Assembly: GCF_900215355.1 (NCBI RefSeq)
Contig: NZ_OBEA01000005.1
Coordinates: forward strand, 1-64,000
Origin: Pseudooceanicola antarcticus
GTDB taxonomy: Bacteria; Pseudomonadota; Alphaproteobacteria; Rhodobacterales; Rhodobacteraceae
Direction: 5' to 3'
Length of the DNA: 64,000 bases
Made by a program: the position numbers and the translations under genes
Part shown: piece after piece, positions 1-64,000 of the stretch
How positions within the stretch are numbered: the stretch's first letter is position 1
Layout: each line of letters opens with the position of its first letter
Notes under the pieces: generated by a model
Databases searched by the model: none
What the model saw: the letters and a program-made list of their open reading frames with translations, nothing else
What the model was told of the DNA's origin: nothing

Positions 1-2
1 CC

Positions 3-386
3 CTCGTTCATCACGACGAAGGAAGTGCATACGGCCTTACCTTCCCGGATCTACCGGGAGCCTTTGCCGCTGCCGACACCTGGGATGACATTCCCGCCGC
101 TGCAGCTGAAGCACTTGACCTTTGGTTCGAAGACCAGCCCGACGTGGCCGGCGCGTCCATCGATGATATTCGAGCACGCCCCGACGTAGCTGAAGAGCTG
201 GCGGCTGGCGCTTCTCTGATGCCGGTTCCCTACATCCCGGCCGACACCGCCACGGAACGTGTGAACGTGACCCTGGAGCGGTCACTGCTCCGTGCGATAG
301 ATGAGACCGCGAAGGCAAGGAAGATGACGCGCTCTTCGTTCCTGGCGTCTGCCGCAAGACGCGAGCTTTCAGGCGTCGGCGCTTAG
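3..386 (+). CDS. hicB: HicB-type antitoxin, 5' end cut by the window
   Basis: The reading frame is open from the first complete codon and ends at a TAG. The first residues visible (DEGSAYGLTFPDLPGAF) match the typical start of the degenerate RNase-H-like HicB fold, in which HicB proteins read Y/F-G-x-x-F-P-D-x-P-G. The C-terminal part (VNVTLERSLLRAIDETAKAR) looks like a ribbon-helix-helix DNA-binding segment. By family knowledge HicB neutralises the HicA mRNA interferase and represses its own operon. HicA, usually immediately upstream, would lie outside the window. The visible 127 residues are close to a full HicB, so only a few N-terminal residues should be missing. The neighbouring prophage pieces fit a mobile origin. 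Confidence 0.75.
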   Translation, partial: LVHHDEGSAYGLTFPDLPGAFAAADTWDDIPAAAAEALDLWFEDQPDVAGASIDDIRARPDVAEELAAGASLMPVPYIPADTATERVNVTLERSLLRAIDETAKARKMTRSSFLASAARRELSGVGA

Positions 387-453
387 AACCTTCCGTCTGG
401 CTTGTTGTTCAAGGCAACGGGTCATGCCGATCCCGGATCAAACGAACCCGCGC

Positions 454-480
454 CCCCCGGCCATCTACGCCGGGGGCTTT
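454..480. terminator. Intrinsic terminator-like hairpin
   Basis: An 8-bp perfect stem (CCCCCGGC at 454-461 with GCCGGGGG at 469-476) encloses a 7-base loop and is followed on the plus strand by CTTT. It lies between the end of hicB and the end of the minus-strand Rz1-like gene, so it could serve either strand. The T-tract is short. Confidence 0.45.
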
Positions 481-719
481 CGGACTAAAGGGCACTCCGC
501 CTCCCATGTCGCGTTGGTCTTCAGATCCCGCCGCAGGTTCCAGGGGGCATGCGCCGCCCGCCAGTCGATCTCGGCCTGGCTGAACATCCGCATCTCTTCG
601 ACATCGCAGAAGGCCGGGCCGGGAGGTGGCGCCACCACCGCCGGCTCATTCCGCAGGCAGGAGCCAGCGGTCAGGCACAGAACGGCCGAGATCGGAATCG
701 GGAATGCTGTCCACCGCAT
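465..719 (-). CDS. Rz1-like outer-membrane spanin (phage lysis lipoprotein)
   Basis: This 84-residue protein begins MRWTAFPIPISAVLCLTAG and then has a cysteine in an imperfect lipobox (A-G-S-C), followed by a proline-rich stretch (AVVAPPPGPAF). A short lipoprotein rich in proline whose gene starts inside the upstream spanin gene in another frame is the classical Rz1 arrangement; here the overlap with the Rz-like gene is 74 bases. In phage lysis Rz1 sits in the outer membrane and bridges to Rz to fuse the membranes. No sequence search was possible and these proteins diverge fast, so the call rests on architecture. It could be a decayed remnant that is no longer expressed. Confidence 0.5.
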   Translation of the reverse strand: MRWTAFPIPISAVLCLTAGSCLRNEPAVVAPPPGPAFCDVEEMRMFSQAEIDWRAAHAPWNLRRDLKTNATWEAECPLVRKPPA

Positions 720-903
720 GGTCGCGCTCCTTGTCGAGGTGAAGATCCGCCACCCGGCCGTTGCAGCCGGTCAGCATGGTGTCGAGGGTCTGGGCCCGCG
801 CCTGCAGGCGGTCGACCTTGGCCGAGAGAAGCCAGGCAAGCCCGGCAGCAGCCAGGAAGGCCGCCACCGCGCCTCCGGCCAGGTAAGGCATCAGGAACCG
901 CAT
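646..903 (-). CDS. Rz-like inner-membrane spanin
   Basis: This 85-residue protein has a short N-terminus, one hydrophobic segment at about residues 6-27 (YLAGGAVAAFLAAAGLAWLL) and then a hydrophilic, probably helical stretch (AKVDRLQARAQTLD). One membrane anchor plus a periplasmic coiled coil is what a spanin Rz subunit looks like. Its ATG overlaps the stop codon of the upstream lysozyme fragment by one base (TAATG), as expected for a lysis cassette, and the Rz1-like gene starts within its 3' third. The product is shorter than lambda Rz (about 150 residues). Function is inferred from position and topology. Confidence 0.5.
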   Translation of the reverse strand: MRFLMPYLAGGAVAAFLAAAGLAWLLSAKVDRLQARAQTLDTMLTGCNGRVADLHLDKERDHAVDSIPDSDLGRSVPDRWLLPAE

Positions 904-1135
904 TACGCCGCCAGCCCCTGCAGGCAGAGGTCACGCTCGGCCTCGCGCCTCCGGGTCAGCCCGCTCACCGGCTGCAGCCGGCCCTTCACGCGGGCCTTGT
1001 TCCACATCAGCAGCGCATCACAGGCGCCGGCGAGATCTCCGGCCAGCGCACGGCGCGACATCGAGGAGCCACAGAAGGCCCCTGCCCCGATGTTGTACGC
1101 GGCCGAGACGAAGGCGGCGCGGCTCTGATCCGCTC
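903..1135 (-). pseudogene. Phage lysozyme (GH24-type) C-terminal fragment
   Basis: Reading the minus strand to the TAA at 905-903 gives a fragment containing AAFVSAAYNIGAGAFCGSS and later ALLMWNKARVKGRLQPVSGL, followed by RRREAERDLC. The elements 'sfxyNxGxGaf', 'l..Wn.a.gk.l.GL..RR..E' are the signature C-terminal half of T4/P22/P1-type (glycoside hydrolase 24) endolysins. The N-terminal half with the catalytic glutamate is absent: upstream the sequence changes to an unrelated coiled-coil fragment in another frame at about 1130-1150. No start codon belongs to this frame, so it is a broken endolysin gene of the same lysis cassette as the spanin genes. Confidence 0.7.
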
Positions 1136-1139
1136 CGGC

Positions 1140-1303
1140 TGCGCGACCTGGCGCATCAGCTCACGCTGGTCCGCATCATTGCGGTCCATGCGCTTGAAGA
1201 GCGTGATCATCTGCTCTTCCATCCGCGCCATGGCGACCACGGCATCGCTCAACTTGTCGAGCTTCTCTTCGATCCGCGCAACACGGGCCGCATCGGCGCA
1301 AGG
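1140..1303 (-). pseudogene. Phage coiled-coil protein fragment
   Basis: The minus strand encodes ADAARVARIEEKLDKLSDAV, then MARMEEQMITLFKRM and DRNDADQRELMRQVAQ. This is a heptad-patterned short protein of the kind found just upstream of lysozyme genes in rhodobacterial prophages. Such proteins normally continue into a C-terminal membrane segment; here the frame runs instead into out-of-frame lysozyme sequence. Both ends are therefore abnormal: the 5' end abuts the integrase fragment at about 1300 and the 3' end abuts the lysozyme fragment. Its function is not known. Confidence 0.45.
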
Positions 1304-1589
1304 CAAAACCTACCTGCTAAATGCCAAGGGGCGCCCATTCTCGACACCGGACTCGCTCGGCAACATGTTCCGCCGCTGGTGTGATGCGGCGGGCCTTCAG
1401 GGCCGGTCAGCGCACGGGGTTCGCAAAGCGGCCGGGCACCTTCTCGCCCAGGAAGGATGCTCGCAATACCAGATCATGACGATCCACGGCCACACCCAGG
1501 CACAGACCTCCGAGATCTACACCAGGGGCGTGGATCGCTGGAAGATGGCCAGGGACGCGATGACCTCTCTGGAGGGAATGGAATGGTGA
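1298..1589 (+). pseudogene. Tyrosine recombinase (phage integrase), C-terminal fragment
   Basis: The plus-strand frame ending at the TGA at 1587-1589 encodes the end of the catalytic domain of a tyrosine recombinase. The box-II pieces are visible: H-G-V-R-K (HxxR), I-H-G-H-T (second histidine) and the I-Y-T tyrosine, followed by a typical short tail with KMARDAM. The N-terminal DNA-binding domain and the first catalytic arginine are missing, because upstream of about 1298 the sequence belongs to an antisense phage fragment. The remnant points towards the tRNA-like sequence at about 1700, the usual orientation of an integrase next to its attachment site. Confidence 0.8.
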
Positions 1590-1597
1590 GTTTTTCG

Positions 1598-1662
1598 TGG
1601 GACACCTCGCCCGTAACCCATTGATTCCATTAACCGCACATTTGCCGCTTGATGGGACACCT
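1598..1662. repeat. 10-bp direct repeat TGGGACACCT
   Basis: The sequence TGGGACACCT occurs at 1598-1607 and 1653-1662, 55 bases apart, just after the integrase fragment. Short direct repeats next to an integrase are often recombinase arm-binding sites, but that is only a possibility here. Confidence 0.35.
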
Positions 1663-1694
1663 GCTCTCTGTAATAACGGCAAAAAACAGCACTT

Positions 1695-1718
1695 TGTGGA
1701 GCTCGCTACCCGCTCCAC
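1695..1718 (+). other. Candidate attachment-site remnant (tRNA-Gly-like 3' end)
   Basis: The plus strand reads GAGCTCGCTACCCGCTCCA up to 1717, which resembles the T-arm end plus acceptor 3' strand of alphaproteobacterial tRNA-Gly (ending TACCCGCTCCA). No complete tRNA can be folded from the upstream bases, so this would be the 3' duplicate left by integration into a tRNA-Gly gene. GTGGAGC at 1696-1702 can also pair with GCTCCAC at 1712-1718, so a plain hairpin is the alternative. Confidence 0.35.
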
Positions 1719-1868
1719 GACTTAGACGCGGCCTGACCGCGCATCCCTCTCCCCGCGCCCGGTGCCGGGCGGCCCTTCCCCTGGACCGTTCCACAGCTCT
1801 GGTTCAAGGCTCTGGCCCGGCATGATCGGCGCCTGTCGACCGGCTCGGATATTTTGCAAGATTTCAAG

Positions 1869-2957
1869 ATGACCACCCTCCGCCTGAGCGCCCTCTGTCT
1901 GCTGGGCCTGCTCGGCGGTTTCATCGCCCGTGCGCTGCACCTGCCGCTGCCCTACATGCTGGGCTCGCTCTTCCTTGTGGCGCTGCTTACCGCCGCCTTC
2001 CCCCGTGCCCTGCCCCGCGACTACAGGTTCCCCGAGAAGTTCCGCTCGATCTTCATTGCCGTCATCGGCACCACCATCGGCGCCCAGATCACCTGGGAGA
2101 TCCTCGGCCACCTGCCCCGCATGGTGCCCTCTCTGATCGCGCTGACGCTCTTCGTGCCGCTGACCCAGACGGTGAATTACCAGATCTTCCGCCGCCTCGG
2201 AGGCTACGACCGCGCCACCGCCTTCTATGCCGGGGCGCCCGGCGGGCTGATCGATTCCATCGTCGCCGGTGAAGCGGCCGGGGCCGACGTGAAGATGCTG
2301 GCCGTGCAGCAGTTCCTGCGCATCATCGTGGTGGTCTCTGTCCTGCCCGTGGGGCTGTCGCTCTGGTATGGCCACCCCGTGGGCTCTGCCGCCGGCATCA
2401 GTCTGGCGGGGGGCGATGTCGGCCTCGAGCACCTGCCCGAGGTCATCGGGGCCGCCCTACTGGGGCTCTTCATCTTCCGCCGGTTGCACCTGCCGGCCTC
2501 GCAGCTGATCGGCCCATTGATCTGCGCCGCGCTGCTGACGCTCTCGGGCCTTGCGGTGATCGAGGCGCCGCAATGGGTGATCTCGGGCTGCCAGGTGGTG
2601 ATCGGCACCTCTCTCGGCACCCGTTTCATCGGGGTTGAGTGGAAGCGGCTGCTGCGCGCGGGCTGGCTGTCGGCGCTCTCGGTGACCTCGATGGTCTGCA
2701 TCGGGCTGGCCATGGCTTTGCCGGTGGCCCCGCTGACCGGCCAGCACCCGGACGTGCTGGTGGTCTCCTTCGCGCCCGGCGGGGTGACCGAGATGGCGCT
2801 GGTGGCGCTCTCGCTCAACACCAATCCGGCGGTTGTGACCCTGCACCACCTCTACCGCATCGTGCTGACGGTGCTGACCCTCGGAGTGGTCTCGAAACGC
2901 GGCTGGTTCGACGCGCCCAGGAAGCCCGGACACCCCGAGACAGGCGGCGAGAGCTGA
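1869..2957 (+). CDS. AbrB-family membrane protein
   Basis: This 362-residue protein is almost entirely hydrophobic, with about ten predicted membrane segments in two similar halves. Each half has small-residue-rich turns such as HLPLPYMLGSLF and FAPGGVTEMALVAL; the P-G-G-(L/V)-(I/T)-(D/E) motif appears in both halves (APGGLIDSIV and APGGVTEMAL), showing the internal duplication of the AbrB/YhhN-like permease family (often misnamed ammonia monooxygenase). The substrate is unknown. An ATG at 1869 was chosen over an upstream TTG at 1854. The gene is convergent with uup, separated by 13 bases. Confidence 0.8.
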   Translation: MTTLRLSALCLLGLLGGFIARALHLPLPYMLGSLFLVALLTAAFPRALPRDYRFPEKFRSIFIAVIGTTIGAQITWEILGHLPRMVPSLIALTLFVPLTQTVNYQIFRRLGGYDRATAFYAGAPGGLIDSIVAGEAAGADVKMLAVQQFLRIIVVVSVLPVGLSLWYGHPVGSAAGISLAGGDVGLEHLPEVIGAALLGLFIFRRLHLPASQLIGPLICAALLTLSGLAVIEAPQWVISGCQVVIGTSLGTRFIGVEWKRLLRAGWLSALSVTSMVCIGLAMALPVAPLTGQHPDVLVVSFAPGGVTEMALVALSLNTNPAVVTLHHLYRIVLTVLTLGVVSKRGWFDAPRKPGHPETGGES

Positions 2958-2963
2958 GCGAAA

Positions 2964-2988
2964 GCGGGCCTCAGCCCGCCTTCTCCTC
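2964..2988. terminator. Short hairpin between convergent genes
   Basis: GCGGGC at 2964-2969 pairs with GCCCGC at 2974-2979 and is followed by a T/C-rich run on the plus strand. It overlaps the last codons of uup, and would end transcription of the AbrB-family gene. The T-tract is weak. Confidence 0.35.
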
Positions 2989-4815
2989 GAGCTCCATCCA
3001 TTCCTCTTCGGCCGCGGCCAGAAGCTGCTGGCGCTCGGCCAGGGCCTCGGTGCCCTTGGCGAATTTCACCGGTTCCTTCTGGTAGAGATCCGGCTGGGCC
3101 AGGAATTGCTCGAGCTTGGCGATCTCGGCCTCGTAGCGCTCGATGACCAAGGGCAGCTCTTCGAGGCGGTGCTTCTCGGTGAAGGAGAGACCGGATTTCT
3201 GGGCCTCCTTCTGCGCCTCTTTCTTCGGGGCCGCAGGCGCCTGCGCCGCCGATTGTGCCTTCGCCGCAGACTTTTCGGCCGCCCGCGCATCCTTGACCGG
3301 CGCCTGCTCGGCCCGCTGCGCGCGATAGTCGCTCCAGCCGCCGGCATAGACCGTGGCGCGGCCGTCGCCCTCCATGGCGATGGTGGTCGAGGCCACGCGG
3401 TCCAGGAAGTCCCGGTCGTGGCTGACCAGCATCACCGTGCCATCGTAGCCATCCAGCAGCTCCTGCAGCAGGTCGAGCGTTTCCACGTCCAGGTCGTTGG
3501 TCGGTTCGTCGAGCACCAGCAGGTTGCTTTCGCGCGCCATCAGCTTGGCCAGCAGAAGCCGCGCCTTCTCGCCGCCCGAGAGCGATTTCACCTTGGCGCG
3601 CGCCTGCGCCTCGTCGAAGAGAAATTCCTTCAGGTAGCCCACCACGTGCTTGGGCGTCCCACGCACCATCACCTGGTCGGCGGCACCGGAGACGCGCATC
3701 TCCTTGTCGCCGGTGAGGCTTTCCCAGAGCGTCATCTCGGGATCGAGCTGGGCGCGGGACTGGTCGAAGATCGCCGGCACCAGGTTGGTGCCCAGCTTGA
3801 CCTCGCCCTCGTCCGGCGCCTCCTGACCCATGAGCATCTTGATCAGCGTGGTCTTGCCCACCCCGTTGGGGCCGACGAAGGCCACCCGGTCGCCGCGGTT
3901 CACCAGCAGATCGAAGCTCTTGACGATGGGCTTGTCGCCATAGGCCTTGGCCAGCCCCTTCGCCTCGATCACCTTCTTGCCGCTGGCCGGACCGGCCTCC
4001 AGCTCCATCGCCGCCGCGCCCTTGCGGCGGATCTGGTTGCCACGTTCCTCGCGCAGGGCGGCAAGGTTGCGCACCCGTCCCTGGTTGCGCTTGCGCCGCG
4101 CGCTGATGCCCTCCACGGCCCAACGGGCCTCGGACTTGATCTTGCGATCCAGCTTGTGCCGGGCCATGTCCTCGTCTTCCCAGGTCTTGTCGCGCCAGGC
4201 CTCGAAATGCTCGAAGCCCTTCTCCTGGCGCGCGACCTTGCCGCGGTCGATCCACAGCGTGGCGCGGGTCAGGGCGCGCAGAAAGGCGCGGTCGTGGGAG
4301 ATGAGGACATAGGCGGCGCGGGTCTGGCCAAGCTCGGCCTCCAGCCAGGCGATGGCCTCGATGTCGAGGTGGTTGGTGGGCTCGTCCAGCAGCATCAGCT
4401 CGGGCGCCTCGGCCATCAGCTTGGCCAGCGCCGCGCGGCGGCGTTCGCCGCCCGAGGCCGTCTCGACGGGCCGTGCCGGGTCGAACTTCAGGCCTTCGCC
4501 GGCGATCTCGACCTTGTAGTGTTCAGACAGGTCCAGCCGCGAGGTGGCGAAATCGCCGAGGGTGGCGAAGCCGGACATGTCGGGCTCCTGCTCCATGTAG
4601 CCCACCGAGGTGCCGGGCGAGAGCACGACATCGCCGCGGTCCGCTTCGACGAGGCCCGCCATGACCTTCATCAGGGTGGACTTGCCCGACCCGTTGCGCC
4701 CCACGAGGGCCACCCGGTCGCCCGGTTGCACCGAAAGCGTGAGGTCGTCGAAAACCGGATCGCCGCCGAAGGTGAGCGAGATCTGCGAAAGCTGGAGAAG
4801 GGGTGCCTGTGCCAT
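2971..4815 (-). CDS. uup: ABC-F family ATPase Uup
   Basis: This soluble 614-residue protein has two ABC ATPase domains and no membrane segments. Domain 1 shows Walker A GRNGSGKST, signature SGGERRR and Walker B LMLLDEPTNHLD. Domain 2 shows GPNGVGKTT, LSGGEKARLL and LVLDEPTNDLD. Between them is the basic ABC-F linker (KSEARWAVEGISARRKRNQG), and after them an Ala/Lys-rich stretch and a C-terminal coiled coil (EKHRLEELPLVIERYEAEIA) typical of Uup rather than EttA. Uup proteins bind ribosomes and also influence DNA: loss raises precise excision of transposons in E. coli. The gene is monocistronic on this strand; a dispersed inverted-repeat element lies just upstream of its start. Confidence 0.9.
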   Translation of the reverse strand: MAQAPLLQLSQISLTFGGDPVFDDLTLSVQPGDRVALVGRNGSGKSTLMKVMAGLVEADRGDVVLSPGTSVGYMEQEPDMSGFATLGDFATSRLDLSEHYKVEIAGEGLKFDPARPVETASGGERRRAALAKLMAEAPELMLLDEPTNHLDIEAIAWLEAELGQTRAAYVLISHDRAFLRALTRATLWIDRGKVARQEKGFEHFEAWRDKTWEDEDMARHKLDRKIKSEARWAVEGISARRKRNQGRVRNLAALREERGNQIRRKGAAAMELEAGPASGKKVIEAKGLAKAYGDKPIVKSFDLLVNRGDRVAFVGPNGVGKTTLIKMLMGQEAPDEGEVKLGTNLVPAIFDQSRAQLDPEMTLWESLTGDKEMRVSGAADQVMVRGTPKHVVGYLKEFLFDEAQARAKVKSLSGGEKARLLLAKLMARESNLLVLDEPTNDLDVETLDLLQELLDGYDGTVMLVSHDRDFLDRVASTTIAMEGDGRATVYAGGWSDYRAQRAEQAPVKDARAAEKSAAKAQSAAQAPAAPKKEAQKEAQKSGLSFTEKHRLEELPLVIERYEAEIAKLEQFLAQPDLYQKEPVKFAKGTEALAERQQLLAAAEEEWMELEEKAG

Positions 4816-4861
4816 GGCGCGCAGCTAATCAGGCGGCGGGTCGGCGTCAAGCGGACTTGAG

Positions 4862-4990
4862 CTCAGGAGGGGGCTCTGCCCCCCGGCTGCGCCTCCCCCC
4901 GCAGTATTTTCAGCCGTCGGATAACAGCAGGGGCCCCTGCCCATCCTGAGGCCGAAAATACTGCCGCCGGAGGCGGACGGCGAGGGCACC
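4862..4990. repeat. Dispersed inverted-repeat element, copy A
   Basis: A G/C-rich lead-in (GGGGGCTCTGCCCCC followed by GCTGCGCCTCCCCC) precedes CAGTATTTTCAGCC at about 4902-4916; the element closes with GGCCGAAAATACTG at about 4952-4965 followed by CCGCCGGAGGC. The outer arms are inverted repeats. Two more copies occur at about 36241-36436 and 41345-41555 with the same GTATTTTCAGCC core. It lies between uup and the TRIC-like gene and overlaps no convincing coding sequence. Confidence 0.7.
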
Positions 4991-5060
4991 GAAAGAGCCG
5001 GGGCTTGGCACCGCGCACCGCTTCGCGTTAGCTGCGCCCGAGCCGCGACCGGAGCCTGAC

Positions 5061-5693
5061 ATGATCGACCAACCCCTTCTCTTTGCCGCCGATGTGCTGG
5101 CCACGCTGGTCTTTGCCACCACGGGTGCGCTGGTGGCCTCGCGCAAGCAGATGGACATCTTCGGCTTCATGTGGCTGGCCATGGCCACGGGCGTGGGCGG
5201 CGGCACGCTGCGCGATCTCCTGCTGGGGCTGCCGGTGTTCTGGGTCGAAGACCCGCTGCCGCTGTCGCTCTGCCTCGCGGTGGCGGTCTTCCTGCATTTC
5301 ACCGCCAGTTCCTTCCAGTCGCGGATGAAGGTGATCCTCTGGCTGGATGCCTTCGGGCTGGGCTTCGCCGTCATTGCGGGCACGCTGAAGGCCATGGACC
5401 AGGGCACCGCCGGGATCATTGCCGTGGTCATGGGGGTCTTTTCCGGCACCGTCGGCGGGATCATCCGCGACACCCTGGGACAGGAACCCTCGATCATCCT
5501 CAAGCGCGAGATCTACGTGACCGCCGCCGCCCTCGGCGCCTGCACCACCGTGCTCATCCTCGGCGCCGGCGAGCCGCGACTGCTGGGGGCCGTGGCCGGA
5601 TTCGCGGTGATCTTCGCCCTGCGCGGCGCGGCGGTGCTGCGCAACCTGGCCCTGCCGGTCTACAATCCCCGCGCCGGGCGCGACTATCCCTGA
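5061..5693 (+). CDS. TRIC-type (UPF0126/YadS) membrane channel protein
   Basis: This 210-residue protein has about seven hydrophobic segments arranged as two three-helix repeats. Each repeat carries the family glycine motif: GVGGGTLRDLLLG in the first and GTVGGIIRDTLG in the second. The G-G-G-x-x-R-D and K-R-E-I-Y-(A/V) elements identify the bacterial TRIC family (trimeric intracellular cation channel homologues), which form potassium-permeable trimers in vitro. The physiological role in bacteria is uncertain. The gene is convergent with the olsB-like gene, only three bases apart. Confidence 0.85.
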   Translation: MIDQPLLFAADVLATLVFATTGALVASRKQMDIFGFMWLAMATGVGGGTLRDLLLGLPVFWVEDPLPLSLCLAVAVFLHFTASSFQSRMKVILWLDAFGLGFAVIAGTLKAMDQGTAGIIAVVMGVFSGTVGGIIRDTLGQEPSIILKREIYVTAAALGACTTVLILGAGEPRLLGAVAGFAVIFALRGAAVLRNLALPVYNPRAGRDYP

Positions 5694-5696
5694 GGC

Positions 5697-6431
5697 TCAG
5701 CCCGCCACCGCGCGCAGCAGGCGCTTGCGCGCCGGCGGGATGGCCCCGATCTCGAGCCCGGTGAAGACATGCAGGGTGTTCATCTTCGGATCGACCACCG
5801 CGTGGTCGGACACCCATCCCCCCATCATCAGGTAGGTCCGCAGCAGCGGCGGCATGCCCAGCATGGCGCGTTTCATGTCCGGCTTGCGGCGCAGCTTCTG
5901 GGCGAAGCGGAAGACCTTCGGCGCCTTGACCCGCGGCAGGAAGCGCTTGGGCCCCAGGTGCCGTTCCTTCAGCATGGCGAAGGCATCCAGGTAGGCCTCG
6001 GCGTCCGTGCCCTTGAAGGAGGAACAGCCAAAGAGCATCTCGACCCCGTTGCGATCCACATAGGCCGTCATCGCGCCCCAGGCGACCCGCAGGATATCCG
6101 GGTCGCGGCGCTCGGGGTGGATGCAGAAACGGCCCATCTCGACCATCGGCCCCTCGAAGCCCGAAAGCCCCGAGAGTTCGTAGTACTGGGCCGAGTAGGA
6201 GCGCGAGATCTCGGCTCCGGCCGAGAGGGGCAGCATGCGGAAGCAGCAGACGAGGCTGTCGTCGCGCTGATCCTCGACCAGGATATGGGCGCAGATGCCG
6301 TCGAACTCATCCGCGTCGGGCAGCTCGTCATTGCCGAGGAAGCAGAGCGCCCGCAGGCGTTGCGCGGCGCGGATATCCGTGGGAGCGGTGGCGATACGGG
6401 CCGCGTAGCGACCCTTCTTCAGCGCGGGCAT
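5697..6431 (-). CDS. olsB: Ornithine-acyl-ACP N-acyltransferase-like GNAT (OlsB)
   Basis: This 244-residue protein has the OlsB/hemolysin-like acyltransferase pattern: an N-terminal GNAT core (RAAQRLRALCFLG, then DEFDGICAHILVED), the central EMGRFCIHPERRDPDILRVAW and later LFGCSSFKGTDAEAY. In bacteria OlsB transfers a 3-hydroxyacyl group to ornithine, the first step of ornithine-lipid synthesis, at the cytoplasmic face of the membrane. The partner O-acyltransferase OlsA, frequently adjacent, is not visible here. An ATG at 6431 preceded by GGAGAG was chosen because the open frame runs 40 codons further upstream without a better start. Confidence 0.8.
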   Translation of the reverse strand: MPALKKGRYAARIATAPTDIRAAQRLRALCFLGNDELPDADEFDGICAHILVEDQRDDSLVCCFRMLPLSAGAEISRSYSAQYYELSGLSGFEGPMVEMGRFCIHPERRDPDILRVAWGAMTAYVDRNGVEMLFGCSSFKGTDAEAYLDAFAMLKERHLGPKRFLPRVKAPKVFRFAQKLRRKPDMKRAMLGMPPLLRTYLMMGGWVSDHAVVDPKMNTLHVFTGLEIGAIPPARKRLLRAVAG

Positions 6432-6547
6432 GGCGGGCTCTCCGGCGTGCAGGGGGCAGTTCGTCGCCCCGTTACCATGCCAGATGTGACCGCTTCGTGA
6501 CATCTGCAAGTCCCGGGGGCCCCAAAGCCCCCGGACTGCACGAAAGA

Positions 6548-7009
6548 TCACTCGCCGCCGAGCACACCCGCGGCATCGAAGCGGCCGAGGTTGCCAAGCA
6601 GCTGGCGGATGAAGGTCTTGTCCTGGGTCGAGGAGCTGGTCACGCGGCTTTGCAGGCGCACCACCTGGCCATCCTGCAGCCCGAAGGTCTCGATGTTGGA
6701 AACCACGCCGCGGCTGTCGAAGCTGATCGCCAGCACCGTGCGCTCGACCACCTCGGGGCGCTGATAGGCGAAGGTCTTCACCCGGCTGCGGACGTAATAG
6801 AAATCACCGCCGTCGAGCACGCCAGCGGTGCTCGGGGCACCGATCACGTCCAGCACGGTGTCGCGCGTATCGACGCCGACAACCACCTGGTCCAGCTGGC
6901 TCTCATCGGGCACATAGCCGTGATTGCGGTACTGGGCGGTACAGGCCGCGAGGCCGAGTACAGCCACGAAGGTCACGATCCTGCTCGCGAATCTGCCGTT
7001 GCGCCCCAT
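6548..7009 (-). CDS. bamE: Outer-membrane assembly lipoprotein BamE
   Basis: This 153-residue protein starts with a lipoprotein signal (IVTFVAVLGLAACTAQYRN, lipobox L-A-A-C) and continues with the SmpA/OmlA fold, including HGYVPDESQLDQVVVGVDTR and DTVLDVIGAPSTAG, the 'G.s...V...lG.P' pattern of BamE. BamE is a periplasm-facing accessory of the BAM complex that folds outer-membrane beta-barrels. The ATG at 7009, preceded by AGAGGGG, was chosen because the lipobox then sits at a normal distance; the frame is open 25 codons further. It is divergent from yceD, an arrangement common in alphaproteobacteria. Confidence 0.88.
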   Translation of the reverse strand: MGRNGRFASRIVTFVAVLGLAACTAQYRNHGYVPDESQLDQVVVGVDTRDTVLDVIGAPSTAGVLDGGDFYYVRSRVKTFAYQRPEVVERTVLAISFDSRGVVSNIETFGLQDGQVVRLQSRVTSSSTQDKTFIRQLLGNLGRFDAAGVLGGE

Positions 7010-7095
7010 GTTGCCCCTCTTGTTTTCCGTGCTACAGGCTTCTACCTCGACTACATAACGAACCCGCAGGCTGCAAGAAAGCAAGAAAGGTCTCC

Positions 7096-7665
7096 ATGTC
7101 CGCGTCCTCTCCCTCCGCCTTTGCGGTGGCCTCTCTGCCCAAATCGCACCCGACCGCCTTTTCCCTGGCGCCCGATGCCGAGGAAACCGCCGCCCTGGCC
7201 GAAGCGCTGGAGCTGCTGGCTCTGCGCAAACTCTCGTTCAAGGGAGAGCTGAAGGCCGCCGGCAAGAGCGAATGGCTGCTCACAGCCCGGCTGGGCGCCA
7301 CCGTGGTGCAGCCCTGCTCCGTCACGCTGGCCCCGGTGACCACGCGCATCGACGAGGTGGTGACCCGCCGCTTCCTGCCCGTTCTGCCCGAGGCGCAGAC
7401 CGAGGAGGGAGAGATCGAGATGCCCGAAGACGAGACCCTGGAACAGCTGGGCAGCCATATCAACCCGGCCGAGGTCATGGCCGAGGCGCTGGCGCTGGCC
7501 CTGCCCCTCTACCCGCGCGCCGATGGTGCAGAGATGCAGGTCAGCGCCGTCACCGAGCCCGGCCGGCAGGCGATGACCGACGAGGATGCCAAGCCGCTGG
7601 CGAATCTTGCCGATTTGCTGGCAGCACGGCGCAACAAGGACGATGAGACGCCGGATCGGGATTGA
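7096..7665 (+). CDS. yceD: YceD family (DUF177) protein
   Basis: This 189-residue protein carries the DUF177 pattern: LSFKGELKAAGKSEWLLTAR, then LGATVVQPCSVTLAPVTTRI with its conserved cysteine, and an acidic middle (EEGEIEMPEDE) before the family motif NPAEVMAEALALALPLYPR. YceD proteins sit next to rpmF in most proteobacteria, and in plants and bacteria have been tied to 23S rRNA accumulation. It leads the rpmF-plsX-fabH cluster, divergent from bamE with 86 bases between the starts. Confidence 0.88.
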   Translation: MSASSPSAFAVASLPKSHPTAFSLAPDAEETAALAEALELLALRKLSFKGELKAAGKSEWLLTARLGATVVQPCSVTLAPVTTRIDEVVTRRFLPVLPEAQTEEGEIEMPEDETLEQLGSHINPAEVMAEALALALPLYPRADGAEMQVSAVTEPGRQAMTDEDAKPLANLADLLAARRNKDDETPDRD

Positions 7666-7850
7666 CCCCGACGTCACGGGATACCATACCCACAAAGAAT
7701 CGGTTGCGTGGCGAGAATTTCGCAGTATTTTCGCGCCTCCATCCGAATTTTGGGTTGAATGCTGCGGGCTGCACCGACTAAGAGCCTCGCATCCACGAGA
7801 AACCGGGCCTGGTGCTTCTGCACGGGCCCCCGAATACGATAGGTTGTGAC

Positions 7851-8057
7851 ATGGCTGTCCAACAGAACAAAGTCTCCAAGTCGCGCCGCAACAATCGCCG
7901 CGCACACGACTCGCTGACGGCTGCAAACCCGAACGAGTGCCCCTCCTGCGGTGAGCTCAAGCGTCCGCATCACGTCTGCCCCTCCTGCGGTCACTACGCC
8001 GACCGTGAAGTTGTGGCCCAGGCCGACGAGATCGATCTGGACGAAGACGCGGCCTGA
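7851..8057 (+). CDS. rpmF: 50S ribosomal protein L32
   Basis: This 68-residue basic protein begins [20 protein letters not shown] and has C-P-S-C-G-E and C-P-S-C-G-H pairs, the four cysteines of zinc-type L32. The acidic C-terminal extension ([12 protein letters not shown]) is typical of Rhodobacterales. L32 is a late-assembling protein of the large subunit. The frame extends 13 codons upstream but the product start is fixed by the universal MAVQ. About 185 bases separate it from yceD, so it may also have its own promoter. Confidence 0.96.
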
Positions 8058-8087
8058 GCCCGTGAATGTCGGGGGCGACCGTCCTAA

Positions 8088-9212
8088 ATGACCGCGACTG
8101 ATCCTTCAGCAACGGACCCGGACGGCTCCCGACCTGCCGATACCGCCACGCGGCGCATAAGGCTTTCGATCGACGCCATGGGCGGAGATCGTGGCCCTGC
8201 CGCGGTGGTGGCCGGTATGGCGCGTTCGGCGCGCAAGAATCCCGACATCGACTTCATCCTGCACGGTCCCGCCGAAGAGTTGGGCCGTCTTGTGGCACGC
8301 CGCAAGCAGCTGGCCGACCGGGTCGAGATCCGCGATGCCAGCGATGTGGTCACCATGGAGGACAAGCCCTCCCAGGTGGTGCGCCACGGCAAGGAGACCT
8401 CGATGTGGTCGGCGCTGGACGCGGTCCGCGCGGGCGATGCGGAGGTCTGCGTCTCCTGTGGCAACACCGGCGCGCTGATGGCGCTGTCGATGATGCGGCT
8501 GCGCAAGCTGCCGGGGGTGAACCGCCCCGCCATCGCCGTGCTCTGGCCGTCGCGCAACCCGCAGGGGTTCAACGTGATGCTGGACGTGGGCGCCGATATC
8601 CGCGCCGACGAGAAGGACCTGCTGCAATACGCCCTGATGGGGGCCTCCTATGCCCGCAACGGCATGGGGCTCGAGCGTCCGCGCATTGGCCTGCTCAACG
8701 TCGGCACCGAGGAACACAAGGGCCGGTCCGAGCTGAAGGCCGCCCATGAGCTGATCTCGGAGGCGGCCCAGAACGCGAATTTCGACTTCGTGGGCTTCGT
8801 CGAGGGCGGCGATATTCCGGGCGAGCGCTGTGACGTGATCGTCACCGACGGCTTCACCGGCAACGTGGCGCTGAAGACCGGAGAGGGCACGGCCTCTCTC
8901 ATCGGCGACTTCCTGCGCGAGGCCTTCAAGTTCTCGCCGCTGTCGCGCTTCGCTGCCGTTCTGGCCCTGACCTCGCTCAGGCGCCTGCAGAAACGCATTG
9001 ATCCGCGCCGCGTCAACGGCGGTGTCTTCCTCGGGCTCAACGGCCCGGTGGTGAAGAGCCATGGCTCTGCGGATGCCATGGGGGTTTCCGCCGCCATCAA
9101 ACTGGCCTATCAGCTGGCAGCCAGCGGCTTCCAGGGGAAGATCGCGGCACGGGTTGCATCCGCCGTTTCGCTGGCACAGGATGCCGCGGAACGAGGGACG
9201 GGGAACGTATGA
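8088..9212 (+). CDS. plsX: Phosphate acyltransferase PlsX
   Basis: This 374-residue protein has the PlsX hallmarks: SIDAMGGDRGP near the N-terminus, CVSCGNTGALMALSM, RPAIAVLWPS, LLNVGTEEHKG and DVIVTDGFTGNVALKTGEG. PlsX converts acyl-ACP plus phosphate to acyl-phosphate, the acyl donor for PlsY, linking fatty-acid synthesis to phospholipid synthesis at the membrane surface. It is longer than the roughly 340-residue average through a short N-terminal extension. Its end overlaps the fabH start by four bases (ATGA), so the two are probably translationally coupled. Confidence 0.96.
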   Translation: MTATDPSATDPDGSRPADTATRRIRLSIDAMGGDRGPAAVVAGMARSARKNPDIDFILHGPAEELGRLVARRKQLADRVEIRDASDVVTMEDKPSQVVRHGKETSMWSALDAVRAGDAEVCVSCGNTGALMALSMMRLRKLPGVNRPAIAVLWPSRNPQGFNVMLDVGADIRADEKDLLQYALMGASYARNGMGLERPRIGLLNVGTEEHKGRSELKAAHELISEAAQNANFDFVGFVEGGDIPGERCDVIVTDGFTGNVALKTGEGTASLIGDFLREAFKFSPLSRFAAVLALTSLRRLQKRIDPRRVNGGVFLGLNGPVVKSHGSADAMGVSAAIKLAYQLAASGFQGKIAARVASAVSLAQDAAERGTGNV

Positions 9213-10183
9213 CTATTCGCGCAGTGGCAACGGGTATCGGGCACTATCTTCCGGAACGTGTCGTCCCCAATGCCGAGTTTGAGAAGACACTCGACACCTC
9301 GGACGAATGGATTCGCACCCGCTCGGGTATCGAGCGGCGTCACTTCGCCGCCGAGGGCGAGACCACCTCGCAGATGGCCGTCCGCGCCGCGCGCAAGGCG
9401 CTTGAGATGGCCGAGCTGACGCCCGCCGATATCGACTGCGTCATCGTCGCCACCTCCACCCCCGATCTGACCTTCCCTTCCGTCGCCACCATGGTGCAGG
9501 AAGGCCTGGGGATGGAGCGGGGCTTCGGCTACGACGTGCAGGCGGTCTGCGCCGGCTTCATCTTCGCCCTGGCCAATGCCAACGGCATGATCCTGTCGGG
9601 CCAGGCCGAGCGCGTGCTGGTCATCGGCGCCGAAACCTTCTCTCGCATCATGGACTGGACCGACCGCTCGACCTGCGTGCTCTTCGGCGATGGCGCCGGC
9701 GCGCTGGTGCTGGAAGCGCGCACCGGCTCGGGCTCTTCCGATGATCGGGGCATCCTGTCGGTCGATCTGAACTCGGACGGGCGCTACCGCGAGATGCTTT
9801 ACGTCGACGGCGGGGTTTCGACCACCGGCGAGGCGGGCAAGCTGCGCATGCAGGGCAACCCGCTCTTCCGCCAGGCCGTCGGCAAGCTGACCGAGACCGC
9901 CGACCGGGCGCTGGAGAAGGCCAAGCTGACCTCCGACGACGTCGACTGGATCGTGCCGCACCAGGCCAATATCCGCATCATCCAGGGCACCGCAAAAAAG
10001 ATGGGCCTGCCGATGGAGAAGGTGATCGTCACCGTCCAGGACCACGGCAACACCTCTGCCGCCTCGATCCCGCTGGCCCTGTCGGTCGGCGTTTCGGACG
10101 GGCGGATCACCCCCGGACAACTGCTGGTCGCCGAGGCCATCGGCGGCGGTCTGGCCTGGGGCTCGGTGGTGCTGCGCTGGTAA
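9209..10183 (+). CDS. fabH: Beta-ketoacyl-ACP synthase III
   Basis: This 324-residue enzyme has the FabH triad: the cysteine in DVQAVCAGFIFAL, the histidine in VPHQANIRI and the asparagine in GNTSAASIP. The N-terminal GIGHYLPERVV and TRSGIERRHF are also typical. FabH condenses acetyl-CoA with malonyl-ACP to start each round of fatty-acid synthesis. The start overlaps plsX by four bases. The plsX-fabH pair couples initiation of fatty-acid synthesis with acyl transfer to phospholipid. Confidence 0.96.
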   Translation: MTIRAVATGIGHYLPERVVPNAEFEKTLDTSDEWIRTRSGIERRHFAAEGETTSQMAVRAARKALEMAELTPADIDCVIVATSTPDLTFPSVATMVQEGLGMERGFGYDVQAVCAGFIFALANANGMILSGQAERVLVIGAETFSRIMDWTDRSTCVLFGDGAGALVLEARTGSGSSDDRGILSVDLNSDGRYREMLYVDGGVSTTGEAGKLRMQGNPLFRQAVGKLTETADRALEKAKLTSDDVDWIVPHQANIRIIQGTAKKMGLPMEKVIVTVQDHGNTSAASIPLALSVGVSDGRITPGQLLVAEAIGGGLAWGSVVLRW

Positions 10184-10303
10184 TCGGGCACCCTGCCCGC
10201 GCCCCGAGTTTCGACACAAGTTCAAGCCATTGCGGCAAACCGTTGATATTGACTCGGAAAAACGGGCAAGCCTATGCTCGCTGCAACCAGAAAGGGACCG
10301 GCG

Positions 10304-10609
10304 ATGAGTGAAAAGACACTGACCCGAATGGATCTGAGCGAAGCCGTCTTCCGCGAGGTTGGCCTGTCGAGAAACGACTCGGCCCAGCTTGTCGAATCCG
10401 TGCTCAACCACATGTCCGACGCGCTGGTGCGTGGCGAACAGGTGAAGATCTCTTCCTTCGGCACCTTCTCGGTGCGCGAGAAGGCGGCGCGCGTCGGGCG
10501 CAACCCGAAGACCGGCCAGGAAGTGCCGATCAACCCGCGCCGTGTCCTGACCTTCCGGCCCTCGCACCTGATGAAGGATCGCGTGGCAGCCGGCAACAAG
10601 GACGGCTGA
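10304..10609 (+). CDS. ihfA: Integration host factor subunit alpha
   Basis: This 101-residue HU/IHF-fold protein reads [17 protein letters not shown] at the start and [20 protein letters not shown] in the DNA-bending arm, with the conserved proline at the tip. IHF-alpha pairs with IHF-beta to bend DNA at specific sites in nucleoid structure, recombination and regulation. The open frame begins ten codons earlier, but AAAGGGACCGGCG places the ribosome site for the ATG at 10304. There are 120 bases after fabH, so it may be transcribed both from the operon and from its own promoter. Confidence 0.95.
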
Positions 10610-10620
10610 GGCCCCCCGCA

Positions 10621-11406
10621 ATGCCCAAGTCAGCAGATGCGTTCCGCACGATCTCCGAGGTCGCCGAGTGGCTCGAGACCCCGGCCCATGTGCTGCGCTT
10701 CTGGGAAAGCAAGTTCAGCCAGGTCCGTCCGGTGAAGCGCGCCGGCGGGCGCCGCTACTATCGTCCCTCCGACATGGAATTGCTGGGCGGAATCAAGCGC
10801 TTGCTCCATGAAGAGGGGATGACCATCAAGGGCGTGCAGAAGCTGCTGCGCGACCGGGGCACCCAGCATGTCGCCGCCATGTCGCCGCCGCTGGAAGACC
10901 TGGCGGTGCCGCTGGAAGCCGAGATCGTCACGCTCAAACCGCGTAAGACCGCCCCCCCTGCCGAGGCCGCCCCCGAGACCAGCTCCGAAGCGCCGGCCGC
11001 ACCCGCAGAGGGCCCCGGCCCGATGACCGCGCCCGATGGCTCGGAAGCCGGGGCACAGGTCGCGGGCGCTGGCGAAGGCGCGGTGGTTGCCGGCCATGGC
11101 ACGGATGAGGCTCCTGCCGAGCTGCCTGATCCCGCGCCCGCCGCCGAGGCCGAGGCCCCCGTCACCACCACCGCCGAGAAGACGCCCGAGGAAGAGCTGA
11201 ACCTCTTCTCCGATCTCGCCGCCGCCGCCGAAGACGCCGCAGCGCCCGAGACTGCCGAGCCGGTGATTCCCGACGACCCCGAGGATGACGACCTGGCCCC
11301 CGCGCCCGGCATCCTGGCGCGACTCGCCGCCCGCACCACGCCCCTGCCCGGCCCTGTCGCGGCCGAAGCCCTGGCGCTGGCGCGTCGACTTCCCGCCCTC
11401 GACTGA
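10621..11406 (+). CDS. MerR-family transcriptional regulator
   Basis: This 261-residue protein has an N-terminal MerR winged helix: [39 protein letters not shown] and [20 protein letters not shown]. The remainder is long, low in complexity, rich in Ala, Pro and Glu (about residues 105-230) and has no recognisable effector domain, so the signal is unknown. A MerR-type gene directly after ihfA is a widespread proteobacterial arrangement. It starts 11 bases after ihfA and is probably co-transcribed. Confidence 0.88.
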
Positions 11407-11410
11407 GGTT

Positions 11411-11440
11411 TTTCAGGCTCTTTCGGGGCCCTGAAATTTT
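11411..11440 (+). terminator. Terminator-like hairpin after the merR-type gene
   Basis: TTTCAGG at 11411-11417 pairs with CCTGAAA at 11430-11436, with the inner bases partly paired, followed by TTTT. It lies a few bases after the stop of the merR-type gene and before tRNA-Pro. Confidence 0.5.
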
Positions 11441-11504
11441 CCCGTCCGAGGCGCAGAAAAAGCCCTTGCCCTCACCCGCAGATCGGATAGAAAGCGCGAA
11501 CCGT

Positions 11505-11581
11505 CGGGCTATAGCGCAGCCTGGTAGCGCGTCCGTCTGGGGGACGGAAGGTCGCAGGTTCGAGTCCTGCTAGCCCGACCA
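11505..11581 (+). tRNA. tRNA-Pro (anticodon GGG)
   Basis: A 77-base cloverleaf is visible: acceptor CGGGCTA (11505-11511) pairs with TAGCCCG (11571-11577), followed by encoded ACCA. The D-loop region has AGCGCAGCCTGGTAGCGC, the anticodon stem TCCGT/ACGGA frames loop CTGGGGG, and the T-arm has GGTTCGAGTCC. The loop gives anticodon GGG, reading CCC and CCU proline codons. The CCA end is encoded. Confidence 0.95.
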
Positions 11582-11594
11582 CTTCCTCCAAAGT

Positions 11595-11633
11595 ACATGC
11601 CTGACGCGGGACTCTCTTCCCGCGTCGGCATGT
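11595..11633 (+). terminator. Long hairpin downstream of tRNA-Pro
   Basis: ACATGCC (11595-11601) and GACGCGGGA (11603-11611) pair with TCCCGCGTC (11618-11626) and GGCATGT (11627-11633), a 16-bp stem with one bulged T and a six-base loop. No T-run follows, so it may act as a processing or Rho-assisted stop rather than as a classical intrinsic terminator. Confidence 0.5.
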
Positions 11634-11725
11634 CTTCCGACTTCCCTTCGGTAGCATCTGGTCATAACCTGCCCTCCCGAGAGCGCCCCGCCGGGTGACG
11701 CCCTCTGTCGAGCGAAGGACCATTC

Positions 11726-12802
11726 ATGACCGGCATCCTGCCCAGCCAGCATCTGAAACGCATGATCGCCGCGGGCGAGATCGCCGGGTCACCTGCGATC
11801 ACCGAGGCACAGATCCAGCCCGCCAGCCTCGACCTGCGCCTGGGCCATACCGCCTGGCGCGTGCGCGCCTCTTTCCTGGCCGGAAAGGGCCGCAGCGTGG
11901 CCGAGCGGCTGGCCGAGTTCGAGATGCACAAGGTCGACCTCTCGGAAGGCGCGGTGCTCGAGAAGGGCTGCGTCTACGTGGTGCCGCTGATGGAAAGCCT
12001 CGCGCTGCCCGACCGCATCGCCGCCATGGCCAATGCGAAAAGCTCGACCGGACGGCTGGACCTGCTGACCCGGCTGATCACCGACGAGGGCACGGAGTTC
12101 GACCGAATCCCCGCCGGCTACACCGGCCCGCTATATGCCGAAATCTGCCCGCGCAGCTTCTCGGTCCTGGTGCGACCGGGCATGCGGCTGAACCAGATCC
12201 GTTTCCGAGACGGCCAGGCGACGCTTTCGGACACGGCGCTGAAGGCGCTGCATGCCGAGACCCCGCTGGTCGATGTCGCCGCCGTCATCGAACAGGGCCT
12301 TGGTTTCTCGGTCGATCTCTCGCCCGGGCCGGACCGGCTGGTCGGCTACCGCGCCAAGCCCCATACCGGGGTCATCGACCTCGACCGCATCGGCCAATAC
12401 GACCCGCGCGAGTTCTGGGAACCCGTGCGCACCGATGCGCATCAGATCATCCTCGATCCCGGCGCCTTCTATATCCTGGTCAGCCGCGAGGCGGTGACCA
12501 TCCCCCCCGATTACGCCGCCGAGATGGCCCCCTACCTGGCCATGGTCGGCGAGTTCCGCGTCCACTACGCGGGCTTCTTCGATCCGGGCTTCGGCTATGC
12601 CGAGGCGGGCGGCAGCGGCTCTCGCGGGGTGCTCGAGGTGCGCTGCCACGAGGCGCCCTTCGTGCTGGAGCATGGCCAGGTCGTCGGACGGCTGGTCTTC
12701 GAGACAATGGCCGAGCGTCCCGAGATGCTCTACGGCGCGGATATCGCCTCGAATTACCAGGGTCAGGGGCTGAAGCTGTCGAAGCATTTCAGCACGCCCT
12801 GA
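11726..12802 (+). CDS. dcd: dCTP deaminase, double-length rhodobacterial form
   Basis: This 358-residue protein contains two dUTPase/DCD-like beta-barrel halves. The first half has AQIQPASLDLRLG, AKSSTGRLDLLTRLITD and GYTGPLYAEI; the second has AGFFDPGFGYAEAG, RGVLEVRCHEAPFVLEHGQ and VVGRLVFE. Standard Dcd is about 190 residues, so this is a tandem form seen in alphaproteobacteria. The known reaction is deamination of dCTP to dUTP, the source of dUMP for thymidylate synthesis. Which half holds the active site cannot be settled by eye. It is followed after 25 bases by the MFS gene. Confidence 0.88.
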   Translation: MTGILPSQHLKRMIAAGEIAGSPAITEAQIQPASLDLRLGHTAWRVRASFLAGKGRSVAERLAEFEMHKVDLSEGAVLEKGCVYVVPLMESLALPDRIAAMANAKSSTGRLDLLTRLITDEGTEFDRIPAGYTGPLYAEICPRSFSVLVRPGMRLNQIRFRDGQATLSDTALKALHAETPLVDVAAVIEQGLGFSVDLSPGPDRLVGYRAKPHTGVIDLDRIGQYDPREFWEPVRTDAHQIILDPGAFYILVSREAVTIPPDYAAEMAPYLAMVGEFRVHYAGFFDPGFGYAEAGGSGSRGVLEVRCHEAPFVLEHGQVVGRLVFETMAERPEMLYGADIASNYQGQGLKLSKHFSTP

Positions 12803-12827
12803 GCCCAGCAGAAGACCCCGAAGACCC

Positions 12828-13967
12828 ATGCCCCTGATGACCAAGCCCCTAGCCCTGATGACCGGCGCCATCGCCGTCGTGGGGGCGAACTCCATGGTGC
12901 TGGCGCCGATCACCGCCGCCGTGGCCCGTGACCTGGGCGGCGACCCGGCCGAGATCCTGCAGGCCGCCGCCGCCTATGGCGGCACCACGGCGCTTTCGGC
13001 GCTGTTGCTCGCCCCGCGTGCCGACCGCATCGGGCCCGGGCCTGCGCTGATGCAGGCGCTGGTGCTGCTGCTGGTCTCTCTGGTGGGGTCCGTGCTGGCA
13101 CCCGACAAATGGGTGCTGATCCTCTTCCAGGCCATCGGCGGCCTCGGCGCGGGCATGGCGATCCCCGCGATCTACGCCCTCGCCCCGGAGCTGGGCCCCG
13201 AGGGCGAAGAGAAACGCTCCATGGGGATCGTGTTGTCGGGCTGGACGCTGGCGCTGGTGGCCGGTGTGGCGGGCTCGGGCTTCCTGGCCGAATGGGCCGG
13301 ATGGCGGGCGGTCTACCTGGCGCTGCTGCTCTGCATGTCGCTGCTCTATGTCGCGCTGCGCCGCACCGATCTGTCGGTACGCACTACCGGCAGCGCCAGC
13401 ACGCCGCTAACGGCGCTGCGGGTGCCCGGCATTGCGCGGGGGCTGATGGCGGCGGGGCTGCTGATGACCGGCTTCTACGGCACCTATGCCTTCATCGGCG
13501 CCCATGTGGCCGAAGGCCTGGGGCGCGGCACCGATGCCGCCGGTTTCGTGACGCTCTGCTACGGGGTGGGATTCGGGCTGTCGAGCTTCCTCGACCGCTA
13601 CCTGGACCGGTTGCCGCAGCATCTGGCCGGGGCGATCTCATTCGCGGGGCTGGGGCTGGTCTACATGGCCATGGCCGCCGGTTCGGGGCACTTCGTGCTG
13701 CTGTCGGTACTGGCGCTCTTCTGGGGGATCGTGCAGCACCTGGGGCTGAACTTCGTGGTCTCGCGCCTGGCGGGGCTCGACAGCTCGCAGCGCGGCGCGA
13801 TCCTGGGGCTCAACTCCTCGATCACCTACCTGGCGGTGCTGGGCGGCGCGCTCAGCTTCCGGCTGCCCTACGAAGCGGGCGGGCTGGCCTGGTGCAACCT
13901 GATCTCGGCCAGCTGCTGCGCCATCGCCCTGATCGAATGCCTGGCCCCGCGCCGCGTGGCGATCTGA
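12828..13967 (+). CDS. MFS transporter
   Basis: This 379-residue protein shows about twelve hydrophobic segments with the major-facilitator layout: a loop 2-3 motif around LLAPRADRIGPG, a central hydrophilic loop (RRTDLSVRTTGSAS) and a second half starting near LMAAGLLMTGFYGTYAF. It resembles drug/sugar exporter-type MFS proteins, but the substrate cannot be read from sequence. An alternative start is the ATG at 12837. It may be co-transcribed with dcd. Confidence 0.8.
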   Translation: MPLMTKPLALMTGAIAVVGANSMVLAPITAAVARDLGGDPAEILQAAAAYGGTTALSALLLAPRADRIGPGPALMQALVLLLVSLVGSVLAPDKWVLILFQAIGGLGAGMAIPAIYALAPELGPEGEEKRSMGIVLSGWTLALVAGVAGSGFLAEWAGWRAVYLALLLCMSLLYVALRRTDLSVRTTGSASTPLTALRVPGIARGLMAAGLLMTGFYGTYAFIGAHVAEGLGRGTDAAGFVTLCYGVGFGLSSFLDRYLDRLPQHLAGAISFAGLGLVYMAMAAGSGHFVLLSVLALFWGIVQHLGLNFVVSRLAGLDSSQRGAILGLNSSITYLAVLGGALSFRLPYEAGGLAWCNLISASCCAIALIECLAPRRVAI

Positions 13968-13973
13968 GCCGGC

Positions 13974-14162
13974 TCAGAACTTGCCGAGCCGCCGGATCAC
14001 ACGCTGCGCCTGGCGGGCGTTGCGGGCCATCTTCTTGCTTTGCCTGGCGCGCTGCTTCGCCTTCGGATCGTCCCCGGCCATGCGGTCGATACCGGCGTTG
14101 AGCCCCCGGTTCACCCCCCGGCGCAGCAGGCGATTGAAGATCATGCGGAACATGCGGTCCAT
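13974..14162 (-). CDS. Small basic hypothetical protein
   Basis: This 62-residue protein is extremely basic (FNRLLRRGVNRGLN, then KAKQRARQSKKMARNARQAQ) and predicted helical. It has no signal peptide or membrane segment. I do not recognise a named family. It is convergent with the MFS gene, six bases away, and has its own minus-strand start. Basic helical proteins like this may bind nucleic acid, but nothing here proves it. Confidence 0.55.
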   Translation of the reverse strand: MDRMFRMIFNRLLRRGVNRGLNAGIDRMAGDDPKAKQRARQSKKMARNARQAQRVIRRLGKF

Positions 14163-14240
14163 GGGATACCCCTTTGATTGAGGCCCGAGCCTAGCAGATC
14201 CGCGCCCCGAATGCAGGCCCGTCTCACACAGAGGTGAGCC

Positions 14241-14945
14241 TCAGGCGTCATCCTCGAACATATCGGCCTGATCCTCGTCTCCATCGCCCTCTTCTTCGTC
14301 GCCTTGGCGACCGGGCGGCGGACGGCTGTCCAGCAGACCGGCGGCGCGCAGGTCCTTGAGGCCCGGCAGGTCGCGCGGGGTCTCGAGCCCGAAGTGATCG
14401 AGGAAAGAGGGCGTGACCACGAAGGTCACCGGGCGGCCCGGTGTCATGCGACGACGGCCGAACCTGATCCACTCCAGTTCCAGCAGCAGGTCGATGGTGC
14501 CCCGGCTGACCGAAACGCCGCGGATCTCTTCGATCTCGGCGCGGGTGACGGGCTGGTGGTAGGCGATGATGGCCAGGGTCTCGATCGCGGCGCGGCTCAG
14601 CTTGCGCGTCTCGACGGTTTCCTTCTGCATCAGGTAGCCCAGGTCGGGCGCGGTGCGGATCGCCCAGGCCTCGGCCACGCGGACGACGTTGACGCCCCGG
14701 CCCTCGTAGCGCTTGCGCAGGTTCTCGACCGCCGCCGCGCCATCGCAGCCATGCGGCATGCGGGCGTTGAGATCGGCGATGGAGACCGGCTCGGCCGAGG
14801 CGAAGAGGATCGCCTCGACCATGCGCTCCTGCTCGGCCAGCGGCGGTGCCTCGAAGAGGCTTTCGCGCGGGCCTTCGTCTTCGGTGCTCTCCGAGGGCGG
14901 GATCTGGTCTTCGGTCATCTCGGGGTCCTTGGGGGTGTCAGCCAT
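14241..14945 (-). CDS. scpB: Segregation and condensation protein B
   Basis: This 234-residue protein has the ScpB winged-helix repeats: MVEAILFASAEPVSIADLN, SRAAIETLAIIAYHQPVTRA, EIEEIRGVSVSRGTIDLLLE and FVVTPSFLDHFGLETPRDLP. ScpB dimers with ScpA bridge the heads of SMC and drive chromosome compaction. The N- and C-terminal tails are acidic and unstructured. It overlaps scpA by eight bases on the same strand and ends the argS-SPOR-nagZ-scpA-scpB run. Confidence 0.93.
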   Translation of the reverse strand: MADTPKDPEMTEDQIPPSESTEDEGPRESLFEAPPLAEQERMVEAILFASAEPVSIADLNARMPHGCDGAAAVENLRKRYEGRGVNVVRVAEAWAIRTAPDLGYLMQKETVETRKLSRAAIETLAIIAYHQPVTRAEIEEIRGVSVSRGTIDLLLELEWIRFGRRRMTPGRPVTFVVTPSFLDHFGLETPRDLPGLKDLRAAGLLDSRPPPGRQGDEEEGDGDEDQADMFEDDA

Positions 14946-15792
14946 TGTCGCGGCCCTCGCGGCGGCGCAGCTGGATGGGCGCGAAGGTTTCGGACTGGCG
15001 GATCATCACCTTGCCCTCCTTGGCGAGTTCCAGGGAGGCGGCGAAGGTGGCAGCGGTCACCGAGCGCCGCCGCATCGGGTCGCCGGTCCAGCCGGGCGGC
15101 ATATAGGCGGCCAGCTCGGTCCAGGTGCCGGCGAAGGCGACCATGCCGCGCATGTGCTCCAGCGCCTGTTCCATGGTGTAGACATTGTCCCGGTCCATGA
15201 CGAAGGGACGGAATTCGTCCTTGGTGCGGATGCGGGCATAGGCCTGCATGAGCTCCAGCAGGGTCGCGGAATAGGTGACCTTGCGCACCCGCTCGACCTG
15301 CTCGGGCACGCCTCGCACGAAGAAGTCGCGGCCCTTCTGGTCGCGCGCCATCAGCCGGGCGGCCACGTCGCGCATGGCCTGCAGCCGCTCAAGCTGGAAG
15401 GCCAGGTGCGCGGCCAGTTCCTCGCCCGAGGGGCCTTCCTCCTCGGGATCGGGGGGCAGCAGCAGGCGCGATTTCAGGAAGGCCAGCCAGGCGGCCATGA
15501 CCAGGTAGTCGGCGGCCAGCTCGATGCGCAGCGACTTGGCCTTCTCGACGAAGGCCAGGTATTGTTGCGCCAGCATGAGGATCGAGATCTTGCGCAGATC
15601 GACCTTCTGGGTCCGTGACAGGGTCAGCAGCAGGTCAAGCGGGCCCTCGAAGCCCTCCACGTCGACGATCAGGGCTTCCGCCGCCAGCCTCTCGGCAACG
15701 GTGATCTCGGCCTGGGTGCCGGGGCCCTGGTCCGGTCCCGGCTCAAGCCGCCGCCCTCGGGGCGGGTCTTCCTGGAAATCGTCAGAGGCCAT
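14938..15792 (-). CDS. scpA: Segregation and condensation protein A (kleisin)
   Basis: This 284-residue protein shows the ScpA N-terminal signature FEGPLDLLLTLSRTQKVDLR and KISILMLAQQYLAFVEKAK, then AADYLVMAAWLAFLKSRLLL, and a C-terminal winged helix with TAATFAASLELAKEGKVMIR. ScpA is the kleisin that links the SMC head and neck and binds ScpB. It starts three bases after nagZ ends, so it is almost certainly in the same operon. Confidence 0.93.
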   Translation of the reverse strand: MASDDFQEDPPRGRRLEPGPDQGPGTQAEITVAERLAAEALIVDVEGFEGPLDLLLTLSRTQKVDLRKISILMLAQQYLAFVEKAKSLRIELAADYLVMAAWLAFLKSRLLLPPDPEEEGPSGEELAAHLAFQLERLQAMRDVAARLMARDQKGRDFFVRGVPEQVERVRKVTYSATLLELMQAYARIRTKDEFRPFVMDRDNVYTMEQALEHMRGMVAFAGTWTELAAYMPPGWTGDPMRRRSVTAATFAASLELAKEGKVMIRQSETFAPIQLRRREGRDNG

Positions 15793-15795
15793 GCG

Positions 15796-16788
15796 TTACC
15801 CGTTCAGAAGAGCGGACAGCTTGGCTTTCAGAGCGGCAATGTCAAGCGCGGGGGGCGCGGAGCGGGCGGCCAGGGCGCGGGCGGCACGGGCCTCTGCCGC
15901 GGCGGTCATCGGCCCCGCAGCCGCCGCCACGCGGGCGCGATGGCGGAGCGGCGCATTGCAGAAGAGCACAAGGTCACAGCCGGCCTCGAGCGCACCGACC
16001 GCACGCTCTGCCGGGCTGCCCGAGAGCGCCTTCATCGAGATGTCATCGGTCATCAGCAGACCGTCATAGCCGATACGCTCGCGGATCACCTGGACCACCT
16101 TCGGCGACAGGGTCGCAGGCAGATCGGGGTCTATGGCATCGAAGACAAGATGCCCGGTCATCGCCATGGGCAGATCGCAGAGCGCCCGGAACGGCGCGAA
16201 GTCCACCGCTTCCAGCTCTTCCAGCGAGGCCGTGACCCGCGGCAGATCCGCATGGCTGTCGACCTGGGCGCGACCGTGACCCGGCATGTGTTTCATCACC
16301 GGCAGCACGCCACCGGCCATCAGCCCCTCTGCCACCGCGCGGGCCAGTTCGGCCACCCGCCCCGCCTCTGTGCCATAGCAACGCGAATGCAGGAAGCTGT
16401 GGGTCTCGGGCAGGCGCACGTCGCACATGGGCGCGCAATCCACGTCGATCCCCGCCGCGCGAAGCTCGAGCGCGGTGATCTGGTAGCGCAGCCTCATGGC
16501 CTCGGCGGCCTTCTCGCCCGCGGCCTCGGCGAAATCGAAAGGGGCGCTCCAGTTGGTGGCCAGCGGCTCGCGCAGGCGCTGGACCCGCCCGCCCTCCTGG
16601 TCGACGAGGATCGGCGCATCGCGGCCAACCGCATCGCGCAGCGCGTCACAGAGCGCTCGAGTCTGCTCGAGGCTTTCGATATTGCGGGCAAAGAGGATGA
16701 AGCCCCAGGGGTCGGCGTCGCGCAGCACCCGCGCTTCGCGGCGGCCAAGTTTCGTGCCGGTCGGGTCGAGGATCGTGGCGCCGGGCAT
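15796..16788 (-). CDS. nagZ: Beta-N-acetylhexosaminidase NagZ
   Basis: This 330-residue GH3 enzyme shows DADPWGFILFARNIES, LVDQEGGRVQRLREP, KHMPGHGRAQVDSHADLP (the catalytic His/Asp loop characteristic of NagZ) and LLMTDDISMKAL with the nucleophile aspartate. NagZ removes N-acetylglucosamine from muropeptides in cell-wall recycling in the cytoplasm. The start at 16788 shares one base with the stop of the SPOR gene (TAATG); the frame is open for eight more codons, but MPGATIL matches the family start better. Confidence 0.92.
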   Translation of the reverse strand: MPGATILDPTGTKLGRREARVLRDADPWGFILFARNIESLEQTRALCDALRDAVGRDAPILVDQEGGRVQRLREPLATNWSAPFDFAEAAGEKAAEAMRLRYQITALELRAAGIDVDCAPMCDVRLPETHSFLHSRCYGTEAGRVAELARAVAEGLMAGGVLPVMKHMPGHGRAQVDSHADLPRVTASLEELEAVDFAPFRALCDLPMAMTGHLVFDAIDPDLPATLSPKVVQVIRERIGYDGLLMTDDISMKALSGSPAERAVGALEAGCDLVLFCNAPLRHRARVAAAAGPMTAAAEARAARALAARSAPPALDIAALKAKLSALLNG

Positions 16789-17780
16789 TACTTGGCAGAC
16801 ACCGGGATGCAATCGGCGCCCTCGGCGACCAGGGCGGCGCAGAAGCGGCGGCTGTCCGAGATATCCTGGAAGCCCAGGACGCGCAGACGGTAGAAGATCC
16901 GACCGCCGCTTTCGGCGCGCTGGATCACCCGCTGCTTGTCTTCAAGGTAGATGCCGAAGCGGCCCACGAAACGGTCCCACTCGCTCTCGGCGATATCGCG
17001 CGAGGCAAAGGCGCCGAGCTGCGCCAGGCGGGTGCCCGCGGGCACCGCTTCCGGGGCGACATCCAGCGTGCGCGTTTCCGAGCTGACCGGGCCCGCCAGC
17101 TGGCGCGCGGCGGCGGTGGCCAGAAGCGTGTCGGGGCGCATGCGGGGACGGACCGCGCGCAGCACGCCCTCACGGGGGCCGGTGGCGGCGGTCTTTTCAG
17201 GCGTCGTGGCGGGGGGCGTGACGGTCAGCGGCTCGACCGGCTGCAGCGGCAGGGCCTCTTTCGCCAGGGCCGAGGCCAGCTCTTCGATGCGGTCGACATC
17301 CTGCAGGTTCAGCGGCGCCGGTTGCAGCTCCGGCTCGTCGGAGGCCTCTGCCTGCGCGCTTGCGGCTTCGGCGCCCTCTTCGGGCAGGCTCAGCGGTGCC
17401 GGGGCCGCGATCTGTTCCGGGGCGGGGTCGGCCGCGCCCAGGCCAAGCGGCGCCGGGGCCAGGCGCACCGTGTCGGCCGAGGGCTGGGCCGCCTTGGAGG
17501 CGGCGATATGGTTGACGGCAAGACCCTGGAAAGGCGCTTCGGCACCGCCCGCGGCATCGGGGGCACGGCGGGTCTCGCCCTGCATCGCCCGCACCACCGG
17601 CACGCCGGACACATCGCGCATGACCATCTTGTAGCCCCAGGCCCCCACCCCCGCGATCAGCGCGATCGAGAGGACCGCACCAACCCAGGTGACCAATGTC
17701 CCGAAGGAGGCACGGGTGTTGCCCGCGCTGGAGTATGCGTCATGGGACGCGTAACGCGCGTCTGCCGGAAAATCTGCCAT
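16788..17780 (-). CDS. SPOR-domain inner-membrane protein
   Basis: This 330-residue protein has one membrane segment at about residues 28-52 (LVTWVGAVLSIALIAGVGAW), a long Ala/Pro/Glu-rich periplasmic linker, and a C-terminal SPOR domain: GTRLAQLGAFASRDIAESEW, YRLRVLGFQDISDSRRFCAA and LVAEGADCIPV. SPOR domains bind glycan strands stripped of stem peptides at the division septum. Its place between argS and nagZ is conserved in Rhodobacterales and fits a cell-wall role. Confidence 0.88.
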   Translation of the reverse strand: MADFPADARYASHDAYSSAGNTRASFGTLVTWVGAVLSIALIAGVGAWGYKMVMRDVSGVPVVRAMQGETRRAPDAAGGAEAPFQGLAVNHIAASKAAQPSADTVRLAPAPLGLGAADPAPEQIAAPAPLSLPEEGAEAASAQAEASDEPELQPAPLNLQDVDRIEELASALAKEALPLQPVEPLTVTPPATTPEKTAATGPREGVLRAVRPRMRPDTLLATAAARQLAGPVSSETRTLDVAPEAVPAGTRLAQLGAFASRDIAESEWDRFVGRFGIYLEDKQRVIQRAESGGRIFYRLRVLGFQDISDSRRFCAALVAEGADCIPVSAK

Positions 17781-17858
17781 CTGCCTCTGCCCGCCGGGAT
17801 CTGACGCCCGGTCTTGCCCTGGATCTAGCGTCTGTTACCTGTTTCCGGCAGCGATGCG

Positions 17859-19604
17859 TCAGCGCATTTCTTCTGCCGGGGTCACGCCCAAGATACCAAG
17901 GCCTGCGGAAATAACAACGGCCACGGCCCGCGCAAGTGCCAGTTTCGACTGGGAAACGGCGGGATTGCCCTCTTGCACGAAACGCAATTGGGTTTCCTCG
18001 TTGCCACGGTTGTAAAGCGCATGCAGTTCCGAGGCGAGCTCGTAGAGGTAGAAGGCCACCCGGTGCGGCTCATGGGTGCGCGCGGCGATCTCGACCAGGC
18101 GCGGCCATTCGGCCAGCTTGCGGGCGACCGAGAGCTCGGAGGCATGGGTCATATCCGACAGGTCCGCGGCACCGAGGGTCGCGTCGTCACAGGCGATGCC
18201 GGCCTCAGCCGCGCGGCGCAGGGCCGAGCAGACGCGGGCATGGGCGTATTGCACGTAGAAGACGGGGTTGTCCTTGGACTGCTCCATCACCTTGTCGAAG
18301 TCGAAGTCCAGCGGCGCGTCGTTCTTGCGGGTCAGCATGACGAAGCGGGTCACATCCGCGCCGACCTGCTCGACCACGTCGCGCAGGGTGATGAAGGTGC
18401 CGGCGCGCTTCGACATCTTGAACGGCTCGCCGTTCTTGTAGAGCTTCACCAGCTGGCACAGCTTGATGTCCAGCGGCACGCGGTTGTTCGACAGGGCCGA
18501 GACCGCCGCCTTCATCCGCTTCACGTAGCCGCCGTGGTCGGCGCCGAAGACGTCGATCAACTGGTCGAAGCCGCGTTCCACCTTGTCGTAGTGATAGGCG
18601 ATATCCGGGGCGAAATAGGTCCAGGCGCCGTCCGACTTCATGATCGGACGGTCAACGTCATCGCCGTGCTCGGTCGACTTGAAGAGGGTCTGCTCGCGCG
18701 GCTCCCAATCCTCGGGCGTCTTGCCCTTCGGCGGCTCCAGCACGCCGCGATAGATCAGCCCCTGGCTGCGCAGGCGCTCGATCGCCTCTTCGATGCGGCC
18801 GGTGCCATAGAGGCCCTTTTCGCTGAAGAAGACATCCATCTCGACGCCCAGAAGCTTCAGGTCGGCGCGGATCAGTTCGAGCATGGCATCGGTGGCGAAT
18901 TCGCGCACCTCGGCCAGCCAGACCTCTTCGGGCTGGTCGACATAGGCGTCGCCCACCTTGTCTTTCAGCGCCTTGCCGGCGTCGATCAGGTATTCGCCGG
19001 GATAGGTGCCGTTCTCGAAGGTGACCTCGCGGCCGAATTGCTCGAGGTAGCGCAGGTAGACGGAGCGCGCCAGCACGTCGACCTGGGCGCCGCCATCGTT
19101 GATGTAGTACTCGCGGGTGACCTCATGGCCCGCGTAATCCAGCAGCGAGGCCAGGGCATCGCCGAAGACCGCGCCACGGGTGTGGCCCACGTGCAGCGGG
19201 CCGGTCGGGTTGGCCGAGACATATTCCACGTTGACCTTCTGCCCCTGCCCCATGTCGGAGCGGCCATAGGCCTCGCCCTGTGTCAGCACCGAGGCGACGA
19301 TGCCGGCCCAGCTGTCTCCGGCCAGGCGCAGGTTCAGGAAGCCCGGTCCCGCCACCTCGGCAGAGGTGATGCGGGGGTCATAGGTCAGCTTGGCGGCCAG
19401 CGCCTCGGCGATGTCACGGGGCTTCATCTTGGCGGGCTTGGCCAGCACCATGGCGGCATTGGTCGCCATGTCCCCATGCGCCGGATCGCGCGGCGGCTCG
19501 ACGGCGACATTGTCGAAGGCCAGCCCCTCGGGCAGGCGGTCTTCGGCCTGCAGGGCGGCAAGAGCGTCGAGTACGAGGGCGCGGATATCGGTAAAGAGGT
19601 TCAT
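17859..19604 (-). CDS. argS: Arginyl-tRNA synthetase
   Basis: This 581-residue class I synthetase shows the HIGH motif in [17 protein letters not shown] and the KMSKR-type motif in [15 protein letters not shown], with the N-terminal additional domain ([20 protein letters not shown]) and a DALR anticodon domain at the end ([32 protein letters not shown]). It charges tRNA-Arg. The ATG at 19604 gives the usual MNLFTDIR start; the frame is open 60 codons further but that part is low-complexity and unlike the family. It is the first gene of the SPOR-nagZ-scpAB run. Confidence 0.95.
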
Positions 19605-19965
19605 GTCTGTGTCCTGATGCGTCTCGCGGGGGTTTACCACCAGAACGCCAGAGGTCAATGCGCACGAGGGTAGAGGCCCGCACGGCCAGCATGGGGTACG
19701 GGCAGCAGGGGCACCGGCGGCCTCGCAGCCCCCGGCATATTTGTCGCAAGCCGAAAGCGGTGCGGGGGACCCGGCTTGACCCAAGCCCGCGCGCTGACTA
19801 GCTGAAAGGCGATCCCACAGCTTACTACGGGAATTGTTGATGCTGGAGAATGTCGGAACCCGCTGACCGGTCCTTTCAGGGACCAGCGGCAGAAAGATCC
19901 CGCCGGGCGCACCCGGACGGGGCAGTCTTTCCTGCCTGACGTGGTTTCAACACAGCATAACATCC
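19605..19965. other. Intergenic region between argS and the YjhX-like gene
   Basis: This 361-base stretch separates two divergent starts and should hold both promoters. It contains G/C-rich sequence around 19700-19780 with a segment (CCCCCGGCATATTTG, then CAAGCCGAAA) faintly like the dispersed inverted-repeat element, but without its arms. No coding sequence or RNA gene was recognised. Confidence 0.5.
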
Positions 19966-20223
19966 ATGAACATCTCGAAGTACGAACAGCGCGTGTTGCA
20001 CGCGCTGGCGCAGGGCGGGCGTATCCTTTACGAGCGCGCGCCGAACGGCCGGGTGACAGAGGTCACCTGCGTCACCCGTGACGGGCTCATCCTGTCCGAT
20101 TGCACACTGGAGGTCTGGGCCCGGCTCAGGCGCAAGCGGCTGATCGAAAGCCGCGACTCCAGCCCCTACCGGATCTCCGACAGGGGCAGGCGCAATGTCA
20201 GGGCACAGCTCGACAACCGCTGA
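19966..20223 (+). CDS. YjhX family toxin-like protein (UPF0386)
   Basis: This 85-residue protein reads [18 protein letters not shown], then RITYER-like [36 protein letters not shown] and a C-terminal [17 protein letters not shown], the layout of the YjhX/UPF0386 family. E. coli YjhX is a toxin that inhibits topoisomerase I and is held in check by the GNAT protein YjhQ. No yjhQ-like gene is adjacent here (the neighbours are argS and dgt), so toxin activity is not assured. The winged-helix-like fold is also compatible with a DNA-binding role. Confidence 0.8.
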
Positions 20224-20248
20224 ACGCGGCCAGCGATCTTCGGGGAGA

Positions 20249-21460
20249 TCACTCCCCGGAGATCCGATCCGCGTAGCGGATATGGCCCGGCCCCGAGGCG
20301 CGCAGCCCCGGCTCGGGCTCGGCACCGGTCAAGCGGGCATGTTCGACGATGGCGAAACGGTCCGTCATGCCAGAGATGTAGTCGCTGACGATGCGTGCCA
20401 GTTTCAGCTCGTCGCCCTCGATATCTTCGACATCCTTGCGCCATTGCTTGGGCAGCAGGTCGGGGCTTTCCATGAAGAGGGGGAAGAGCTCCAGCACGAT
20501 GCGCGTGACCTTCTTGCGCATCTCGACCACCTCCGGCGCGCGGTACATGCGCTGGAAGAGGAAACCCCGGATCACCTTGAGATCGCTCCAGATATCGGGA
20601 GAGAAGCGCACCATCATGCGCCCCGCCGCGCGCACGTCCTCGACCCGCTCGGGCTTCAGCGCCTCGAGGTTGGCACGGCTCACGTCGATCACGTCGCTGA
20701 CCAGTACGCCAAAGAAACGCCGCAGCGCCTCGTGGCGGCGGCGATAGTAGTTCAGACCGGGATAAAGCCGGTCGACCTCGGCGAAACAGCCCGACAGGAT
20801 CGGCAGTTCGGCCAGCTCATCGGTCGAGAAGAGCTCGGCGCGCAGCCCGTCGTGCAGGTCATGGTTGTTATAGGCAATATCATCCGACAGCGCCGCCACC
20901 TGCGCCTCGGCGCTGGCGTGGGTCGAAAGCTCGAGGTCGTGCAGCCTGTTGTAATCGGCCAGCGCATAGGGGATCTGGCCCACCACCGGGCCATTGTGCT
21001 TGGCAATGCCTTCCAGGGTTTCCCAGGTCAGGTTCAGACCGTCCCACTCGGCATAGGTGCGCTCGAGGTTGGTGACGATGCGGATCGCCTGCGCGTTGTG
21101 ATCAAAACCGCCATAGGGGGCCATCAGCTCGTGCATGGCGTCTTCGCCGGTGTGGCCAAAGGGGGTGTGGCCCAGGTCATGGGCCAGGGCGACGGCCTCG
21201 GTCAGCTCCTGGTTCAGGCCAAGCGCGCCGGCGATGGTCCGCGCCACCTGCCCCACCTCGATGGAATGGGTCAGCCGGGTGCGGAAGTAATCGCCCTCGT
21301 GCTCGATGAAAACCTGGGTCTTGTGCTTAAGCCGCCGGAAGGCAGAGGCGTGGATGATCCGGTCGCGGTCGCGCTGGAAGCACGAGCGGAAGGCGCTTTC
21401 CTCTTCCGGATAAAGACGTCCGCGAGAGCGGAGCGGGTCGGAGGCATAGGGCGCGCGCAT
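20249..21460 (-). CDS. dgt: dGTPase-like dNTP triphosphohydrolase
   Basis: This 403-residue HD-domain protein has RLTHSIEVGQVARTIAGAL (first histidine), VALAHDLGHTPFGHTGEDAM (H-D pair) and DDIAYNNHDLHDGLRAEL (last aspartate), plus FRSCFQRDRDRIIHASAFRRL and KTQVFI. These are the Dgt type-2 subfamily signatures. The enzyme removes triphosphate from dGTP or other dNTPs and helps control nucleotide pools. It is divergent from erpA with 87 bases between the starts, a typical arrangement in this order. Confidence 0.92.
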   Translation of the reverse strand: MRAPYASDPLRSRGRLYPEEESAFRSCFQRDRDRIIHASAFRRLKHKTQVFIEHEGDYFRTRLTHSIEVGQVARTIAGALGLNQELTEAVALAHDLGHTPFGHTGEDAMHELMAPYGGFDHNAQAIRIVTNLERTYAEWDGLNLTWETLEGIAKHNGPVVGQIPYALADYNRLHDLELSTHASAEAQVAALSDDIAYNNHDLHDGLRAELFSTDELAELPILSGCFAEVDRLYPGLNYYRRRHEALRRFFGVLVSDVIDVSRANLEALKPERVEDVRAAGRMMVRFSPDIWSDLKVIRGFLFQRMYRAPEVVEMRKKVTRIVLELFPLFMESPDLLPKQWRKDVEDIEGDELKLARIVSDYISGMTDRFAIVEHARLTGAEPEPGLRASGPGHIRYADRISGE

Positions 21461-21547
21461 GATCAGATCCCTCGGGCTTCTTGTCGCCGTTTCGCCCCTT
21501 CCTTATATTGGAGGCAAGAGACATGCAAAATGTCAGGAGAATTTCCG

Positions 21548-21865
21548 ATGAACCTGCCCCCGAAAGTTACCGATCGCGCCTTTGATCGCCTCTCTGAGAT
21601 CGGCGCGGGCGCCCAGGCCCTGCGCGTCGCCGTCGAAGGTGGCGGCTGCTCGGGCTTCCAGTACGACATCCGCCTGGACGAGCCCGCCGCCGATGACCTG
21701 GTGCTGGAGGGCAAGGGCCAGAAGGTGGTCGTCGACCCGACCTCCCTGCCCTTCCTCGCCGGCGCCGTGATCGACTTCACCGAAGAGCTGATCGGCGCGC
21801 GTTTCGTGATCGAGAACCCGAACGCCACCTCCAGCTGCGGCTGCGGCACCTCCTTCTCGATCTGA
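21548..21865 (+). CDS. erpA: Iron-sulfur cluster insertion protein (HesB/ErpA-type)
   Basis: This 105-residue A-type carrier has the three family cysteines: one in EGGGCSGFQYDI and two in SSCGCGTSFSI at the C-terminus. It delivers Fe-S clusters to apoproteins. The ATG at 21548 is preceded by AGGAGA; an in-frame ATG at 21530 overlaps that site and was rejected. In related genomes exonuclease III often follows closely; here the unusual minus-strand cassette at 21958-24875 lies between them. Confidence 0.93.
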   Translation: MNLPPKVTDRAFDRLSEIGAGAQALRVAVEGGGCSGFQYDIRLDEPAADDLVLEGKGQKVVVDPTSLPFLAGAVIDFTEELIGARFVIENPNATSSCGCGTSFSI

Positions 21866-21957
21866 GCGGGAGGCACGGCCGGGGGCAAGGCCCCCGCCTT
21901 GCGCCAGTGAGCTGCGCGGACACCTCTAGCCATTGAAAAACTGAAGGAAACCGGCGG

Positions 21958-22983
21958 CTATTCCGCCGGGGTGGCAGGCTTGTCTGCCCGCGCCATGGCG
22001 GGTACGGGCTCAAACGCCCGGCTACGCGCCGCCCTGCTGCGCACCACGCCGCCCAGGGCCAGCTGGTCGTAGATCAGGTAGAGCCCCGAACCGATGACGA
22101 TGGCCGAACCGAGGAAGACATTGGCGCTGGTGGTCTCTCCGAAGATCAGCGCGCCGATGATCACCATCCAGACGAATTGCAGGTTCATCAGCGGCGTGAC
22201 GACATAGGCCGCCAGCAGGCGCAGCGCGATGACCAGCACCCAGCGGGCGAAGAAGAGGAAGGCGGCATAGGCGGCGATCCAGGCCAGGTCATGCAGCGCC
22301 ATGGGTCGATAGACGAAGGGCAGCGCCACGGCCATGACAGCCGCCAGCACCACGTTGGGCCAGAAGACCTGCGCCAGGGCATTGCTTTCAAACTGGCCGA
22401 TCCGCCGCGCCATGACCATCGAGAGCGTCCCCGAAGCGGTGGCCCCAAAGGCGATCAGATGCCCGAGCGAGATCGCATGCACCCCGTCGGGGAAGAGGCA
22501 GACCACGCCGACGAAACCGGCGCCCAGGGCGAACCAGACCGCGAGAGAGACCTTCTCTCGCAGGATCGGGCCGGTCATGAGACCGGCGAAGATCGGCATC
22601 AGGCCGATGAAGACGAAGACCTCGGCGAATTCCAGCAGCTTGAAGGCGTAGAAGTAGCAGACCGAGGCGACAACCGTGGCCATCGCCCGCACCGCCATGT
22701 CCCAGGGCCGCGTGGTGCGCACCGCATCCATCACGCCGGAGCCGTTCTTCAGCCATTCCGCGCCAAGACAGAAGCTGGCCACCAGCGTGCCCGACAGCAC
22801 GTAGAGCTGCGGCGCCGCAAAGTTGCCCGAGACAAACTTGGTGATCGCATCCGCCGAAGAGATCAGCGCGGTGTAGAGAAGCACCAGGACGACCCCCGCG
22901 AGGGTCGCCTTGATTGCCAGCTTGTGCTGGGCCCGCTTCGCTTGGGCCATGGGCTTTCGGGCTTTGCCGGTCTTGTCAGTCAC
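21958..22983 (-). CDS. EamA/DMT family transporter
   Basis: This 341-residue protein has ten hydrophobic segments in two EamA repeats, starting LVLLYTALISSADAITKFVS and, for the second half, IAYAAFLFFARWVLVIALRL, with the conserved late motif NLQFVWMVIIGALIFGETTS. DMT proteins export or import small metabolites; the cargo here is unknown. A GTG at 22983, preceded by AGGAGAGG, overlaps the stop of the upstream 376-residue protein by four bases (GTGA), so the two are translationally coupled. The last 35 residues are hydrophilic. Context suggests transport of something made or handled by the two upstream genes. Confidence 0.85.
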   Translation of the reverse strand: MTDKTGKARKPMAQAKRAQHKLAIKATLAGVVLVLLYTALISSADAITKFVSGNFAAPQLYVLSGTLVASFCLGAEWLKNGSGVMDAVRTTRPWDMAVRAMATVVASVCYFYAFKLLEFAEVFVFIGLMPIFAGLMTGPILREKVSLAVWFALGAGFVGVVCLFPDGVHAISLGHLIAFGATASGTLSMVMARRIGQFESNALAQVFWPNVVLAAVMAVALPFVYRPMALHDLAWIAAYAAFLFFARWVLVIALRLLAAYVVTPLMNLQFVWMVIIGALIFGETTSANVFLGSAIVIGSGLYLIYDQLALGGVVRSRAARSRAFEPVPAMARADKPATPAE

Positions 22984-24110
22984 GCGCTGGCCCTCTCCTG
23001 CGACGCGGCGAGGCCCGCGCGGGAGAACCCGGCGAAGAAGGCATCGAAATCCGTACAGGCCTCGGCGGCGCGCGCCAGGTGGCCAATGGCCCAGGGCTCT
23101 GACAGGGCCTCGTGGATCGGGTCCTGCATGCGCTGCCAATCGGCGCTGCGCGCCTCGTCGAGCTGCATCAGGCATTGGGACATCAGGCGCAGGGGGCCTG
23201 CGGGGCGGGGGGCGGAATGGACGGCGACGCGACCTTCTGGAACCACCTGGCGGAAGCTTTCCTGCCCGGCCGTGGCCATGGCCCAGTTGCTCACGAGAAA
23301 CTCGTGGTAGTCGTCATGCCCCATTGCGCCCTCCCAGGCTTCGACGGTGTACCCGCTCGTTTCGCGGTTCAACCAGCTCTCCCAAGCTTCGGGCGGCGTC
23401 ATTCCGGCATAGCGCATTGCCACGCAGATCTCGGCCAACAGGTCCGCATTGAGATCAAGGTACGCGAGGGTTCCCGCAAAGTTAAGGCTCTCTTTTGCCC
23501 TTTGCGTCAATTGCACCGCAAAACGCCCATACTCGCTGAGGTAGAAGACGATGTGGGTCAGTTCGTAGGCAGCTTTCTTGTTTGGAACCATGAAGGTACG
23601 GGGCCGAGAGATGAATTTCGTCAGCCGTTCGGTCAGCGCCTCGCTCTCTGCGGCAGAGCCAGAGGGGTCGAGATCGCGGCGCAACATCAGCCTGCGTGCC
23701 TCTGCCCGTTGCAAATCCGACAGTTCCGCCTCGGCCAGCCCCTGGTCGTAGGCCCAGCGGACCAGCCCTTCGGCCTTGCCGCCCGGCATGCCGAGCGCTT
23801 CGAGGTCCAGCGCGATGGAGAGGAAGAAGCGGTAGTACTGGGGAAAGAAGCCCAGTCTCTTCTCGATGCCATCATAGACGGCCTTATAGGCCTGCAGCGC
23901 CTCTTCGGGCAGCGCGCCGCTGGCGATGGTCTGGCCGGTGCTTTCCAGGATGTTCAGCACCTCGGCGTTTTCCTTTAGCCAGAAGACATCATCGGCAGAG
24001 CGTCTTTCATTGGCAAATCGGTCGAGCAGGGCCGCGCGGCGCGCGGCCCGGCCCTGGCTCCGGGCGGGGAAGGTCAGTTGGACAACGTTCGACTGGACTG
24101 CATGTGTCAT
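22980..24110 (-). CDS. Uncharacterised 376-residue soluble protein partnered with a repeat peptide
   Basis: I do not recognise a function; related rhodobacterial proteins are, as I recall, catalogued as DUF6902, which is unverified. It has no signal peptide or membrane segment and is predicted mostly alpha-helical. Two stretches look conserved and possibly catalytic: AAYELTHIVFYLSEYGRF (about residues 180-197) and AMGHDDYHEFLVSNWAM (about 262-278), the latter with several potential metal ligands. The ATG at 24110 has AAAGGA upstream, which touches the base of a 11-bp-stem hairpin at 24125-24166. It lies downstream of the FTSGSAP-repeat gene and is coupled to the EamA transporter. Confidence 0.7.
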   Translation of the reverse strand: MTHAVQSNVVQLTFPARSQGRAARRAALLDRFANERRSADDVFWLKENAEVLNILESTGQTIASGALPEEALQAYKAVYDGIEKRLGFFPQYYRFFLSIALDLEALGMPGGKAEGLVRWAYDQGLAEAELSDLQRAEARRLMLRRDLDPSGSAAESEALTERLTKFISRPRTFMVPNKKAAYELTHIVFYLSEYGRFAVQLTQRAKESLNFAGTLAYLDLNADLLAEICVAMRYAGMTPPEAWESWLNRETSGYTVEAWEGAMGHDDYHEFLVSNWAMATAGQESFRQVVPEGRVAVHSAPRPAGPLRLMSQCLMQLDEARSADWQRMQDPIHEALSEPWAIGHLARAAEACTDFDAFFAGFSRAGLAASQERASA

Positions 24111-24124
24111 GGGTCAGGTTCCTT

Positions 24125-24166
24125 TCCGTCTGATCGTCGGCCCCGGAGGGGGCGAGATCAGACGGA
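24125..24166 (-). promoter_or_regulatory. Intra-operon hairpin next to a ribosome-binding site
   Basis: TCCGTCTGATC at 24125-24135 pairs perfectly with GATCAGACGGA at 24156-24166, and inside the loop GCCCC can pair with GGGGC. It lies between the repeat-protein gene and the 376-residue gene and ends one base into the latter's AAAGGA ribosome site. No T-run follows on the minus strand. It could protect the upstream mRNA or reduce downstream translation. Confidence 0.65.
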
Positions 24167-24224
24167 AGGCGTCCTTTCACACTCCCCTGCCCGGTCCGGG
24201 CAAGTTTGCTCGGTCTGGAGCGGG

Positions 24225-24875
24225 TCAGCTGCCCGAGGTGAAGGCCTGGACCTGGTCACCGGCGGAGGCGTCGGAGGCCACCGGTGCGGAACCCGAAGTG
24301 AACATCTCGACCGCATCGCCTGCGGAGGCGTCGGAAGTCAGCGGGGCGGAGCCCGAGGTGAACATCTCGACCGCATCGCCGGTGGAGGCGTCCGAGGTCA
24401 GCGGAGCGGAACCCGAGGTGAACATCTCGACCGCATCGCCGGTGGAAGCGTCGGATGTCAGCGGCGCGGAGCCAGAGGTGAACATCTCGACCGCATCGCC
24501 GGTGGAGGCGTCCGAGGCCAGCGGGGCGGAACCCGAGGTGAACAGCTCGACCGCATCGCCGGTGGAGGCGTCCGAGGTCAGCGGGGCGGAACCCGAGGTG
24601 AACAGCTGGATCGCATCACCCGCCATGGTGTCGAAGCTCATCGGCGCCGAGCCGGAGGTGAACATTTCGACCGCGTCGCCTGCCATGGCAGTGGCAGCGC
24701 GCAGCGGTGCGGAACCCGAGGTGAAAAGGCCCAGGGCCTCGCCGCCCATCAGGTCACCTTCTGCACGGGGCGCGGAGCCCGAGGTGAACATCTCGGTGGC
24801 GTCACCATTCAGCATGGTTTCGGCAGCATCTGCGATAAGGCTTGCGGATTGGGTGGCTTTGCGGATAGCAGACAT
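24225..24875 (-). CDS. FTSGSAP tandem-repeat protein (candidate multicore precursor)
   Basis: This 216-residue acidic protein begins with a 29-residue leader-like segment (MSAIRKATQSASLIADAAET and MLNGDATEM) and then consists of eleven repeats: ten FTSGSAP and a final FTSGS at the very C-terminus. The consensus unit is GDAVEM-FTSGSAP-LTSDAST, 20 residues or 60 bases. The central copies (4-9) are nearly identical, the first three have divergent spacers. There is no signal peptide, cysteine or membrane segment. The ATG at 24875 has GGAG upstream; an in-frame TTG four codons earlier overlaps that site. Precursor, adhesin-like and structural roles all remain possible. Confidence 0.8.
   Translation of the reverse strand: MSAIRKATQSASLIADAAETMLNGDATEMFTSGSAPRAEGDLMGGEALGLFTSGSAPLRAATAMAGDAVEMFTSGSAPMSFDTMAGDAIQLFTSGSAPLTSDASTGDAVELFTSGSAPLASDASTGDAVEMFTSGSAPLTSDASTGDAVEMFTSGSAPLTSDASTGDAVEMFTSGSAPLTSDASAGDAVEMFTSGSAPVASDASAGDQVQAFTSGS
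24229..24800 (-). repeat. 60-bp in-frame tandem repeat array
   Basis: The coding strand repeats with a strict 60-base period over about nine units, and with slightly different spacing in the first copies. The plus-strand form of the core contains GAGGTGAACATCTCGACCGC. Period and divergence pattern fit unit duplication in the middle of the gene. Because 60 is divisible by three, long artificial open frames also appear on the other strand. Confidence 0.9.
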
Positions 24876-25311
24876 CGGAATCTCCAAGTCGTTGAAAAGA
24901 AAGGACGAGTGCCATCACGCTTGCACGGCGGAATGGAGCTGAAAACCAGATTTTCAATTTTTCCGTGTCAAGATTAAGTTATTCACAATAACTTTTATCG
25001 GCAAGATATTGTTTCCGTGTAAACAAGAATAACTTGCCAAAAATTTCACAGGCACCATTCAGAGGGGAATGGAATCTGGAACATTTCACGAACGCAAAAG
25101 AGATTCGCGCGCCCTGTCGCGGAATCATGGCGAATCGTGAAACTTGCACTCGGAACTCGACGCCCGTCTGGACAGCGAAGGCCGGAACGCCGAAAAGCCT
25201 TGCAGGACGGGATGCACGGGCTGGACTTGCCAAGTCAGGCGAAGTCTTGCTGGCGCATATCCCTCAGAGTTGCGCTTTCGCGATGCGATGAAAAGAAAAA
25301 AGGGGTTCCCC
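24876..25311. promoter_or_regulatory. AT-rich divergent regulatory region with AATAACTT dyads
   Basis: This 436-base gap separates the repeat-protein gene (minus) from xth (plus). About 24940-25060 is markedly AT-rich compared with the rest of the window. AAGTTATT at 24976-24983 and AATAACTT at 24987-24994 form a dyad, and AATAACTT recurs at 25028-25035, 41 bases after the second copy. These look like operator half-sites for a regulator. The part nearer xth (25060-25311) shows no supported gene. Confidence 0.5.
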
Positions 25312-26121
25312 ATGAAGCTGGCCACGTTCAACATCAACGGCATCAAGGCACGCATCCAGGCGCTCAGTGACTGGCTGGACGAGGCACAGCCCGACGTGGC
25401 GGTGCTGCAAGAGATCAAGTCGGTGGACGAGGCCTTTCCGCGTGAGCTCTTCGAGGAGAAGGGCTACCAGGTGGAAACCCACGGCCAGAAGAGCTTCAAC
25501 GGCGTGGCGATCCTGTCGAAGCTGCCGCTGGAGGACATCCGCCGCGGCCTGCCGGGCGATGACGGCGACGAACAGGCGCGCTGGATCGAGGCCACTGTGG
25601 TGGGCGAGAAGAACGCGCTCAGGATCTGCGGGCTCTATCTGCCCAATGGCAACCCGGTCGAGCTGGACGAGGCCGGGCGCCCGGTCGAGGGTGGCAAGTA
25701 TGCCTACAAGCTGGCCTGGATGGAGCGCCTGAAGACCCGCGCCGAAGAGCTGCTGGCCACCGAAGAGCCCTCGGTCATGCTGGGCGATTACAACATCATC
25801 CCCCAGGCCCAGGACGCGGCCAATCCGAAGAAGTGGGAGGGCGATGCGCTTTATCGCCCTGAAAGCCGCGCCGCCTGGCAGCGCATCGTCAACCTGGGCT
25901 TCACCGAGATCTTCCGCACCCGCCACGCGGCGCCGGGGCATTACACCTTCTGGGATTACCAGGCCGGGGCCTGGCAGAAGAACGACGGTATCCGCATCGA
26001 CCACATGCTGATGAGCCCGCAATGCGCCGACCTGGTCGAGGATTGCGGCATCGACGCCGGTATCCGGGGCCGTGAGAAGCCCTCGGACCACGTGCCGCTA
26101 TGGGCAGAGATCGCCCTGTGA
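25312..26121 (+). CDS. xth: Exodeoxyribonuclease III
   Basis: This 269-residue enzyme has the ExoIII/APE fold signatures: KLATFNINGIKARIQAL, VAVLQEIKSVDEAFP with the catalytic glutamate, LPNGNPVE, MLGDYNIIPQAQDA and the final DGIRIDHMLMS and SDHVPLWAEI with the catalytic D-H pair. It acts at abasic sites and as a 3'-5' exonuclease in base-excision repair. The frame is open upstream but MKLATFNING at 25312 is the canonical start. Its 3' end overlaps the convergent flavin monooxygenase gene by 24 bases. Confidence 0.94.
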   Translation: MKLATFNINGIKARIQALSDWLDEAQPDVAVLQEIKSVDEAFPRELFEEKGYQVETHGQKSFNGVAILSKLPLEDIRRGLPGDDGDEQARWIEATVVGEKNALRICGLYLPNGNPVELDEAGRPVEGGKYAYKLAWMERLKTRAEELLATEEPSVMLGDYNIIPQAQDAANPKKWEGDALYRPESRAAWQRIVNLGFTEIFRTRHAAPGHYTFWDYQAGAWQKNDGIRIDHMLMSPQCADLVEDCGIDAGIRGREKPSDHVPLWAEIAL

Positions 26122-27369
26122 CTGCGGACAGGGCAGCGGCTCCGAGAGCCGCCGCCCGCCGGTGACATCCAGACCATAGAGCCAATCGAACTGGTTCAGC
26201 ATCATGCCCGGCGTGAACCGGCCCGCCAGGCGCAGCGCGGAATGGGCCGCGAAGCGCAGCGGCGGGAAGCTGAGGTGGTATTTCCACGCATTGCGATTGG
26301 CCGCCTCGATGGCGCGGGCGGTGCGCGACCGGCGCATCTGCTGGTAGCGGGCAAGCCCGGCCTCTGCCCCCTGCCCGGCCTCCACCGCGCTCGAGAGCTC
26401 CTCGGCCAGCACCCAGGCATCCTCGAGCGCGAGGTTGGCGCCCTGTGCCAGGAAGGGCAGTGTCGGATGGGCGGCATCGCCAAGAAGCGCGCTCGCCCCC
26501 TGGGTCCAGTTCTTCGCCACCTCGTGGCGGTGCAGCCCCCAGAGATGCACCCGGCGCACGCGTCCAAGAATGGATTGCACCTCGGGGCAGAAGCCGCGGA
26601 AGGCGGCGCGCAGGTTCTCGGGGTCGTCCTCGTGGCTCCAGCTGTCAGGTGCCCAGTCGCGGCGCTCTTCGACGGCGACGATATTGCGATAGGCCCCGCC
26701 GCGCAGAGGGTAGGTCACCAGGTGGCGCTTGGGGCCCATGTAGACCCGCGCCTCTGCTCCGGCCGGGTCCTCGGGGGCCGCAGGCACCACGGCGCGCCAG
26801 GCCACCTGCCCGGTGAAGGCAGGGTCGGCCTCGCCCAGGATGGCGCGGCGCAGGCAGGAATGCAGACCGTCGGCCCCCACCACAAGGTCGGGACGCATGC
26901 GGGCATGGTTGGCAATGCGGATCTCGGGCTCGGGGCCGGTCTGGACGCGCTCGACCCGTTGCAGCAGTCGAATGCGGGCCCCGGCGGAACGCGCGCCATG
27001 GGCCAGCGCGGCGATCAGGTCGGCGCGGTGGCAGAGGTAGTAGCCGCCCTGCGCCCCGGCGGCGGGCGTTACGGCTCCGGCGACCTCGGGTCCCGGCCCC
27101 TGCAGCTCCATGCGGATTGCCGAGCGGCCCGAGCGGTCCAGCAGGTGCACCGCCTCGCTCGCCATGCCGATCTTCTCGGGCGCCATGCCCAGCCCGCGCA
27201 GCACTGCCGCGCCATTGGGGCTGATCTGCAAACCGGCGCCCACTTCGCGGATCTTGTCGGCCTGCTCCAGCACCGTCACCTCGGCCCCGCGCAGGGCCAG
27301 GGCCCGCGCGGCCGCCAGCCCGCCGATACCGGCACCGATCACGGCGATCTTCAAGCCTTCGAGGTGCAA
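26098..27369 (-). CDS. FAD-dependent aromatic monooxygenase (salicylate hydroxylase-like)
   Basis: This 423-residue protein has the FAD-binding GxGxxG motif (IAVIGAGIGGLAAARALALR), the DG motif LVVGADGLHSCLRR and the GD motif ALLGDAAHPTLPFLAQGANLALEDA. These place it in the PHBH/UbiH-type group A flavin monooxygenases, near salicylate and 3-hydroxybenzoate hydroxylases. The exact substrate cannot be assigned. The start is a TTG at 27369 with AGGAG seven bases upstream; no suitable ATG is present. The gene is convergent with xth. Confidence 0.85.
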   Translation of the reverse strand: MHLEGLKIAVIGAGIGGLAAARALALRGAEVTVLEQADKIREVGAGLQISPNGAAVLRGLGMAPEKIGMASEAVHLLDRSGRSAIRMELQGPGPEVAGAVTPAAGAQGGYYLCHRADLIAALAHGARSAGARIRLLQRVERVQTGPEPEIRIANHARMRPDLVVGADGLHSCLRRAILGEADPAFTGQVAWRAVVPAAPEDPAGAEARVYMGPKRHLVTYPLRGGAYRNIVAVEERRDWAPDSWSHEDDPENLRAAFRGFCPEVQSILGRVRRVHLWGLHRHEVAKNWTQGASALLGDAAHPTLPFLAQGANLALEDAWVLAEELSSAVEAGQGAEAGLARYQQMRRSRTARAIEAANRNAWKYHLSFPPLRFAAHSALRLAGRFTPGMMLNQFDWLYGLDVTGGRRLSEPLPCPQSQGDLCP

Positions 27370-27688
27370 TCGCTGTCTCCTGCTGAGGCCGCCTGGGCCG
27401 GGACATCTGGTCTGGCATCATCTGCGAGGCACCGGGGCGGCGGAATCGCCTGCCCCAGGGTGCCGGGCGCGTGGATATGGCGCAAAGCCCTGCCGGGATG
27501 CAACCCGCAACCCCGATCCGCGACCGGGAAGCGCGACCCGAAGGGGCCCCCCCCCCCCCCGCAAGCCGTGCCCCGCAGGTCTTGCCCCGGAACGAACAAC
27601 GCCGGGGCATGGCCCCGGCGCTGGTCAATCTCGCAAATCCTCTTCCGGCTCGCTACGGGATGCCCCCCGCCGCTTGGCTTGGAATGGA
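27370..27688. other. Intergenic region with a 14-C homopolymer
   Basis: The region between the monooxygenase start and the dksA-like stop contains a run of 14 cytosines at 27547-27560 directly after GGGG, and a 9-bp hairpin at 27600-27620. No gene is supported in it. The homopolymer could vary in length or be a sequencing artefact. Confidence 0.6.
27596..27620 (-). terminator. Terminator of the dksA-like gene
   Basis: CGCCGGGGC at 27600-27608 pairs with GCCCCGGCG at 27612-27620 around a three-base loop. On the minus strand it is followed by TTGTTCGTT, a moderately T-rich tail, and lies about 70 bases after the stop codon of the dksA-like gene. Confidence 0.6.
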
Positions 27689-28111
27689 TCAATCGTCGCG
27701 GTGGACCTTCTCACGGCGCTCGTGACGCTCCTGCGCCTCGAGGCTCATGGTGGCGATCGGCCGAGCGTCGAGACGCTTCAGGCTGATCGGCTCGCCGGTC
27801 ACTTCGCAATATCCGTATTCGCCCTCGTCGATCCGGCGTAGCGCGCTGTCGATCTTGGCCACCAGCTTGCGCTGGCGATCACGGGTCCGCAGTTCCAGTG
27901 CACGGTCGGTCTCTTCGCTGGCACGGTCCGCGATATCGGGAATATTCCGGGTGGAATCCTTCATCCCCTCGATGGTATCGCGGCTGTCTGAGAGGATTTC
28001 CTCTTTCCAGGCCAGCAACTTGCGACGGAAATACTCTGTCTGACGGTCATTCATGAACGGCTCGTCCTCAGCGGGACGATAATCGTCTTCAAGGAAAGTT
28101 TCTGCTTTCAT
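27689..28111 (-). CDS. dksA: DksA-type RNA polymerase-binding regulator with a reduced zinc site
   Basis: This 140-residue protein has the DksA coiled coil (NDRQTEYFRRKLLAWKEEIL, then DRASEETDRALELRTRDRQR) and the globular end RIDEGEYGYCEVTGEPISLK followed by RLDARPIATMSLEAQERHE. Classical DksA has four zinc cysteines; only the first (YGYC) is present, and the others are replaced by T, S and A. A one-cysteine DksA that works without zinc is known in Rhodobacter sphaeroides, so this is probably the genuine orthologue. DksA binds the secondary channel of RNA polymerase and cooperates with ppGpp. The start at 28111 gives the usual N-terminal acidic segment. Confidence 0.88.
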   Translation of the reverse strand: MKAETFLEDDYRPAEDEPFMNDRQTEYFRRKLLAWKEEILSDSRDTIEGMKDSTRNIPDIADRASEETDRALELRTRDRQRKLVAKIDSALRRIDEGEYGYCEVTGEPISLKRLDARPIATMSLEAQERHERREKVHRDD

Positions 28112-28564
28112 CAGCGGCTCCCGAACTTGTCCTCGCCCCGAGAGAGAAGAGCCTTCCCGGGCAGCGGGGTCCCCTGCGGAGGCTCTAACGCCTGCCGCGG
28201 CCAATGTCACTACACAATCCGTTAGCCAATCGCCCGCCGTCCCCGGCCTTCCCCTGCGGCAATTTGCTGGAAAAACCCGCGCAGCCCTTCCGCAAACCCC
28301 TGAAAAAACCGCTTTTGAAAAAGCACTTATCGGGTTTCCCCGGTCCCCGCCCTGCCGCCCGAGCGCGCCGCCACCCCTGCGAAGGTCGGTAAAATGCGAT
28401 TGGTTATGATGAACCCGAATGTAAGAAATTTGCTCAAATGAGTTGCTTAACGCGCCCGCATCGGTCGCTTTTGGACCCCGCCGCGCGCCATTGCGACGGG
28501 ACGGCGCGCTTGCCATTCGCAGCCCCGGACCCTACCCCTTTGAGGCACTCAGAGGGAGGATTGC
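28112..28564. other. Divergent intergenic region between dksA-like and moxR-like genes
   Basis: This 453-base region separates two divergent starts. It includes an A-rich patch around 28310-28330, an AT-richer patch at 28390-28445 and a ribosome site (AGAGGGAGG) before 28565. No coding sequence, RNA gene or clear operator was recognised. Confidence 0.5.
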
Positions 28565-29413
<849 letters not shown>

Positions 29414-29564
29414 GCCATGGGTGCGCCCGCCTGCCACCTGCGCAAGCCGCGCTGCGCGGCACGGGGGGCGCATTTCCTGCCGATCCCCCCGGCCTGCGGG
29501 AAAGCTGTTTCCCTGCGGTCAAAAATCGGTAAGCCTTGGGTGTGACGACAGAAAGACCCGAACC

Positions 29565-30011
29565 ATGACACTCCAGATCCGCCCCCTCATTGCCGCCGAC
29601 AAGCCCGCCTGGGCGGAGCTCTGGAGGGGCTATCTGGAGTTCTACAAGACCACCCTGCCCGAGGCCCAGTACGCGCTGACCTTCGCGCGGCTTCTGGACG
29701 AGGCCCGGCCCCAATGGGGGTTGCTGGCGCTGGTGGATGGCCGGCCTGCGGGACTGGTGCATTACCTCTTCCATGCCCACAACTGGCAGGACGCCGATAT
29801 CTGCTACCTGCAGGATCTCTACGCCGCCCCGGAGGCGCGCGGCACCGGCCTTGGCCGGGGGCTGATCGAGGCGGTGCGGGACAGGGCCCGCGCGGCGGGC
29901 AGCTCGGGGCTTTACTGGATGACCCAGGAGGGCAATGCCACGGCCCGCCAGCTCTATGACCGGCTGGCCGAGAAGACCGATTTCATCAAGTACCGGATGG
30001 ACCTGGAATGA
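29565..30011 (+). CDS. GNAT family N-acetyltransferase
   Basis: This 148-residue protein has the GNAT core: QIRPLIAADKPAWAELWRGY at the start, CYLQDLYAAPEARGTGLGRG (motif A, the acetyl-CoA loop with R-G-x-G-x-G) and MTQEGNATARQLYDRLAEKT near the end. The substrate is unknown. The ATG at 29565 was chosen; the open frame upstream lacks GNAT-like sequence. Its stop overlaps the start of the DUF2927 gene by four bases (ATGA), so the two are probably coupled. Confidence 0.85.
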   Translation: MTLQIRPLIAADKPAWAELWRGYLEFYKTTLPEAQYALTFARLLDEARPQWGLLALVDGRPAGLVHYLFHAHNWQDADICYLQDLYAAPEARGTGLGRGLIEAVRDRARAAGSSGLYWMTQEGNATARQLYDRLAEKTDFIKYRMDLE

Positions 30012-31411
30012 GACCGCTGCGCGCCCTTTGCACGCTCCTCTCGCTTGGCCTGCCCCTGGGCCTGCTGACAGGCTGCATGGCGCCGCCGCTTGAAACTTCG
30101 GCCACGCCGACCCGCGCCGCGCAGCAGGCGCTGCCCGATCTGCCGCCGATGAAGCTCTTTGCCGCCAGCGGAGCGCCGGACTCGCTGCCGATCTCGAACG
30201 CCGACCTGGCGCGGGATTTCCTCGACCTCAGCTTCCAGCTGGAATCGGGGCGCAGCCTGCCCGTCTTCACCCGCTTCGAGGGACAGATCCGCGTTGGCCT
30301 GGCAGGTCAGGTGCCCCCCGGCATGGCCCGCGACCTCGATGCGGTGATCGCCCGGCTTCGGCGCGAGGCCGGGATCGACATCATCCGCCTGCCCTCGGGC
30401 TACGAGGGCAATCTCAACATCAATGCCGTGCCCGGCGAGGAGATCCGCAAGGAGCTGCCCGCCGCAGCCTGTTTCGTGGTGCCCGGCATCACCCGGCTGT
30501 CGCAATACCGCCAGGCCCGGCGCCAGGACCGCACCGACTGGACGCGGCTCAAGACACGCTCGAAGCTGGCGATCTTCGTGCCCTCGGATGCCGCCCCGCA
30601 AGAAACCCGCGACTGCCTGCACGAGGAGCTGGCCCAGGCGCTCGGCCCCCTGAACGATCTCTACCGGTTGCCCGACAGCACCTTCAACGACGACAATATC
30701 CACTCGATCCTGACCCGCTACGACATGCTGATCCTGCGCATGACCTATGCGCCCGAGCTGCGCTCCGGCATGAGCCGGGCCGAGGTTCAGGCGCGGCTGC
30801 CCGACCTGCTGGACCGGCTCAACCCCGGTGGTCGCAACGTGGCGCCGCGCCACCTCGGGGCCACGCCGCAGGCCTGGATGAACGAGGTGGCGCGGGCGCT
30901 CGGGCCGGGCATCTCGCCCGCAAACCGGGTGCGCGGGGCGCGCCAGGCCGTGGCGCTGGCGCAGAGCTATGGCTGGACGGATCACCGGCTGGCCTTCTCC
31001 TATTACATGCTGGGACGGCTCAGCCAGTCACAGGACCCCCGCGCCGCGCATCGCTACCTGCTGCAGGCGCATCAGCTCTATTCGCGCGACCGCGGCACCC
31101 GCCTGCATGCCGCCCATACGGCGGTGCAACTGGCCGCCTTTGCCCTGGCGGGCGGCGACCCCGAGAAGGCGCTGGCGCTGCTCTCGGGGCGGGCGCAGGT
31201 GGCGCGCGAGTACCAGAACGCCATGCTGCTGGCCAATATCGAGATGCTGCGCGCCGAGGCGCTTGAGCAGACCGGCCAGCCCCAGGAGGCGCGCCGCGTT
31301 CGGCTGGACTCTCTGGGCTGGGCGCGCTACGGCTTCGGCCCGGACTGGGCCGTGCGCGCCCGTCTGCAAGAGATCGCGGCATTGAACCCGGCGCGTGGCA
31401 AGAGCCTCTGA
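30008..31411 (+). CDS. DUF2927 lipoprotein
   Basis: This 467-residue protein starts with a lipoprotein signal (LLSLGLPLGLLTGCMAP, lipobox L-T-G-C). The middle matches DUF2927: FTRFEGQIRVGLAGQVPPGM, GNLNINAVPGEE and CLHEELAQALGPLNDLYRLP followed by DSTFNDDN. The H-E-E-L-A-Q-x-L-G string resembles a zincin helix (HExxH) in which the second histidine is glutamine. The C-terminal third is helical with TPR-like character (YYMLGRLSQSQDPRAAHRYL). The function is unknown. It lies inside the MoxR-GNAT-VWA run. Confidence 0.85.
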   Translation: MRPLRALCTLLSLGLPLGLLTGCMAPPLETSATPTRAAQQALPDLPPMKLFAASGAPDSLPISNADLARDFLDLSFQLESGRSLPVFTRFEGQIRVGLAGQVPPGMARDLDAVIARLRREAGIDIIRLPSGYEGNLNINAVPGEEIRKELPAAACFVVPGITRLSQYRQARRQDRTDWTRLKTRSKLAIFVPSDAAPQETRDCLHEELAQALGPLNDLYRLPDSTFNDDNIHSILTRYDMLILRMTYAPELRSGMSRAEVQARLPDLLDRLNPGGRNVAPRHLGATPQAWMNEVARALGPGISPANRVRGARQAVALAQSYGWTDHRLAFSYYMLGRLSQSQDPRAAHRYLLQAHQLYSRDRGTRLHAAHTAVQLAAFALAGGDPEKALALLSGRAQVAREYQNAMLLANIEMLRAEALEQTGQPQEARRVRLDSLGWARYGFGPDWAVRARLQEIAALNPARGKSL

Positions 31412-31441
31412 CGCCCGGCGACCTGGGCAGGAGAAATACGG

Positions 31442-31609
31442 ATGTTCGCAGTAGCAGGTCTTGTGATCGGCGCATTCCTCGGCGCCTGGCGCGCCAAGCG
31501 CCGCGGCGGTGACCGCCGTGACATGTTCCAATATGCCGCCAGCCATGCCATCCTCTTCGCGCTGATCGGGCTCTTCTTGACCCTCATCATCCACCGCGCG
31601 CTGGTCTGA
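31442..31609 (+). CDS. Small two-segment membrane protein
   Basis: A 55-residue frame from ATG 31442 to TGA 31609, preceded by AGGAGAAATACG, encodes MFAVAGLVIGAFLGAWRAKR, a basic hinge (RRGGDRRD) and a second hydrophobic segment (ILFALIGLFLTLIIHRAL). The pattern is two membrane helices joined by a positively charged loop. I do not recognise a function. Its good ribosome site, spacing after the DUF2927 gene and position before the VWA gene support it as real. Confidence 0.75.
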   Translation: MFAVAGLVIGAFLGAWRAKRRGGDRRDMFQYAASHAILFALIGLFLTLIIHRALV

Positions 31610-31651
31610 CCCTGTCGGTCTGACGCTCCGGCGCCCAGCCTCGGAGACCAG

Positions 31652-32836
31652 ATGTTCATCCCCTTCTTCGAAGCCCTGCGCAGCCACGCGGTGCCGGTCT
31701 CGCTGCGCGAATACCTGACCTTTCTCGAAGCGCTGAAGGCGGGGCTGGTCACCTACGACCCCGAGGGGTTCTACTACCTCGCCCGCTCGGCCATGGTGAA
31801 GGACGAGCGCAATATCGACCGTTTCGACCGTGCCTTCGCCCAGGCGTTCTCGGGGCTGGAAGATATCTCCTTCGACCAGGTCATGGAGGCGGTCGAGATC
31901 CCCGCCGACTGGCTGCGCTCGATGGCCGAAAAGCACCTGAGCGAAGAGGAAAAGGCGCAGATCGAGGCGCTTGGCGGTTTCGACAAGCTGATGGGGACCC
32001 TCAAGCAGCGGCTGGAAGAGCAGAAGGAACGCCACCAGGGCGGCTCGAAGTGGATCGGCACGGGTGGCACCTCGCCCTTTGGCGCCGATGGCTACAACCC
32101 CGAAGGCGTGCGCATCGGCCAGAAGGAGAGCCGCCACAGACGCGCGGTGAAGGTCTGGGACAAGCGCGAGTTCCGCGATTTCGACGACACCCAGGAGCTG
32201 GGCACGCGCAACATCAAGGTGGCGCTGAAACGGCTGCGCAAATGGGCCCGCGACGGGGCGCATGACGAGCTGGACCTCGACGGCACCATCCGCGCCACCG
32301 CCGAACACGGCTATCTCGACGTGCAGACCCGGCCCGAGCGGCGCAACGCCGTGAAGGTGCTGGTGTTTCTCGATGTCGGCGGCTCGATGGACCCGCATGT
32401 GAAGGTGGTCGAAGAGCTCTTCTCGGCCGCCCGTGCCGAATTCAAGCACCTCGAACACTACTACTTCCACAATTGCCTTTACGAAGGCGTCTGGCGCGAA
32501 AACGCCCGCCGCTGGACCGAGCAGACCCCCACCTGGGAGGTGCTGCGCACCTATGGTGCCGACTACAAGTGCATCTTCGTCGGCGATGCCAGCATGAGCC
32601 CCTACGAGATCGCCTACCCCGGCGGCGCCAGCGAGCACTGGAACGCCGAGGCCGGCCAGACCTGGCTGCAACGTGCCCGCGAGCACTGGCCCGATCACCT
32701 GTGGATCAACCCCGTGCCCGAGCGCTACTGGGACTACACCCATTCCATCGGCATGATCCGCGAGCTCTTCGAGGACCGCATGGTGCCGATGACGCTTGAG
32801 GGACTGGAGCGGGGCATGCGCGACCTGGTGCGCTAG
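31652..32836 (+). CDS. VWA-domain protein (CoxE-like)
   Basis: This 394-residue protein starts with the conserved helical region of MoxR partners (FIPFFEALRSHAVPVSLREY) and ends with a von Willebrand A domain; the MIDAS-type motif reads VFLDVGGSMDPHVKVVEELF, with G-G-S-M where D-x-S-x-S is canonical, so metal binding may differ. Towards the end FVGDASMSPYEIAYPGG and EHWPDHLWINPVPE follow the CoxE pattern. With the MoxR ATPase at 28565 it should form a two-part maturation machine. Confidence 0.88.
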   Translation: MFIPFFEALRSHAVPVSLREYLTFLEALKAGLVTYDPEGFYYLARSAMVKDERNIDRFDRAFAQAFSGLEDISFDQVMEAVEIPADWLRSMAEKHLSEEEKAQIEALGGFDKLMGTLKQRLEEQKERHQGGSKWIGTGGTSPFGADGYNPEGVRIGQKESRHRRAVKVWDKREFRDFDDTQELGTRNIKVALKRLRKWARDGAHDELDLDGTIRATAEHGYLDVQTRPERRNAVKVLVFLDVGGSMDPHVKVVEELFSAARAEFKHLEHYYFHNCLYEGVWRENARRWTEQTPTWEVLRTYGADYKCIFVGDASMSPYEIAYPGGASEHWNAEAGQTWLQRAREHWPDHLWINPVPERYWDYTHSIGMIRELFEDRMVPMTLEGLERGMRDLVR

Positions 32837-32897
32837 GGAACCCGATCGCCTGCCGGTGAGTTGGGTCTGCAAGACCCATGACCCAAAGGAGGTTCCA

Positions 32898-33326
32898 ATG
32901 ATCCGCAAGACCGCATCCGCCCGCTGGACCGGCACCATCAAGGAAGGCTCGGGCCATCTCTCGACCCAGTCCGGGGCGCTCTCGGATCAGCCCTACGGGT
33001 TCAACACCAGGTTCGAGGACGCGCCCGGCACCAACCCCGAAGAACTGATCGGCGCCGCCCATGCGGGCTGCTTCACCATGGCGCTCTCCAAGGTGCTGGA
33101 AGAGGCCGGCATGGTGGCCGAGAAGCTCGAAACCAAGGCCACCGTCAAGATGGAGAAGGAGGACGCCGGTTTCACCATCACCGCCGTCGACCTCGAGCTG
33201 AAGGCGACGATCCCCGGCGCCGACCGCGAGGCCTTCTTCGAGGCGGCGCAGACCGCGAAGGAGACCTGCCCGGTCTCGCGCCTTCTGGCCGCCGCCGAGA
33301 TCACGCTGGATGCAGAGTTGCTCTGA
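32898..33326 (+). CDS. OsmC family peroxiredoxin
   Basis: This 142-residue protein begins IRKTASARWTGTIKEGSGHL and has the two redox cysteines: GAAHAGCFTMALSKVLEEAG (peroxidatic, preceded by GTNPEELI) and AKETCPVSRLLAA (resolving). OsmC/Ohr proteins reduce organic hydroperoxides using lipoyl or other thiols. The start at 32898 follows AAAGGAGG; the frame is open upstream inside the 3' end of the VWA gene. The gene ends before a strong terminator. Confidence 0.93.
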   Translation: MIRKTASARWTGTIKEGSGHLSTQSGALSDQPYGFNTRFEDAPGTNPEELIGAAHAGCFTMALSKVLEEAGMVAEKLETKATVKMEKEDAGFTITAVDLELKATIPGADREAFFEAAQTAKETCPVSRLLAAAEITLDAELL

Positions 33327-33365
33327 CCGGCACAGGTGCGGCCAAGCGCCGAGAGGCTGACCCGA

Positions 33366-33396
33366 GGGGGCGCGACAACATCGCGCCCCCTTCTTT
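33366..33396 (+). terminator. Strong intrinsic terminator after osmC
   Basis: GGGGGCGCGA at 33366-33375 pairs with TCGCGCCCCC at 33381-33390 around the loop CAACA, followed by TTCTTT. It ends transcription of the osmC-like gene. Confidence 0.88.
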
Positions 33397-33457
33397 GTTG
33401 CAGCTTTCCCTCGACCTCGCGGCGCGGGTCGGCTTTCATGGGCACGAAGGAGCCCCG

Positions 33458-33820
33458 ATGAACGTCCTGCGCCAGCTCTGGAGATCCCACCCCCTCGCCT
33501 GCATCGGCTTCCTGGCCGGGCTGAGCCTGACGCTTGTCTTCCTGGCGCGGCTGGCGCTCTTCACCTTCTACTGGTCCGATCCCGCGCATCGCGCCCCCCG
33601 CCCGGAGGGCTGGATGACACCGGGCTATGTGGCCCATTCCTGGCAGTTGCCGGTGGAAGAGGTGGCAGCCCAGTTGGGCCTGACGCCGCGCCGGCCCAAG
33701 GGCAAGCCGCCCACCCTCTCGGAGATCGCCCGCGCCAGCGGCGAGGACGAAGCCGCGCTCCTGGCACGGCTGGAAGCCTGGCTCGACAGCCGCCGCGCCG
33801 AGGGGATGCCCGAGAGATGA
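33458..33820 (+). CDS. Small membrane-anchored hypothetical protein
   Basis: This 120-residue protein has one membrane segment at about residues 13-39 (PLACIGFLAGLSLTLVFLAR), a periplasmic region (YWSDPAHRAPRPEGWMTPGY) and a soluble C-terminal part with VEEVAAQLGLTPRRPKGKPP and an ordered helical end (TLSEIARASGEDEAALLARL) that looks like a small helix-turn-helix or adaptor. I do not recognise a family name. The ATG at 33458 follows GAAGGAG. Its stop overlaps the DedA start (ATGA), so the two are probably translated together. Confidence 0.7.
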   Translation: MNVLRQLWRSHPLACIGFLAGLSLTLVFLARLALFTFYWSDPAHRAPRPEGWMTPGYVAHSWQLPVEEVAAQLGLTPRRPKGKPPTLSEIARASGEDEAALLARLEAWLDSRRAEGMPER

Positions 33821-34464
33821 GCGACTGGCTGATCTCTGCCCTGGTGCTCTGGGGACCGCCGCTGATCGGGCTGGGCACCTTCCTGTCCTGCCTGGCGCTG
33901 CCCATCCCCACCTCGCTGATGATGCTCTCTGCCGGAGGCTTTGCCGCCTCGGGGGACCTGGCGCTTGGCGGGGTGATGCTGGCGGCCTACCTCGGCGCCG
34001 CCCTGGGCGACCAGGCGGGCTACCAACTGGCGCGGGCCGCCTACAGGCAGCTCTCGGACCGGCTGACCGGGCGGCGCAAGACCGCGCTGGCCCTGGCCCG
34101 TGCGCAGCATATCCTCGACCGGCGCGGGGTGGCGGCGGTCTTCCTGTCGCGCTGGCTGGTCTCTCCGCTCGGGCCATACGTGAACTTCGCCGCCGGGGCC
34201 GCGCAGATGCGCCGCAGCACCTTCACCCTGGGCAGCCTCACAGGAGAGGCCGTCTGGGTCACGGTCTATGTCGGGCTTGGCTATTTCTTCGCCGCCTCGC
34301 TGGAGGCGCTGGCCGAGGTGACCTCGGATGTCACCGGCATCCTGGCCGGGCTGGTGCTGATGGTGGGCATGACGCTCTGGATGCGGCGCAGCCTGCGCCG
34401 GGCCCGGCAGCGGGCCGCGCAACCGGGCAGCCCGCGCGCGCTGCCGCGCAACGATCACGATTGA
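33817..34464 (+). CDS. DedA family membrane protein
   Basis: This 215-residue protein has the DedA layout: LSCLALPIPTSLMMLSAGGF (the re-entrant P-x-P loop), AAYLGAALGDQAGYQLARA (with the G-D/E element), RGVAAVFLSRWLVSPLGPYVN (conserved R and G-P) and AGAAQMRRSTFTLGSLTGEA. DedA proteins help move lipid carriers such as undecaprenyl phosphate across the membrane and support proton-motive-force homeostasis. The overlapping small membrane protein upstream may be a partner. Confidence 0.85.
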   Translation: MSDWLISALVLWGPPLIGLGTFLSCLALPIPTSLMMLSAGGFAASGDLALGGVMLAAYLGAALGDQAGYQLARAAYRQLSDRLTGRRKTALALARAQHILDRRGVAAVFLSRWLVSPLGPYVNFAAGAAQMRRSTFTLGSLTGEAVWVTVYVGLGYFFAASLEALAEVTSDVTGILAGLVLMVGMTLWMRRSLRRARQRAAQPGSPRALPRNDHD

Positions 34465-34525
34465 TGCGCGTGGATCTGCGACACGGCACCTTGCCCTGCC
34501 CGCCCGGCGTCTACATATCCACCCC

Positions 34526-35209
34526 ATGTTGAAATTCACCCCGATCCTGCTGGCCGTGCTCTATGGTCTCGTCATGTGGCGTTTCTCGGCCTGGCGGCTG
34601 AAGAGCGAGCTGGACCAGCGGTCTGCCGAGCTGGCGGAACCGGGGCTGAGAGAGCTGAACAAGCGCCTGGCCCGCGCGCTCGATCTGGCGCGCATCAAGG
34701 TGCATCTCTACGATATCCCGGCGATCAACGGGCTGGCCGCACCCGACGGGCGGATCTTCCTGACCCGCGGCTTCCTGGAAGCCTACCGCGCGGGCCGCGT
34801 CACGGCGGAAGAGCTTGCCTCGGTGATCGCCCATGAGCTGGGGCACGTGGCGCTTGGCCATAGCCGGCGGCGGATGATCGACTTCTCGGGGCAGAACGCG
34901 CTGCGGGTCGGGCTGGCACAGGTGCTGGGCCGCGTGGTGCCCGGCCTCGGCCCGGTGATTGCCAATACCGCCATGTCGCTGATCGCCGCCCGGCTCTCCC
35001 GCGGCGATGAATACGAGGCCGACGCCTATGCCAGCGCCCTGCTGACCAAGGCCGGCATCGGCACGGCACCGCAGATCTCGCTGCTGGAAAAACTCGAACA
35101 CCTGACCGGCGCGGGCGGCGCCGGCCGTCCCGCCTGGCTGATGAGCCATCCCAAGACTGCAGAGCGCGTCGCCGCGATCCGCAAGCTTGAAAGCGGCTGG
35201 CACGGGTGA
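34526..35209 (+). CDS. M48-family metalloprotease
   Basis: This 227-residue protein has an N-terminal hydrophobic segment ([19 protein letters not shown]), substrate-domain residues ([20 protein letters not shown]) and the zinc motif [17 protein letters not shown] (HExxH). The third ligand is probably the glutamate in [15 protein letters not shown]. It resembles the HtpX/Oma1 group of M48 membrane-associated peptidases, cleaving damaged membrane proteins. It ends one codon before the LLM flavoprotein's potential upstream start. Confidence 0.86.
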
Positions 35210-35232
35210 AGACCCGCCCTGAAAGGACCCCC

Positions 35233-36231
35233 ATGAAATACTCCCTCCTCGATCTCGCGCCCGTCCCCGAGGGCAGCACCGTCGCACAGGCCATCGCCAA
35301 TTCCGTGGCCCTGGCCCAGGCCGCCGAGGGCTTCGGCTATCACCGCCACTGGCTGGCCGAACATCACAACATGCCCGGCGTCGCCTCCTCCGCGACGGCG
35401 GTGATGATCGGCCATATCGCCGGGCAGACCACGCGCATCCGCGTCGGCGCGGGCGGCATCATGCTGCCCAACCACTCGCCCCTCGCGGTGGCCGAACAGT
35501 TCGGCACCCTGGCCGAGATCTACCCCGGCCGCATCGACCTCGGCCTCGGCCGCGCGCCGGGCACCGACATGGCCACCGCCCGCGCCCTGCGCCGCCACAT
35601 GTCGGGCGAAGACCATTTCCCCCGCGACGTCGGCGAGCTGCTGGCCTATCTCGGCGATCCGCAGGAGGGCCAGACCCTGCACGCGGTGCCGGGCGAGAGC
35701 ACCCATGTGCCGGTGTGGATCCTGGGCTCCTCGCTCTATGGCGCCCAGCTGGCGGCCCAGGCCGGGCTGCCCTATGCCTTCGCCTCGCATTTCGCCCCCG
35801 ATGCGCTGGAGCAGGCGATCGAGGTCTACCGGCGCAGCTTCCAGCCCTCGCCCTGGCTGGAGAAGCCGCATTTCATGCTGGCGATGAATGTCTATGCCGC
35901 CGAGACCGAAGAGCGCGCGGCCTATCTGAAGACCACCATGCAGCAGGCCTTCGCCCGGCTGCGCATGGGCCAGCCGGGCCGCCTGCCCCACCCGGTCGAA
36001 CGGATCGAGGACCACGTGGACCCCGCGCTCCTGGCCCAGGTCGAACGCGCCTTCCGCGTCACCGCCATGGGCACGCCCGAGATGGTGCGCCGCCAGATCG
36101 CCGATTTCCTCGAAGCCTATGCGCCGGACGAGGTGATCGTCACCGGCCAGATCCACGACCCCGAAGCGCGTATCCGCTCCTTCGAGATCGCGGCCGAGCA
36201 GCTTCGTGCCCTCGGCGCCGAGGCAAGCTGA
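35233..36231 (+). CDS. LLM-class flavin-dependent oxidoreductase
   Basis: This 332-residue luciferase-like protein reads [60 protein letters not shown] and [20 protein letters not shown], the pattern of the alkanal-monooxygenase-like group (YhbW type). These use FMN and a substrate not identifiable from sequence. The ATG at 35233 with GAAAGGA upstream was preferred to a GTG overlapping the protease stop. A dispersed repeat element starts 10 bases after its stop. Confidence 0.88.
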
Positions 36232-36240
36232 AAGGGCGGA

Positions 36241-36436
36241 GGGGGGCTCTGCCCCCCGCTGCGCTCCCCCCGGAGTATTTTCAGCCTGGTGATGCACGAG
36301 AAGGGCTGCCCGTCGGGGCACCCTCCTTTTGCCGCAGAGAGGGTGCACGCTCTCGATGGCAGAAGGAGGCCGCCATTCCGGGGAACGGCCAACAGGCATC
36401 ACCAGGCTGAAAATACCTCCCGCCGGAGGCAATCGG
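36241..36436. repeat. Dispersed inverted-repeat element, copy B
   Basis: The left arm reads CGGAGTATTTTCAGCCTGGTGATG at about 36270-36293 (shown here in parts: GGAGTATTTTCAGCC and TGGTGATG) and the right arm about 36397-36417 is its complement (CATCACCAGGCTGAAAATAC). A G/C-rich lead-in with GGGGGCTCTGCCCCC precedes it. The interior contains GGCACCCTCCTT and a GTGCACGCTCTC block also seen in copy C. No gene is supported inside. Confidence 0.8.
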
Positions 36437-36450
36437 CCGTGAGGCCGATA

Positions 36451-37002
36451 CTAGCTTTCCAGGCGGCCCAGTGCTTTGCCCGTCCGGGGCAGCCGTGCCT
36501 TGCGCATCAGGGCGCGCAGGCTCCAGTCCTCGCCCGAAAGCCTGCGGGCGGTGGCCAGGACCTTGCCGCCGACCTCCGACATGATTTCCGGCTGCGCTTC
36601 GGTAAAGCCCTGCAGCAGCCCATCTGGATCGGCGCGGCTCAGGCCCTCTTCGGCCAGGATATGGCGCGGAAAATCCTTGGCATTGGCGGTGACCACCGCA
36701 TCGGCGGAGCTGGAAACCGCCAGCGCCAGCACATGCAGGTCGCCCGGATCGGGCAGCCAGAGGCGCTCTTCGATACCGGGACGGGTCTTCTGGCAGGCCT
36801 TCGGGAAGGCCGCCTGCGCCATGGCGATCTCTCCCCGCGCCTGGGCCTCGACCTCCGCGCCGAACTTGGCACCGGTCAGGGCCCATTCCTCCAGCAGGCG
36901 CTCCGACCATATGGGCTGGAAGAGCCCGGCCCTTGCGGCGCCGAAGAGCATCTCGCGCATCACCGTCGGGTAGAGCACGCAGGCGTCGAGAACCGCCCTC
37001 AT
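36451..37002 (-). CDS. PIN-domain protein (RSP_2648 type)
   Basis: This 183-residue protein starts MRAVLDACVLYPTVMREMLF with the first PIN aspartate, continues with WALTGAKFGAEVEAQARGEI, and has DLHVLALAVSSSADAVVTAN with later acidic residues including AKDFPRH. PIN domains are metal-dependent ribonucleases, and many are toxins. Here the gene overlaps the upstream methyltransferase by four bases (ATGA) and no antitoxin is adjacent, so a role coupled to RNA modification or processing is more likely. The C-terminal part is not typical of toxins. Family name from memory. Confidence 0.8.
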   Translation of the reverse strand: MRAVLDACVLYPTVMREMLFGAARAGLFQPIWSERLLEEWALTGAKFGAEVEAQARGEIAMAQAAFPKACQKTRPGIEERLWLPDPGDLHVLALAVSSSADAVVTANAKDFPRHILAEEGLSRADPDGLLQGFTEAQPEIMSEVGGKVLATARRLSGEDWSLRALMRKARLPRTGKALGRLES

Positions 37003-38213
37003 AGCCGGAAGAAGAGCGCCTTGAGGTAGCCGCTTTCGGCCAGCTGCGGGTGCATCGGGTGGTCAGGGCCGGCATAGCCCGTGTGGATCAGCGCCGCATC
37101 GCGCCCGGCGCGGCCGATGCCGCGGATCGAGGCGGCGCGGAACTTGCCCAGGTCCGCCGCATGGGAACAGGAGCAGAGACCAAGGTAGCCGCCTTCCGCC
37201 ACCAGGGGGGCTGCAAGGCGGGCGACACGCTCGTAGGCCCGAAGCCCCGCTTCCAGCGCCTGCTTGGACGGGGCGAAGGCGGGCGGATCGCAGATCACCA
37301 CCTCGAAGCTTGCGCCCTCGGCGTTCAGCGCCTCGAGCTGGGCGAAGGCATCGCCCTGTCGAGTCTGGAAACGTGCCGAAGCGCCCATGGCATGGGCCCC
37401 GGCCGAGGCAAGCTCGAGCGCGGGCGCCGAGCCATCGACCGCCAGGGCGCTCTCGGCACCACCGGCAAGGCAGGCCAGGCCGAAGCCGCCCACATGAGAG
37501 AAGACATCGAGCACCCGCGCGCCCTTGGCCAGTCGTGCGGCGAAGGCGTGGTTGGGGCGCTGGTCGTAGAACAGCCCGGTCTTCTGGCCGCCGGTGAGGT
37601 CGGCCATGTAGGTGGCGCCGTTCATCTGCACCGGCACCGGCGCCTCGGGCGCCGTGCCCGCCAGCACCTTCGAGACATCATCAAGCCCCTCGAGACCGCG
37701 CGCGCGGCCCGAGGCGCTCTTCAGCACGTTGGTGACGCCCGTGACCTCGACCAGCGCGGCAGAGAGCACCTCGATCCGGGCATCGGCCCAGGCGGCATTG
37801 GGCTGTACCACGGCGGTGTCGCCGAAACGGTCGATGATCACGCCCGGCAGGCCATCGGCCTCGGCATGGACCAGCCGGTAGAAGGGCGCATCGAAGAGCG
37901 TTTCGCGCAGGCGCAGGGCGCGGCTGACGCGCGCGGCGAACCAGGCATGGTCCGGGCCGCCCTCGGGCAGGCCGGCCGAGGCGGGCTCGAGCACGCGGGC
38001 GAAGATCCGGCTTTCGGGGTTCACCGCCACCAGCGCCAGAGGCTGGCGTTCGGCGTCTTCGAGAAGCGCGACCGAGCCCGGCGCGAGCGCCTTGGTACGG
38101 CGGTCGGTCACCAGTTCGTTGGCATAGACCCAGGGAAAGCCGTGGCGGATCTTGCGTGCGTCGCCCTTGGGTTTCAGTCGGATCGTGGGAAAAAGAGAGG
38201 AGGATGGCTGCAT
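36999..38213 (-). CDS. Class I SAM-dependent RNA methyltransferase (RlmI-like)
   Basis: This 404-residue protein has an N-terminal PUA-like domain (GDARKIRHGFPWVYANELVT) and a Rossmann methyltransferase domain with VLDVFSHVGGFGLACLAGGA (SAM loop) and VVICDPPAFAPSKQALEAGL (D-P-P-x-F motif of m5C RNA methyltransferases). RlmI/RlmK-type enzymes methylate 23S rRNA cytosines. The ATG at 38213 has GGAGG six bases upstream. It is translationally coupled to the PIN gene downstream. Confidence 0.88.
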   Translation of the reverse strand: MQPSSSLFPTIRLKPKGDARKIRHGFPWVYANELVTDRRTKALAPGSVALLEDAERQPLALVAVNPESRIFARVLEPASAGLPEGGPDHAWFAARVSRALRLRETLFDAPFYRLVHAEADGLPGVIIDRFGDTAVVQPNAAWADARIEVLSAALVEVTGVTNVLKSASGRARGLEGLDDVSKVLAGTAPEAPVPVQMNGATYMADLTGGQKTGLFYDQRPNHAFAARLAKGARVLDVFSHVGGFGLACLAGGAESALAVDGSAPALELASAGAHAMGASARFQTRQGDAFAQLEALNAEGASFEVVICDPPAFAPSKQALEAGLRAYERVARLAAPLVAEGGYLGLCSCSHAADLGKFRAASIRGIGRAGRDAALIHTGYAGPDHPMHPQLAESGYLKALFFRL

Positions 38214-38801
38214 GGCCACCCTCCTATAGTCTTCCCCGCATCTGGGGAAGTCGGGAACGACATAATGTCGTCAGGCTTCGCGCAGCCGGGCGCGCGAATT
38301 TCGGAACTCCCGCCGGGCCATGCTCTCTGCCCGGCGGGAGGCGCCCGACCGGGGAAGCGGGCGCGGGGAACTGGATCGGGCATGAAGCCGCGGGGAAAGC
38401 CAGCAGATTGCCGCATCTGCGCCCGGTTTGACGCCATCCGGTCTGCCTTGCCTGCTTGCGCAGGGCCCTGCCATTGCAAGCGGGCGCCTGCGCAGCAATT
38501 CTACCCTCGGGGCTTCGACCCCTTGTTTGTGCAAAACCGTTATTGCAAAGGAATCTTGACCGAAATGGGGCAGGCTCACGGCAGATCCGAGAAGAAGTAT
38601 ACAGGTACGTAGCAAATGGCCTCTCCAAGGGTGGGGCGCTCCGGACCCGAGTTAATTCCGGCCCCCGCTTCGCTTCGGGCTGGAAAGCCGCGCCGTTAGC
38701 GCTAAACTGGCGCCGAACAGATCTCACCGACTCGTATGGCCACCGCGCCCTCCTCATCGCGGCAGCCTTCTCGTGGACGACGCCAAAGCGGAGACCCAGC
38801 C
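38214..38801. promoter_or_regulatory. Intergenic region upstream of edd, with a palindromic operator candidate
   Basis: This 588-base gap separates the methyltransferase start from edd. TTAGCGCTAA at 38696-38705 is a perfect 10-bp palindrome of the sort bound by LacI-family regulators, about 95 bases before the edd ATG. A TTGCAAA patch at 38540-38550 and an AT-richer stretch at 38510-38610 may hold the promoter. No coding sequence is supported despite long open frames. Confidence 0.5.
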
Positions 38802-40604
38802 ATGTCCCTCAACCAGACCATCGCCGATGTGACCGATCGCATCATCGAACGCTCCCGCGACCGGCGCGAGACCTATCTCGACCGGATCGGCAAGGCCGGC
38901 GAGGCCGGGCCGGTGCGTGCCCACCTGACCTGCGGCAACCAGGCCCATGCCTATGCCGGCGTGCCGGATGACCAGGCCGCCCTGGCCACCGGCCGCGCCG
39001 CCAACATCGGCATCGTCACCGCCTATAACGACATGCTCTCGGCGCATCAGCCATTCGAGCATTTCCCCGAAATGATCCGCAAGGCCGCCCGTGCCAAGGG
39101 CGCCACGGCGCAGGTGGCGGGCGGCGTGCCGGCGATGTGCGACGGGGTCACCCAGGGCCAGCCGGGGATGGAGCTGTCGCTCTTCTCGCGCGACGTGATC
39201 GCCATGGCGGCCGGGATCTCGCTGTCGCACAACTGCTTCGACGTGGCGCTCTACCTGGGCGTCTGCGACAAGATCGTGCCGGGCCTCGTGATGGCGGCGG
39301 CGACCTTCGGCCATATCCCGGCGGTCTTCCTGCCCGCCGGTCCGATGCCCTCGGGTCTGCCCAATGACGAGAAGGCCAAGGTGCGCCAGCAGTTCGCCTC
39401 GGGCGAGGTGGGCCGCGACAAGCTGATGGAGGCCGAGATGGCCTCGTATCACTCGCCGGGCACCTGCACCTTCTACGGCACGGCAAACTCCAACCAGATG
39501 CTGATGGAGTTCATGGGCCTGCACCTGCCGGGCTCGTCCTTCGTCAACCCGAACACGCCGCTGCGCGACGCGCTGACCGTGGCCGGCACCGAGCGCGCGC
39601 TCGAGATCACCGCGCTTGGCAACGACTACCGTCCGGCGGGCGAGATCCTGGACGAGAAGGCCTTCGTCAACGGCATCGTCGGGCTGATGGCCACCGGCGG
39701 CTCGACCAACCTGGTGCTGCACATGCCCGCCATGGCGCGGGCGGCGGGCATCATCCTGGACCCGGAAGACTTCGATGCGATCTCCTCGGTCACGCCGCTG
39801 CTGGCCAAGGTCTATCCGAACGGTCTGGCCGACGTGAACCACTTCCACGCGGCAGGCGGCCTGGGCTACCTGATCGACCAGCTGCTGAACGATGGCCTGC
39901 TGCATCCCGACACCAAGACCGTGGCCGGTGACGGGCTGGAGCGCTACACCCGCGAGCCGCAGATCGTCGATGGCGCGCTGACCTGGTCCGAGGGCGCGCG
40001 CAAGAGCGAGAACGACAAGATCGTCCGCCCCGCCTCCGATCCCTTCCAGAAGTCCGGCGGCCTGAAATCGCTGACCGGCCCCTTGGGAACCGCGATCATG
40101 AAGGTCTCGGCGGTGGCGCCCGAGCGTCACGTGATCGAGGCCCCGGTGCGCATCTTCCACGACCAGGACGACGTGAAGGCCGCCTTCAAGCGGGGCGAGT
40201 TCACCTCGGACACCATCGTCGTGGTGCGCTTCCAGGGCCCCAAGGCCAACGGCATGCCCGAGCTGCACTCGCTGACGCCGACGCTGGCGGTGCTGCAGGA
40301 CCGGGGTCTGAAGGTTGCGCTGCTGACCGATGGCCGCATGTCGGGCGCCTCCGGCAAGGTGCCCGCCGCCATCCACCTCAGCCCCGAGGCCGCCGATGGC
40401 GGCTGGATCGCCCGGCTGCAGGACGGCGACGTGGTGAAGCTGGACGCCGTCGAGGGCACCATCACCACCGATGCGCCGCTGGAGGACCGCCAGCCGGTCA
40501 CCCCCGATCTCTCGGCAAACAGCTTCGGCATCGGCCGCGAGCTCTTTGAATCCTTCCGCCAGAACGCCTCGCCCGCCCGCGAAGGCGCCTCCAACGTCGT
40601 CTGA
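38802..40604 (+). CDS. edd: Phosphogluconate dehydratase
   Basis: This 600-residue enzyme of the IlvD/Edd family has the Fe-S cluster cysteines in [14 protein letters not shown] and [20 protein letters not shown] plus [10 protein letters not shown], and [20 protein letters not shown] and [19 protein letters not shown] near the end. It dehydrates 6-phosphogluconate to 2-keto-3-deoxy-6-phosphogluconate. Together with eda ten bases downstream it forms the Entner-Doudoroff pathway, a main glycolytic route in this group. The start at 38802 gives [11 protein letters not shown]. Confidence 0.95.
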
Positions 40605-40614
40605 GGAGCACCCG

Positions 40615-41256
40615 ATGACCCCTGAAACCGCAAGCGCCCGCGCGCGCGAGATCTGTCAACTGGCCCCGGTGGTCCCCGTGCTGGTGGTCCATGACGTGGC
40701 CCATGCCCGCCCGCTGGCCGAGGCCCTGGTGGCCGGTGGCCTGCCGGCGCTGGAAGTGACCCTGCGCACGCCGGTGGCGCTGGATGTCATCCGCGAGATG
40801 GCCAAGGTCGAAGGCGGCGTCGTGGGCGCGGGCTCGATCCTGACGCCCGAGGCGGTGACCCAGGTGGTGGCCGCGGGTGCCAAGTTCGGCGTCTCGCCGG
40901 GCTCGACCGCAAAGGTGCTGACCGCCGCCGAACAGGCCGACCTGCCGATGCTGCCGGGTGCCGCCACCGCGTCGGAGGTCATGGCGCTGCTGGAGCGCGG
41001 CTACACGGTGCAGAAGTTCTTCCCCGCCGAGATCGCCGGCGGCGCGGCAGCCATCAAGGCCATCGGCGCGCCAATCCCCGATGTCTCCTTCTGCCCGACG
41101 GGCGGTGTCTCGCCCTCCAACGCCGACGACTACCTGTCGCTGAAAAACATCCTCTGCGTCGGCGGCTCCTGGGTCGCCCCGCAGAAGCTGGTCGATGCCG
41201 GCGACTGGAAGGGCATCGAGGAACTGGCCCGCGAGGCCGCCGCCCTGCCGCGCTGA
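40615..41256 (+). CDS. eda: KDPG/KHG aldolase
   Basis: This 213-residue class I aldolase has [38 protein letters not shown] (substrate-binding Glu/Arg), [20 protein letters not shown] and the Schiff-base lysine in [20 protein letters not shown], with [15 protein letters not shown]. It splits KDPG to pyruvate and glyceraldehyde-3-phosphate. It is in operon with edd (ten bases apart) and is followed by a strong terminator. Confidence 0.95.
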
Positions 41257-41280
41257 GCCGCGCAATGGCAACACCTGGAA

Positions 41281-41310
41281 AGGCGCGTCCCCGGCGGGCG
41301 CGCCTTTTTC
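41281..41310 (+). terminator. Intrinsic terminator after eda
   Basis: AGGCGCG at 41281-41287 pairs with CGCGCCT at 41299-41305 and is followed by five T's. It closes the edd-eda transcript. Confidence 0.88.
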
Positions 41311-41344
41311 GCTGCGCCTACAAGGGCACTGTTCCACCTGGCTT

Positions 41345-41555
41345 CGGGGCAAGGGGGCGCGGCCCCCTCGCGCGCCTGCGGCGCTCTCACCCCCGGAGTA
41401 CTTTCAGCCTGGTGATGATGCGGGACAGGGCCCGGTTTGGCACCCTCCTTCCGAGTGAGAGCGTGCAACACCCATGACCCAAACCTCCGCCGCGATATCG
41501 TCCGACCCTGTTTCATCACCAGGCTGGAAATACTCCGGGGGAGTCTCCGGCACGG
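41345..41555. repeat. Dispersed inverted-repeat element, copy C
   Basis: GGAGTACTTTCAGCCTGGTG (from about 41395) and its complement CACCAGGCTGGAAATACTCC (41517-41536) form inverted arms; the extended match is TGATGA/TCATCA inside. The interior shares GGCACCCTCCTT with copy B. The G/C-rich lead-in (GGGGGCGCGGCCCCC) also resembles copies A and B. It fills the 354-base gap between eda and the small gene at 41611; no gene lies in it. Confidence 0.8.
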
Positions 41556-41610
41556 AGACGGGGGCAGCGCCCCCCTGCCCCGGCCTTGCCGCGGGGTGCC
41601 GGCGCGCGCC

Positions 41611-41892
41611 CTAGCGCCCGGCGGCTCCCCGGCGGCCACGCCAGCCGCCGCGACGTCCGGCCCGTGCGACGCTGGAAAGGCCCTCCTGCATGAGTTTCGT
41701 CATCGGATGCCCCTCGACCCCATAGAGCGCCAGCAGGGCCTCGAGGGCCTGCCTCTGGTCCTGTCCCGGCGCCAGGCTCAGCGCCCAGTCCATCAGGATC
41801 GAGCGGCATTCGGCCTCGCTTATGCCCTCGATCCGGTAGGACTCGCGGATCAGCCCCTTGGGGTCCATCGCGTCCCCCTTGCCATTGCTCAT
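41611..41892 (-). CDS. Small helical protein with an Arg/Gly-rich tail, partner of glnE
   Basis: This 93-residue protein has an ordered helical part (LIRESYRIEGISEAECRSIL, MDWALSLAPGQDQRQALEAL, LALYGVEGHPMTKLMQEGLS) ending in VARAGRRGGWRGRRGAAGR, a tail of R-G-G-type repeats. I do not recognise the family. Its ATG overlaps the glnE stop by four bases (ATGA), so it is made together with GlnE; a later in-frame ATG (MDPKGLIRES) is also possible. A link to nitrogen control or RNA is inference only. Confidence 0.75.
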   Translation of the reverse strand: MSNGKGDAMDPKGLIRESYRIEGISEAECRSILMDWALSLAPGQDQRQALEALLALYGVEGHPMTKLMQEGLSSVARAGRRGGWRGRRGAAGR

Positions 41893-44753
41893 GTCGTCCT
41901 CCCTGGTCGTCCCTCGGCATCCTCCGACCCGGCATCCGCATCGGCTTCACGTGCGAGGATCTCGGTGATCGCATCGCCGGCGCTCCGCGTCGCCAGCTCG
42001 AAGGCCTGCCTCAGCTCCTCTAGGCTCTCGGCCCCGGTGTCGCGCAGCAGCAGCGCCCGACCGCCCTCGCCGATGGCCTCGGGGTCGAGCACCCGGTCGC
42101 TCAGCAGCTTGCCGACCTGGCCCACGTTCCAGAGCAACCGATAGGTCGAAGCCAGCAGATCGCGTTCGTCCTCGTGCATCCAGCCCTGCGCCACGGCCAG
42201 ACGCAGCCCGTCGCCGATCCAGCCCTCGGGATCGCCGGCGATGAGGCCACCGGCCTGGGCGATCAACTCGATCTCCTGGTTGCGACCGGGGCCCACCTTG
42301 ACCTCCCATGGCGCGCCCGCGCCCTTGGCCGCCAGGATGCGCGCCCGCATCTCGGCCACCTGGCGCAGCACCGCGCCTTTGTCGCGCCCCGGCGCGATGA
42401 CGCTGTCGATGAAGGCCATGACCTCGCGCGAGAGCTCTCCCGGTCCCGCCACCACGCGGGCTCGGGTCAGCGCCAGGTGCTCCCAGGTCCAGGCCGTGGC
42501 CTGCTGGTAATCGCGGTAGGAGGTCAGCGAGGTTGCCACCGGACCCTGGTTGCCCGAGGGGCGCAGCCGCATGTCGACCTCGTAGAGGCGCCCCTGCGCC
42601 ATCGGCGCCGACAGCGCCGTCACCAGCGCCTGGGTCAGCCGGGCGTAATAGACCCGCGCCGGCAGCGGGCGCCGCCCGTCCGAGCTCTCCTGTCCCGCCG
42701 CGTCGTAGATCACGATCAGGTCGAGGTCCGAGCGCGCATTGAGCCGCCCCGCCCCCATCGAGCCCATGGCCATCACCACCGCGCCACGTCCCGGCGGCGG
42801 CCCGTGGCGACGGGCGAAGTCGGCCTGCACCTCGGGCCAGATCCCGCGCAGCACCGCCTCGGCGAGACCGGCATATTCGGCCCCCGCCTCTTCGGGGCGG
42901 ATGAGGCCGCGCAGGTGATGCACCCCGATGCGGAAATGCCATTCCTTCTGCCAGCGCCGCGCCGCGTCCAGCCGCGCCTCGTAGTCCGCCTCATGCTCCA
43001 GCACCCGGCCCAGCTCTGCCGCCAGCGCCTCGTTGCCGGGCCAGGGGGCGAAGAAATCGCCGCCGATCACCGCGTCGAGCACGCCCGAGTTGCGGCTGAG
43101 GAAGAGCGCCAGCTCGGGCACCGTGCCGCAGATATCGCCGATCAGGTCGATCAGCTGCGGGTTGGCCTCGAAGAGCGAGAAGAGCTGCACCCCGGCAGGC
43201 AGGCCCTTGAGGAAGCCGTCGAAGGCCAAGAGCGCCTCTTCGGGTTTCGCCGCGCGGGCCAGCGAGGCCAGAAGCTGCGGGCGGAGCCGCCCGAAGATCT
43301 CGCGCGAGCGGGTCGAGGCAAGGGCCGGGTAGTGCTGCCAGCGCGCCAGGACGCCCTTGTCGACCCCCATCTCGCGGGCCAGCTCCTGCGGGTCGGGCAC
43401 CTCGGCCGCCTGCGCCTTGCCGGGGCCGGGGGTCTCGGGGGCAAAGAAGGCCTCGGTGATCTCGTGGACCGCCTCGAGCCGGCGGGTCAGGTCGCCGCGC
43501 AGCTCGGCCTCGTCGCGCCCCATCAGGGCCGCCAGCCGGGCCAGCCCCTCACCATTGGCGGGCAGCTTGTGGGTCTGGGCGTCGTTGATCATCTGCACCC
43601 GGTGCTCGACCTCGCGATGCGCGCGGTAGTGATCCACCAGCTCCGAGGCCGCATCCGAGGGCAGCCAGCCGGCCACCGAGAGCTGATGCAGCGCCGGCAC
43701 CGTGGCGCGCAGCCGCAACGAGGGATCGCGGCCGCCGGCAATCAACTGGTGAAACTGGGCGAAGAACTCGATCTCGCGGATACCGCCCCGGCCCAGCTTC
43801 ATGTCGTGACCGGGCAGCGAGAGCGGGCCGTGGTAGCCCTTGCTGTCGCGGATCGCCAGGCGCACCGCATGGGCGTCCTGGATCGCCGCATAGTCCAGGT
43901 GCCGCCGCCAGACGAAGGGTCTGAGCCCGTCGAGGAACCGCTGGCCGCGGTCGAGATCGCCGGCGCAGGGGCGGGCCTTGATATAGGCGGCGCGCTCCCA
44001 GGTGCGGCCAAGGCTTTCATAGTAGCGCTCGGCGGCTTCCATGCCGACGCAGACGGGCGTGACGGAAGGATCGGGGCGCAGCCGCAGGTCGGTGCGGAAG
44101 ACATAGCCCTCGCCCGTCGGCTCGCTGAGCAGCGTGGCCATCTTGCGCACCGCGCGGATCAGCGCCGGGCGCGCCTCGCCCGCATCCTCGAAGCGTTCCT
44201 CGTCATAGAGCGCGATCAGGTCGATGTCTGAGCTGTAGTTGAGCTCTCCGGCGCCCATCTTGCCCATGGCCATCATCACCAGCCCGCAACCGGTCTCGAG
44301 ATCCTCGGGCCCCATGCCCGGAAGCTTGCCCCGTTTCAGCTCGGCTGCCAGCGCCGCGCGCAGGGCCACGCCGGTGGCCAGGTCGGCGAAATCGGTGAGC
44401 GCGCCGGTGACCTTTTCAAGCGGCCAGGCGCCGCCCAGGTCCGCCAGCGCCACGATCAGCGCCATGCGGCGCTTGCCGCGTCGCAGCTCGGGCCCGATGG
44501 CGGGGTCGAGCGGGTCGAGGGCCTGCAGCCGCGCGCCCTCGGCCGACAGTGCGGTCAGCGGGGTCTCGAGCGCGCCGGTCAGCCAGTCGGCCTCCCTGGC
44601 GATGAGCCCGGCGAGATAGGGCGAGGAGCCCCCGGTGCCCGCGATCAGCGCGGCCCGGTCTCCGCTCAGCCCCGGCACATGGGCCAGGGCTTCGGCCCCT
44701 CTTTCGGGATCGAAGGGACGTGGCAGGCGGGTCAGGTCAAGGCGATCTTCCAT
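41889..44753 (-). CDS. glnE: Bifunctional glutamine synthetase adenylyltransferase/adenylyl-removing enzyme
   Basis: This 954-residue protein has two nucleotidyltransferase domains: the first with MAMGKMGAGELNYSSDIDLI and LRLRPDPS, the second with MAMGSMGAGRLNARSDLDLI and MRLRPSGNQGPVATSL. Each carries the G-S/K-M-G-x-x-x-L-N-x-x-S-D-x-D-L motif. It adds AMP to and removes it from glutamine synthetase according to PII and glutamine, controlling ammonia assimilation. The length is normal for GlnE. Confidence 0.95.
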   Translation of the reverse strand: MEDRLDLTRLPRPFDPERGAEALAHVPGLSGDRAALIAGTGGSSPYLAGLIAREADWLTGALETPLTALSAEGARLQALDPLDPAIGPELRRGKRRMALIVALADLGGAWPLEKVTGALTDFADLATGVALRAALAAELKRGKLPGMGPEDLETGCGLVMMAMGKMGAGELNYSSDIDLIALYDEERFEDAGEARPALIRAVRKMATLLSEPTGEGYVFRTDLRLRPDPSVTPVCVGMEAAERYYESLGRTWERAAYIKARPCAGDLDRGQRFLDGLRPFVWRRHLDYAAIQDAHAVRLAIRDSKGYHGPLSLPGHDMKLGRGGIREIEFFAQFHQLIAGGRDPSLRLRATVPALHQLSVAGWLPSDAASELVDHYRAHREVEHRVQMINDAQTHKLPANGEGLARLAALMGRDEAELRGDLTRRLEAVHEITEAFFAPETPGPGKAQAAEVPDPQELAREMGVDKGVLARWQHYPALASTRSREIFGRLRPQLLASLARAAKPEEALLAFDGFLKGLPAGVQLFSLFEANPQLIDLIGDICGTVPELALFLSRNSGVLDAVIGGDFFAPWPGNEALAAELGRVLEHEADYEARLDAARRWQKEWHFRIGVHHLRGLIRPEEAGAEYAGLAEAVLRGIWPEVQADFARRHGPPPGRGAVVMAMGSMGAGRLNARSDLDLIVIYDAAGQESSDGRRPLPARVYYARLTQALVTALSAPMAQGRLYEVDMRLRPSGNQGPVATSLTSYRDYQQATAWTWEHLALTRARVVAGPGELSREVMAFIDSVIAPGRDKGAVLRQVAEMRARILAAKGAGAPWEVKVGPGRNQEIELIAQAGGLIAGDPEGWIGDGLRLAVAQGWMHEDERDLLASTYRLLWNVGQVGKLLSDRVLDPEAIGEGGRALLLRDTGAESLEELRQAFELATRSAGDAITEILAREADADAGSEDAEGRPGRTT

Positions 44754-44835
44754 TGCGCGACGTTGCGCAGATCATGCGGGCTGGTCAATCCCCGCCGCCC
44801 GCGCCATCCTGCGCCGCGAAGAAACGGAGAGCCCC

Positions 44836-45303
44836 ATGAGCAAGAGCATGAAGCGGGTCCGCCGGGCCCTCGAAGAGGCCGGCATCCCCGCCGAGATCCA
44901 CGAGCTGGGAGAGACCCGCACCGCAGAGCAGGCCGCCGAGGCCGCGGGTTGCGCACTGGACCAGATCACCAAGTCGATCATCTTCCGCGGCGAAGAGAGC
45001 GGAGAGGCCATCCTTTTCCTCACCGCCGGAGGCAACCGGGTCGATGCCGCGAAGGCCTCGGCCCTGGCCGGAGAGCCCCTGGGCAAGGCCGATGCAGCGC
45101 TGATCCGGGCTCAGACCGGCTTTGCCATCGGTGGCGTCAGCCCGGTCGGCCACCTCAACCCGATCCGCGCCTTTCTCGACCCCAGGCTGCTGGAATTCGA
45201 CCGAATCTGGGCCGCTGCGGGCACGCCGCGCCACGTTTTTCCCATGGACGCGCATATTTTGCCCGAGCTGACCGGCGCGCAAGTAGCTGATTTTACGTCC
45301 TGA
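44836..45303 (+). CDS. YbaK/EbsC family aminoacyl-tRNA deacylase
   Basis: This 155-residue protein shows the YbaK/ProX pattern: AAGCALDQITKSIIFRGEES, ILFLTAGGNRVDAAKASALA, TGFAIGGVSPVGHL and DPRLLEFDRIWAAAGTPRHV. Such proteins deacylate mischarged tRNA-Pro or related tRNAs in trans. The ATG at 44836 follows GGAGAG; the long upstream frame lies in the divergent glnE promoter and was not used. It ends a few bases before the DUF2852 operator-like region. Confidence 0.87.
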   Translation: MSKSMKRVRRALEEAGIPAEIHELGETRTAEQAAEAAGCALDQITKSIIFRGEESGEAILFLTAGGNRVDAAKASALAGEPLGKADAALIRAQTGFAIGGVSPVGHLNPIRAFLDPRLLEFDRIWAAAGTPRHVFPMDAHILPELTGAQVADFTS

Positions 45304-45311
45304 AATTGATA

Positions 45312-45390
45312 AATGTAAAAAACATTCACATACCCCCTTGCGTGGGGCCGCCTTAGTGCCAATCTAGGAGATGTGAAAGACATTCACATA
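45312..45390 (+). promoter_or_regulatory. Two operator-like direct repeats upstream of the DUF2852 gene
   Basis: Two 21-base near-identical sites lie at 45312-45332 and 45370-45390, 58 bases apart. Each contains a small dyad (AATGT-N5-ACATT and ATGT-N5-ACAT) followed by TCACATA. The second ends 21 bases before the start codon at 45412. The spacing (start to start 58) and partial palindromy suggest a dimeric regulator bound twice; ATGT/ACAT half-sites are known for PadR-type regulators. The regulator is not in the window. Confidence 0.55.
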
Positions 45391-45411
45391 ACCTTACGAG
45401 GAGACACCGAG

Positions 45412-45912
45412 ATGACCGCCACCACCGCCCAAATGCACGACCAGCAGGGTTCGTCCCGTCGCAGCTGGCTGGGCCGTTCGGAGGACTGGCTGGACAGCAA
45501 GGGCAAGGGAGCCTGGATCGCCGCGATGGTGCTGGGCTTCGTGTTCTTCTGGCCTGTCGGCCTCGCCATCCTGTTCTACATGATCTGGGGAAAACAAATG
45601 TTTGCCAAATCCTGCCGCTCGGGCGGTCGCGCCCGTCACATGCACTCCATGCACCGCGCCGGCTTTGCCGCGATGAAGAGCTCGGGCAATACCGCCTTTG
45701 ACGCTTACAAGGAGGAAACCCTCCGCCGTCTGGAAGACGAACAGGAACAGTTCGAAGCCTTCCTCGAGCGTCTGCGCGCTGCCAAGGACAAGGCCGAGTT
45801 CGACCAGTTCATGGACGACCGCGCCAAGAAGGCCCGCAGCGAACGCGCCGCCATCTCGGGTGACGACACCCAGGGCAATGGCCCGGCGCCCAGCCCCTAC
45901 GCCGAGATCTGA
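45412..45912 (+). CDS. DUF2852 membrane protein
   Basis: This 166-residue protein has one long hydrophobic segment around residues 37-60 (AAMVLGFVFFWPVGLAILFY), a basic stretch after it (KSCRSGGRARHM) and a C-terminal coiled coil (ETLRRLEDEQEQFEAFLERL, RAAKDKAEFDQFMDDRAKKA). This layout matches DUF2852, a small inner-membrane family of alphaproteobacteria with unknown role. The start at 45412 follows GAGGAGACACCGAG. The AATGT/ACATT repeats upstream suggest regulated, possibly envelope-stress-linked expression. Confidence 0.85.
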   Translation: MTATTAQMHDQQGSSRRSWLGRSEDWLDSKGKGAWIAAMVLGFVFFWPVGLAILFYMIWGKQMFAKSCRSGGRARHMHSMHRAGFAAMKSSGNTAFDAYKEETLRRLEDEQEQFEAFLERLRAAKDKAEFDQFMDDRAKKARSERAAISGDDTQGNGPAPSPYAEI

Positions 45913-46094
45913 TCCCGGCCTGCCCTTCCGGCCCCCAGGGGCCGGAGGCGCCAGACAGAGCGACGGCCCGGCAGCTGACCGGGCCTTCACTGTCCGCGGC
46001 GACCATTTGCATTATTTCCTTTCCCGGCGCCCCCGCGCCCGCCAGAATTCCGACGTGCCGGCCCGCCCGGCCGCGATACCGTCGAGGAGCCACG

Positions 46095-46550
46095 ATGTCC
46101 TACGCCTACCCCGCCCCCCTGCCCCTGCCGGACCCCGCCGAAGTGCCCGAGGCCTATGAGGGCGTCGCTCTCAAGCGCGCCCTGGCCTGGGTCGTCGACA
46201 TGCTGGTGATCTTCCTGATCTCGGCGGTGACCATCCCGCTCACCTTCTTCATCAGCGCCTTCTTCCTGCCCGCGGTGATGCTGGTGGTCAGCTTCATCTA
46301 CCGCTGGTTCACGGTCTCGGGCACGGGCTCGACCTGGGGCATGCGGCTCTTCGGCATCGAGTTCCGCAATCTCGACGGCAGCCGGTTCTCGTCGCAGGAC
46401 GCGCTGCTGCACGTGCTGGGCTACACGATCTCGCTGGCGATCTCGCCGCTTCAGCTCGTCTCGGTGATCCTGATGTGCTTCACCCCCTACGGGCAGGGCC
46501 TGACCGACCTGGCGCTGAACACCACGGCGGTCAATACGACAAGGGTCTGA
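46095..46550 (+). CDS. RDD-family membrane protein
   Basis: This 151-residue protein has the RDD signature near the N-terminus (YEGVALKRALAWVVDMLVIF, with R-x8-D) and three to four hydrophobic segments. The middle has TWGMRLFGIEFRNLDG, a common RDD element. Some RDD proteins act as sodium/proton antiporters in halophiles, but the family is diverse. The gene is followed by bpt after a 205-base gap. Confidence 0.82.
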   Translation: MSYAYPAPLPLPDPAEVPEAYEGVALKRALAWVVDMLVIFLISAVTIPLTFFISAFFLPAVMLVVSFIYRWFTVSGTGSTWGMRLFGIEFRNLDGSRFSSQDALLHVLGYTISLAISPLQLVSVILMCFTPYGQGLTDLALNTTAVNTTRV

Positions 46551-46755
46551 TCCCCTGCGCGCTTCCGGCGCAGCCGGGGCACAGGCCGGGGCTTGGCGGC
46601 ACGGGGCAAGGTTGCTATCGTTTCTTCAACGGGTTTCGGGTCATTCTTCACCGAAGCCCTGACCAGCAACCCGATCCCGCCGGCCCCCGCCACTCCACCA
46701 GCTCGGGGCTTTCGCGGAACTCCCTTGGATATCAGACACTTCCCAGTTTCCGCCC

Positions 46756-47577
46756 ATGCGTCATTCGCTTCCGCTCGCCCCCCAGTTCTACGTGACCGCG
46801 CCGCAGCCCTGCCCCTATCTTGAAGGGCGCATGGAGCGGAAGCTGTTCACCTCCCTGCAGGGGGATTCGGCGGAGCAGCTGAACAATACGCTGTCGAAAC
46901 AGGGCTTTCGCCGCTCGCAGAACGTGCTCTATCGGCCATCCTGTGCCGATTGCGCCGCCTGCCTCTCGGCGCGGATCGACGTCTCGGCCTTCACCCCCTC
47001 GAAGAGCCAGCGCCGGGTGATCAAGCGCAACAGCCATTTCAGTCGCCGCGCCACCTCGCCCTGGGCCACGGAAGAGCAATACAGCCTCTTCCGCACCTAC
47101 CTGGACCGGCGCCACGCCGATGGCGGCATGGCCGACATGGATGTCTTTGAATTCGCCGCCATGGTGGAAGAGACCCCGGTCCGCTCCCGCGTGGTCGAGT
47201 ACCAGGACGAAAGCGGCCTGCGCGCCGCCTCGCTGACCGATGTGCTCGATGACGGCGTGTCGATGGTCTATTCCTTCTACGACCCCGAGCTCGAGCGCAA
47301 TTCCCTCGGCACCTATCTGATCCTCGACCATATCGAGATCGCCCGCCAGGCGGGGCTGCCCTATGTCTACCTGGGCTACTGGGTGCCGGGTTCGCCGAAG
47401 ATGGGCTACAAGTGCAAGTTCTCCGGGCTAGAGCTCTACCACGAGGGACGCTGGCAGAAGATGCGCCGGGCCTCGGATTACGACGCCACCACCCACCCCC
47501 TGAAGAGCGACCCGATCGCCGAGCAGGTGGCCAATATCACCCTGCCCGACGCCCGCGCCCCAGGCCGCCGCCGCTGA
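46756..47577 (+). CDS. bpt: Aspartate/glutamate leucyltransferase (Bpt-type arginyltransferase)
   Basis: This 273-residue protein has [68 protein letters not shown] and [16 protein letters not shown], the full pattern of the N-end rule aminoacyl-tRNA-protein transferases. It adds Leu (or Arg) to proteins with N-terminal acidic residues and marks them for ClpS/ClpAP. Its stop shares a base with the VOC gene start (TGATG). Confidence 0.93.
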
Positions 47578-47972
47578 TGCCGCAAAGGCTGCACGCCGTC
47601 GCGCTGCTGGTGCCGGACTATGACGCCGGGCTTGCCTTCTACGTCGGAAAACTGGGCTTCGAGCTGATCGAGGACACCCCCCTCGACGCGCCGAAACGCT
47701 GGGTGCTGATCGCCCCTCCGGGCGGCGAGACGCGCCTCTTGCTCGCCCGCGCCGATGGCGCGGTCCAGCAGGCCGCCATCGGCAACCAGACCGGCGGCCG
47801 CGTGGGCTTCTTTCTCGAGACCGATGATTTCGACCGCGATCACGCCGCGATGCTGGCCGCGGGTGTCACCTTCGAGGAAGAGCCCCGCGACGAGCCCTAT
47901 GGCCGTGTCGCCGTCTGGCGCGATCCCTTCGGCAACCGCTGGGATCTGCTGGAGTTCTCGCGCGGAACGTAG
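47577..47972 (+). CDS. VOC/glyoxalase-fold protein
   Basis: This 131-residue protein has the beta-alpha-beta-beta-beta pattern of vicinal-oxygen-chelate proteins: LHAVALLVPDYDAGLAFYVG, KLGFELIEDTPLDA and the end VAVWRDPFGNRWDLLEF. Metal ligands are plausible at H and E positions but the substrate is unknown. The ATG at 47577 overlaps bpt by one base; upstream open frame was rejected. Confidence 0.85.
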   Translation: MPQRLHAVALLVPDYDAGLAFYVGKLGFELIEDTPLDAPKRWVLIAPPGGETRLLLARADGAVQQAAIGNQTGGRVGFFLETDDFDRDHAAMLAAGVTFEEEPRDEPYGRVAVWRDPFGNRWDLLEFSRGT

Positions 47973-48053
47973 CGGCTTGGTGGGGTGCACCTACCATCCC
48001 CCCTGCCCCGAAGCGCCGCCCCCAGACCACCGGGACCACCCGCCACCACAAGC

Positions 48054-48087
48054 GTAGGGTGGGGTTTCACCCCACCTCTCCCCTACG
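48054..48087. repeat. Intergenic hairpin GGTGGGGT-TTC-ACCCCACC
   Basis: GGTGGGGT at 48058-48065 pairs with ACCCCACC at 48069-48076, set between GTAGG and CCTAC. A similar double hairpin with GTAGGGCGGGA/TCCCGCCTAC occurs between ilvB and ilvN. Such GTAGG-GGGG-CCCC-CCTAC elements are frequent in gene gaps of this group. Confidence 0.55.
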
Positions 48088-48109
48088 TGGAACCGCCCCG
48101 CCCCAAAGC

Positions 48110-48145
48110 AAAAGGGCCGCGAGGATCTCTCCCCGCGGCCCTTTT
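48110..48145. terminator. Bidirectional terminator between the VOC and dctM genes
   Basis: AAAAGGGCCGCG at 48110-48121 pairs with CGCGGCCCTTTT at 48134-48145, a perfect 12-bp stem with A and T runs on both sides, so it can end transcription from either strand: the VOC gene (plus) and the TRAP operon (minus). Confidence 0.88.
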
Positions 48146-48162
48146 CATGTCTGTCCGAAGGC

Positions 48163-50520
48163 TCAGCGGCCCAGCAGGTCCGGCACGATGGTGACGATGC
48201 TCGGCACGAACCACAGCACCGCGAGGCCCAGCACCTGGATCAGCACGAAGGGGATGATCCCGCGGTAGATATGGCCCGTGGTGACGCTCGCCGGAGCGAC
48301 GCCGCGCAGGTAGAAGAGCGCGAAGCCGAAGGGCGGGGTCAGGAACGAGGTCTGCAGGTTCACCGCGATCATGATCGTCACCCACTTCGGATCGAAGGTG
48401 CCGCCGTAGATGACGGGGCCGACGATCGGGATGACGATGTAGATGATCTCGAGGAAGTCCAGCACGAAGCCCAGCACGAAGAGCACCAGCATCACGATCA
48501 GGAAGACCTGGAACTCGCTGTCGAAGCTCTTCAGGAACTGCTGGATGTAGTGCTCGCCCCCGAAGGAGATCACCACGAGGTTCAGCAGCTGCGAACCCAC
48601 CAGGATGGTGAAGACCATCGAGGTCACCTTCGCCGTCTCGCGCACGATCTTGCCCAGCACCGAAGTGCGCAGCAGCACCCAGCCCGAGTAGATCAGCCCG
48701 AAGCCCGCGAACATGAAGCAGATCGCGGCGGCAAGATAGGCCAGCCAGCCCTCGACCGTGACCACGGTCTGGTTGACCCGCAGGTCGAAGTTGGCCCCCA
48801 GCAGGATCATGGCGATCAGCGCGAAGGTCGACCAGGTGATGACCCAGGGGTCACGGCCCTCTTCCTTCAGCTTGCGGAAGGCCGCCAGCAGGATCGCACC
48901 ACCGGCACCGAGCGCCGCAGCCGGCGTCGGGTTGGTGATGCCGCCCAGGATCGAGCCCAGCACCGCAACGATCAGCACCAGCGGCGGGAAGACCACGCGG
49001 ATCAGCTCGTTGGTGGCCAGGCGCGCGGCGGCATGCTTGCAGCCCCAGAGCGCCACGACCAGCGGCACGGCGATGATCAGCAGGCTGACCCCCGGCGAGG
49101 TGGTCGGCGCGATGAAGAGCACGTCGAGCAGGGCGACGACCGCCAGCGCCCCGGCACCGATCAGCAGCGGACGGGCGTCATCCGCCGGACGCACGCCCCG
49201 CGCCGCTGCCAGGATCAGGCCCAGCATCACGATCAGGGTGGCAATGCCGGTCCCGATGGGCGCGGCGGCAGCGGCCTTGGCGACCACGGCGGCCTGCATT
49301 TCCTCGGCACTCAGCTCGTGACCCTGCTCGATGCCACCCGCGGCCATGATGGCCTGGGTCTGCTGCACCGCCATGTCCCACTTCTCCTGCCCATGCAGCT
49401 CGATCATCGCGGCCTGGCAGGTTTCCGAGACATTGGTCCGCAGGATCGCGCCTTCACCACCCTGGGCGAAGTTCGACACGGCCAGGTCCTGGCTGCCGAC
49501 GAAACCGACCTGCGCCAGCACCACAGTGCCGACGATCAGGATCGCGGGCACGATGAAGAACCAGGTCAGCGCCTCGCGCTTGGTGATGATCTCGTGCTGG
49601 GTGTGGCCGACGGAATGCACGGCGGGCGCGTTCTGCGGGCGCACCAGCGCATAGACGAAGGCATAGCCGGCGTAGAGACCGGCCAGCAGGATGCCCGGCA
49701 GCATGGCCGACTGGAACAGCGTCCCGACCGAGACCACGGCAGGCTTGCCGAGATAGGTCAGGGCATCGGTACAGCCGAAGCTCTGCGCCCGAGCCTCCTG
49801 CGCGGCACTATAGAGGTCGCCCGAAAGCGTCCCCAGCAGGACCAGCACGATGGAGGGCGGGATGATCTGCCCCAGGGTGCCCGACGCGGCAATGACGCCG
49901 GTCGAGAGCTCGGGCGAATAGCCCGCGCGCAGCATGGTGGGCAGCGACAGCAGGCCCATGGTCACCACGGTGGCACCGACGATGCCGGTCGAGGCCGCCA
50001 GGAAGGCGCCCACGACGACGACCGAGACGGCCAGGCCGCCCGGCAGGGGCCCGAAGACCCGTGCCATGGTGGTCAGCAGGTCATTGGCGATCTTCGAGCG
50101 CTCGAGCGTGATGCCCATCATGACGAACATCAGCACCGCCAGCAGGGTCTCGATGGACTGGCCCGCGAAGACGCGCTCGTTCATCCGGTTCACGATGAAG
50201 CTGATGTTGCGGTCCATCGCCACTTCCCAGCCGCGCTCGAAGACCGGCACGGCCACGGTGGGCAGCTCCGGGTATCGGAAGTGCGAGACCGTGTCGGGAT
50301 GAACCCCCGCCGCCATGAGCTCCTTGTAACCGGCGCTCGACATGTCGATGGCCTGGTGCACGAGGATGCCCGAGGCATCGAGGTAGGCGATGATGGCGAA
50401 GGCAAAGAGGCCCGCGCCGGGGATGGCAAAAGCCACGGGGAAGCCCGAGAGGATTCCCGCGAAAAGGCTCAGGAAGACGATGAGCAGGCCGACTTCGACC
50501 CCATCAAGTCCGAAAAGCAT
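48163..50520 (-). CDS. TRAP transporter large permease (DctM), extended form
   Basis: This 785-residue membrane protein has TRAP large-subunit signatures at both ends: GILSGFPVAFAIPGAGLFAF and MGITLERSKIANDLLTTMAR near the start; LDFLEIIYIVIPIVGPVIYG and SFLTPPFGFALFYLRGVAP near the end. It is nearly twice the usual ~430 residues because roughly 300 residues, including extra hydrophobic segments and a soluble stretch around EKWDMAVQQTQAIMAAGGIE, are inserted in the middle. It forms the transport channel with DctQ. The gene is 13 bases after dctQ in the dctP-dctQ-dctM operon. Confidence 0.9.
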   Translation of the reverse strand: MLFGLDGVEVGLLIVFLSLFAGILSGFPVAFAIPGAGLFAFAIIAYLDASGILVHQAIDMSSAGYKELMAAGVHPDTVSHFRYPELPTVAVPVFERGWEVAMDRNISFIVNRMNERVFAGQSIETLLAVLMFVMMGITLERSKIANDLLTTMARVFGPLPGGLAVSVVVVGAFLAASTGIVGATVVTMGLLSLPTMLRAGYSPELSTGVIAASGTLGQIIPPSIVLVLLGTLSGDLYSAAQEARAQSFGCTDALTYLGKPAVVSVGTLFQSAMLPGILLAGLYAGYAFVYALVRPQNAPAVHSVGHTQHEIITKREALTWFFIVPAILIVGTVVLAQVGFVGSQDLAVSNFAQGGEGAILRTNVSETCQAAMIELHGQEKWDMAVQQTQAIMAAGGIEQGHELSAEEMQAAVVAKAAAAAPIGTGIATLIVMLGLILAAARGVRPADDARPLLIGAGALAVVALLDVLFIAPTTSPGVSLLIIAVPLVVALWGCKHAAARLATNELIRVVFPPLVLIVAVLGSILGGITNPTPAAALGAGGAILLAAFRKLKEEGRDPWVITWSTFALIAMILLGANFDLRVNQTVVTVEGWLAYLAAAICFMFAGFGLIYSGWVLLRTSVLGKIVRETAKVTSMVFTILVGSQLLNLVVISFGGEHYIQQFLKSFDSEFQVFLIVMLVLFVLGFVLDFLEIIYIVIPIVGPVIYGGTFDPKWVTIMIAVNLQTSFLTPPFGFALFYLRGVAPASVTTGHIYRGIIPFVLIQVLGLAVLWFVPSIVTIVPDLLGR

Positions 50521-50533
50521 GTGTCAGGTTCCC

Positions 50534-51427
50534 TCAGTGCGTGCCTTCGTAGGCTTCTTCACCAGCCCCGAGCGTGTCGATATCCAGATACTTGCCCGCG
50601 CTCTCTTCGCCTTCGACGAACTCCAGGAAGGAGCGGTAGAAGAAGGCCACCGCCTGGATGAAGACCAGGGCGACGAAGCACAGGATGAGGATCTTGAAGA
50701 GGAAGTAGGCGTTGAAGCCGTCCGGGCTGAAGCCGATGGTCTCGACGTTCCACTTCACGATGCGGCTCTTGCGCAGCATCATTTCCAGCTGGTCGCTGGC
50801 CGAGACCTTGGGCGTGATCAGGTGACGCCAGAGGAAGAACCAGGAATACATCCAGGTCAGCACGGCGACGGGGATCATGAAGAAGAGCGCGCCGAACATG
50901 TCGACCGCGCGCTTGGCGCGGTGGCCGATGGCCGCATAGACCAGGTCGACGCGGACATGGGAGCCCTGCACGAAGGCATAGGCCACGCAGAGCGCGACCA
51001 CGGCGGCGTTCCACAGCTTCAGGCCCTCGGCGTACCAGCCCACGGACTGGGTGAAACCGATGCCGAGCGGCGAGATGGTGATCTCGCCCAGGCGGAAGAT
51101 GGATTGCAGGAAGACCACGAGGATCTGCTGGCCGACCATGATCAGGCCCGCCCAGGCGGCGGTACGGCCGACCACGTTGGCAAAGCCCTCGAGCACCCGC
51201 ACGCAGCCCCACATGAAGGGCCGGAAGAGGAGACCCGCGAGGGTCACCAGCAGGAAGATGTCGAAGACGGCGAAGAAGAACTCCGTCGAGCCGCCATAAT
51301 AGATGAAGCGGATCAGCGCTTCCTTGTCCGACCAGTTCAGCCAGAGCTCGGGGTGACTGACGGCGTAGGCGATATGCCAGAAGCCCAGGCCAACCTGGCT
51401 CACGAACCAGATGAGCGCGTCGATCAT
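50534..51427 (-). CDS. TRAP transporter small permease (DctQ)
   Basis: This 297-residue protein has the four-helix DctQ domain in its second half: AGLIMVGQQILVVFLQSIFR, YAFVQGSHVRVDLVYAAIGH (the conserved H-V-R-V-D-L) and FFMIPVAVLTWMYSWFFLWR. It has extra N- and C-terminal segments relative to typical DctQ (about 170 residues). The ATG at 51427 was preferred over a TTG/ATG farther upstream. It stabilises the DctM channel and contacts the loaded binding protein. Confidence 0.87.
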   Translation of the reverse strand: MIDALIWFVSQVGLGFWHIAYAVSHPELWLNWSDKEALIRFIYYGGSTEFFFAVFDIFLLVTLAGLLFRPFMWGCVRVLEGFANVVGRTAAWAGLIMVGQQILVVFLQSIFRLGEITISPLGIGFTQSVGWYAEGLKLWNAAVVALCVAYAFVQGSHVRVDLVYAAIGHRAKRAVDMFGALFFMIPVAVLTWMYSWFFLWRHLITPKVSASDQLEMMLRKSRIVKWNVETIGFSPDGFNAYFLFKILILCFVALVFIQAVAFFYRSFLEFVEGEESAGKYLDIDTLGAGEEAYEGTH

Positions 51428-51512
51428 CTTGTGCCCCACCTTTGTTGTCTTGTTACGTGAAGGGCTGCGCACCCATGGATGCACAGCCCGATTTTCTTGC
51501 CGTTTCTAGGGC

Positions 51513-52598
51513 TTAGCCGCCCAGAACGCGGTTCCGCTGTGCAGTGTAGCTGCTGTCGGACACCGACATCCAGCCCGACGCGGAGGCCATGGAGGCCTCG
51601 GCCGAGTTGCGGATCTCGGCGAAGATCTCGTCGTCCATGAAGCCGTCCAGAACCTCTTTCGAGGCCGAGCCGAAGGCATCCCAGACATCATCCGGGAATT
51701 CCTGCACCTGGATGCCGGTGGAACGCAGACGCTCCAGCGCGGGGCCGTTGTTGGCGATGAACAGCGCGTAGTTGTGCTGATGCGCCTCGGCGGAAGCCAC
51801 CTCGATGATCTTTTGCTGTTCCGGCGTCAGGCCGTTGAAGACATCCAGGTTGGTGGCGACGGACAGGGCCGCGCCCGGCTCGTGGAAGCCGGCGGGGTAG
51901 TAGTTCTTGCAGACTTCCTGCAGGCCCAGCTTCTCGTCCGACCAGGGGCCGATCCACTCGGTGCCGTCCAGGGCGCCGGTCGACAGCGCCTGGTAGATCT
52001 CGCCGCCCGGCAGAACCTGCACGGAGGCGCCCAGCTTGGCCAGTGCCTGACCGCCGAGGCCGGGCATACGGAACTTCAGACCCTTGAAGTCGTCGGCCGA
52101 GTTGATCGGGTTGCGGAACCAGCCGCCACCCTGGGCCGCGGTCTGACCGGCCAGGAAGGACTTCAGGCCGAAGATCTCGCCCAGCTGGTGATGCAGCTCC
52201 ATGCCACCATTGGCATAGTACCAGGTCATCATCTCGGGCGCGGTCATGCCGAAGGGCACGGTGGTGAAATAGGCCCATGCCGGGTGCTGACCGACGAAGT
52301 AGTAGTCGGCGCCATGGTACATGTCGGCCTGACCCGCGGTCACGGCGTCGAAGACTTCCAGCGCACCGACGAGCTCGCCTGCGGCCTTGGCTTCGACGAC
52401 CATCGAGCCGCCGGACATTTCGTTGACGTTGTTGACGAAACGCTCAACCGAGTCCCAGACACCGGCCAGGCCGCGCGGCCAGGTGGTGACCATGGTCAGC
52501 TTGACCTGACCCTGTGCGACGGCCGGTGCGGCCAGCGAAGATGCGGCCGCGGCGGTACCGCCGATCGCAGAGGTTTTCAGAAAAGAACGACGATCCAT
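51513..52598 (-). CDS. TRAP substrate-binding protein, TakP-like
   Basis: This 361-residue periplasmic protein starts with a Tat signal (MDRRSFLKTSAIGGTAAAAS, twin arginine) and continues with KLTMVTTWPRGLAGVWDSVE, GGWFRNPINSADDFKGLKFR and GALDGTEWIGPWSDEKLGLQ. The W-F-R and D-x-T-E-W-x-G-P elements are those of the alpha-keto-acid binding protein TakP of R. sphaeroides, so a 2-oxo acid is the most likely ligand, though not proven. The start at 52598 follows GGAGGAG. It heads the dctP-dctQ-dctM operon, divergent from a sensor kinase. Confidence 0.88.
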   Translation of the reverse strand: MDRRSFLKTSAIGGTAAAASSLAAPAVAQGQVKLTMVTTWPRGLAGVWDSVERFVNNVNEMSGGSMVVEAKAAGELVGALEVFDAVTAGQADMYHGADYYFVGQHPAWAYFTTVPFGMTAPEMMTWYYANGGMELHHQLGEIFGLKSFLAGQTAAQGGGWFRNPINSADDFKGLKFRMPGLGGQALAKLGASVQVLPGGEIYQALSTGALDGTEWIGPWSDEKLGLQEVCKNYYPAGFHEPGAALSVATNLDVFNGLTPEQQKIIEVASAEAHQHNYALFIANNGPALERLRSTGIQVQEFPDDVWDAFGSASKEVLDGFMDDEIFAEIRNSAEASMASASGWMSVSDSSYTAQRNRVLGG

Positions 52599-52861
52599 TT
52601 GGGCTCCTCCCCATGATTTTCGTGTAGCCCCGTCGCCGGGGCGGATCGTTGGCAGTGGAGGGGACCGTAGCGAGAGGCTCGCGCATGTGAAATACCAAAG
52701 ATTACGTATATCGCCCTCGATATTGGCAAAAACTACTCGCATAGCGGGTATGAGAGCGGCTCACGAAAGATTTCCTTGCGTCACTCTCGGCGGCGGTGGC
52801 GCAATTCCCTCCCCGCCCCCTTTGGCTGGGAATCACCCGCCCCAGACCTTATGACAAGCAG

Positions 52862-54364
52862 ATGACCCGGCCCCTCGCCCGCTCCGCCCGACGGTTCAGC
52901 GACCGCTTCGCGCTCAGTTACGGACAGAAGCTGTTCCTTCTGGCCACCCTGCCGCTCATCCTGGCGGTGGCGGCGATCTCGCTGCTGGTGGCGGCGCAGT
53001 CGCGGGCCCTGGCCGAGCGCGAGATCGCAGCGCTTGAGCGCCAGATGATCGCCGCCAAGAAGGCCGAGCTCAGGAATTACGTCACCCAGGCGCGCAACGG
53101 CTTCAACCGGATCTACGGCATGGCCGGCCCCACCGACGCCGAGGCGCAGGAACATGTGAAGCAGATCCTCTCGGCGATGATCTACGGCGACGAGGGCTTC
53201 TTCTTCGTCTACGACTACGACGGCACCAACCTGGTCTCGCCGCGCCAGACCGACATGATCGGCCGCAACTGGCTCGATCTCAGCGATGGCAACGGCGTGC
53301 CCGTGGTGCAGGAGTTCATCGCCACCGCCCGCGAGGGCACGGGCTATGTCACTCACCTCTGGCCCAAGCCCTCGACCGGCGAAGAGGCGCTGATGGTCAG
53401 CTACGTGACCGCGCTGCATTCTTGGAAATGGGCCATGGGCACCGGCGTCTTCATCGACGATGTGCTGGCCACCACCGCCGCCGCCCGCGCCGATGTGGAA
53501 GCGCGCGTGCAGCGCACCTTCCTGCATATCGGCGGCATCACCCTTGGCGCACTGATGCTGGTCTTCGGCTCGGGCCTCTTGATCAACATCCGCGAGCGCC
53601 GCCTGGCCGATGCCAAGCTGAAGGCGCTGACCCAGCGGGTCTTCGACGCCCAGGAAGAGGAACGCGGCCGCGTCGCCCGCGAGCTGCACGACGGCATCTC
53701 GCAATTGCTGGTCGGGGTGCGGTACGCGCTGGACAGCGCGCGGCGGCGGCTCGATGCCGGCGACGCGCGCGCCGGCGAGACGCTGGACCGCGGCATGGCC
53801 TCGCTCTCGGGGGCCATCCAGGAGGTGCGCCGCATCTCCCGCGACCTGCGCCCCGGCGTGCTGGACGACCTCGGGCTGGGCCCGGCCCTGAAGGCACTGG
53901 TCGAGGACTTCGGCACCCGTACCGGCATCGAGACCGACTTCTCTACCGTGGTCTTCCGCAACCGGCTGCACAATGACGCCAAGATCGCCCTCTACCGCAT
54001 CGCCCAGGAAGCCCTGACCAATATCGAGCGCCATTCCGGCGCCTCCCGCGTCGCCATGGACTTGCGCGGCCACCGCTCGGGCGCCACGCTGAAGATCTCG
54101 GACGATGGCTGCGGGCTGCCCGGCCACGTGAACAAGGCCGGCAAGGGCATGGGCCTGAGGAACATGCAGGAGCGCGTCGACCAGATGGGCGGCACCCTGC
54201 GCATCTTCTCGACCCGCAGCGGCACCGAGACCGGCACGCTGATCGAGGTCACTGTGCCGCCCTCCAAGGTGATCGACGCCAACGAGCTCGATCTGGACAG
54301 CCAGGACAGACACCCGCCCGAGGCCGCCCCGGCCCCGCGCAGCAAGGGAAAGGAAAGCGCATGA
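52862..54364 (+). CDS. Cache-domain sensor histidine kinase (NarL-system type)
   Basis: This 500-residue kinase has two membrane segments (about 25-47, LFLLATLPLILAVAAISLLV; and about 226-246) enclosing a Cache sensor domain with EGFFFVYDYDGTNLVSPRQT and SWKWAMGTGVFIDDVL. The dimerisation box is HisKA_3: EEERGRVARELHDGISQLLV with the phospho-acceptor histidine, then IAQEALTNIERHSGASRVAM, DDGCGLPG and GMGLRNMQERVDQMGG (N, G1, G2 boxes). It should phosphorylate the response regulator that overlaps its end. Divergent from the TRAP operon, it may sense the transported acid. Confidence 0.92.
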   Translation: MTRPLARSARRFSDRFALSYGQKLFLLATLPLILAVAAISLLVAAQSRALAEREIAALERQMIAAKKAELRNYVTQARNGFNRIYGMAGPTDAEAQEHVKQILSAMIYGDEGFFFVYDYDGTNLVSPRQTDMIGRNWLDLSDGNGVPVVQEFIATAREGTGYVTHLWPKPSTGEEALMVSYVTALHSWKWAMGTGVFIDDVLATTAAARADVEARVQRTFLHIGGITLGALMLVFGSGLLINIRERRLADAKLKALTQRVFDAQEEERGRVARELHDGISQLLVGVRYALDSARRRLDAGDARAGETLDRGMASLSGAIQEVRRISRDLRPGVLDDLGLGPALKALVEDFGTRTGIETDFSTVVFRNRLHNDAKIALYRIAQEALTNIERHSGASRVAMDLRGHRSGATLKISDDGCGLPGHVNKAGKGMGLRNMQERVDQMGGTLRIFSTRSGTETGTLIEVTVPPSKVIDANELDLDSQDRHPPEAAPAPRSKGKESA

Positions 54365-55017
54365 GCGTGCCGCAGCCGAAGCCGGAGCCGATCCGCGTCG
54401 CCATCGTCGACGACCACCCCATGGTCGCCGAGGGCATCGAGGCCATTCTCGACAGTTTCCCCGACATCGTCGTGGTCGGCACCTATTGCAACGGACGGGG
54501 CATCATCGACGCTGTGGAAGACGTGCGCCCCGACGTGATCCTGCTGGATCTCAACATGCCCGAGATGGGCGGCCTCACCGCCTGCGAGATCCTGCTGGAA
54601 GAGCACCCCTGGCTGAAGATCCTCATCCTGTCGATGCATGACAGCCCCGAGTACATCTCGACCGCGCTGGACCACGGCGCGCGCGGCTACGTGCTGAAGG
54701 ACGTGCCCACCGACGAGATCAAGCGCGCCATCGACGTGGTGATGGCGGGCGAACGCTACCTCTGCACCGGCGCCCAGGGCTCTCTGGCGCCCGCACGCGG
54801 TGCCGGGCACCTGACCAACCGCGAGCAGACGATCCTGCTGCAACTGGCCCAGGGCAAGTCCAACAAGGAAGTCGCCATCGCGCTGGATATCTCGGTGCGC
54901 ACGGTCGAGACGCACCGCAAGAACATCAAGAAGAAGCTGGGCATCTCCTCGACCGCCGGCCTCACCCGCTACGCGCTGGAACATGGCGTGCTGCGCGACG
55001 CGACGCAGAAGTTCTGA
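54361..55017 (+). CDS. NarL/LuxR-type response regulator
   Basis: This 218-residue protein has the receiver VAIVDDHPMVAEGIEAILDS, the phospho-acceptor aspartate in DVILLDLNMPEMGGL (about D63), the LSMHD threonine-type position and conserved lysine in GYVLKDVPTDE. The C-terminal LuxR HTH reads LTNREQTILLQLAQGKSNKE, IALDISVRTVETHRKNIKKK. Its ATG overlaps the kinase end by four bases. It probably controls the divergent TRAP operon. Confidence 0.92.
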   Translation: MSVPQPKPEPIRVAIVDDHPMVAEGIEAILDSFPDIVVVGTYCNGRGIIDAVEDVRPDVILLDLNMPEMGGLTACEILLEEHPWLKILILSMHDSPEYISTALDHGARGYVLKDVPTDEIKRAIDVVMAGERYLCTGAQGSLAPARGAGHLTNREQTILLQLAQGKSNKEVAIALDISVRTVETHRKNIKKKLGISSTAGLTRYALEHGVLRDATQKF

Positions 55018-55439
55018 ACCGGCGACCGGGCGGAACCTTCCGGAAATCCTCTCCGCCCAGGCCGGAGAGGTGATTTCCAGAAGGGCCCTTCATCGTCTCT
55101 TGCCCCGACACTTGCGCCGCCCCCCTTCCGCCTGCGGACCTGCCGTGGCCCTGCCCCTTGGCATGCCGCACCGCTTCTGCCCCTTCCCAGACCGAAACCG
55201 ACCTGCCTTGGCACGGCCAAATCGCGCCCCATGCCCCAGGGGCAGCCGAACCCTTTGTTTTTCTGGCTTCCACGGAAAGCAAAGCGCCGAGAACGCCTTC
55301 CTCGCAAAGATTTCCGCCATTTCACGCAACTTTCGGAAAGGAAAATTGCCGCCTGAGAAACTTTTCTCTCTGATTAGCGGTTGACCTTCCTGAAATCCCC
55401 TCCTATTCCTCCTTTTACGAACGAAGGAGCCCTTGGGAC
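55018..55439. other. Intergenic region between the response regulator and the ilv leader
   Basis: This 422-base stretch has a terminator-like hairpin near its start (55042-55078) and must hold the ilvBN promoter towards its end; an AT-richer patch at 55310-55420 precedes the leader. No coding sequence was recognised beyond the short leader that follows. Confidence 0.5.
55042..55078 (+). terminator. Hairpin after the response regulator
   Basis: GGAAATC plus CTCTCCG (55042-55055) pairs with CGGAGAG (55063-55069) and GATTTCC (55072-55078) with a two-base bulge. No T-run follows, so termination efficiency is uncertain. Confidence 0.45.
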
Positions 55440-55487
55440 ATGAACGCCCTAGTAATTATCGTAGGAGCTTGGCGCATGGGCCGGTGA
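55440..55487 (+). CDS. ilvBN leader peptide (MNALVIIVGAWRMGR)
   Basis: A 15-codon frame from ATG 55440 to TGA 55487 encodes M-N-A-L-V-I-I-V-G-A-W-R-M-G-R. AAGGAG lies ten bases upstream. The five consecutive branched-chain codons (CTA, GTA, ATT, ATC, GTA) include codons rare in this GC-rich genome, as expected for a control peptide read by Leu/Val/Ile tRNAs. It precedes an attenuator at 55518-55545 and ilvB. Low charged Leu, Ile or Val would stall the ribosome here and raise ilvBN expression. Confidence 0.85.
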   Translation: MNALVIIVGAWRMGR

Positions 55488-55545
55488 AAGCCGGAGACCC
55501 GTTCAGGACCCCATGCGCCCCCGGATCATCCTCCGGGGGTTTTTT
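55471..55545 (+). promoter_or_regulatory. ilvBN transcription attenuator with competing stems
   Basis: GGCGCATGGG at 55471-55480 can pair with CCCATGCGCC at 55510-55519; the terminator stem CCCCCGGA (55518-55525) with TCCGGGGG (55532-55539) is followed by TTTTTT. The two stems share bases 55518-55519, so they compete. A second possible antiterminator pairs CCGGAG (55491-55496) with CTCCGG (55531-55536). When the leader is read to its stop the ribosome covers the first arm, letting the terminator form. Confidence 0.8.
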
Positions 55546-55608
55546 ATTGCCCGCGCCCGGCGCGGGTATCGAGGAGAGCCGCGGAGCGGCGACAGACGGA
55601 GAAGCAAG

Positions 55609-57363
55609 ATGGCACGTCAGATGACTGGTGCGAAAATGGTGGTTCAGGCTCTAAAGGATCAGGGTGTGGACACGGTATTCGGCTACCCGGGCGGCGCTGT
55701 CCTGCCGATTTATGACGAGATCTTCCAGCAGAACGACATCAAGCACGTGCTGGTGCGCCACGAACAGGGCGCGATCCACGCCGCCGAAGGCTATGCCCGC
55801 TCGACCGGCAAGCCGGGCGTCGCGCTGGTGACCTCGGGGCCCGGTGCGACCAATGCGGTGACCGGCCTGACCGATGCGCTGCTCGACTCGATCCCGATTA
55901 TCGTGCTTTCCGGCCAGGTCCCGACCTTCATGATCGGCACCGATGGCTTCCAGGAAGCCGACACCGTCGGCATCACCCGCCCCTGCACCAAGCACAACTG
56001 GCTGGTTCAGGACACCGACGACCTGTCGCGCCTGATGCATGCCGCCTTCCATGTCGCCACCACCGGCCGTCCCGGCCCGGTCCTGGTCGACATCCCCAAG
56101 GACGTGCAATTCGCCACCGGCACCTATCACCCCAAGCCCAAGTCCTCGGACTTCCGCTACCAGCCGCCGCTCAAGGCCGACACCGAGGAGCTGACCGAGC
56201 TGGTTGCCGCCCTCGAAGTGGCCAAGCGTCCGGTGTTCTACACCGGCGGCGGCGTGATCAACTCGGGCCCGGCTGCCAGCCAGCTGCTGCGCGAGCTGGT
56301 CGAGGCCACCGGCGCGCCGATCACCTCGACCCTGATGGGCCTCGGCGCCTACCCGGCCTCGGGCGAGAAATGGCTGGGGATGCTCGGCATGCATGGTCTC
56401 TACGAGGCCAACATGGCGATGCATGACTGCGACCTGATGATCAACATCGGCGCCCGTTTCGACGACCGGATCACCGGCCGCACCGACGCCTTCTCGCCCA
56501 ATTCGCGCAAGGCGCATATCGACATCGACCCGAGCTCGATCAACAAGGTCATCCACGTGGACTTCCCCATCGTCGGCGATGTCGCCCACGTCCTGGAAGA
56601 CATGCTGCGCATCTGGAAGGCCCGTGGCCGCAAGATGAACCGCGAGGCCCTGGCCAAGTGGTGGCAGAAGATCGACGGCTGGCGCGAGGTGAAATGCCTC
56701 ACCTACAAGAACTCCGACAAGATCATCAAACCGCAGTACGCGCTCGAGCGGCTCGAGGCCCTCACCAAGGACCATGACCGCTACATCACCACCGAAGTGG
56801 GTCAGCACCAGATGTGGGCGGCGCAGTTCCTGGGCTTCGAGGACCCGAACCGCTGGATGACCTCCGGCGGCCTGGGCACCATGGGCTATGGCTTCCCCGC
56901 CTCCATCGGCGTGCAGATGGCCCACCCGGATGCCCTGGTGATCAACGTCGCCGGCGAGGCCTCCTGGCTGATGAACATGCAGGAGATGGGCACCGCGGTG
57001 CAGTACCGCCTGCCGGTGAAACAGTTCATCCTCAACAACGAGCGCCTCGGCATGGTCCGCCAGTGGCAGCAGCTGCTGCACGGCGAGCGTTACTCCTCGT
57101 CCTGGTCCGAGGCCCTGCCCGATTTCGTCAAGCTCGCCGAGGCATTCGGCGCCAAGGGCATCCAGTGCTCGGACCCTGCCGATCTCGATGACGCGATCAT
57201 GGAGATGCTCAACTACGACGGCCCGGTGATCTTCGACTGCCTCGTCGAGAAGCACGAGAACTGCTTCCCGATGATCCCGTCGGGCAAGGCCCACAACGAG
57301 ATGCTGCTCGGCGATGCCTCGACCGAGGGCGCCATCGAAGCCGGCGGCGCCGTGCTGGTGTGA
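55609..57363 (+). CDS. ilvB: Acetolactate synthase large subunit
   Basis: This 584-residue ThDP enzyme has GYPGGAVLPIYDE, VRHEQGAIHAAEGYARSTGK (catalytic glutamate), GIPIIVLSGQ-like DSIPIIVLSGQVPTFMIG, and the ThDP/FAD part with GLGTMGYGFPASIGVQMAHP and NVAGEASWLMNMQEMGTAVQ (the alphaproteobacterial GEAS form of the GDG motif). It condenses two pyruvates, or pyruvate and 2-ketobutyrate, in branched-chain amino acid synthesis. Expression is controlled by the leader and attenuator just upstream; ilvN follows. Confidence 0.95.
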   Translation: MARQMTGAKMVVQALKDQGVDTVFGYPGGAVLPIYDEIFQQNDIKHVLVRHEQGAIHAAEGYARSTGKPGVALVTSGPGATNAVTGLTDALLDSIPIIVLSGQVPTFMIGTDGFQEADTVGITRPCTKHNWLVQDTDDLSRLMHAAFHVATTGRPGPVLVDIPKDVQFATGTYHPKPKSSDFRYQPPLKADTEELTELVAALEVAKRPVFYTGGGVINSGPAASQLLRELVEATGAPITSTLMGLGAYPASGEKWLGMLGMHGLYEANMAMHDCDLMINIGARFDDRITGRTDAFSPNSRKAHIDIDPSSINKVIHVDFPIVGDVAHVLEDMLRIWKARGRKMNREALAKWWQKIDGWREVKCLTYKNSDKIIKPQYALERLEALTKDHDRYITTEVGQHQMWAAQFLGFEDPNRWMTSGGLGTMGYGFPASIGVQMAHPDALVINVAGEASWLMNMQEMGTAVQYRLPVKQFILNNERLGMVRQWQQLLHGERYSSSWSEALPDFVKLAEAFGAKGIQCSDPADLDDAIMEMLNYDGPVIFDCLVEKHENCFPMIPSGKAHNEMLLGDASTEGAIEAGGAVLV

Positions 57364-57370
57364 TGTCGAA

Positions 57371-57427
57371 GGTAAGGCGGGGTTGCCCCCCGCCCTACCG
57401 TAGGGCGGGACCCGATCCCGCCTACCC
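57371..57427 (+). repeat. Double hairpin between ilvB and ilvN
   Basis: GGCGGGG (57376-57382) pairs with CCCCGCC (57388-57394), and GTAGGGCGGGA (57400-57410) with TCCCGCCTAC (57416-57425) with a bulged base. Both lie in the 93-base gap inside the ilvBN operon, a common place for extragenic palindromes in this group. No T-run follows, so it should not fully stop transcription. Confidence 0.6.
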
Positions 57428-57456
57428 AACGGATCTCCTTCGAAGGACGCGAAGAA

Positions 57457-58020
57457 ATGAACGCACTCAAGATCAAGAAGGGCTCGAACAGCCATTCCGC
57501 CTACAACCTCCGTTCCACCTTCTCGGACGTGATCGAGCAGCACACCCTCGCGGTGGTCGTCGACAACGAGGCCGGGGTTCTAGCCCGCGTCATCGGCCTG
57601 TTTTCCGGGCGCGGCTACAACATCGAGAGCCTGACCGTGGCCGAGGTGGATCACACCGGCAAGCGCTCGCGCATCACCATCGTCACCCGCGGCACGCCGC
57701 AGGTGATCGAGCAGATCAAGGCGCAGCTTGGCCGCATCATCCCCGTCCACCAGGTCAACGACCTGACCGTCGAGGGCCCCTCGGTCGAGCGTGAACTGGC
57801 GCTGATCAAGGTCGAGGGCGCAGGCGACCACCGGGTCGAGGCGCTGCGGCTGGCGGATATCTTCCGCGCCAAGGTGGTGGATTCGACGCTGACCAGCTTC
57901 GTCTTCGAGCTGACCGGCACGCCCGACAAGATCGACGCCTTCGCGGAGCTGATGCGGCCCCTCGGGCTGGTCGAACTGGCGCGCACCGGCGTCGCGGCGC
58001 TGTCGCGCGGCGACAGCTGA
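57457..58020 (+). CDS. ilvN: Acetolactate synthase small subunit
   Basis: This 187-residue regulatory subunit has the ACT domain (TLAVVVDNEAGVLARVIGLF, SGRGYNIESLTVAEVDHTGK) and the C-terminal ALS_ss part (ERELALIKVEGAGDHRVEAL, FELTGTPDKIDAFAELMRPL). It binds valine for feedback inhibition and stabilises the large subunit. It is co-transcribed with ilvB and closed by a terminator at 58046. Confidence 0.94.
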   Translation: MNALKIKKGSNSHSAYNLRSTFSDVIEQHTLAVVVDNEAGVLARVIGLFSGRGYNIESLTVAEVDHTGKRSRITIVTRGTPQVIEQIKAQLGRIIPVHQVNDLTVEGPSVERELALIKVEGAGDHRVEALRLADIFRAKVVDSTLTSFVFELTGTPDKIDAFAELMRPLGLVELARTGVAALSRGDS

Positions 58021-58045
58021 CGGCAGCCGCTCCCTGCAAACGAAG

Positions 58046-58073
58046 AAAACCGCGCGGCATGCCGCGCGGTTTT
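58046..58073 (+). terminator. Terminator after ilvN
   Basis: A 28-base perfect palindrome runs from AAAACCGCGCGGC to its mirror, ending in GGTTTT, with more T's a few bases on. It ends the ilvBN transcript and, being symmetrical, could also stop the minus-strand gene at 58126. Confidence 0.88.
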
Positions 58074-58125
58074 GCTTTTCCCGATCCGAAGTTTCCGAGG
58101 GTCTCCGGACAGAAGGGAAAAACCC

Positions 58126-58506
58126 TCAGGAGAGCTTGGTCTTGTGACGCCATTTGGCGTCACGTTCTTCCGGACTTGGGAAGGGCACGACAATTGGGCG
58201 CCCACCGTCGCTGGGTGGCGTCGGGTGTGGCTTGCGCGCAGCAGTCGACCGAATATTCCCCGCTTCCATCAGCCGTCCGGCCAGCGAGGGATAGTGATCC
58301 TCGGCCACCAGCCGGGGGTTCTCGACCAGGCGCATGTCTTCGCTCTCGGTCAGGTCGAACTGCAGAAGGTCGCCGGGATCCAGGCTCAGCCCATCATCGA
58401 CGTTACCGTTTGATTTAGAACGTAAAAAAGCAAGATCGCCGTGATCTTCACACCACACAACAGCCGTTTTGTCGTCGGCTGCCCGCCACAGCACTATCCC
58501 GAACAT
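58126..58506 (-). CDS. Conserved small rhodobacterial protein, unknown function
   Basis: This 126-residue soluble protein starts MFGIVLWRAADDKTAVVWCE, D-H-G-D-L-A-F-L, with a C-terminal low-complexity tail (KPHPTPPSDGGRPIVVPFPS). The N-terminal part is beta-rich and reminiscent of small nucleic-acid or ligand-binding folds, but I cannot name a family. There is no signal peptide. It is divergent from the XRE-type regulator with about 238 bases between starts. Confidence 0.65.
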   Translation of the reverse strand: MFGIVLWRAADDKTAVVWCEDHGDLAFLRSKSNGNVDDGLSLDPGDLLQFDLTESEDMRLVENPRLVAEDHYPSLAGRLMEAGNIRSTAARKPHPTPPSDGGRPIVVPFPSPEERDAKWRHKTKLS

Positions 58507-58627
58507 TGGCTACCCCGTGTCTCAGTTTCCGCGTTTACCCTCCGTTCAGGATGAGAGAAAACGTCTGCCTTTTACATATCTCTAAACGTGTCGGCATGTC
58601 ACTTTTTGTGTCGCCTCAATGGATAAT

Positions 58628-58667
58628 TGACGTTATACAGATACACACGTGACGTTCATAAGCGTCA
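58628..58667. promoter_or_regulatory. Repeated TGACGTT sites between divergent genes
   Basis: TGACGTT occurs at 58628-58634 and 58650-58656 (22 bases apart), and an inverted AGCGTCA at 58661-58667. The region is AT-rich (58550-58690). Two turns between the direct copies suggests a regulator, possibly the adjacent XRE-type protein acting on itself. Confidence 0.4.
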
Positions 58668-58744
58668 GAAGCCACAAAAAGAAGACCAAAACAGTGGACT
58701 AGCGATGACAAGATGTCTTGAAGACACGTCGGGGGAGGCAACTA

Positions 58745-59566
58745 TTGCTTAATCATGCTCTCAAAACCGATCAGACCGAGCTGAAGCCAGTCGAGATCCG
58801 CAGCATCTTCGGTGCGAATCTTAGGCAACTCAGCAGCGCCTACCCCTCGATTGCAGGGCTTTGCCGCGAACTGGGGATCAACAGAACCCAGTACAACCGC
58901 TACCTCTCGGGAGAGAGCTTTCCACGACCAGATGTATTGCACCGGATTTGCCAGTTCTTCGGCACCGACGCCCGCATCCTGCTCGAACCCGTGGACGACA
59001 TCCGCGGCGGAGGCACAGACCTCTTCAATCACCCGATCATCTCTGAATATCTCGGCAACTCGGCCAGCCTGGTCGACGAGCAGATGTTCCCCTCGGGCTT
59101 CTACCGTTTCACCCGCGTCAGCTTCATCGACTCCGAAAAGGCGGTCATGGGGCTCATCTACATCTCGCGCAAGGACGGCCTGACCTTCCTGCGGGGTTTC
59201 GAGGCCCGCGAGGCGATGCGGCAGCAGGGACTGCCGGATGATCCGATGTCGCGTGAGTTCCGCGGCCTGATGCTGGCCCAGGAACAGGGTGTCGCGGCGC
59301 TGGTCGCCCGGCGCGGCTCCGTCACCTGTTCGTTCAACTTCCTGGCCCGTGTCGCCGCCTTCGACAACAACTTCTGGGAAGGCTACACCACCCGCACCAT
59401 CCGCGAGGCCGTCTCGGGTCCGCGCGCGGCGCGCGTGGTCTACGAGCACCTTGGCCGCAATACCAGGCAGGTCATGGCCTGCGCGCGGATGGCCGGGCTG
59501 ATCTCGGACGACCAGATCCCCCCCTTCCATCGTCGGCTGCTGCGGGTCGGAGAACCCTTCCGCTAG
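58745..59566 (+). CDS. XRE-type helix-turn-helix regulator
   Basis: This 273-residue protein has an N-terminal HTH (AYPSIAGLCRELGINRTQYN, RYLSGESFPRPDVLHRICQF) with the phage-repressor-like pattern, and a longer C-terminal domain of unknown type (MFPSGFYRFTRVSFIDSEKA, VTCSFNFLARVAAFDNNFWE). The start is a TTG at 58745 with GGGGGAGG upstream; an in-frame TTG ten codons earlier lacks a site. Repeated TGACGTT sites upstream suggest autoregulation. The signal sensed is unknown. Confidence 0.75.
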   Translation: MLNHALKTDQTELKPVEIRSIFGANLRQLSSAYPSIAGLCRELGINRTQYNRYLSGESFPRPDVLHRICQFFGTDARILLEPVDDIRGGGTDLFNHPIISEYLGNSASLVDEQMFPSGFYRFTRVSFIDSEKAVMGLIYISRKDGLTFLRGFEAREAMRQQGLPDDPMSREFRGLMLAQEQGVAALVARRGSVTCSFNFLARVAAFDNNFWEGYTTRTIREAVSGPRAARVVYEHLGRNTRQVMACARMAGLISDDQIPPFHRRLLRVGEPFR

Positions 59567-59595
59567 GCTGCGCCCCGGTGTGTGTGTGGAAACAG

Positions 59596-59624
59596 GAAAA
59601 GGGCGCCAGCGGGGCGCCCTTTTC
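59596..59624. terminator. Bidirectional terminator between convergent genes
   Basis: GAAAAGGGCGCC at 59596-59607 pairs with GGCGCCCTTTTC at 59613-59624 around AGCGG, with A and T runs on either side, so it can serve both the XRE-type gene (plus) and the aminotransferase (minus). Confidence 0.88.
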
Positions 59625-59650
59625 GTGTCTCTGCCTCGGGGACGGGTCTC

Positions 59651-60808
59651 TCAGCTGTCGACGGTGACCCGCTGCTCCATGAAGGCCTTGAGGCGCAGCA
59701 TCGCCTCTTCGATGTCCTGGGTGGACGCCGCATAGGAGAAACGCAGCGTACCCAGCCCCCTGCCCTTGTCGAAGTCCAGCCCCGGCGTCACGGCGACGCC
59801 GGCCTCTTCGAGGATCTCGCGGGCGAAGACGCGCGAGTCCGTGGTCAGGTCGCTGACATCCGCGTAGATGTAGAAGCCCCCGTCAGGCGGCGCGATACGC
59901 CGGAAGCCGGCGCGCGGCAGCCCTTCGAGCAGCAGCTTGCGGTTGCGGGCATAGACGGCGCGGTTCTCTTCCAGCTCGTCCATGGACTCCAGCGCAGCCC
60001 TGGCCACCACCTGGCTTGCGGCCGGGGCGCAGATGAACATGTGCTGGGCCAGGCGCTCGACCCGGCGGACGTGGTCCTCCGGGACGACCATCCAGCCAAC
60101 CCGCCAGCCCGTCATGGAAAAATACTTGGAGAAGGAGTTGATGACATAGCAATCGTCGGTCACCTCCAGGGCCGAGACCGCGCGCTCTTCATAGTGCAGC
60201 CCGTGATAGATCTCGTCCGAGATGAAGGCCGTGCCCTCGTCATGGGCGGCGCCGATCAGCTCGGTCAGCGCGCTGCGGTCCAGCATGGTGCCCGAAGGGT
60301 TGCCGGGAGAGGCGACAAGCAGGCCATCCAGCCCCTTGCCCGCGATATCGCCCGGCGCGGGCTGGTAGCGATGCGCCTCGGCGGTCTCCAGCACCACGGG
60401 TTCAAGGTCCATGGCCTTGAGGATCTGCAGGTAGGACGGGTAGCCCGGCGCGCCGATGCCCACCTTGTCGCCCGCATCGAAGAGCGAGGCGAAGCTCAGC
60501 AGGAAGCCCGCCGAAGAGCCCGAGGTGACCAGCACCCGCTCGGGGTCCAGGTCGATGCCGTACCAGCGATCGTAGAGCCGGGCGATGCCCTCGCGCAGCT
60601 CCGGCATGCCGACGGTAAGGGAGTATCCCAGCGAGTCCGCCTCGAGCGCCGCCGTCAGCGCCTTGCGCGCCTTGGCAGGGGCCGGGGTCCCGGGTTGGCC
60701 GACCTCCATATGAAGGATCTTTCTCCCCTCCGCCTCAAGCTCGGCGGCGCGGGTCATGACGTCCATCACAATGAAGGAATCAACCTCTCCGCGGGTTGAA
60801 ACTCGCAT
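59651..60808 (-). CDS. Class I/II aminotransferase (aspartate-aminotransferase-like)
   Basis: This 385-residue PLP enzyme has SLGYSLTVGMPELREGIARL, GNPSGTML (aspartate-aminotransferase loop), DEIYHGLHYEERAVSA and the PLP lysine in SFSKYFSMTGWRVGWMV, with R in FSYAASTQDIEE. The substrate is not certain. The ATG at 60808 with GGAG six bases upstream is used; an in-frame ATG at 60814 overlaps that site. It is divergent from the M48-TPR gene. Confidence 0.9.
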   Translation of the reverse strand: MRVSTRGEVDSFIVMDVMTRAAELEAEGRKILHMEVGQPGTPAPAKARKALTAALEADSLGYSLTVGMPELREGIARLYDRWYGIDLDPERVLVTSGSSAGFLLSFASLFDAGDKVGIGAPGYPSYLQILKAMDLEPVVLETAEAHRYQPAPGDIAGKGLDGLLVASPGNPSGTMLDRSALTELIGAAHDEGTAFISDEIYHGLHYEERAVSALEVTDDCYVINSFSKYFSMTGWRVGWMVVPEDHVRRVERLAQHMFICAPAASQVVARAALESMDELEENRAVYARNRKLLLEGLPRAGFRRIAPPDGGFYIYADVSDLTTDSRVFAREILEEAGVAVTPGLDFDKGRGLGTLRFSYAASTQDIEEAMLRLKAFMEQRVTVDS

Positions 60809-60902
60809 AAGCATCTCCGATGGTGGCTGCAGGTTGCCCCCGTTTCATCAGCCGGGGCGGCGCAGGTCAAGGAATGGCCGGTCGGATTGGGGGGTTGATT
60901 TG

Positions 60903-62216
60903 GTGCACCTGCGCACAGTTTTGGCAGTCTGCCTGATTTTTATCGCAAGTTCCGCACAGGCAGTCTCGCTCTTGCGGGACCCCGATATCGAGTATTCGCT
61001 GCGCCGCCTCGCCAAGCCGGTGCTGCAGGCGGCTGGCCTGCCGGCCAATCTGCCGATCCTTGTGGTGGATGACGGGCGGCTCAATGCCTTCGTGGTCGAC
61101 CGCAATGCCATCTACCTCAACTCGGGCCTGATCCTGCGCACCTCCACCCCGGCAGAGCTGCAATTCGTCATCGCCCATGAGGCCGCCCATATCGCCAATG
61201 GCCATATCACCCGGCGGCGTCTCAACGCGGATTATTCCAACCGCCTCGCCCAGCTGGGCCTGGCGCTTGGCGTCGCCGCCGCGGCCAGCTCGGGCAACAG
61301 CGAGGCCGGGGCCGGTATCGCCATGGGCGTCGCCAGCTCCGCGCAGCGCTCGCTCTATGGCCATACCCGCGCCGAAGAGAGCAGCGCCGACCAGACCGCC
61401 ATCCGCTGGATGTCCATCGGCGGGCTCGACACCGGCGGGGCGATCTCGCTGATGCAGGTGTTCCGCGGCCAGGAGCATCTGAAGGCCAGCCGCATGGACC
61501 CCTACGCCCGCTCGCATCCGCTGTCGCGCGACCGTCTGCGGCGGCTCGAGGCCCTGGCCAAGAGCTATGGCGGCAAGGGCGCGGACCGCCCCTCGGACAG
61601 CTATTGGTACGAACGCGCCAAGGGCAAGCTCTCGGCCTTCCTGCGCGAACCCCGCTGGACCGAGGCCCGCGCCAAGCAGAGCCCCACCAAGGATATCGAA
61701 CGCATGCGCCTGGCGGTGGTGAAGCACCGGCGCTCGGACTGGCAGGGCGCGCTGGCGCTGATGGAGCAGGTGCTGGCCGAACGCCCCGGCGATCCCTTCT
61801 ACCACGAGCTGAAGGGCCAGATCCTGCTGGAGGCGCGGCAGTTCAAGAGCGCCGAGGCCGCCTATCGCCGCGCCTCGGAACTGGCGCCTCGGGATGCGCT
61901 GATCCTGGCCTCTCTCGGACATGCCATGGTCGTGCAGGGCGGAGAGGCCCGGCTGCGCGCCGCCCTGCCCGTGCTGGAACGCGCCCGCGCGCTGGATTAC
62001 CGTAGTGGCCGGGTGATGCGCGACCTGGGCTCGGCCTATGCGCAGCTTGGCCAGCCCGGCATGGCCGCGCTTTCGGTGGCCGAACGCCATGCGCTTTCGG
62101 GCCGCATGAAGGATGCGCATATCCAGGCCGAACGCGCCACGGGCCTTTTGTCGCGCGGCTCCCCCGCTTGGCAAAGGGCGCAGGATGTGCTCAATGCCAG
62201 CAAGGAGGACGGTTGA
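60903..62216 (+). CDS. M48 metalloprotease with TPR repeats (BepA-like)
   Basis: This 437-residue protein starts with a signal peptide (LAVCLIFIASSAQAVSLL) and has the zinc motif VIAHEAAHIANGHITRRRL (HExxH) with a likely third ligand in AEESSADQTAIRWMS. The C-terminal half is TPR-like (YHELKGQILLEARQFKSAEA, AAYRRASELAPRDALILASL). BepA-type proteases work in the periplasm on the outer-membrane assembly machinery. The start codon is a GTG at 60903 (a TTG one codon earlier is possible); long frame upstream overlaps the aminotransferase start and was not used. Confidence 0.88.
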   Translation: MHLRTVLAVCLIFIASSAQAVSLLRDPDIEYSLRRLAKPVLQAAGLPANLPILVVDDGRLNAFVVDRNAIYLNSGLILRTSTPAELQFVIAHEAAHIANGHITRRRLNADYSNRLAQLGLALGVAAAASSGNSEAGAGIAMGVASSAQRSLYGHTRAEESSADQTAIRWMSIGGLDTGGAISLMQVFRGQEHLKASRMDPYARSHPLSRDRLRRLEALAKSYGGKGADRPSDSYWYERAKGKLSAFLREPRWTEARAKQSPTKDIERMRLAVVKHRRSDWQGALALMEQVLAERPGDPFYHELKGQILLEARQFKSAEAAYRRASELAPRDALILASLGHAMVVQGGEARLRAALPVLERARALDYRSGRVMRDLGSAYAQLGQPGMAALSVAERHALSGRMKDAHIQAERATGLLSRGSPAWQRAQDVLNASKEDG

Positions 62217-62313
62217 GCCATGTCCACCGGCACCCCCTCCCCCCGTCGATCCGGCCAAGGCCGATCCCCATGCCTAACCCGGTCCCGTCCGGGGGCCTGA
62301 AGAAAGAGCCGCC

Positions 62314-63117
62314 ATGTCCAGCCTTCGCCCGATCCTGACCACCGCCGTCGTGACCGCCGCCCTCACCGGCGCCGCCTTCTACGCCATCGACAAGATGCCG
62401 ACCGAGCCCGAGCTGAACCAGGCCGCCGAGGCCAGCGCCCCCGGCCTGACCCCCTCCGAGCGCGAGAGCTTCCGCACCGAGGTGCGCGACTACCTGATGG
62501 AGCACCCCGAGGTGCTGCTGGAAGCCATCCAGGTGCTCGAGGATCGCCAGGCGGTCGAGGCCGCAGAGGCCGAGGTCGCCATGGTGCGCGACAACGCCGA
62601 GGCGCTCTTTGACGACGGCTTCTCCTGGGTGGGTGGCAACCCCGAGGGCGACATCACCCTCGTCGAGTTCATGGACTACCGCTGCGGCTACTGCCGCAAG
62701 GCCTTCGAGGATGTCGAGGAACTGGTCGCCACCGATGGCAACATCCGCTTCGTGCTGAAGGAATTCCCCATCCTCGGAGAAGAGAGCCTGGCCGCCTCGC
62801 AGCTCGCCATCGCCACCCAGCTGGCGGCGGGCGACGAGGCCTACAAGCAGATGCATGACGCACTGATGGTGCATAGCGGCGGCTTCGACGAGGTTTCGGT
62901 GCGCCGCCTGCTCAGCTCGCTCGGGATCGAGGAAGAGCCGGTCATCGCGATGCTCGGCAGCCCCGAGGTGGCCGAGGTGATCAACGCCAACCGCGCCCTG
63001 GCCCAGAAGCTCGAGATCACCGGCACCCCGACCTTCGTGTTGCCCGAAACCCTGCTGCGCGGCTACGTGCCGCTGGCCGGCATGCGCTCCATCGTGGCGG
63101 ACCTGCGCGCCGAGTGA
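62314..63117 (+). CDS. DsbA/Com1-family thiol-disulfide protein, CGYC
   Basis: This 267-residue protein starts with an uncleaved or signal-like N-terminus (ILTTAVVTAALTGAAFYAID), then a helical region (ESFRTEVRDYLMEHPEVLLE) and a thioredoxin fold with FMDYRCGYCRKAFEDVEELV (active site C-G-Y-C) and the cis-proline loop ITGTPTFVLPE. It should act as a periplasmic thiol oxidase or isomerase. Its stop overlaps the next start (GTGA), so it forms a pair with the second thioredoxin-like protein. Confidence 0.88.
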   Translation: MSSLRPILTTAVVTAALTGAAFYAIDKMPTEPELNQAAEASAPGLTPSERESFRTEVRDYLMEHPEVLLEAIQVLEDRQAVEAAEAEVAMVRDNAEALFDDGFSWVGGNPEGDITLVEFMDYRCGYCRKAFEDVEELVATDGNIRFVLKEFPILGEESLAASQLAIATQLAAGDEAYKQMHDALMVHSGGFDEVSVRRLLSSLGIEEEPVIAMLGSPEVAEVINANRALAQKLEITGTPTFVLPETLLRGYVPLAGMRSIVADLRAE

Positions 63118-63845
63118 TCCCCGTGTCGCGCCGCCTGGTCATCGGCCTCGCCCTGCTGCTGCTGCCTGCGCCCCTCAGGGCGCAGCCCTCGGCGCTCTGG
63201 CAGAAGCTCGAAGAGAACCCCGCCCTCATGGCGCAGGAGATGCGCGCGCTGCTGCTCGAGGCACCACAGCTGATCGACGAGGTCCGCAGCGAGGCCCGTG
63301 CCCGCATGGCGGCAGACGCCGCATCGGACCTTGCCGCCGAAGTGGCGGGCGACAGCGCCATGATCGCAAAGCTGACCCCGGCGCTCTTCGGCGCCACCCC
63401 GCGCGGCTTCGGTGCCGAGGGGCCCGCCGCGATCACCCTCTTCACCGCCGCAGGCTGCGCCCCCTGCCTGCGCGCCGAGACCGAGCTGCGCGCCCTGGCT
63501 GACGAAATTCCCGGCCTCCGGGTCGAGCTGCGCAGCCTCTCCGATGATCCCGCCGACCGCCTGGACCGTGCCCTGCAAAGACGCGAGGGGCCCGAGACCG
63601 CCGCCCGCTTCCGCGCCAGGCTGCAGGACCCGGACAACGCCCAGGCCCTTGCAGAAAGCCTGACCGAGGACCCCGAGGCCCTTCTGGCCCTTGCCGAGAG
63701 CCCCGAGATTCGCGCCGAGCTGGCGCAAGAGGTATCGCTTTTCAGGGATCTGGGCCTCGACATGGCGCCCTCCTACGTCATGCCGGGCCGCCTGATACGC
63801 GGAGAAATGCCGAAAGTCGTCCTCCAAAGCTATCTCAGCCCGTAG
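63114..63845 (+). CDS. Thioredoxin-fold periplasmic protein, CAPC
   Basis: This 243-residue protein has a signal peptide (RRLVIGLALLLLPAPLRAQP), a helical region (NPALMAQEMRALLLEAPQLI) similar in layout to its neighbour, and a thioredoxin-like centre with LFTAAGCAPCLRAETELRAL (C-A-P-C). The usual cis-proline appears near MAPSYVMPGRLIRGEMPK. It starts with GTG overlapping the preceding stop by four bases. Two adjacent, coupled thiol-disulfide proteins suggest an oxidant/reductant pair or division of substrates. Confidence 0.8.
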   Translation: MIPVSRRLVIGLALLLLPAPLRAQPSALWQKLEENPALMAQEMRALLLEAPQLIDEVRSEARARMAADAASDLAAEVAGDSAMIAKLTPALFGATPRGFGAEGPAAITLFTAAGCAPCLRAETELRALADEIPGLRVELRSLSDDPADRLDRALQRREGPETAARFRARLQDPDNAQALAESLTEDPEALLALAESPEIRAELAQEVSLFRDLGLDMAPSYVMPGRLIRGEMPKVVLQSYLSP

Positions 63846-63897
63846 AGTACACGCGACGCTATAGCGCGACACATTTCATTCGTGTTAAACTGGTGTC

Positions 63898-64000
63898 ATG
63901 AAAAAGGACGGAATCCAGGGTCGACCCTACAAGTGGTCAGACCGTCTGCTAGGGCTCGTGGTCGCGCTGCCCGTCCTTTTGTGGCGCCTGGCCCAGGCCC
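63898..64000 (+). CDS. Start of a further gene, truncated at the window end
   Basis: An ATG at 63898 opens a frame to the window edge beginning MKKDGIQGRPYKWSDRLLGL, then a hydrophobic VVALPVLLWRLAQA. A basic N-terminus followed by a hydrophobic segment suggests a membrane or secreted protein, but 34 residues are too few to name it. No stop is seen before the window ends. Confidence 0.5.
   Translation, partial: MKKDGIQGRPYKWSDRLLGLVVALPVLLWRLAQA

Follow-up and report, generated by a model that had tools for sequence, protein, structure and literature searches.

The window, a stretch of 64,000 nucleotides from Pseudooceanicola antarcticus, contains a cassette of three genes encoding a repeat protein, a member of the Pfam family DUF6902 and an EamA-family transporter (Table 1). 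An ORF check bore out the original prediction with regard to the three minus-strand frames, the gene order and the GTGA overlap at 22983-22980, and likewise its 29-residue N-terminal stretch, as 29 residues precede the first F of the first motif. Eleven repeat copies had been claimed, whereas exact FTSGS occurs ten times, and the proposed 20-residue spacing holds for seven intervals but not for the first two (21, 21, then seven times 20). Tandem Repeats Finder detected a 60-bp period in the repeat gene, and chance does not account for these repeats: the motif codons of the ten copies differ pairwise by 68 synonymous and 0 non-synonymous changes, where the 68 is the informative number and the zero arises by construction because copies were picked by exact motif match, while the spacer codons differ by 27 synonymous and 139 non-synonymous changes. 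The AlphaFold model of the repeat protein is a beta-solenoid with two strands per 20 residues, which counts against a peptide precursor, though its pLDDT is 58.7 (5 sequences).

Table 1. Features of the cassette (positions in the window).
Feature	Coordinates	Strand	Remarks
Repeat (precursor-like) protein gene	24225..24875	-	216 aa plus stop; ten FTSGS; C-terminus exactly ..FTSGS
Leader-like N-terminal 29 residues ahead of the first motif	24789..24875	-	putative leader function
Repeat region, ten FTSGS motifs	24228..24788	-	20-21 residue spacing; codon/repeat analysis
RNA hairpin between repeat and DUF6902 genes	24121..24170	-	strong; not general in relatives
DUF6902 protein gene	22980..24110	-	376 aa; alpha/alpha toroid (predicted); candidate epimerase or other modifying enzyme acting on peptides
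EamA-family transporter gene	21958..22983	-	start overlaps DUF6902 stop by GTGA; frequent, optional partner

Profile searches beside the cassette assigned five neighbouring genes to the Exo_endo_phos, FAD_binding_3, Fe-S_biosyn, HD and arginyl-tRNA synthetase families. Among the three cassette proteins, Pfam and NCBIfam profiles recognised no protease or known RiPP enzyme, which counts against a peptide pathway, and no RRE family; RREs are easily missed by profiles of this type. With z -4.5 in the window, the hairpin between the repeat and DUF6902 genes is a strong one and might adjust how much substrate is made relative to enzyme, but it is not general, as z falls below -2 in 8 of 53 relatives tested (40 shuffles each); Rfam gave no match up to E 1 across 21000-26000. 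Phage origin was rejected, no DUF6902 relative being confirmed in viral contigs, as were plasmid origin (no plasmid match) and a defence function (none of the three proteins matched in PADLOC); PHROG matches of the repeat and EamA proteins were unnamed entries only.

The 376-residue protein, previously called uncharacterised, belongs to a named domain-of-unknown-function family, because it matches Pfam DUF6902 (PF21843; residues 7-365, 490 bits where the curated cut-off is 27, E 3.5e-147) and, secondarily, DUF6895 (78 bits against 23.8, E 1e-21). Its predicted fold is an all-helical alpha/alpha toroid, and its conserved residues include Tyr182, His186, Asp223, Glu227, Tyr268 and His269. Comparison of the DUF6902 profile with solved chains yielded nothing convincing (best E 0.69), and Foldseek returned no match to the model at E 0.001 or below. 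VIA-align retrieved common toroids only, led by squalene-hopene cyclase (Z 12.2) and including protein farnesyltransferase (Z 11.5); the tool describes Z values in this range as usual for helical models.

DUF6902 was detected in 82 of 295 genomes of the window's bacterial family, sampled at nearly one per genus, and among the genomes sampled here only in that family. A repeat-protein profile built from exact sequences matched 72 of the 295 genomes and an earlier profile 74, in both cases all within the 82. Repeat proteins without the enzyme, which would speak against the original prediction, were seen in 0 of 213 DUF6902-free genomes, and the association holds; the profiles come from genes beside DUF6902 and would overlook an orphan repeat protein of very different sequence. 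Two DUF6902 genomes (G039 and G288) showed no repeat protein, an observation that counts against a precursor-enzyme pair. Apparent second precursor genes in G027, G053 and G250 were rejected because the repeat pieces sit at contig ends beside Xth-like ORFs, the placement expected of an array cut in two by a contig break.

Of 305 confirmed stretches, the best 80 were taken as named loci, and the repeat gene lies just upstream of DUF6902 in 79 of them; the RiPP layout, a gene-encoded precursor with leader-like and core parts beside a candidate modifying enzyme, was found at these 79 of 80 loci. An MxAxxK start is present in 62 of the 79 repeat proteins. A scan requiring S, T or C at motif position 3, which therefore proves nothing about that position, placed the C-terminus exactly at a motif end in 67 of 79 proteins, an indirect sign of cleavage at the motif, with a tail of 3-9 residues beyond the last motif in the other 12, which counts against it. 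Without that requirement, the 5-mers that recur at the C-termini of the named loci carry Ser, Thr or Cys as their third residue, and among the divergent motifs seen YIAGL of L114 has Ala there; epimerisation would not need this near-constant residue, which counts against such a reaction. Spacings of 8 residues occur 26 times, and some proteins, e.g. those of L114, L125 and L127, have two motif copies only.

The motif varies at species level (FSSGS, FTSSL, FTSWS, FASGS and others), while copies within one gene agree in motif and differ synonymously in codons. Purifying selection acts on the motif copies: over 73 named loci (7 of the 80 gave no codon-difference value), motif codons show 5269 synonymous vs 132 non-synonymous pairwise differences, the latter biased down by using copies with at most one mismatch to the commonest motif, and spacer codons show 2201 vs 11214, with small indels inflating the non-synonymous count at fixed column offsets. 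Motif position 2 is Thr in every copy of L043 (FTSGS) and Ser in every copy of its close relative L055 (FSSGS), with orthologous spacers, and a close pair using FTSGS and FSSGS differs in 27 of 376 DUF6902 columns, gaps included. For the sequence comparisons, set A1 comprised the window and 43 chosen loci of the 80 (L076 and L107 were excluded for stop codons in the given range, and L091 and L096 were dropped alongside), set A5 left out L050, L052 and L056, and the tree of relatives, a quick build, left out L047.

No DUF6902 position covarying with the motif in independent pairs was found, in a test with little power, and this counts against an enzyme reading the motif. Among the six best classes for each motif position, the best candidates were residue 272 for position 2 (phi 0.56 over 7 independent pairs, short of significance) and residue 142 for position 5 (phi 0.74, 5 pairs), while Thr215 accompanies Trp at position 4 in 9/9 rows with Trp and 0/71 without, from a single origin; on these alignments none of the signals is separable from shared ancestry.

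The third gene product, correctly called an EamA transporter, matched that profile in two stretches (48.1 bits, cut-off 28.2, E 1.8e-12). Its proposed role as exporter within the module needs qualifying: EamA genes are frequent partners but optional, being absent from 9 of 79 determinable named loci (L044 was counted as present though its gene was placed in a longer overlapping frame) and from 10 of 20 divergent loci.

By profile comparison (hhalign probability 97.5, E 5e-12), DUF6902 and DUF6895 share common descent, with seven invariant residues in common, two His, an Asp and a Glu among them (over 44 chosen rows in one comparison and 11 in another), and the motifs Y-x3-H, D-x3-E and YH. Thirteen DUF6895 loci had a recognisable enzyme (L169-L172, L183-L191), and in nine a precursor-like short ORF, with one or two motif-like stretches, directly precedes it (L169, L170, L171, L172, whose enzyme frame is cut short, L183, L184, L185, L189 and L190). 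Elsewhere, L186 has a short ORF, one further gene and then two DUF6895 genes, L187 has ORFs of 125 and 164 residues before the enzyme, L188 has two DUF6895 genes behind an upstream stretch read too short to judge, and L191 has no short ORF in front; these 4 of 13 loci count against a general precursor-enzyme pairing. Three weak matches (L173, L176 and L177) showed no DUF6895 gene. The whole genome of the window has no match to PF13471, which we take to be the marker of lasso peptidases, and by this search would lack the peptidase (B) gene of a lasso peptide system. A member of DUF6895 (PF21836) is a reported epimerase of lasso peptides, to go by the title of Shi et al. (ACS Catal. 2026, doi 10.1021/acscatal.5c08590) as cited in PMC13352647.

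Taken together, this two- to three-gene module appears to be an undescribed route to modified peptides, with a motif that changes between species, all copies at once. The reading that we favour, and consider about equally likely to be right or wrong, is a multicore RiPP-like module of Rhodobacteraceae in which DUF6902 modifies the motifs, most likely by epimerisation. The 216-residue protein would be the precursor: its first 29 residues would form the leader and ten cores would follow, each consisting of the pentapeptide FTSGS and preceded by a recognition stretch G-[DE]-x-[VT]-x-x. As a soluble helical toroid, DUF6902 would act on every motif copy, and its relation to DUF6895 makes inversion of a residue from L to D, within the motif or next to it, the most likely reaction. 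A host protease may then cut the chain after the motif, and the product would leave through EamA where that gene exists. The RiPP-like multicore proposal of the original prediction fits the tests run (no orphans in 213 genomes and the epimerase title for the sister family), with the amendments that its enzyme was already in Pfam and that EamA is optional; its expectation of new chemistry fares worse, since the likely chemistry may not be new. More tentatively, and with some doubt, the module may represent an undescribed multicore class in which a single toroid enzyme gives a D-residue to every one of the 2 to 20 copies of a species-specific pentapeptide; the pentapeptide would act as a signal or self-marker peculiar to the species, which would oblige all copies to change in concert.

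The same precursor-enzyme relation could instead involve another DUF6902 chemistry on the position-3 Ser, Thr or Cys inside the toroid, such as dehydration, heterocyclisation, acylation or prenylation. The recurrence of these residues in the C-terminal 5-mers agrees with this possible, if somewhat improbable, alternative, as do the cyclase and farnesyltransferase among the aligned toroids; but their Z values are common for helical models, YIAGL has Ala at this position, and, among relatives, epimerisation is the single activity encountered (by the title of Shi et al., via PMC13352647).

Two further explanations dispense with peptide modification. A structural repeat protein, beta-solenoid or functional amyloid with stacked side-chain ladders, for which DUF6902 would be a chaperone or assembly factor, could account for the two predicted strands per 20 residues; identical residues across the copies are what such stacking would favour, and purifying selection on copies fits too. 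We regard it as unlikely given the low pLDDT from five sequences, the proteins with two copies only, the 8-residue spacings that break the 20-residue register, the C-termini coinciding with the motif end, and the DUF6895-adjacent precursor-like ORFs with one or two such stretches. Near-exact motif homogeneity per gene and tight pairing would also be expected of a tag and its reader, in a multivalent scaffold or regulator whose motif binds DUF6902 without covalent change; this is very improbable, however, as the seven invariant residues are common to a family with a reported enzyme (by the same title), and the close relatives with 27 differing DUF6902 columns use FTSGS vs FSSGS.

In the literature searched, mostly outside subscription journals, no mention of DUF6902 or FTSGSAP and no description of this repeat-protein/DUF6902 system was found, and DUF6895 appeared only in the reference list of PMC13352647. 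If the favoured reading is true, about a quarter of the sampled family genomes (82/295) make a peptide product absent from that literature, and DUF6895-type peptide epimerases extend to many-core precursors. The motif switch between close relatives would then be a natural experiment: because the motif changes in every copy at once, enzyme or receptor specificity could be read by swapping precursors between species.

Curli-type repeat amyloids have repeats of about 20 residues with two predicted strands each, as the model of the window protein also has, but the relatives here show variable spacing, down to two copies, and the cassette neighbours belong to other families. Multicore RiPP precursors, as in graspetides and fungal repeat RiPPs, carry a leader and then repeated cores in one precursor, resembling the leader-like stretch and repeated motif of the window protein. 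Graspetides are made with ATP-grasp ligases (available portion of PMC8939145), whereas the three window proteins have no such match in Pfam or NCBIfam. MslH, the epimerase of the lasso peptide MS-271, has two His/Asp pairs, acts on the last residue of its ribosomally made precursor and, like the putative activity of DUF6902, is a peptide epimerase on such a precursor; it is at most an analogy, because it has a calcineurin-like fold with Ca(II) (available portion of PMC10406935) and DUF6902 is predicted to be all-helical. The DUF6895 lasso-peptide epimerase differs from the window system in that the latter has a many-copy precursor and a separate Pfam family, and resembles it in being a homologous enzyme family with shared motifs and a precursor-like ORF in front of most loci.

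The three genes of the cassette are encoded on one strand in the predicted order, and the EamA gene start overlaps the DUF6902 stop codon in a GTGA. The original prediction had described both correctly; its eleven repeat copies come down to ten exact FTSGS copies, spaced by 20-21 residues behind 29 residues, and the C-terminus is exactly FTSGS. The middle protein, previously considered uncharacterised, was assigned by Pfam to DUF6902 (PF21843; E 3.5e-147), with a further match to the sister family DUF6895 (PF21836; E 1e-21). The repeat protein reached the cut-off of no family in Pfam or NCBIfam, and five of its relatives likewise lacked a Pfam match. A very stable hairpin (24121-24170; z -4.5 for 24111-24240) separates the repeat and DUF6902 genes; attenuator-like hairpins followed by T runs were seen in the homologous loci L120 and L123.

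Genes of the cassette in the window
Feature	Position	Strand	Basis
Repeat protein, 216 residues	24225-24875	minus	ORF reading
DUF6902 protein, 376 residues	22980-24110	minus	ORF reading and Pfam
EamA-family transporter	21958-22983	minus	ORF reading and Pfam

The finding is genuine and of wider interest than one isolated oddity. The cassette is a conserved system: DUF6902 was found in 82 of 295 same-family genomes and in none of 14 control genomes. Repeat-protein profiles built from exact sequences and, earlier, with hand-typed rows matched 72 and 74 of the 295 genomes, respectively. Comparison of the lists placed every match of either profile among the 82, so that 0/213 genomes without DUF6902 have the repeat protein; the proposed HMM comparison, run on these genomes, bore out the co-occurrence. 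The earlier profile missed eight DUF6902 genomes: five have divergent repeats (YIAGL, MMCCS, MMSCS, SPSCA and SSTC types), and in G139 the gene is a fragment cut off by the contig end. In the other two, G039 (locus L112) and G288 (L128), no repeat protein is visible upstream of DUF6902, which is possibly decaying or using a precursor located elsewhere. The later profile additionally missed G075 and G174, although short repeat ORFs are present in both. Of the 305 confirmed stretches, 80 were kept as named relatives. A scripted check placed the repeat gene directly upstream of DUF6902 and in the same orientation in 79 of them; the remaining one, L109, shows three repeats and then a masked stretch.

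Most relatives carry the module at one place, in the order xth - repeat gene - DUF6902 - (EamA) - erpA - dgt; the window neighbours match the Exo_endo_phos, Fe-S_biosyn and HD families. Of the 79 named loci that reach far enough, 70 encode EamA, as do 10 of 20 loci that are more divergent, versus none within 1.5 kb of erpA in 26 genomes without DUF6902 (xth is there in 19). EamA therefore tends to be gained and lost with the module, yet is dispensable, and the predicted exporter stands as a frequent companion of the pair, not as a requirement. At L174 and L175, divergent DUF6902-like genes lie near EamA-like ORFs (labelled by eye), behind short ORFs that contain either two MAQSFSAP repeats, with which the protein ends, or four MTSVA repeats.

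The 79 named repeat proteins contain 3 to 20 copies (median 8), and some divergent ones two. The motif, a pentapeptide, varies among species (19 types and at least 26 changes on an 80-row DUF6902 tree), and copies inside one gene are nearly all identical in it. Pairwise comparison within 73 named loci gave 5269 synonymous versus 132 non-synonymous differences in motif codons, the latter biased down by using copies with at most one mismatch to the commonest motif, and 2201 versus 11214 in spacers, where fixed offsets let indels inflate the counts. Simple recent duplication was rejected as the cause of motif uniformity, given the many synonymous differences among copies. The DUF6902 proteins of L043 and L055 differ in 27 of 376 alignment columns, gaps included, and wherever their repeats have matching unusual spacers, motif position 2 is Thr in L043 and Ser in L055, with varying codons for Thr (ACG, ACT) and Ser (TCC, TCG, TCT, TCA). 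From both patterns, selection seems to act on each copy, favouring one motif throughout the gene. In contrast to the usual uniformity, a few proteins (L084, L137, L142, L147, L157) mix motifs in one chain, such as FTSGSAP with FTTSAEA or FSSGS with STSC. The chain end coincides exactly with a motif end in 67/79 proteins, whichever the motif, and Pro stands two residues past the motif in 491 of 563 cases, which would be compatible with cleavage after the motif.

We propose that the repeat protein is synthesised with its leader, that DUF6902 would bind stretches of the form G-[DE]-x-[VT]-x-x-F, modifying each motif, most likely by epimerisation, and that a host protease would then cut behind the motif, after which EamA, where present, would export the product. 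Of this scheme, the analysis established the gene pairing, the common descent with DUF6895 and the selection on the copies. Different chemistry at the Ser, Thr or Cys of the motif is a somewhat unlikely alternative. The other main rival, a structural beta-solenoid, is what AlphaFold draws for the repeat protein, at a low pLDDT of 58.7. Proteins with just two copies, spacings of 8 residues and the constant C-terminal end fit it poorly, and it appears distinctly improbable. A lasso system is not indicated, because PF13471, the lasso peptidase family, has no match in the window's genome.

The AlphaFold model of the putative epimerase DUF6902 (pLDDT 92.1) is all-helical apart from two short strands. 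VIA-align grouped its residues 19-296 with alpha/alpha toroids such as squalene-hopene cyclase (Z 12.2, with 236 residues aligned at 4.2 A) and farnesyltransferase (Z 11.5), Z values that it rates as common for helical models, and Foldseek returned no match at E <=0.001. Thr at the position of residue 215 of the window's DUF6902 protein (22983-24110) occurs in 9/9 relatives with Trp in the motif (SWS types) and 0/71 others; these nine form one clade, and the link may reflect shared ancestry or a specificity change.

Profile comparison linked DUF6902 to 11 DUF6895 proteins (probability 97.5, E 5e-12), and Tyr182, His186, Gly195, Asp223, Glu227, Tyr268 and His269, invariant in 44 chosen DUF6902 proteins, have invariant equivalents in 11 chosen DUF6895 proteins. 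A DUF6895 protein is reportedly a lasso-peptide epimerase (a 2026 paper, Shi et al.). A short ORF lies directly in front of the enzyme in nine of 13 DUF6895 loci read, in other Pseudomonadota (L169, L170, L171, L172, L190) and on Kitasatospora, Pseudalkalibacillus and Streptomyces plasmids (L183, L184, L185, L189); L187 (Cupriavidus) has longer ORFs ahead, and L191 no short one. Several of the nine short ORFs end in stretches like GELVGNWYVL, GSLVGPWFVL, GDKVADWTFVS or EELGWWAVV. By eye, GDKVADWTFVS and GELVGNWYVL look similar to the repeats GDAVEMFTSGS and GELVQMFSSGS, so the two families may share a recognition stretch. Precursor-like ORFs of about 60-160 aa thus placed occur in Actinomycetota, Bacillota and several Pseudomonadota, several with aromatic ends (GPWFVL, NWYVL). 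Their arrangement suggests that DUF6895 with such ORFs forms a broader, little-described peptide-system family. Two Streptomyces plasmids each carry two adjacent DUF6895 genes (L186, 4718-6603; L188, 4517-6798), possibly a two-subunit enzyme; L186 has a 62-residue ORF two genes ahead and a cytochrome P450 nearby, and no short ORF was read at L188.

A literature search found no description of the DUF6902-repeat system, which would add a new variant to the RiPPs should a modification be shown. The two His and the acidic residues of DUF6902 recall, by analogy, MslH, an epimerase of unrelated origin with a two-base mechanism (PMC10406935).
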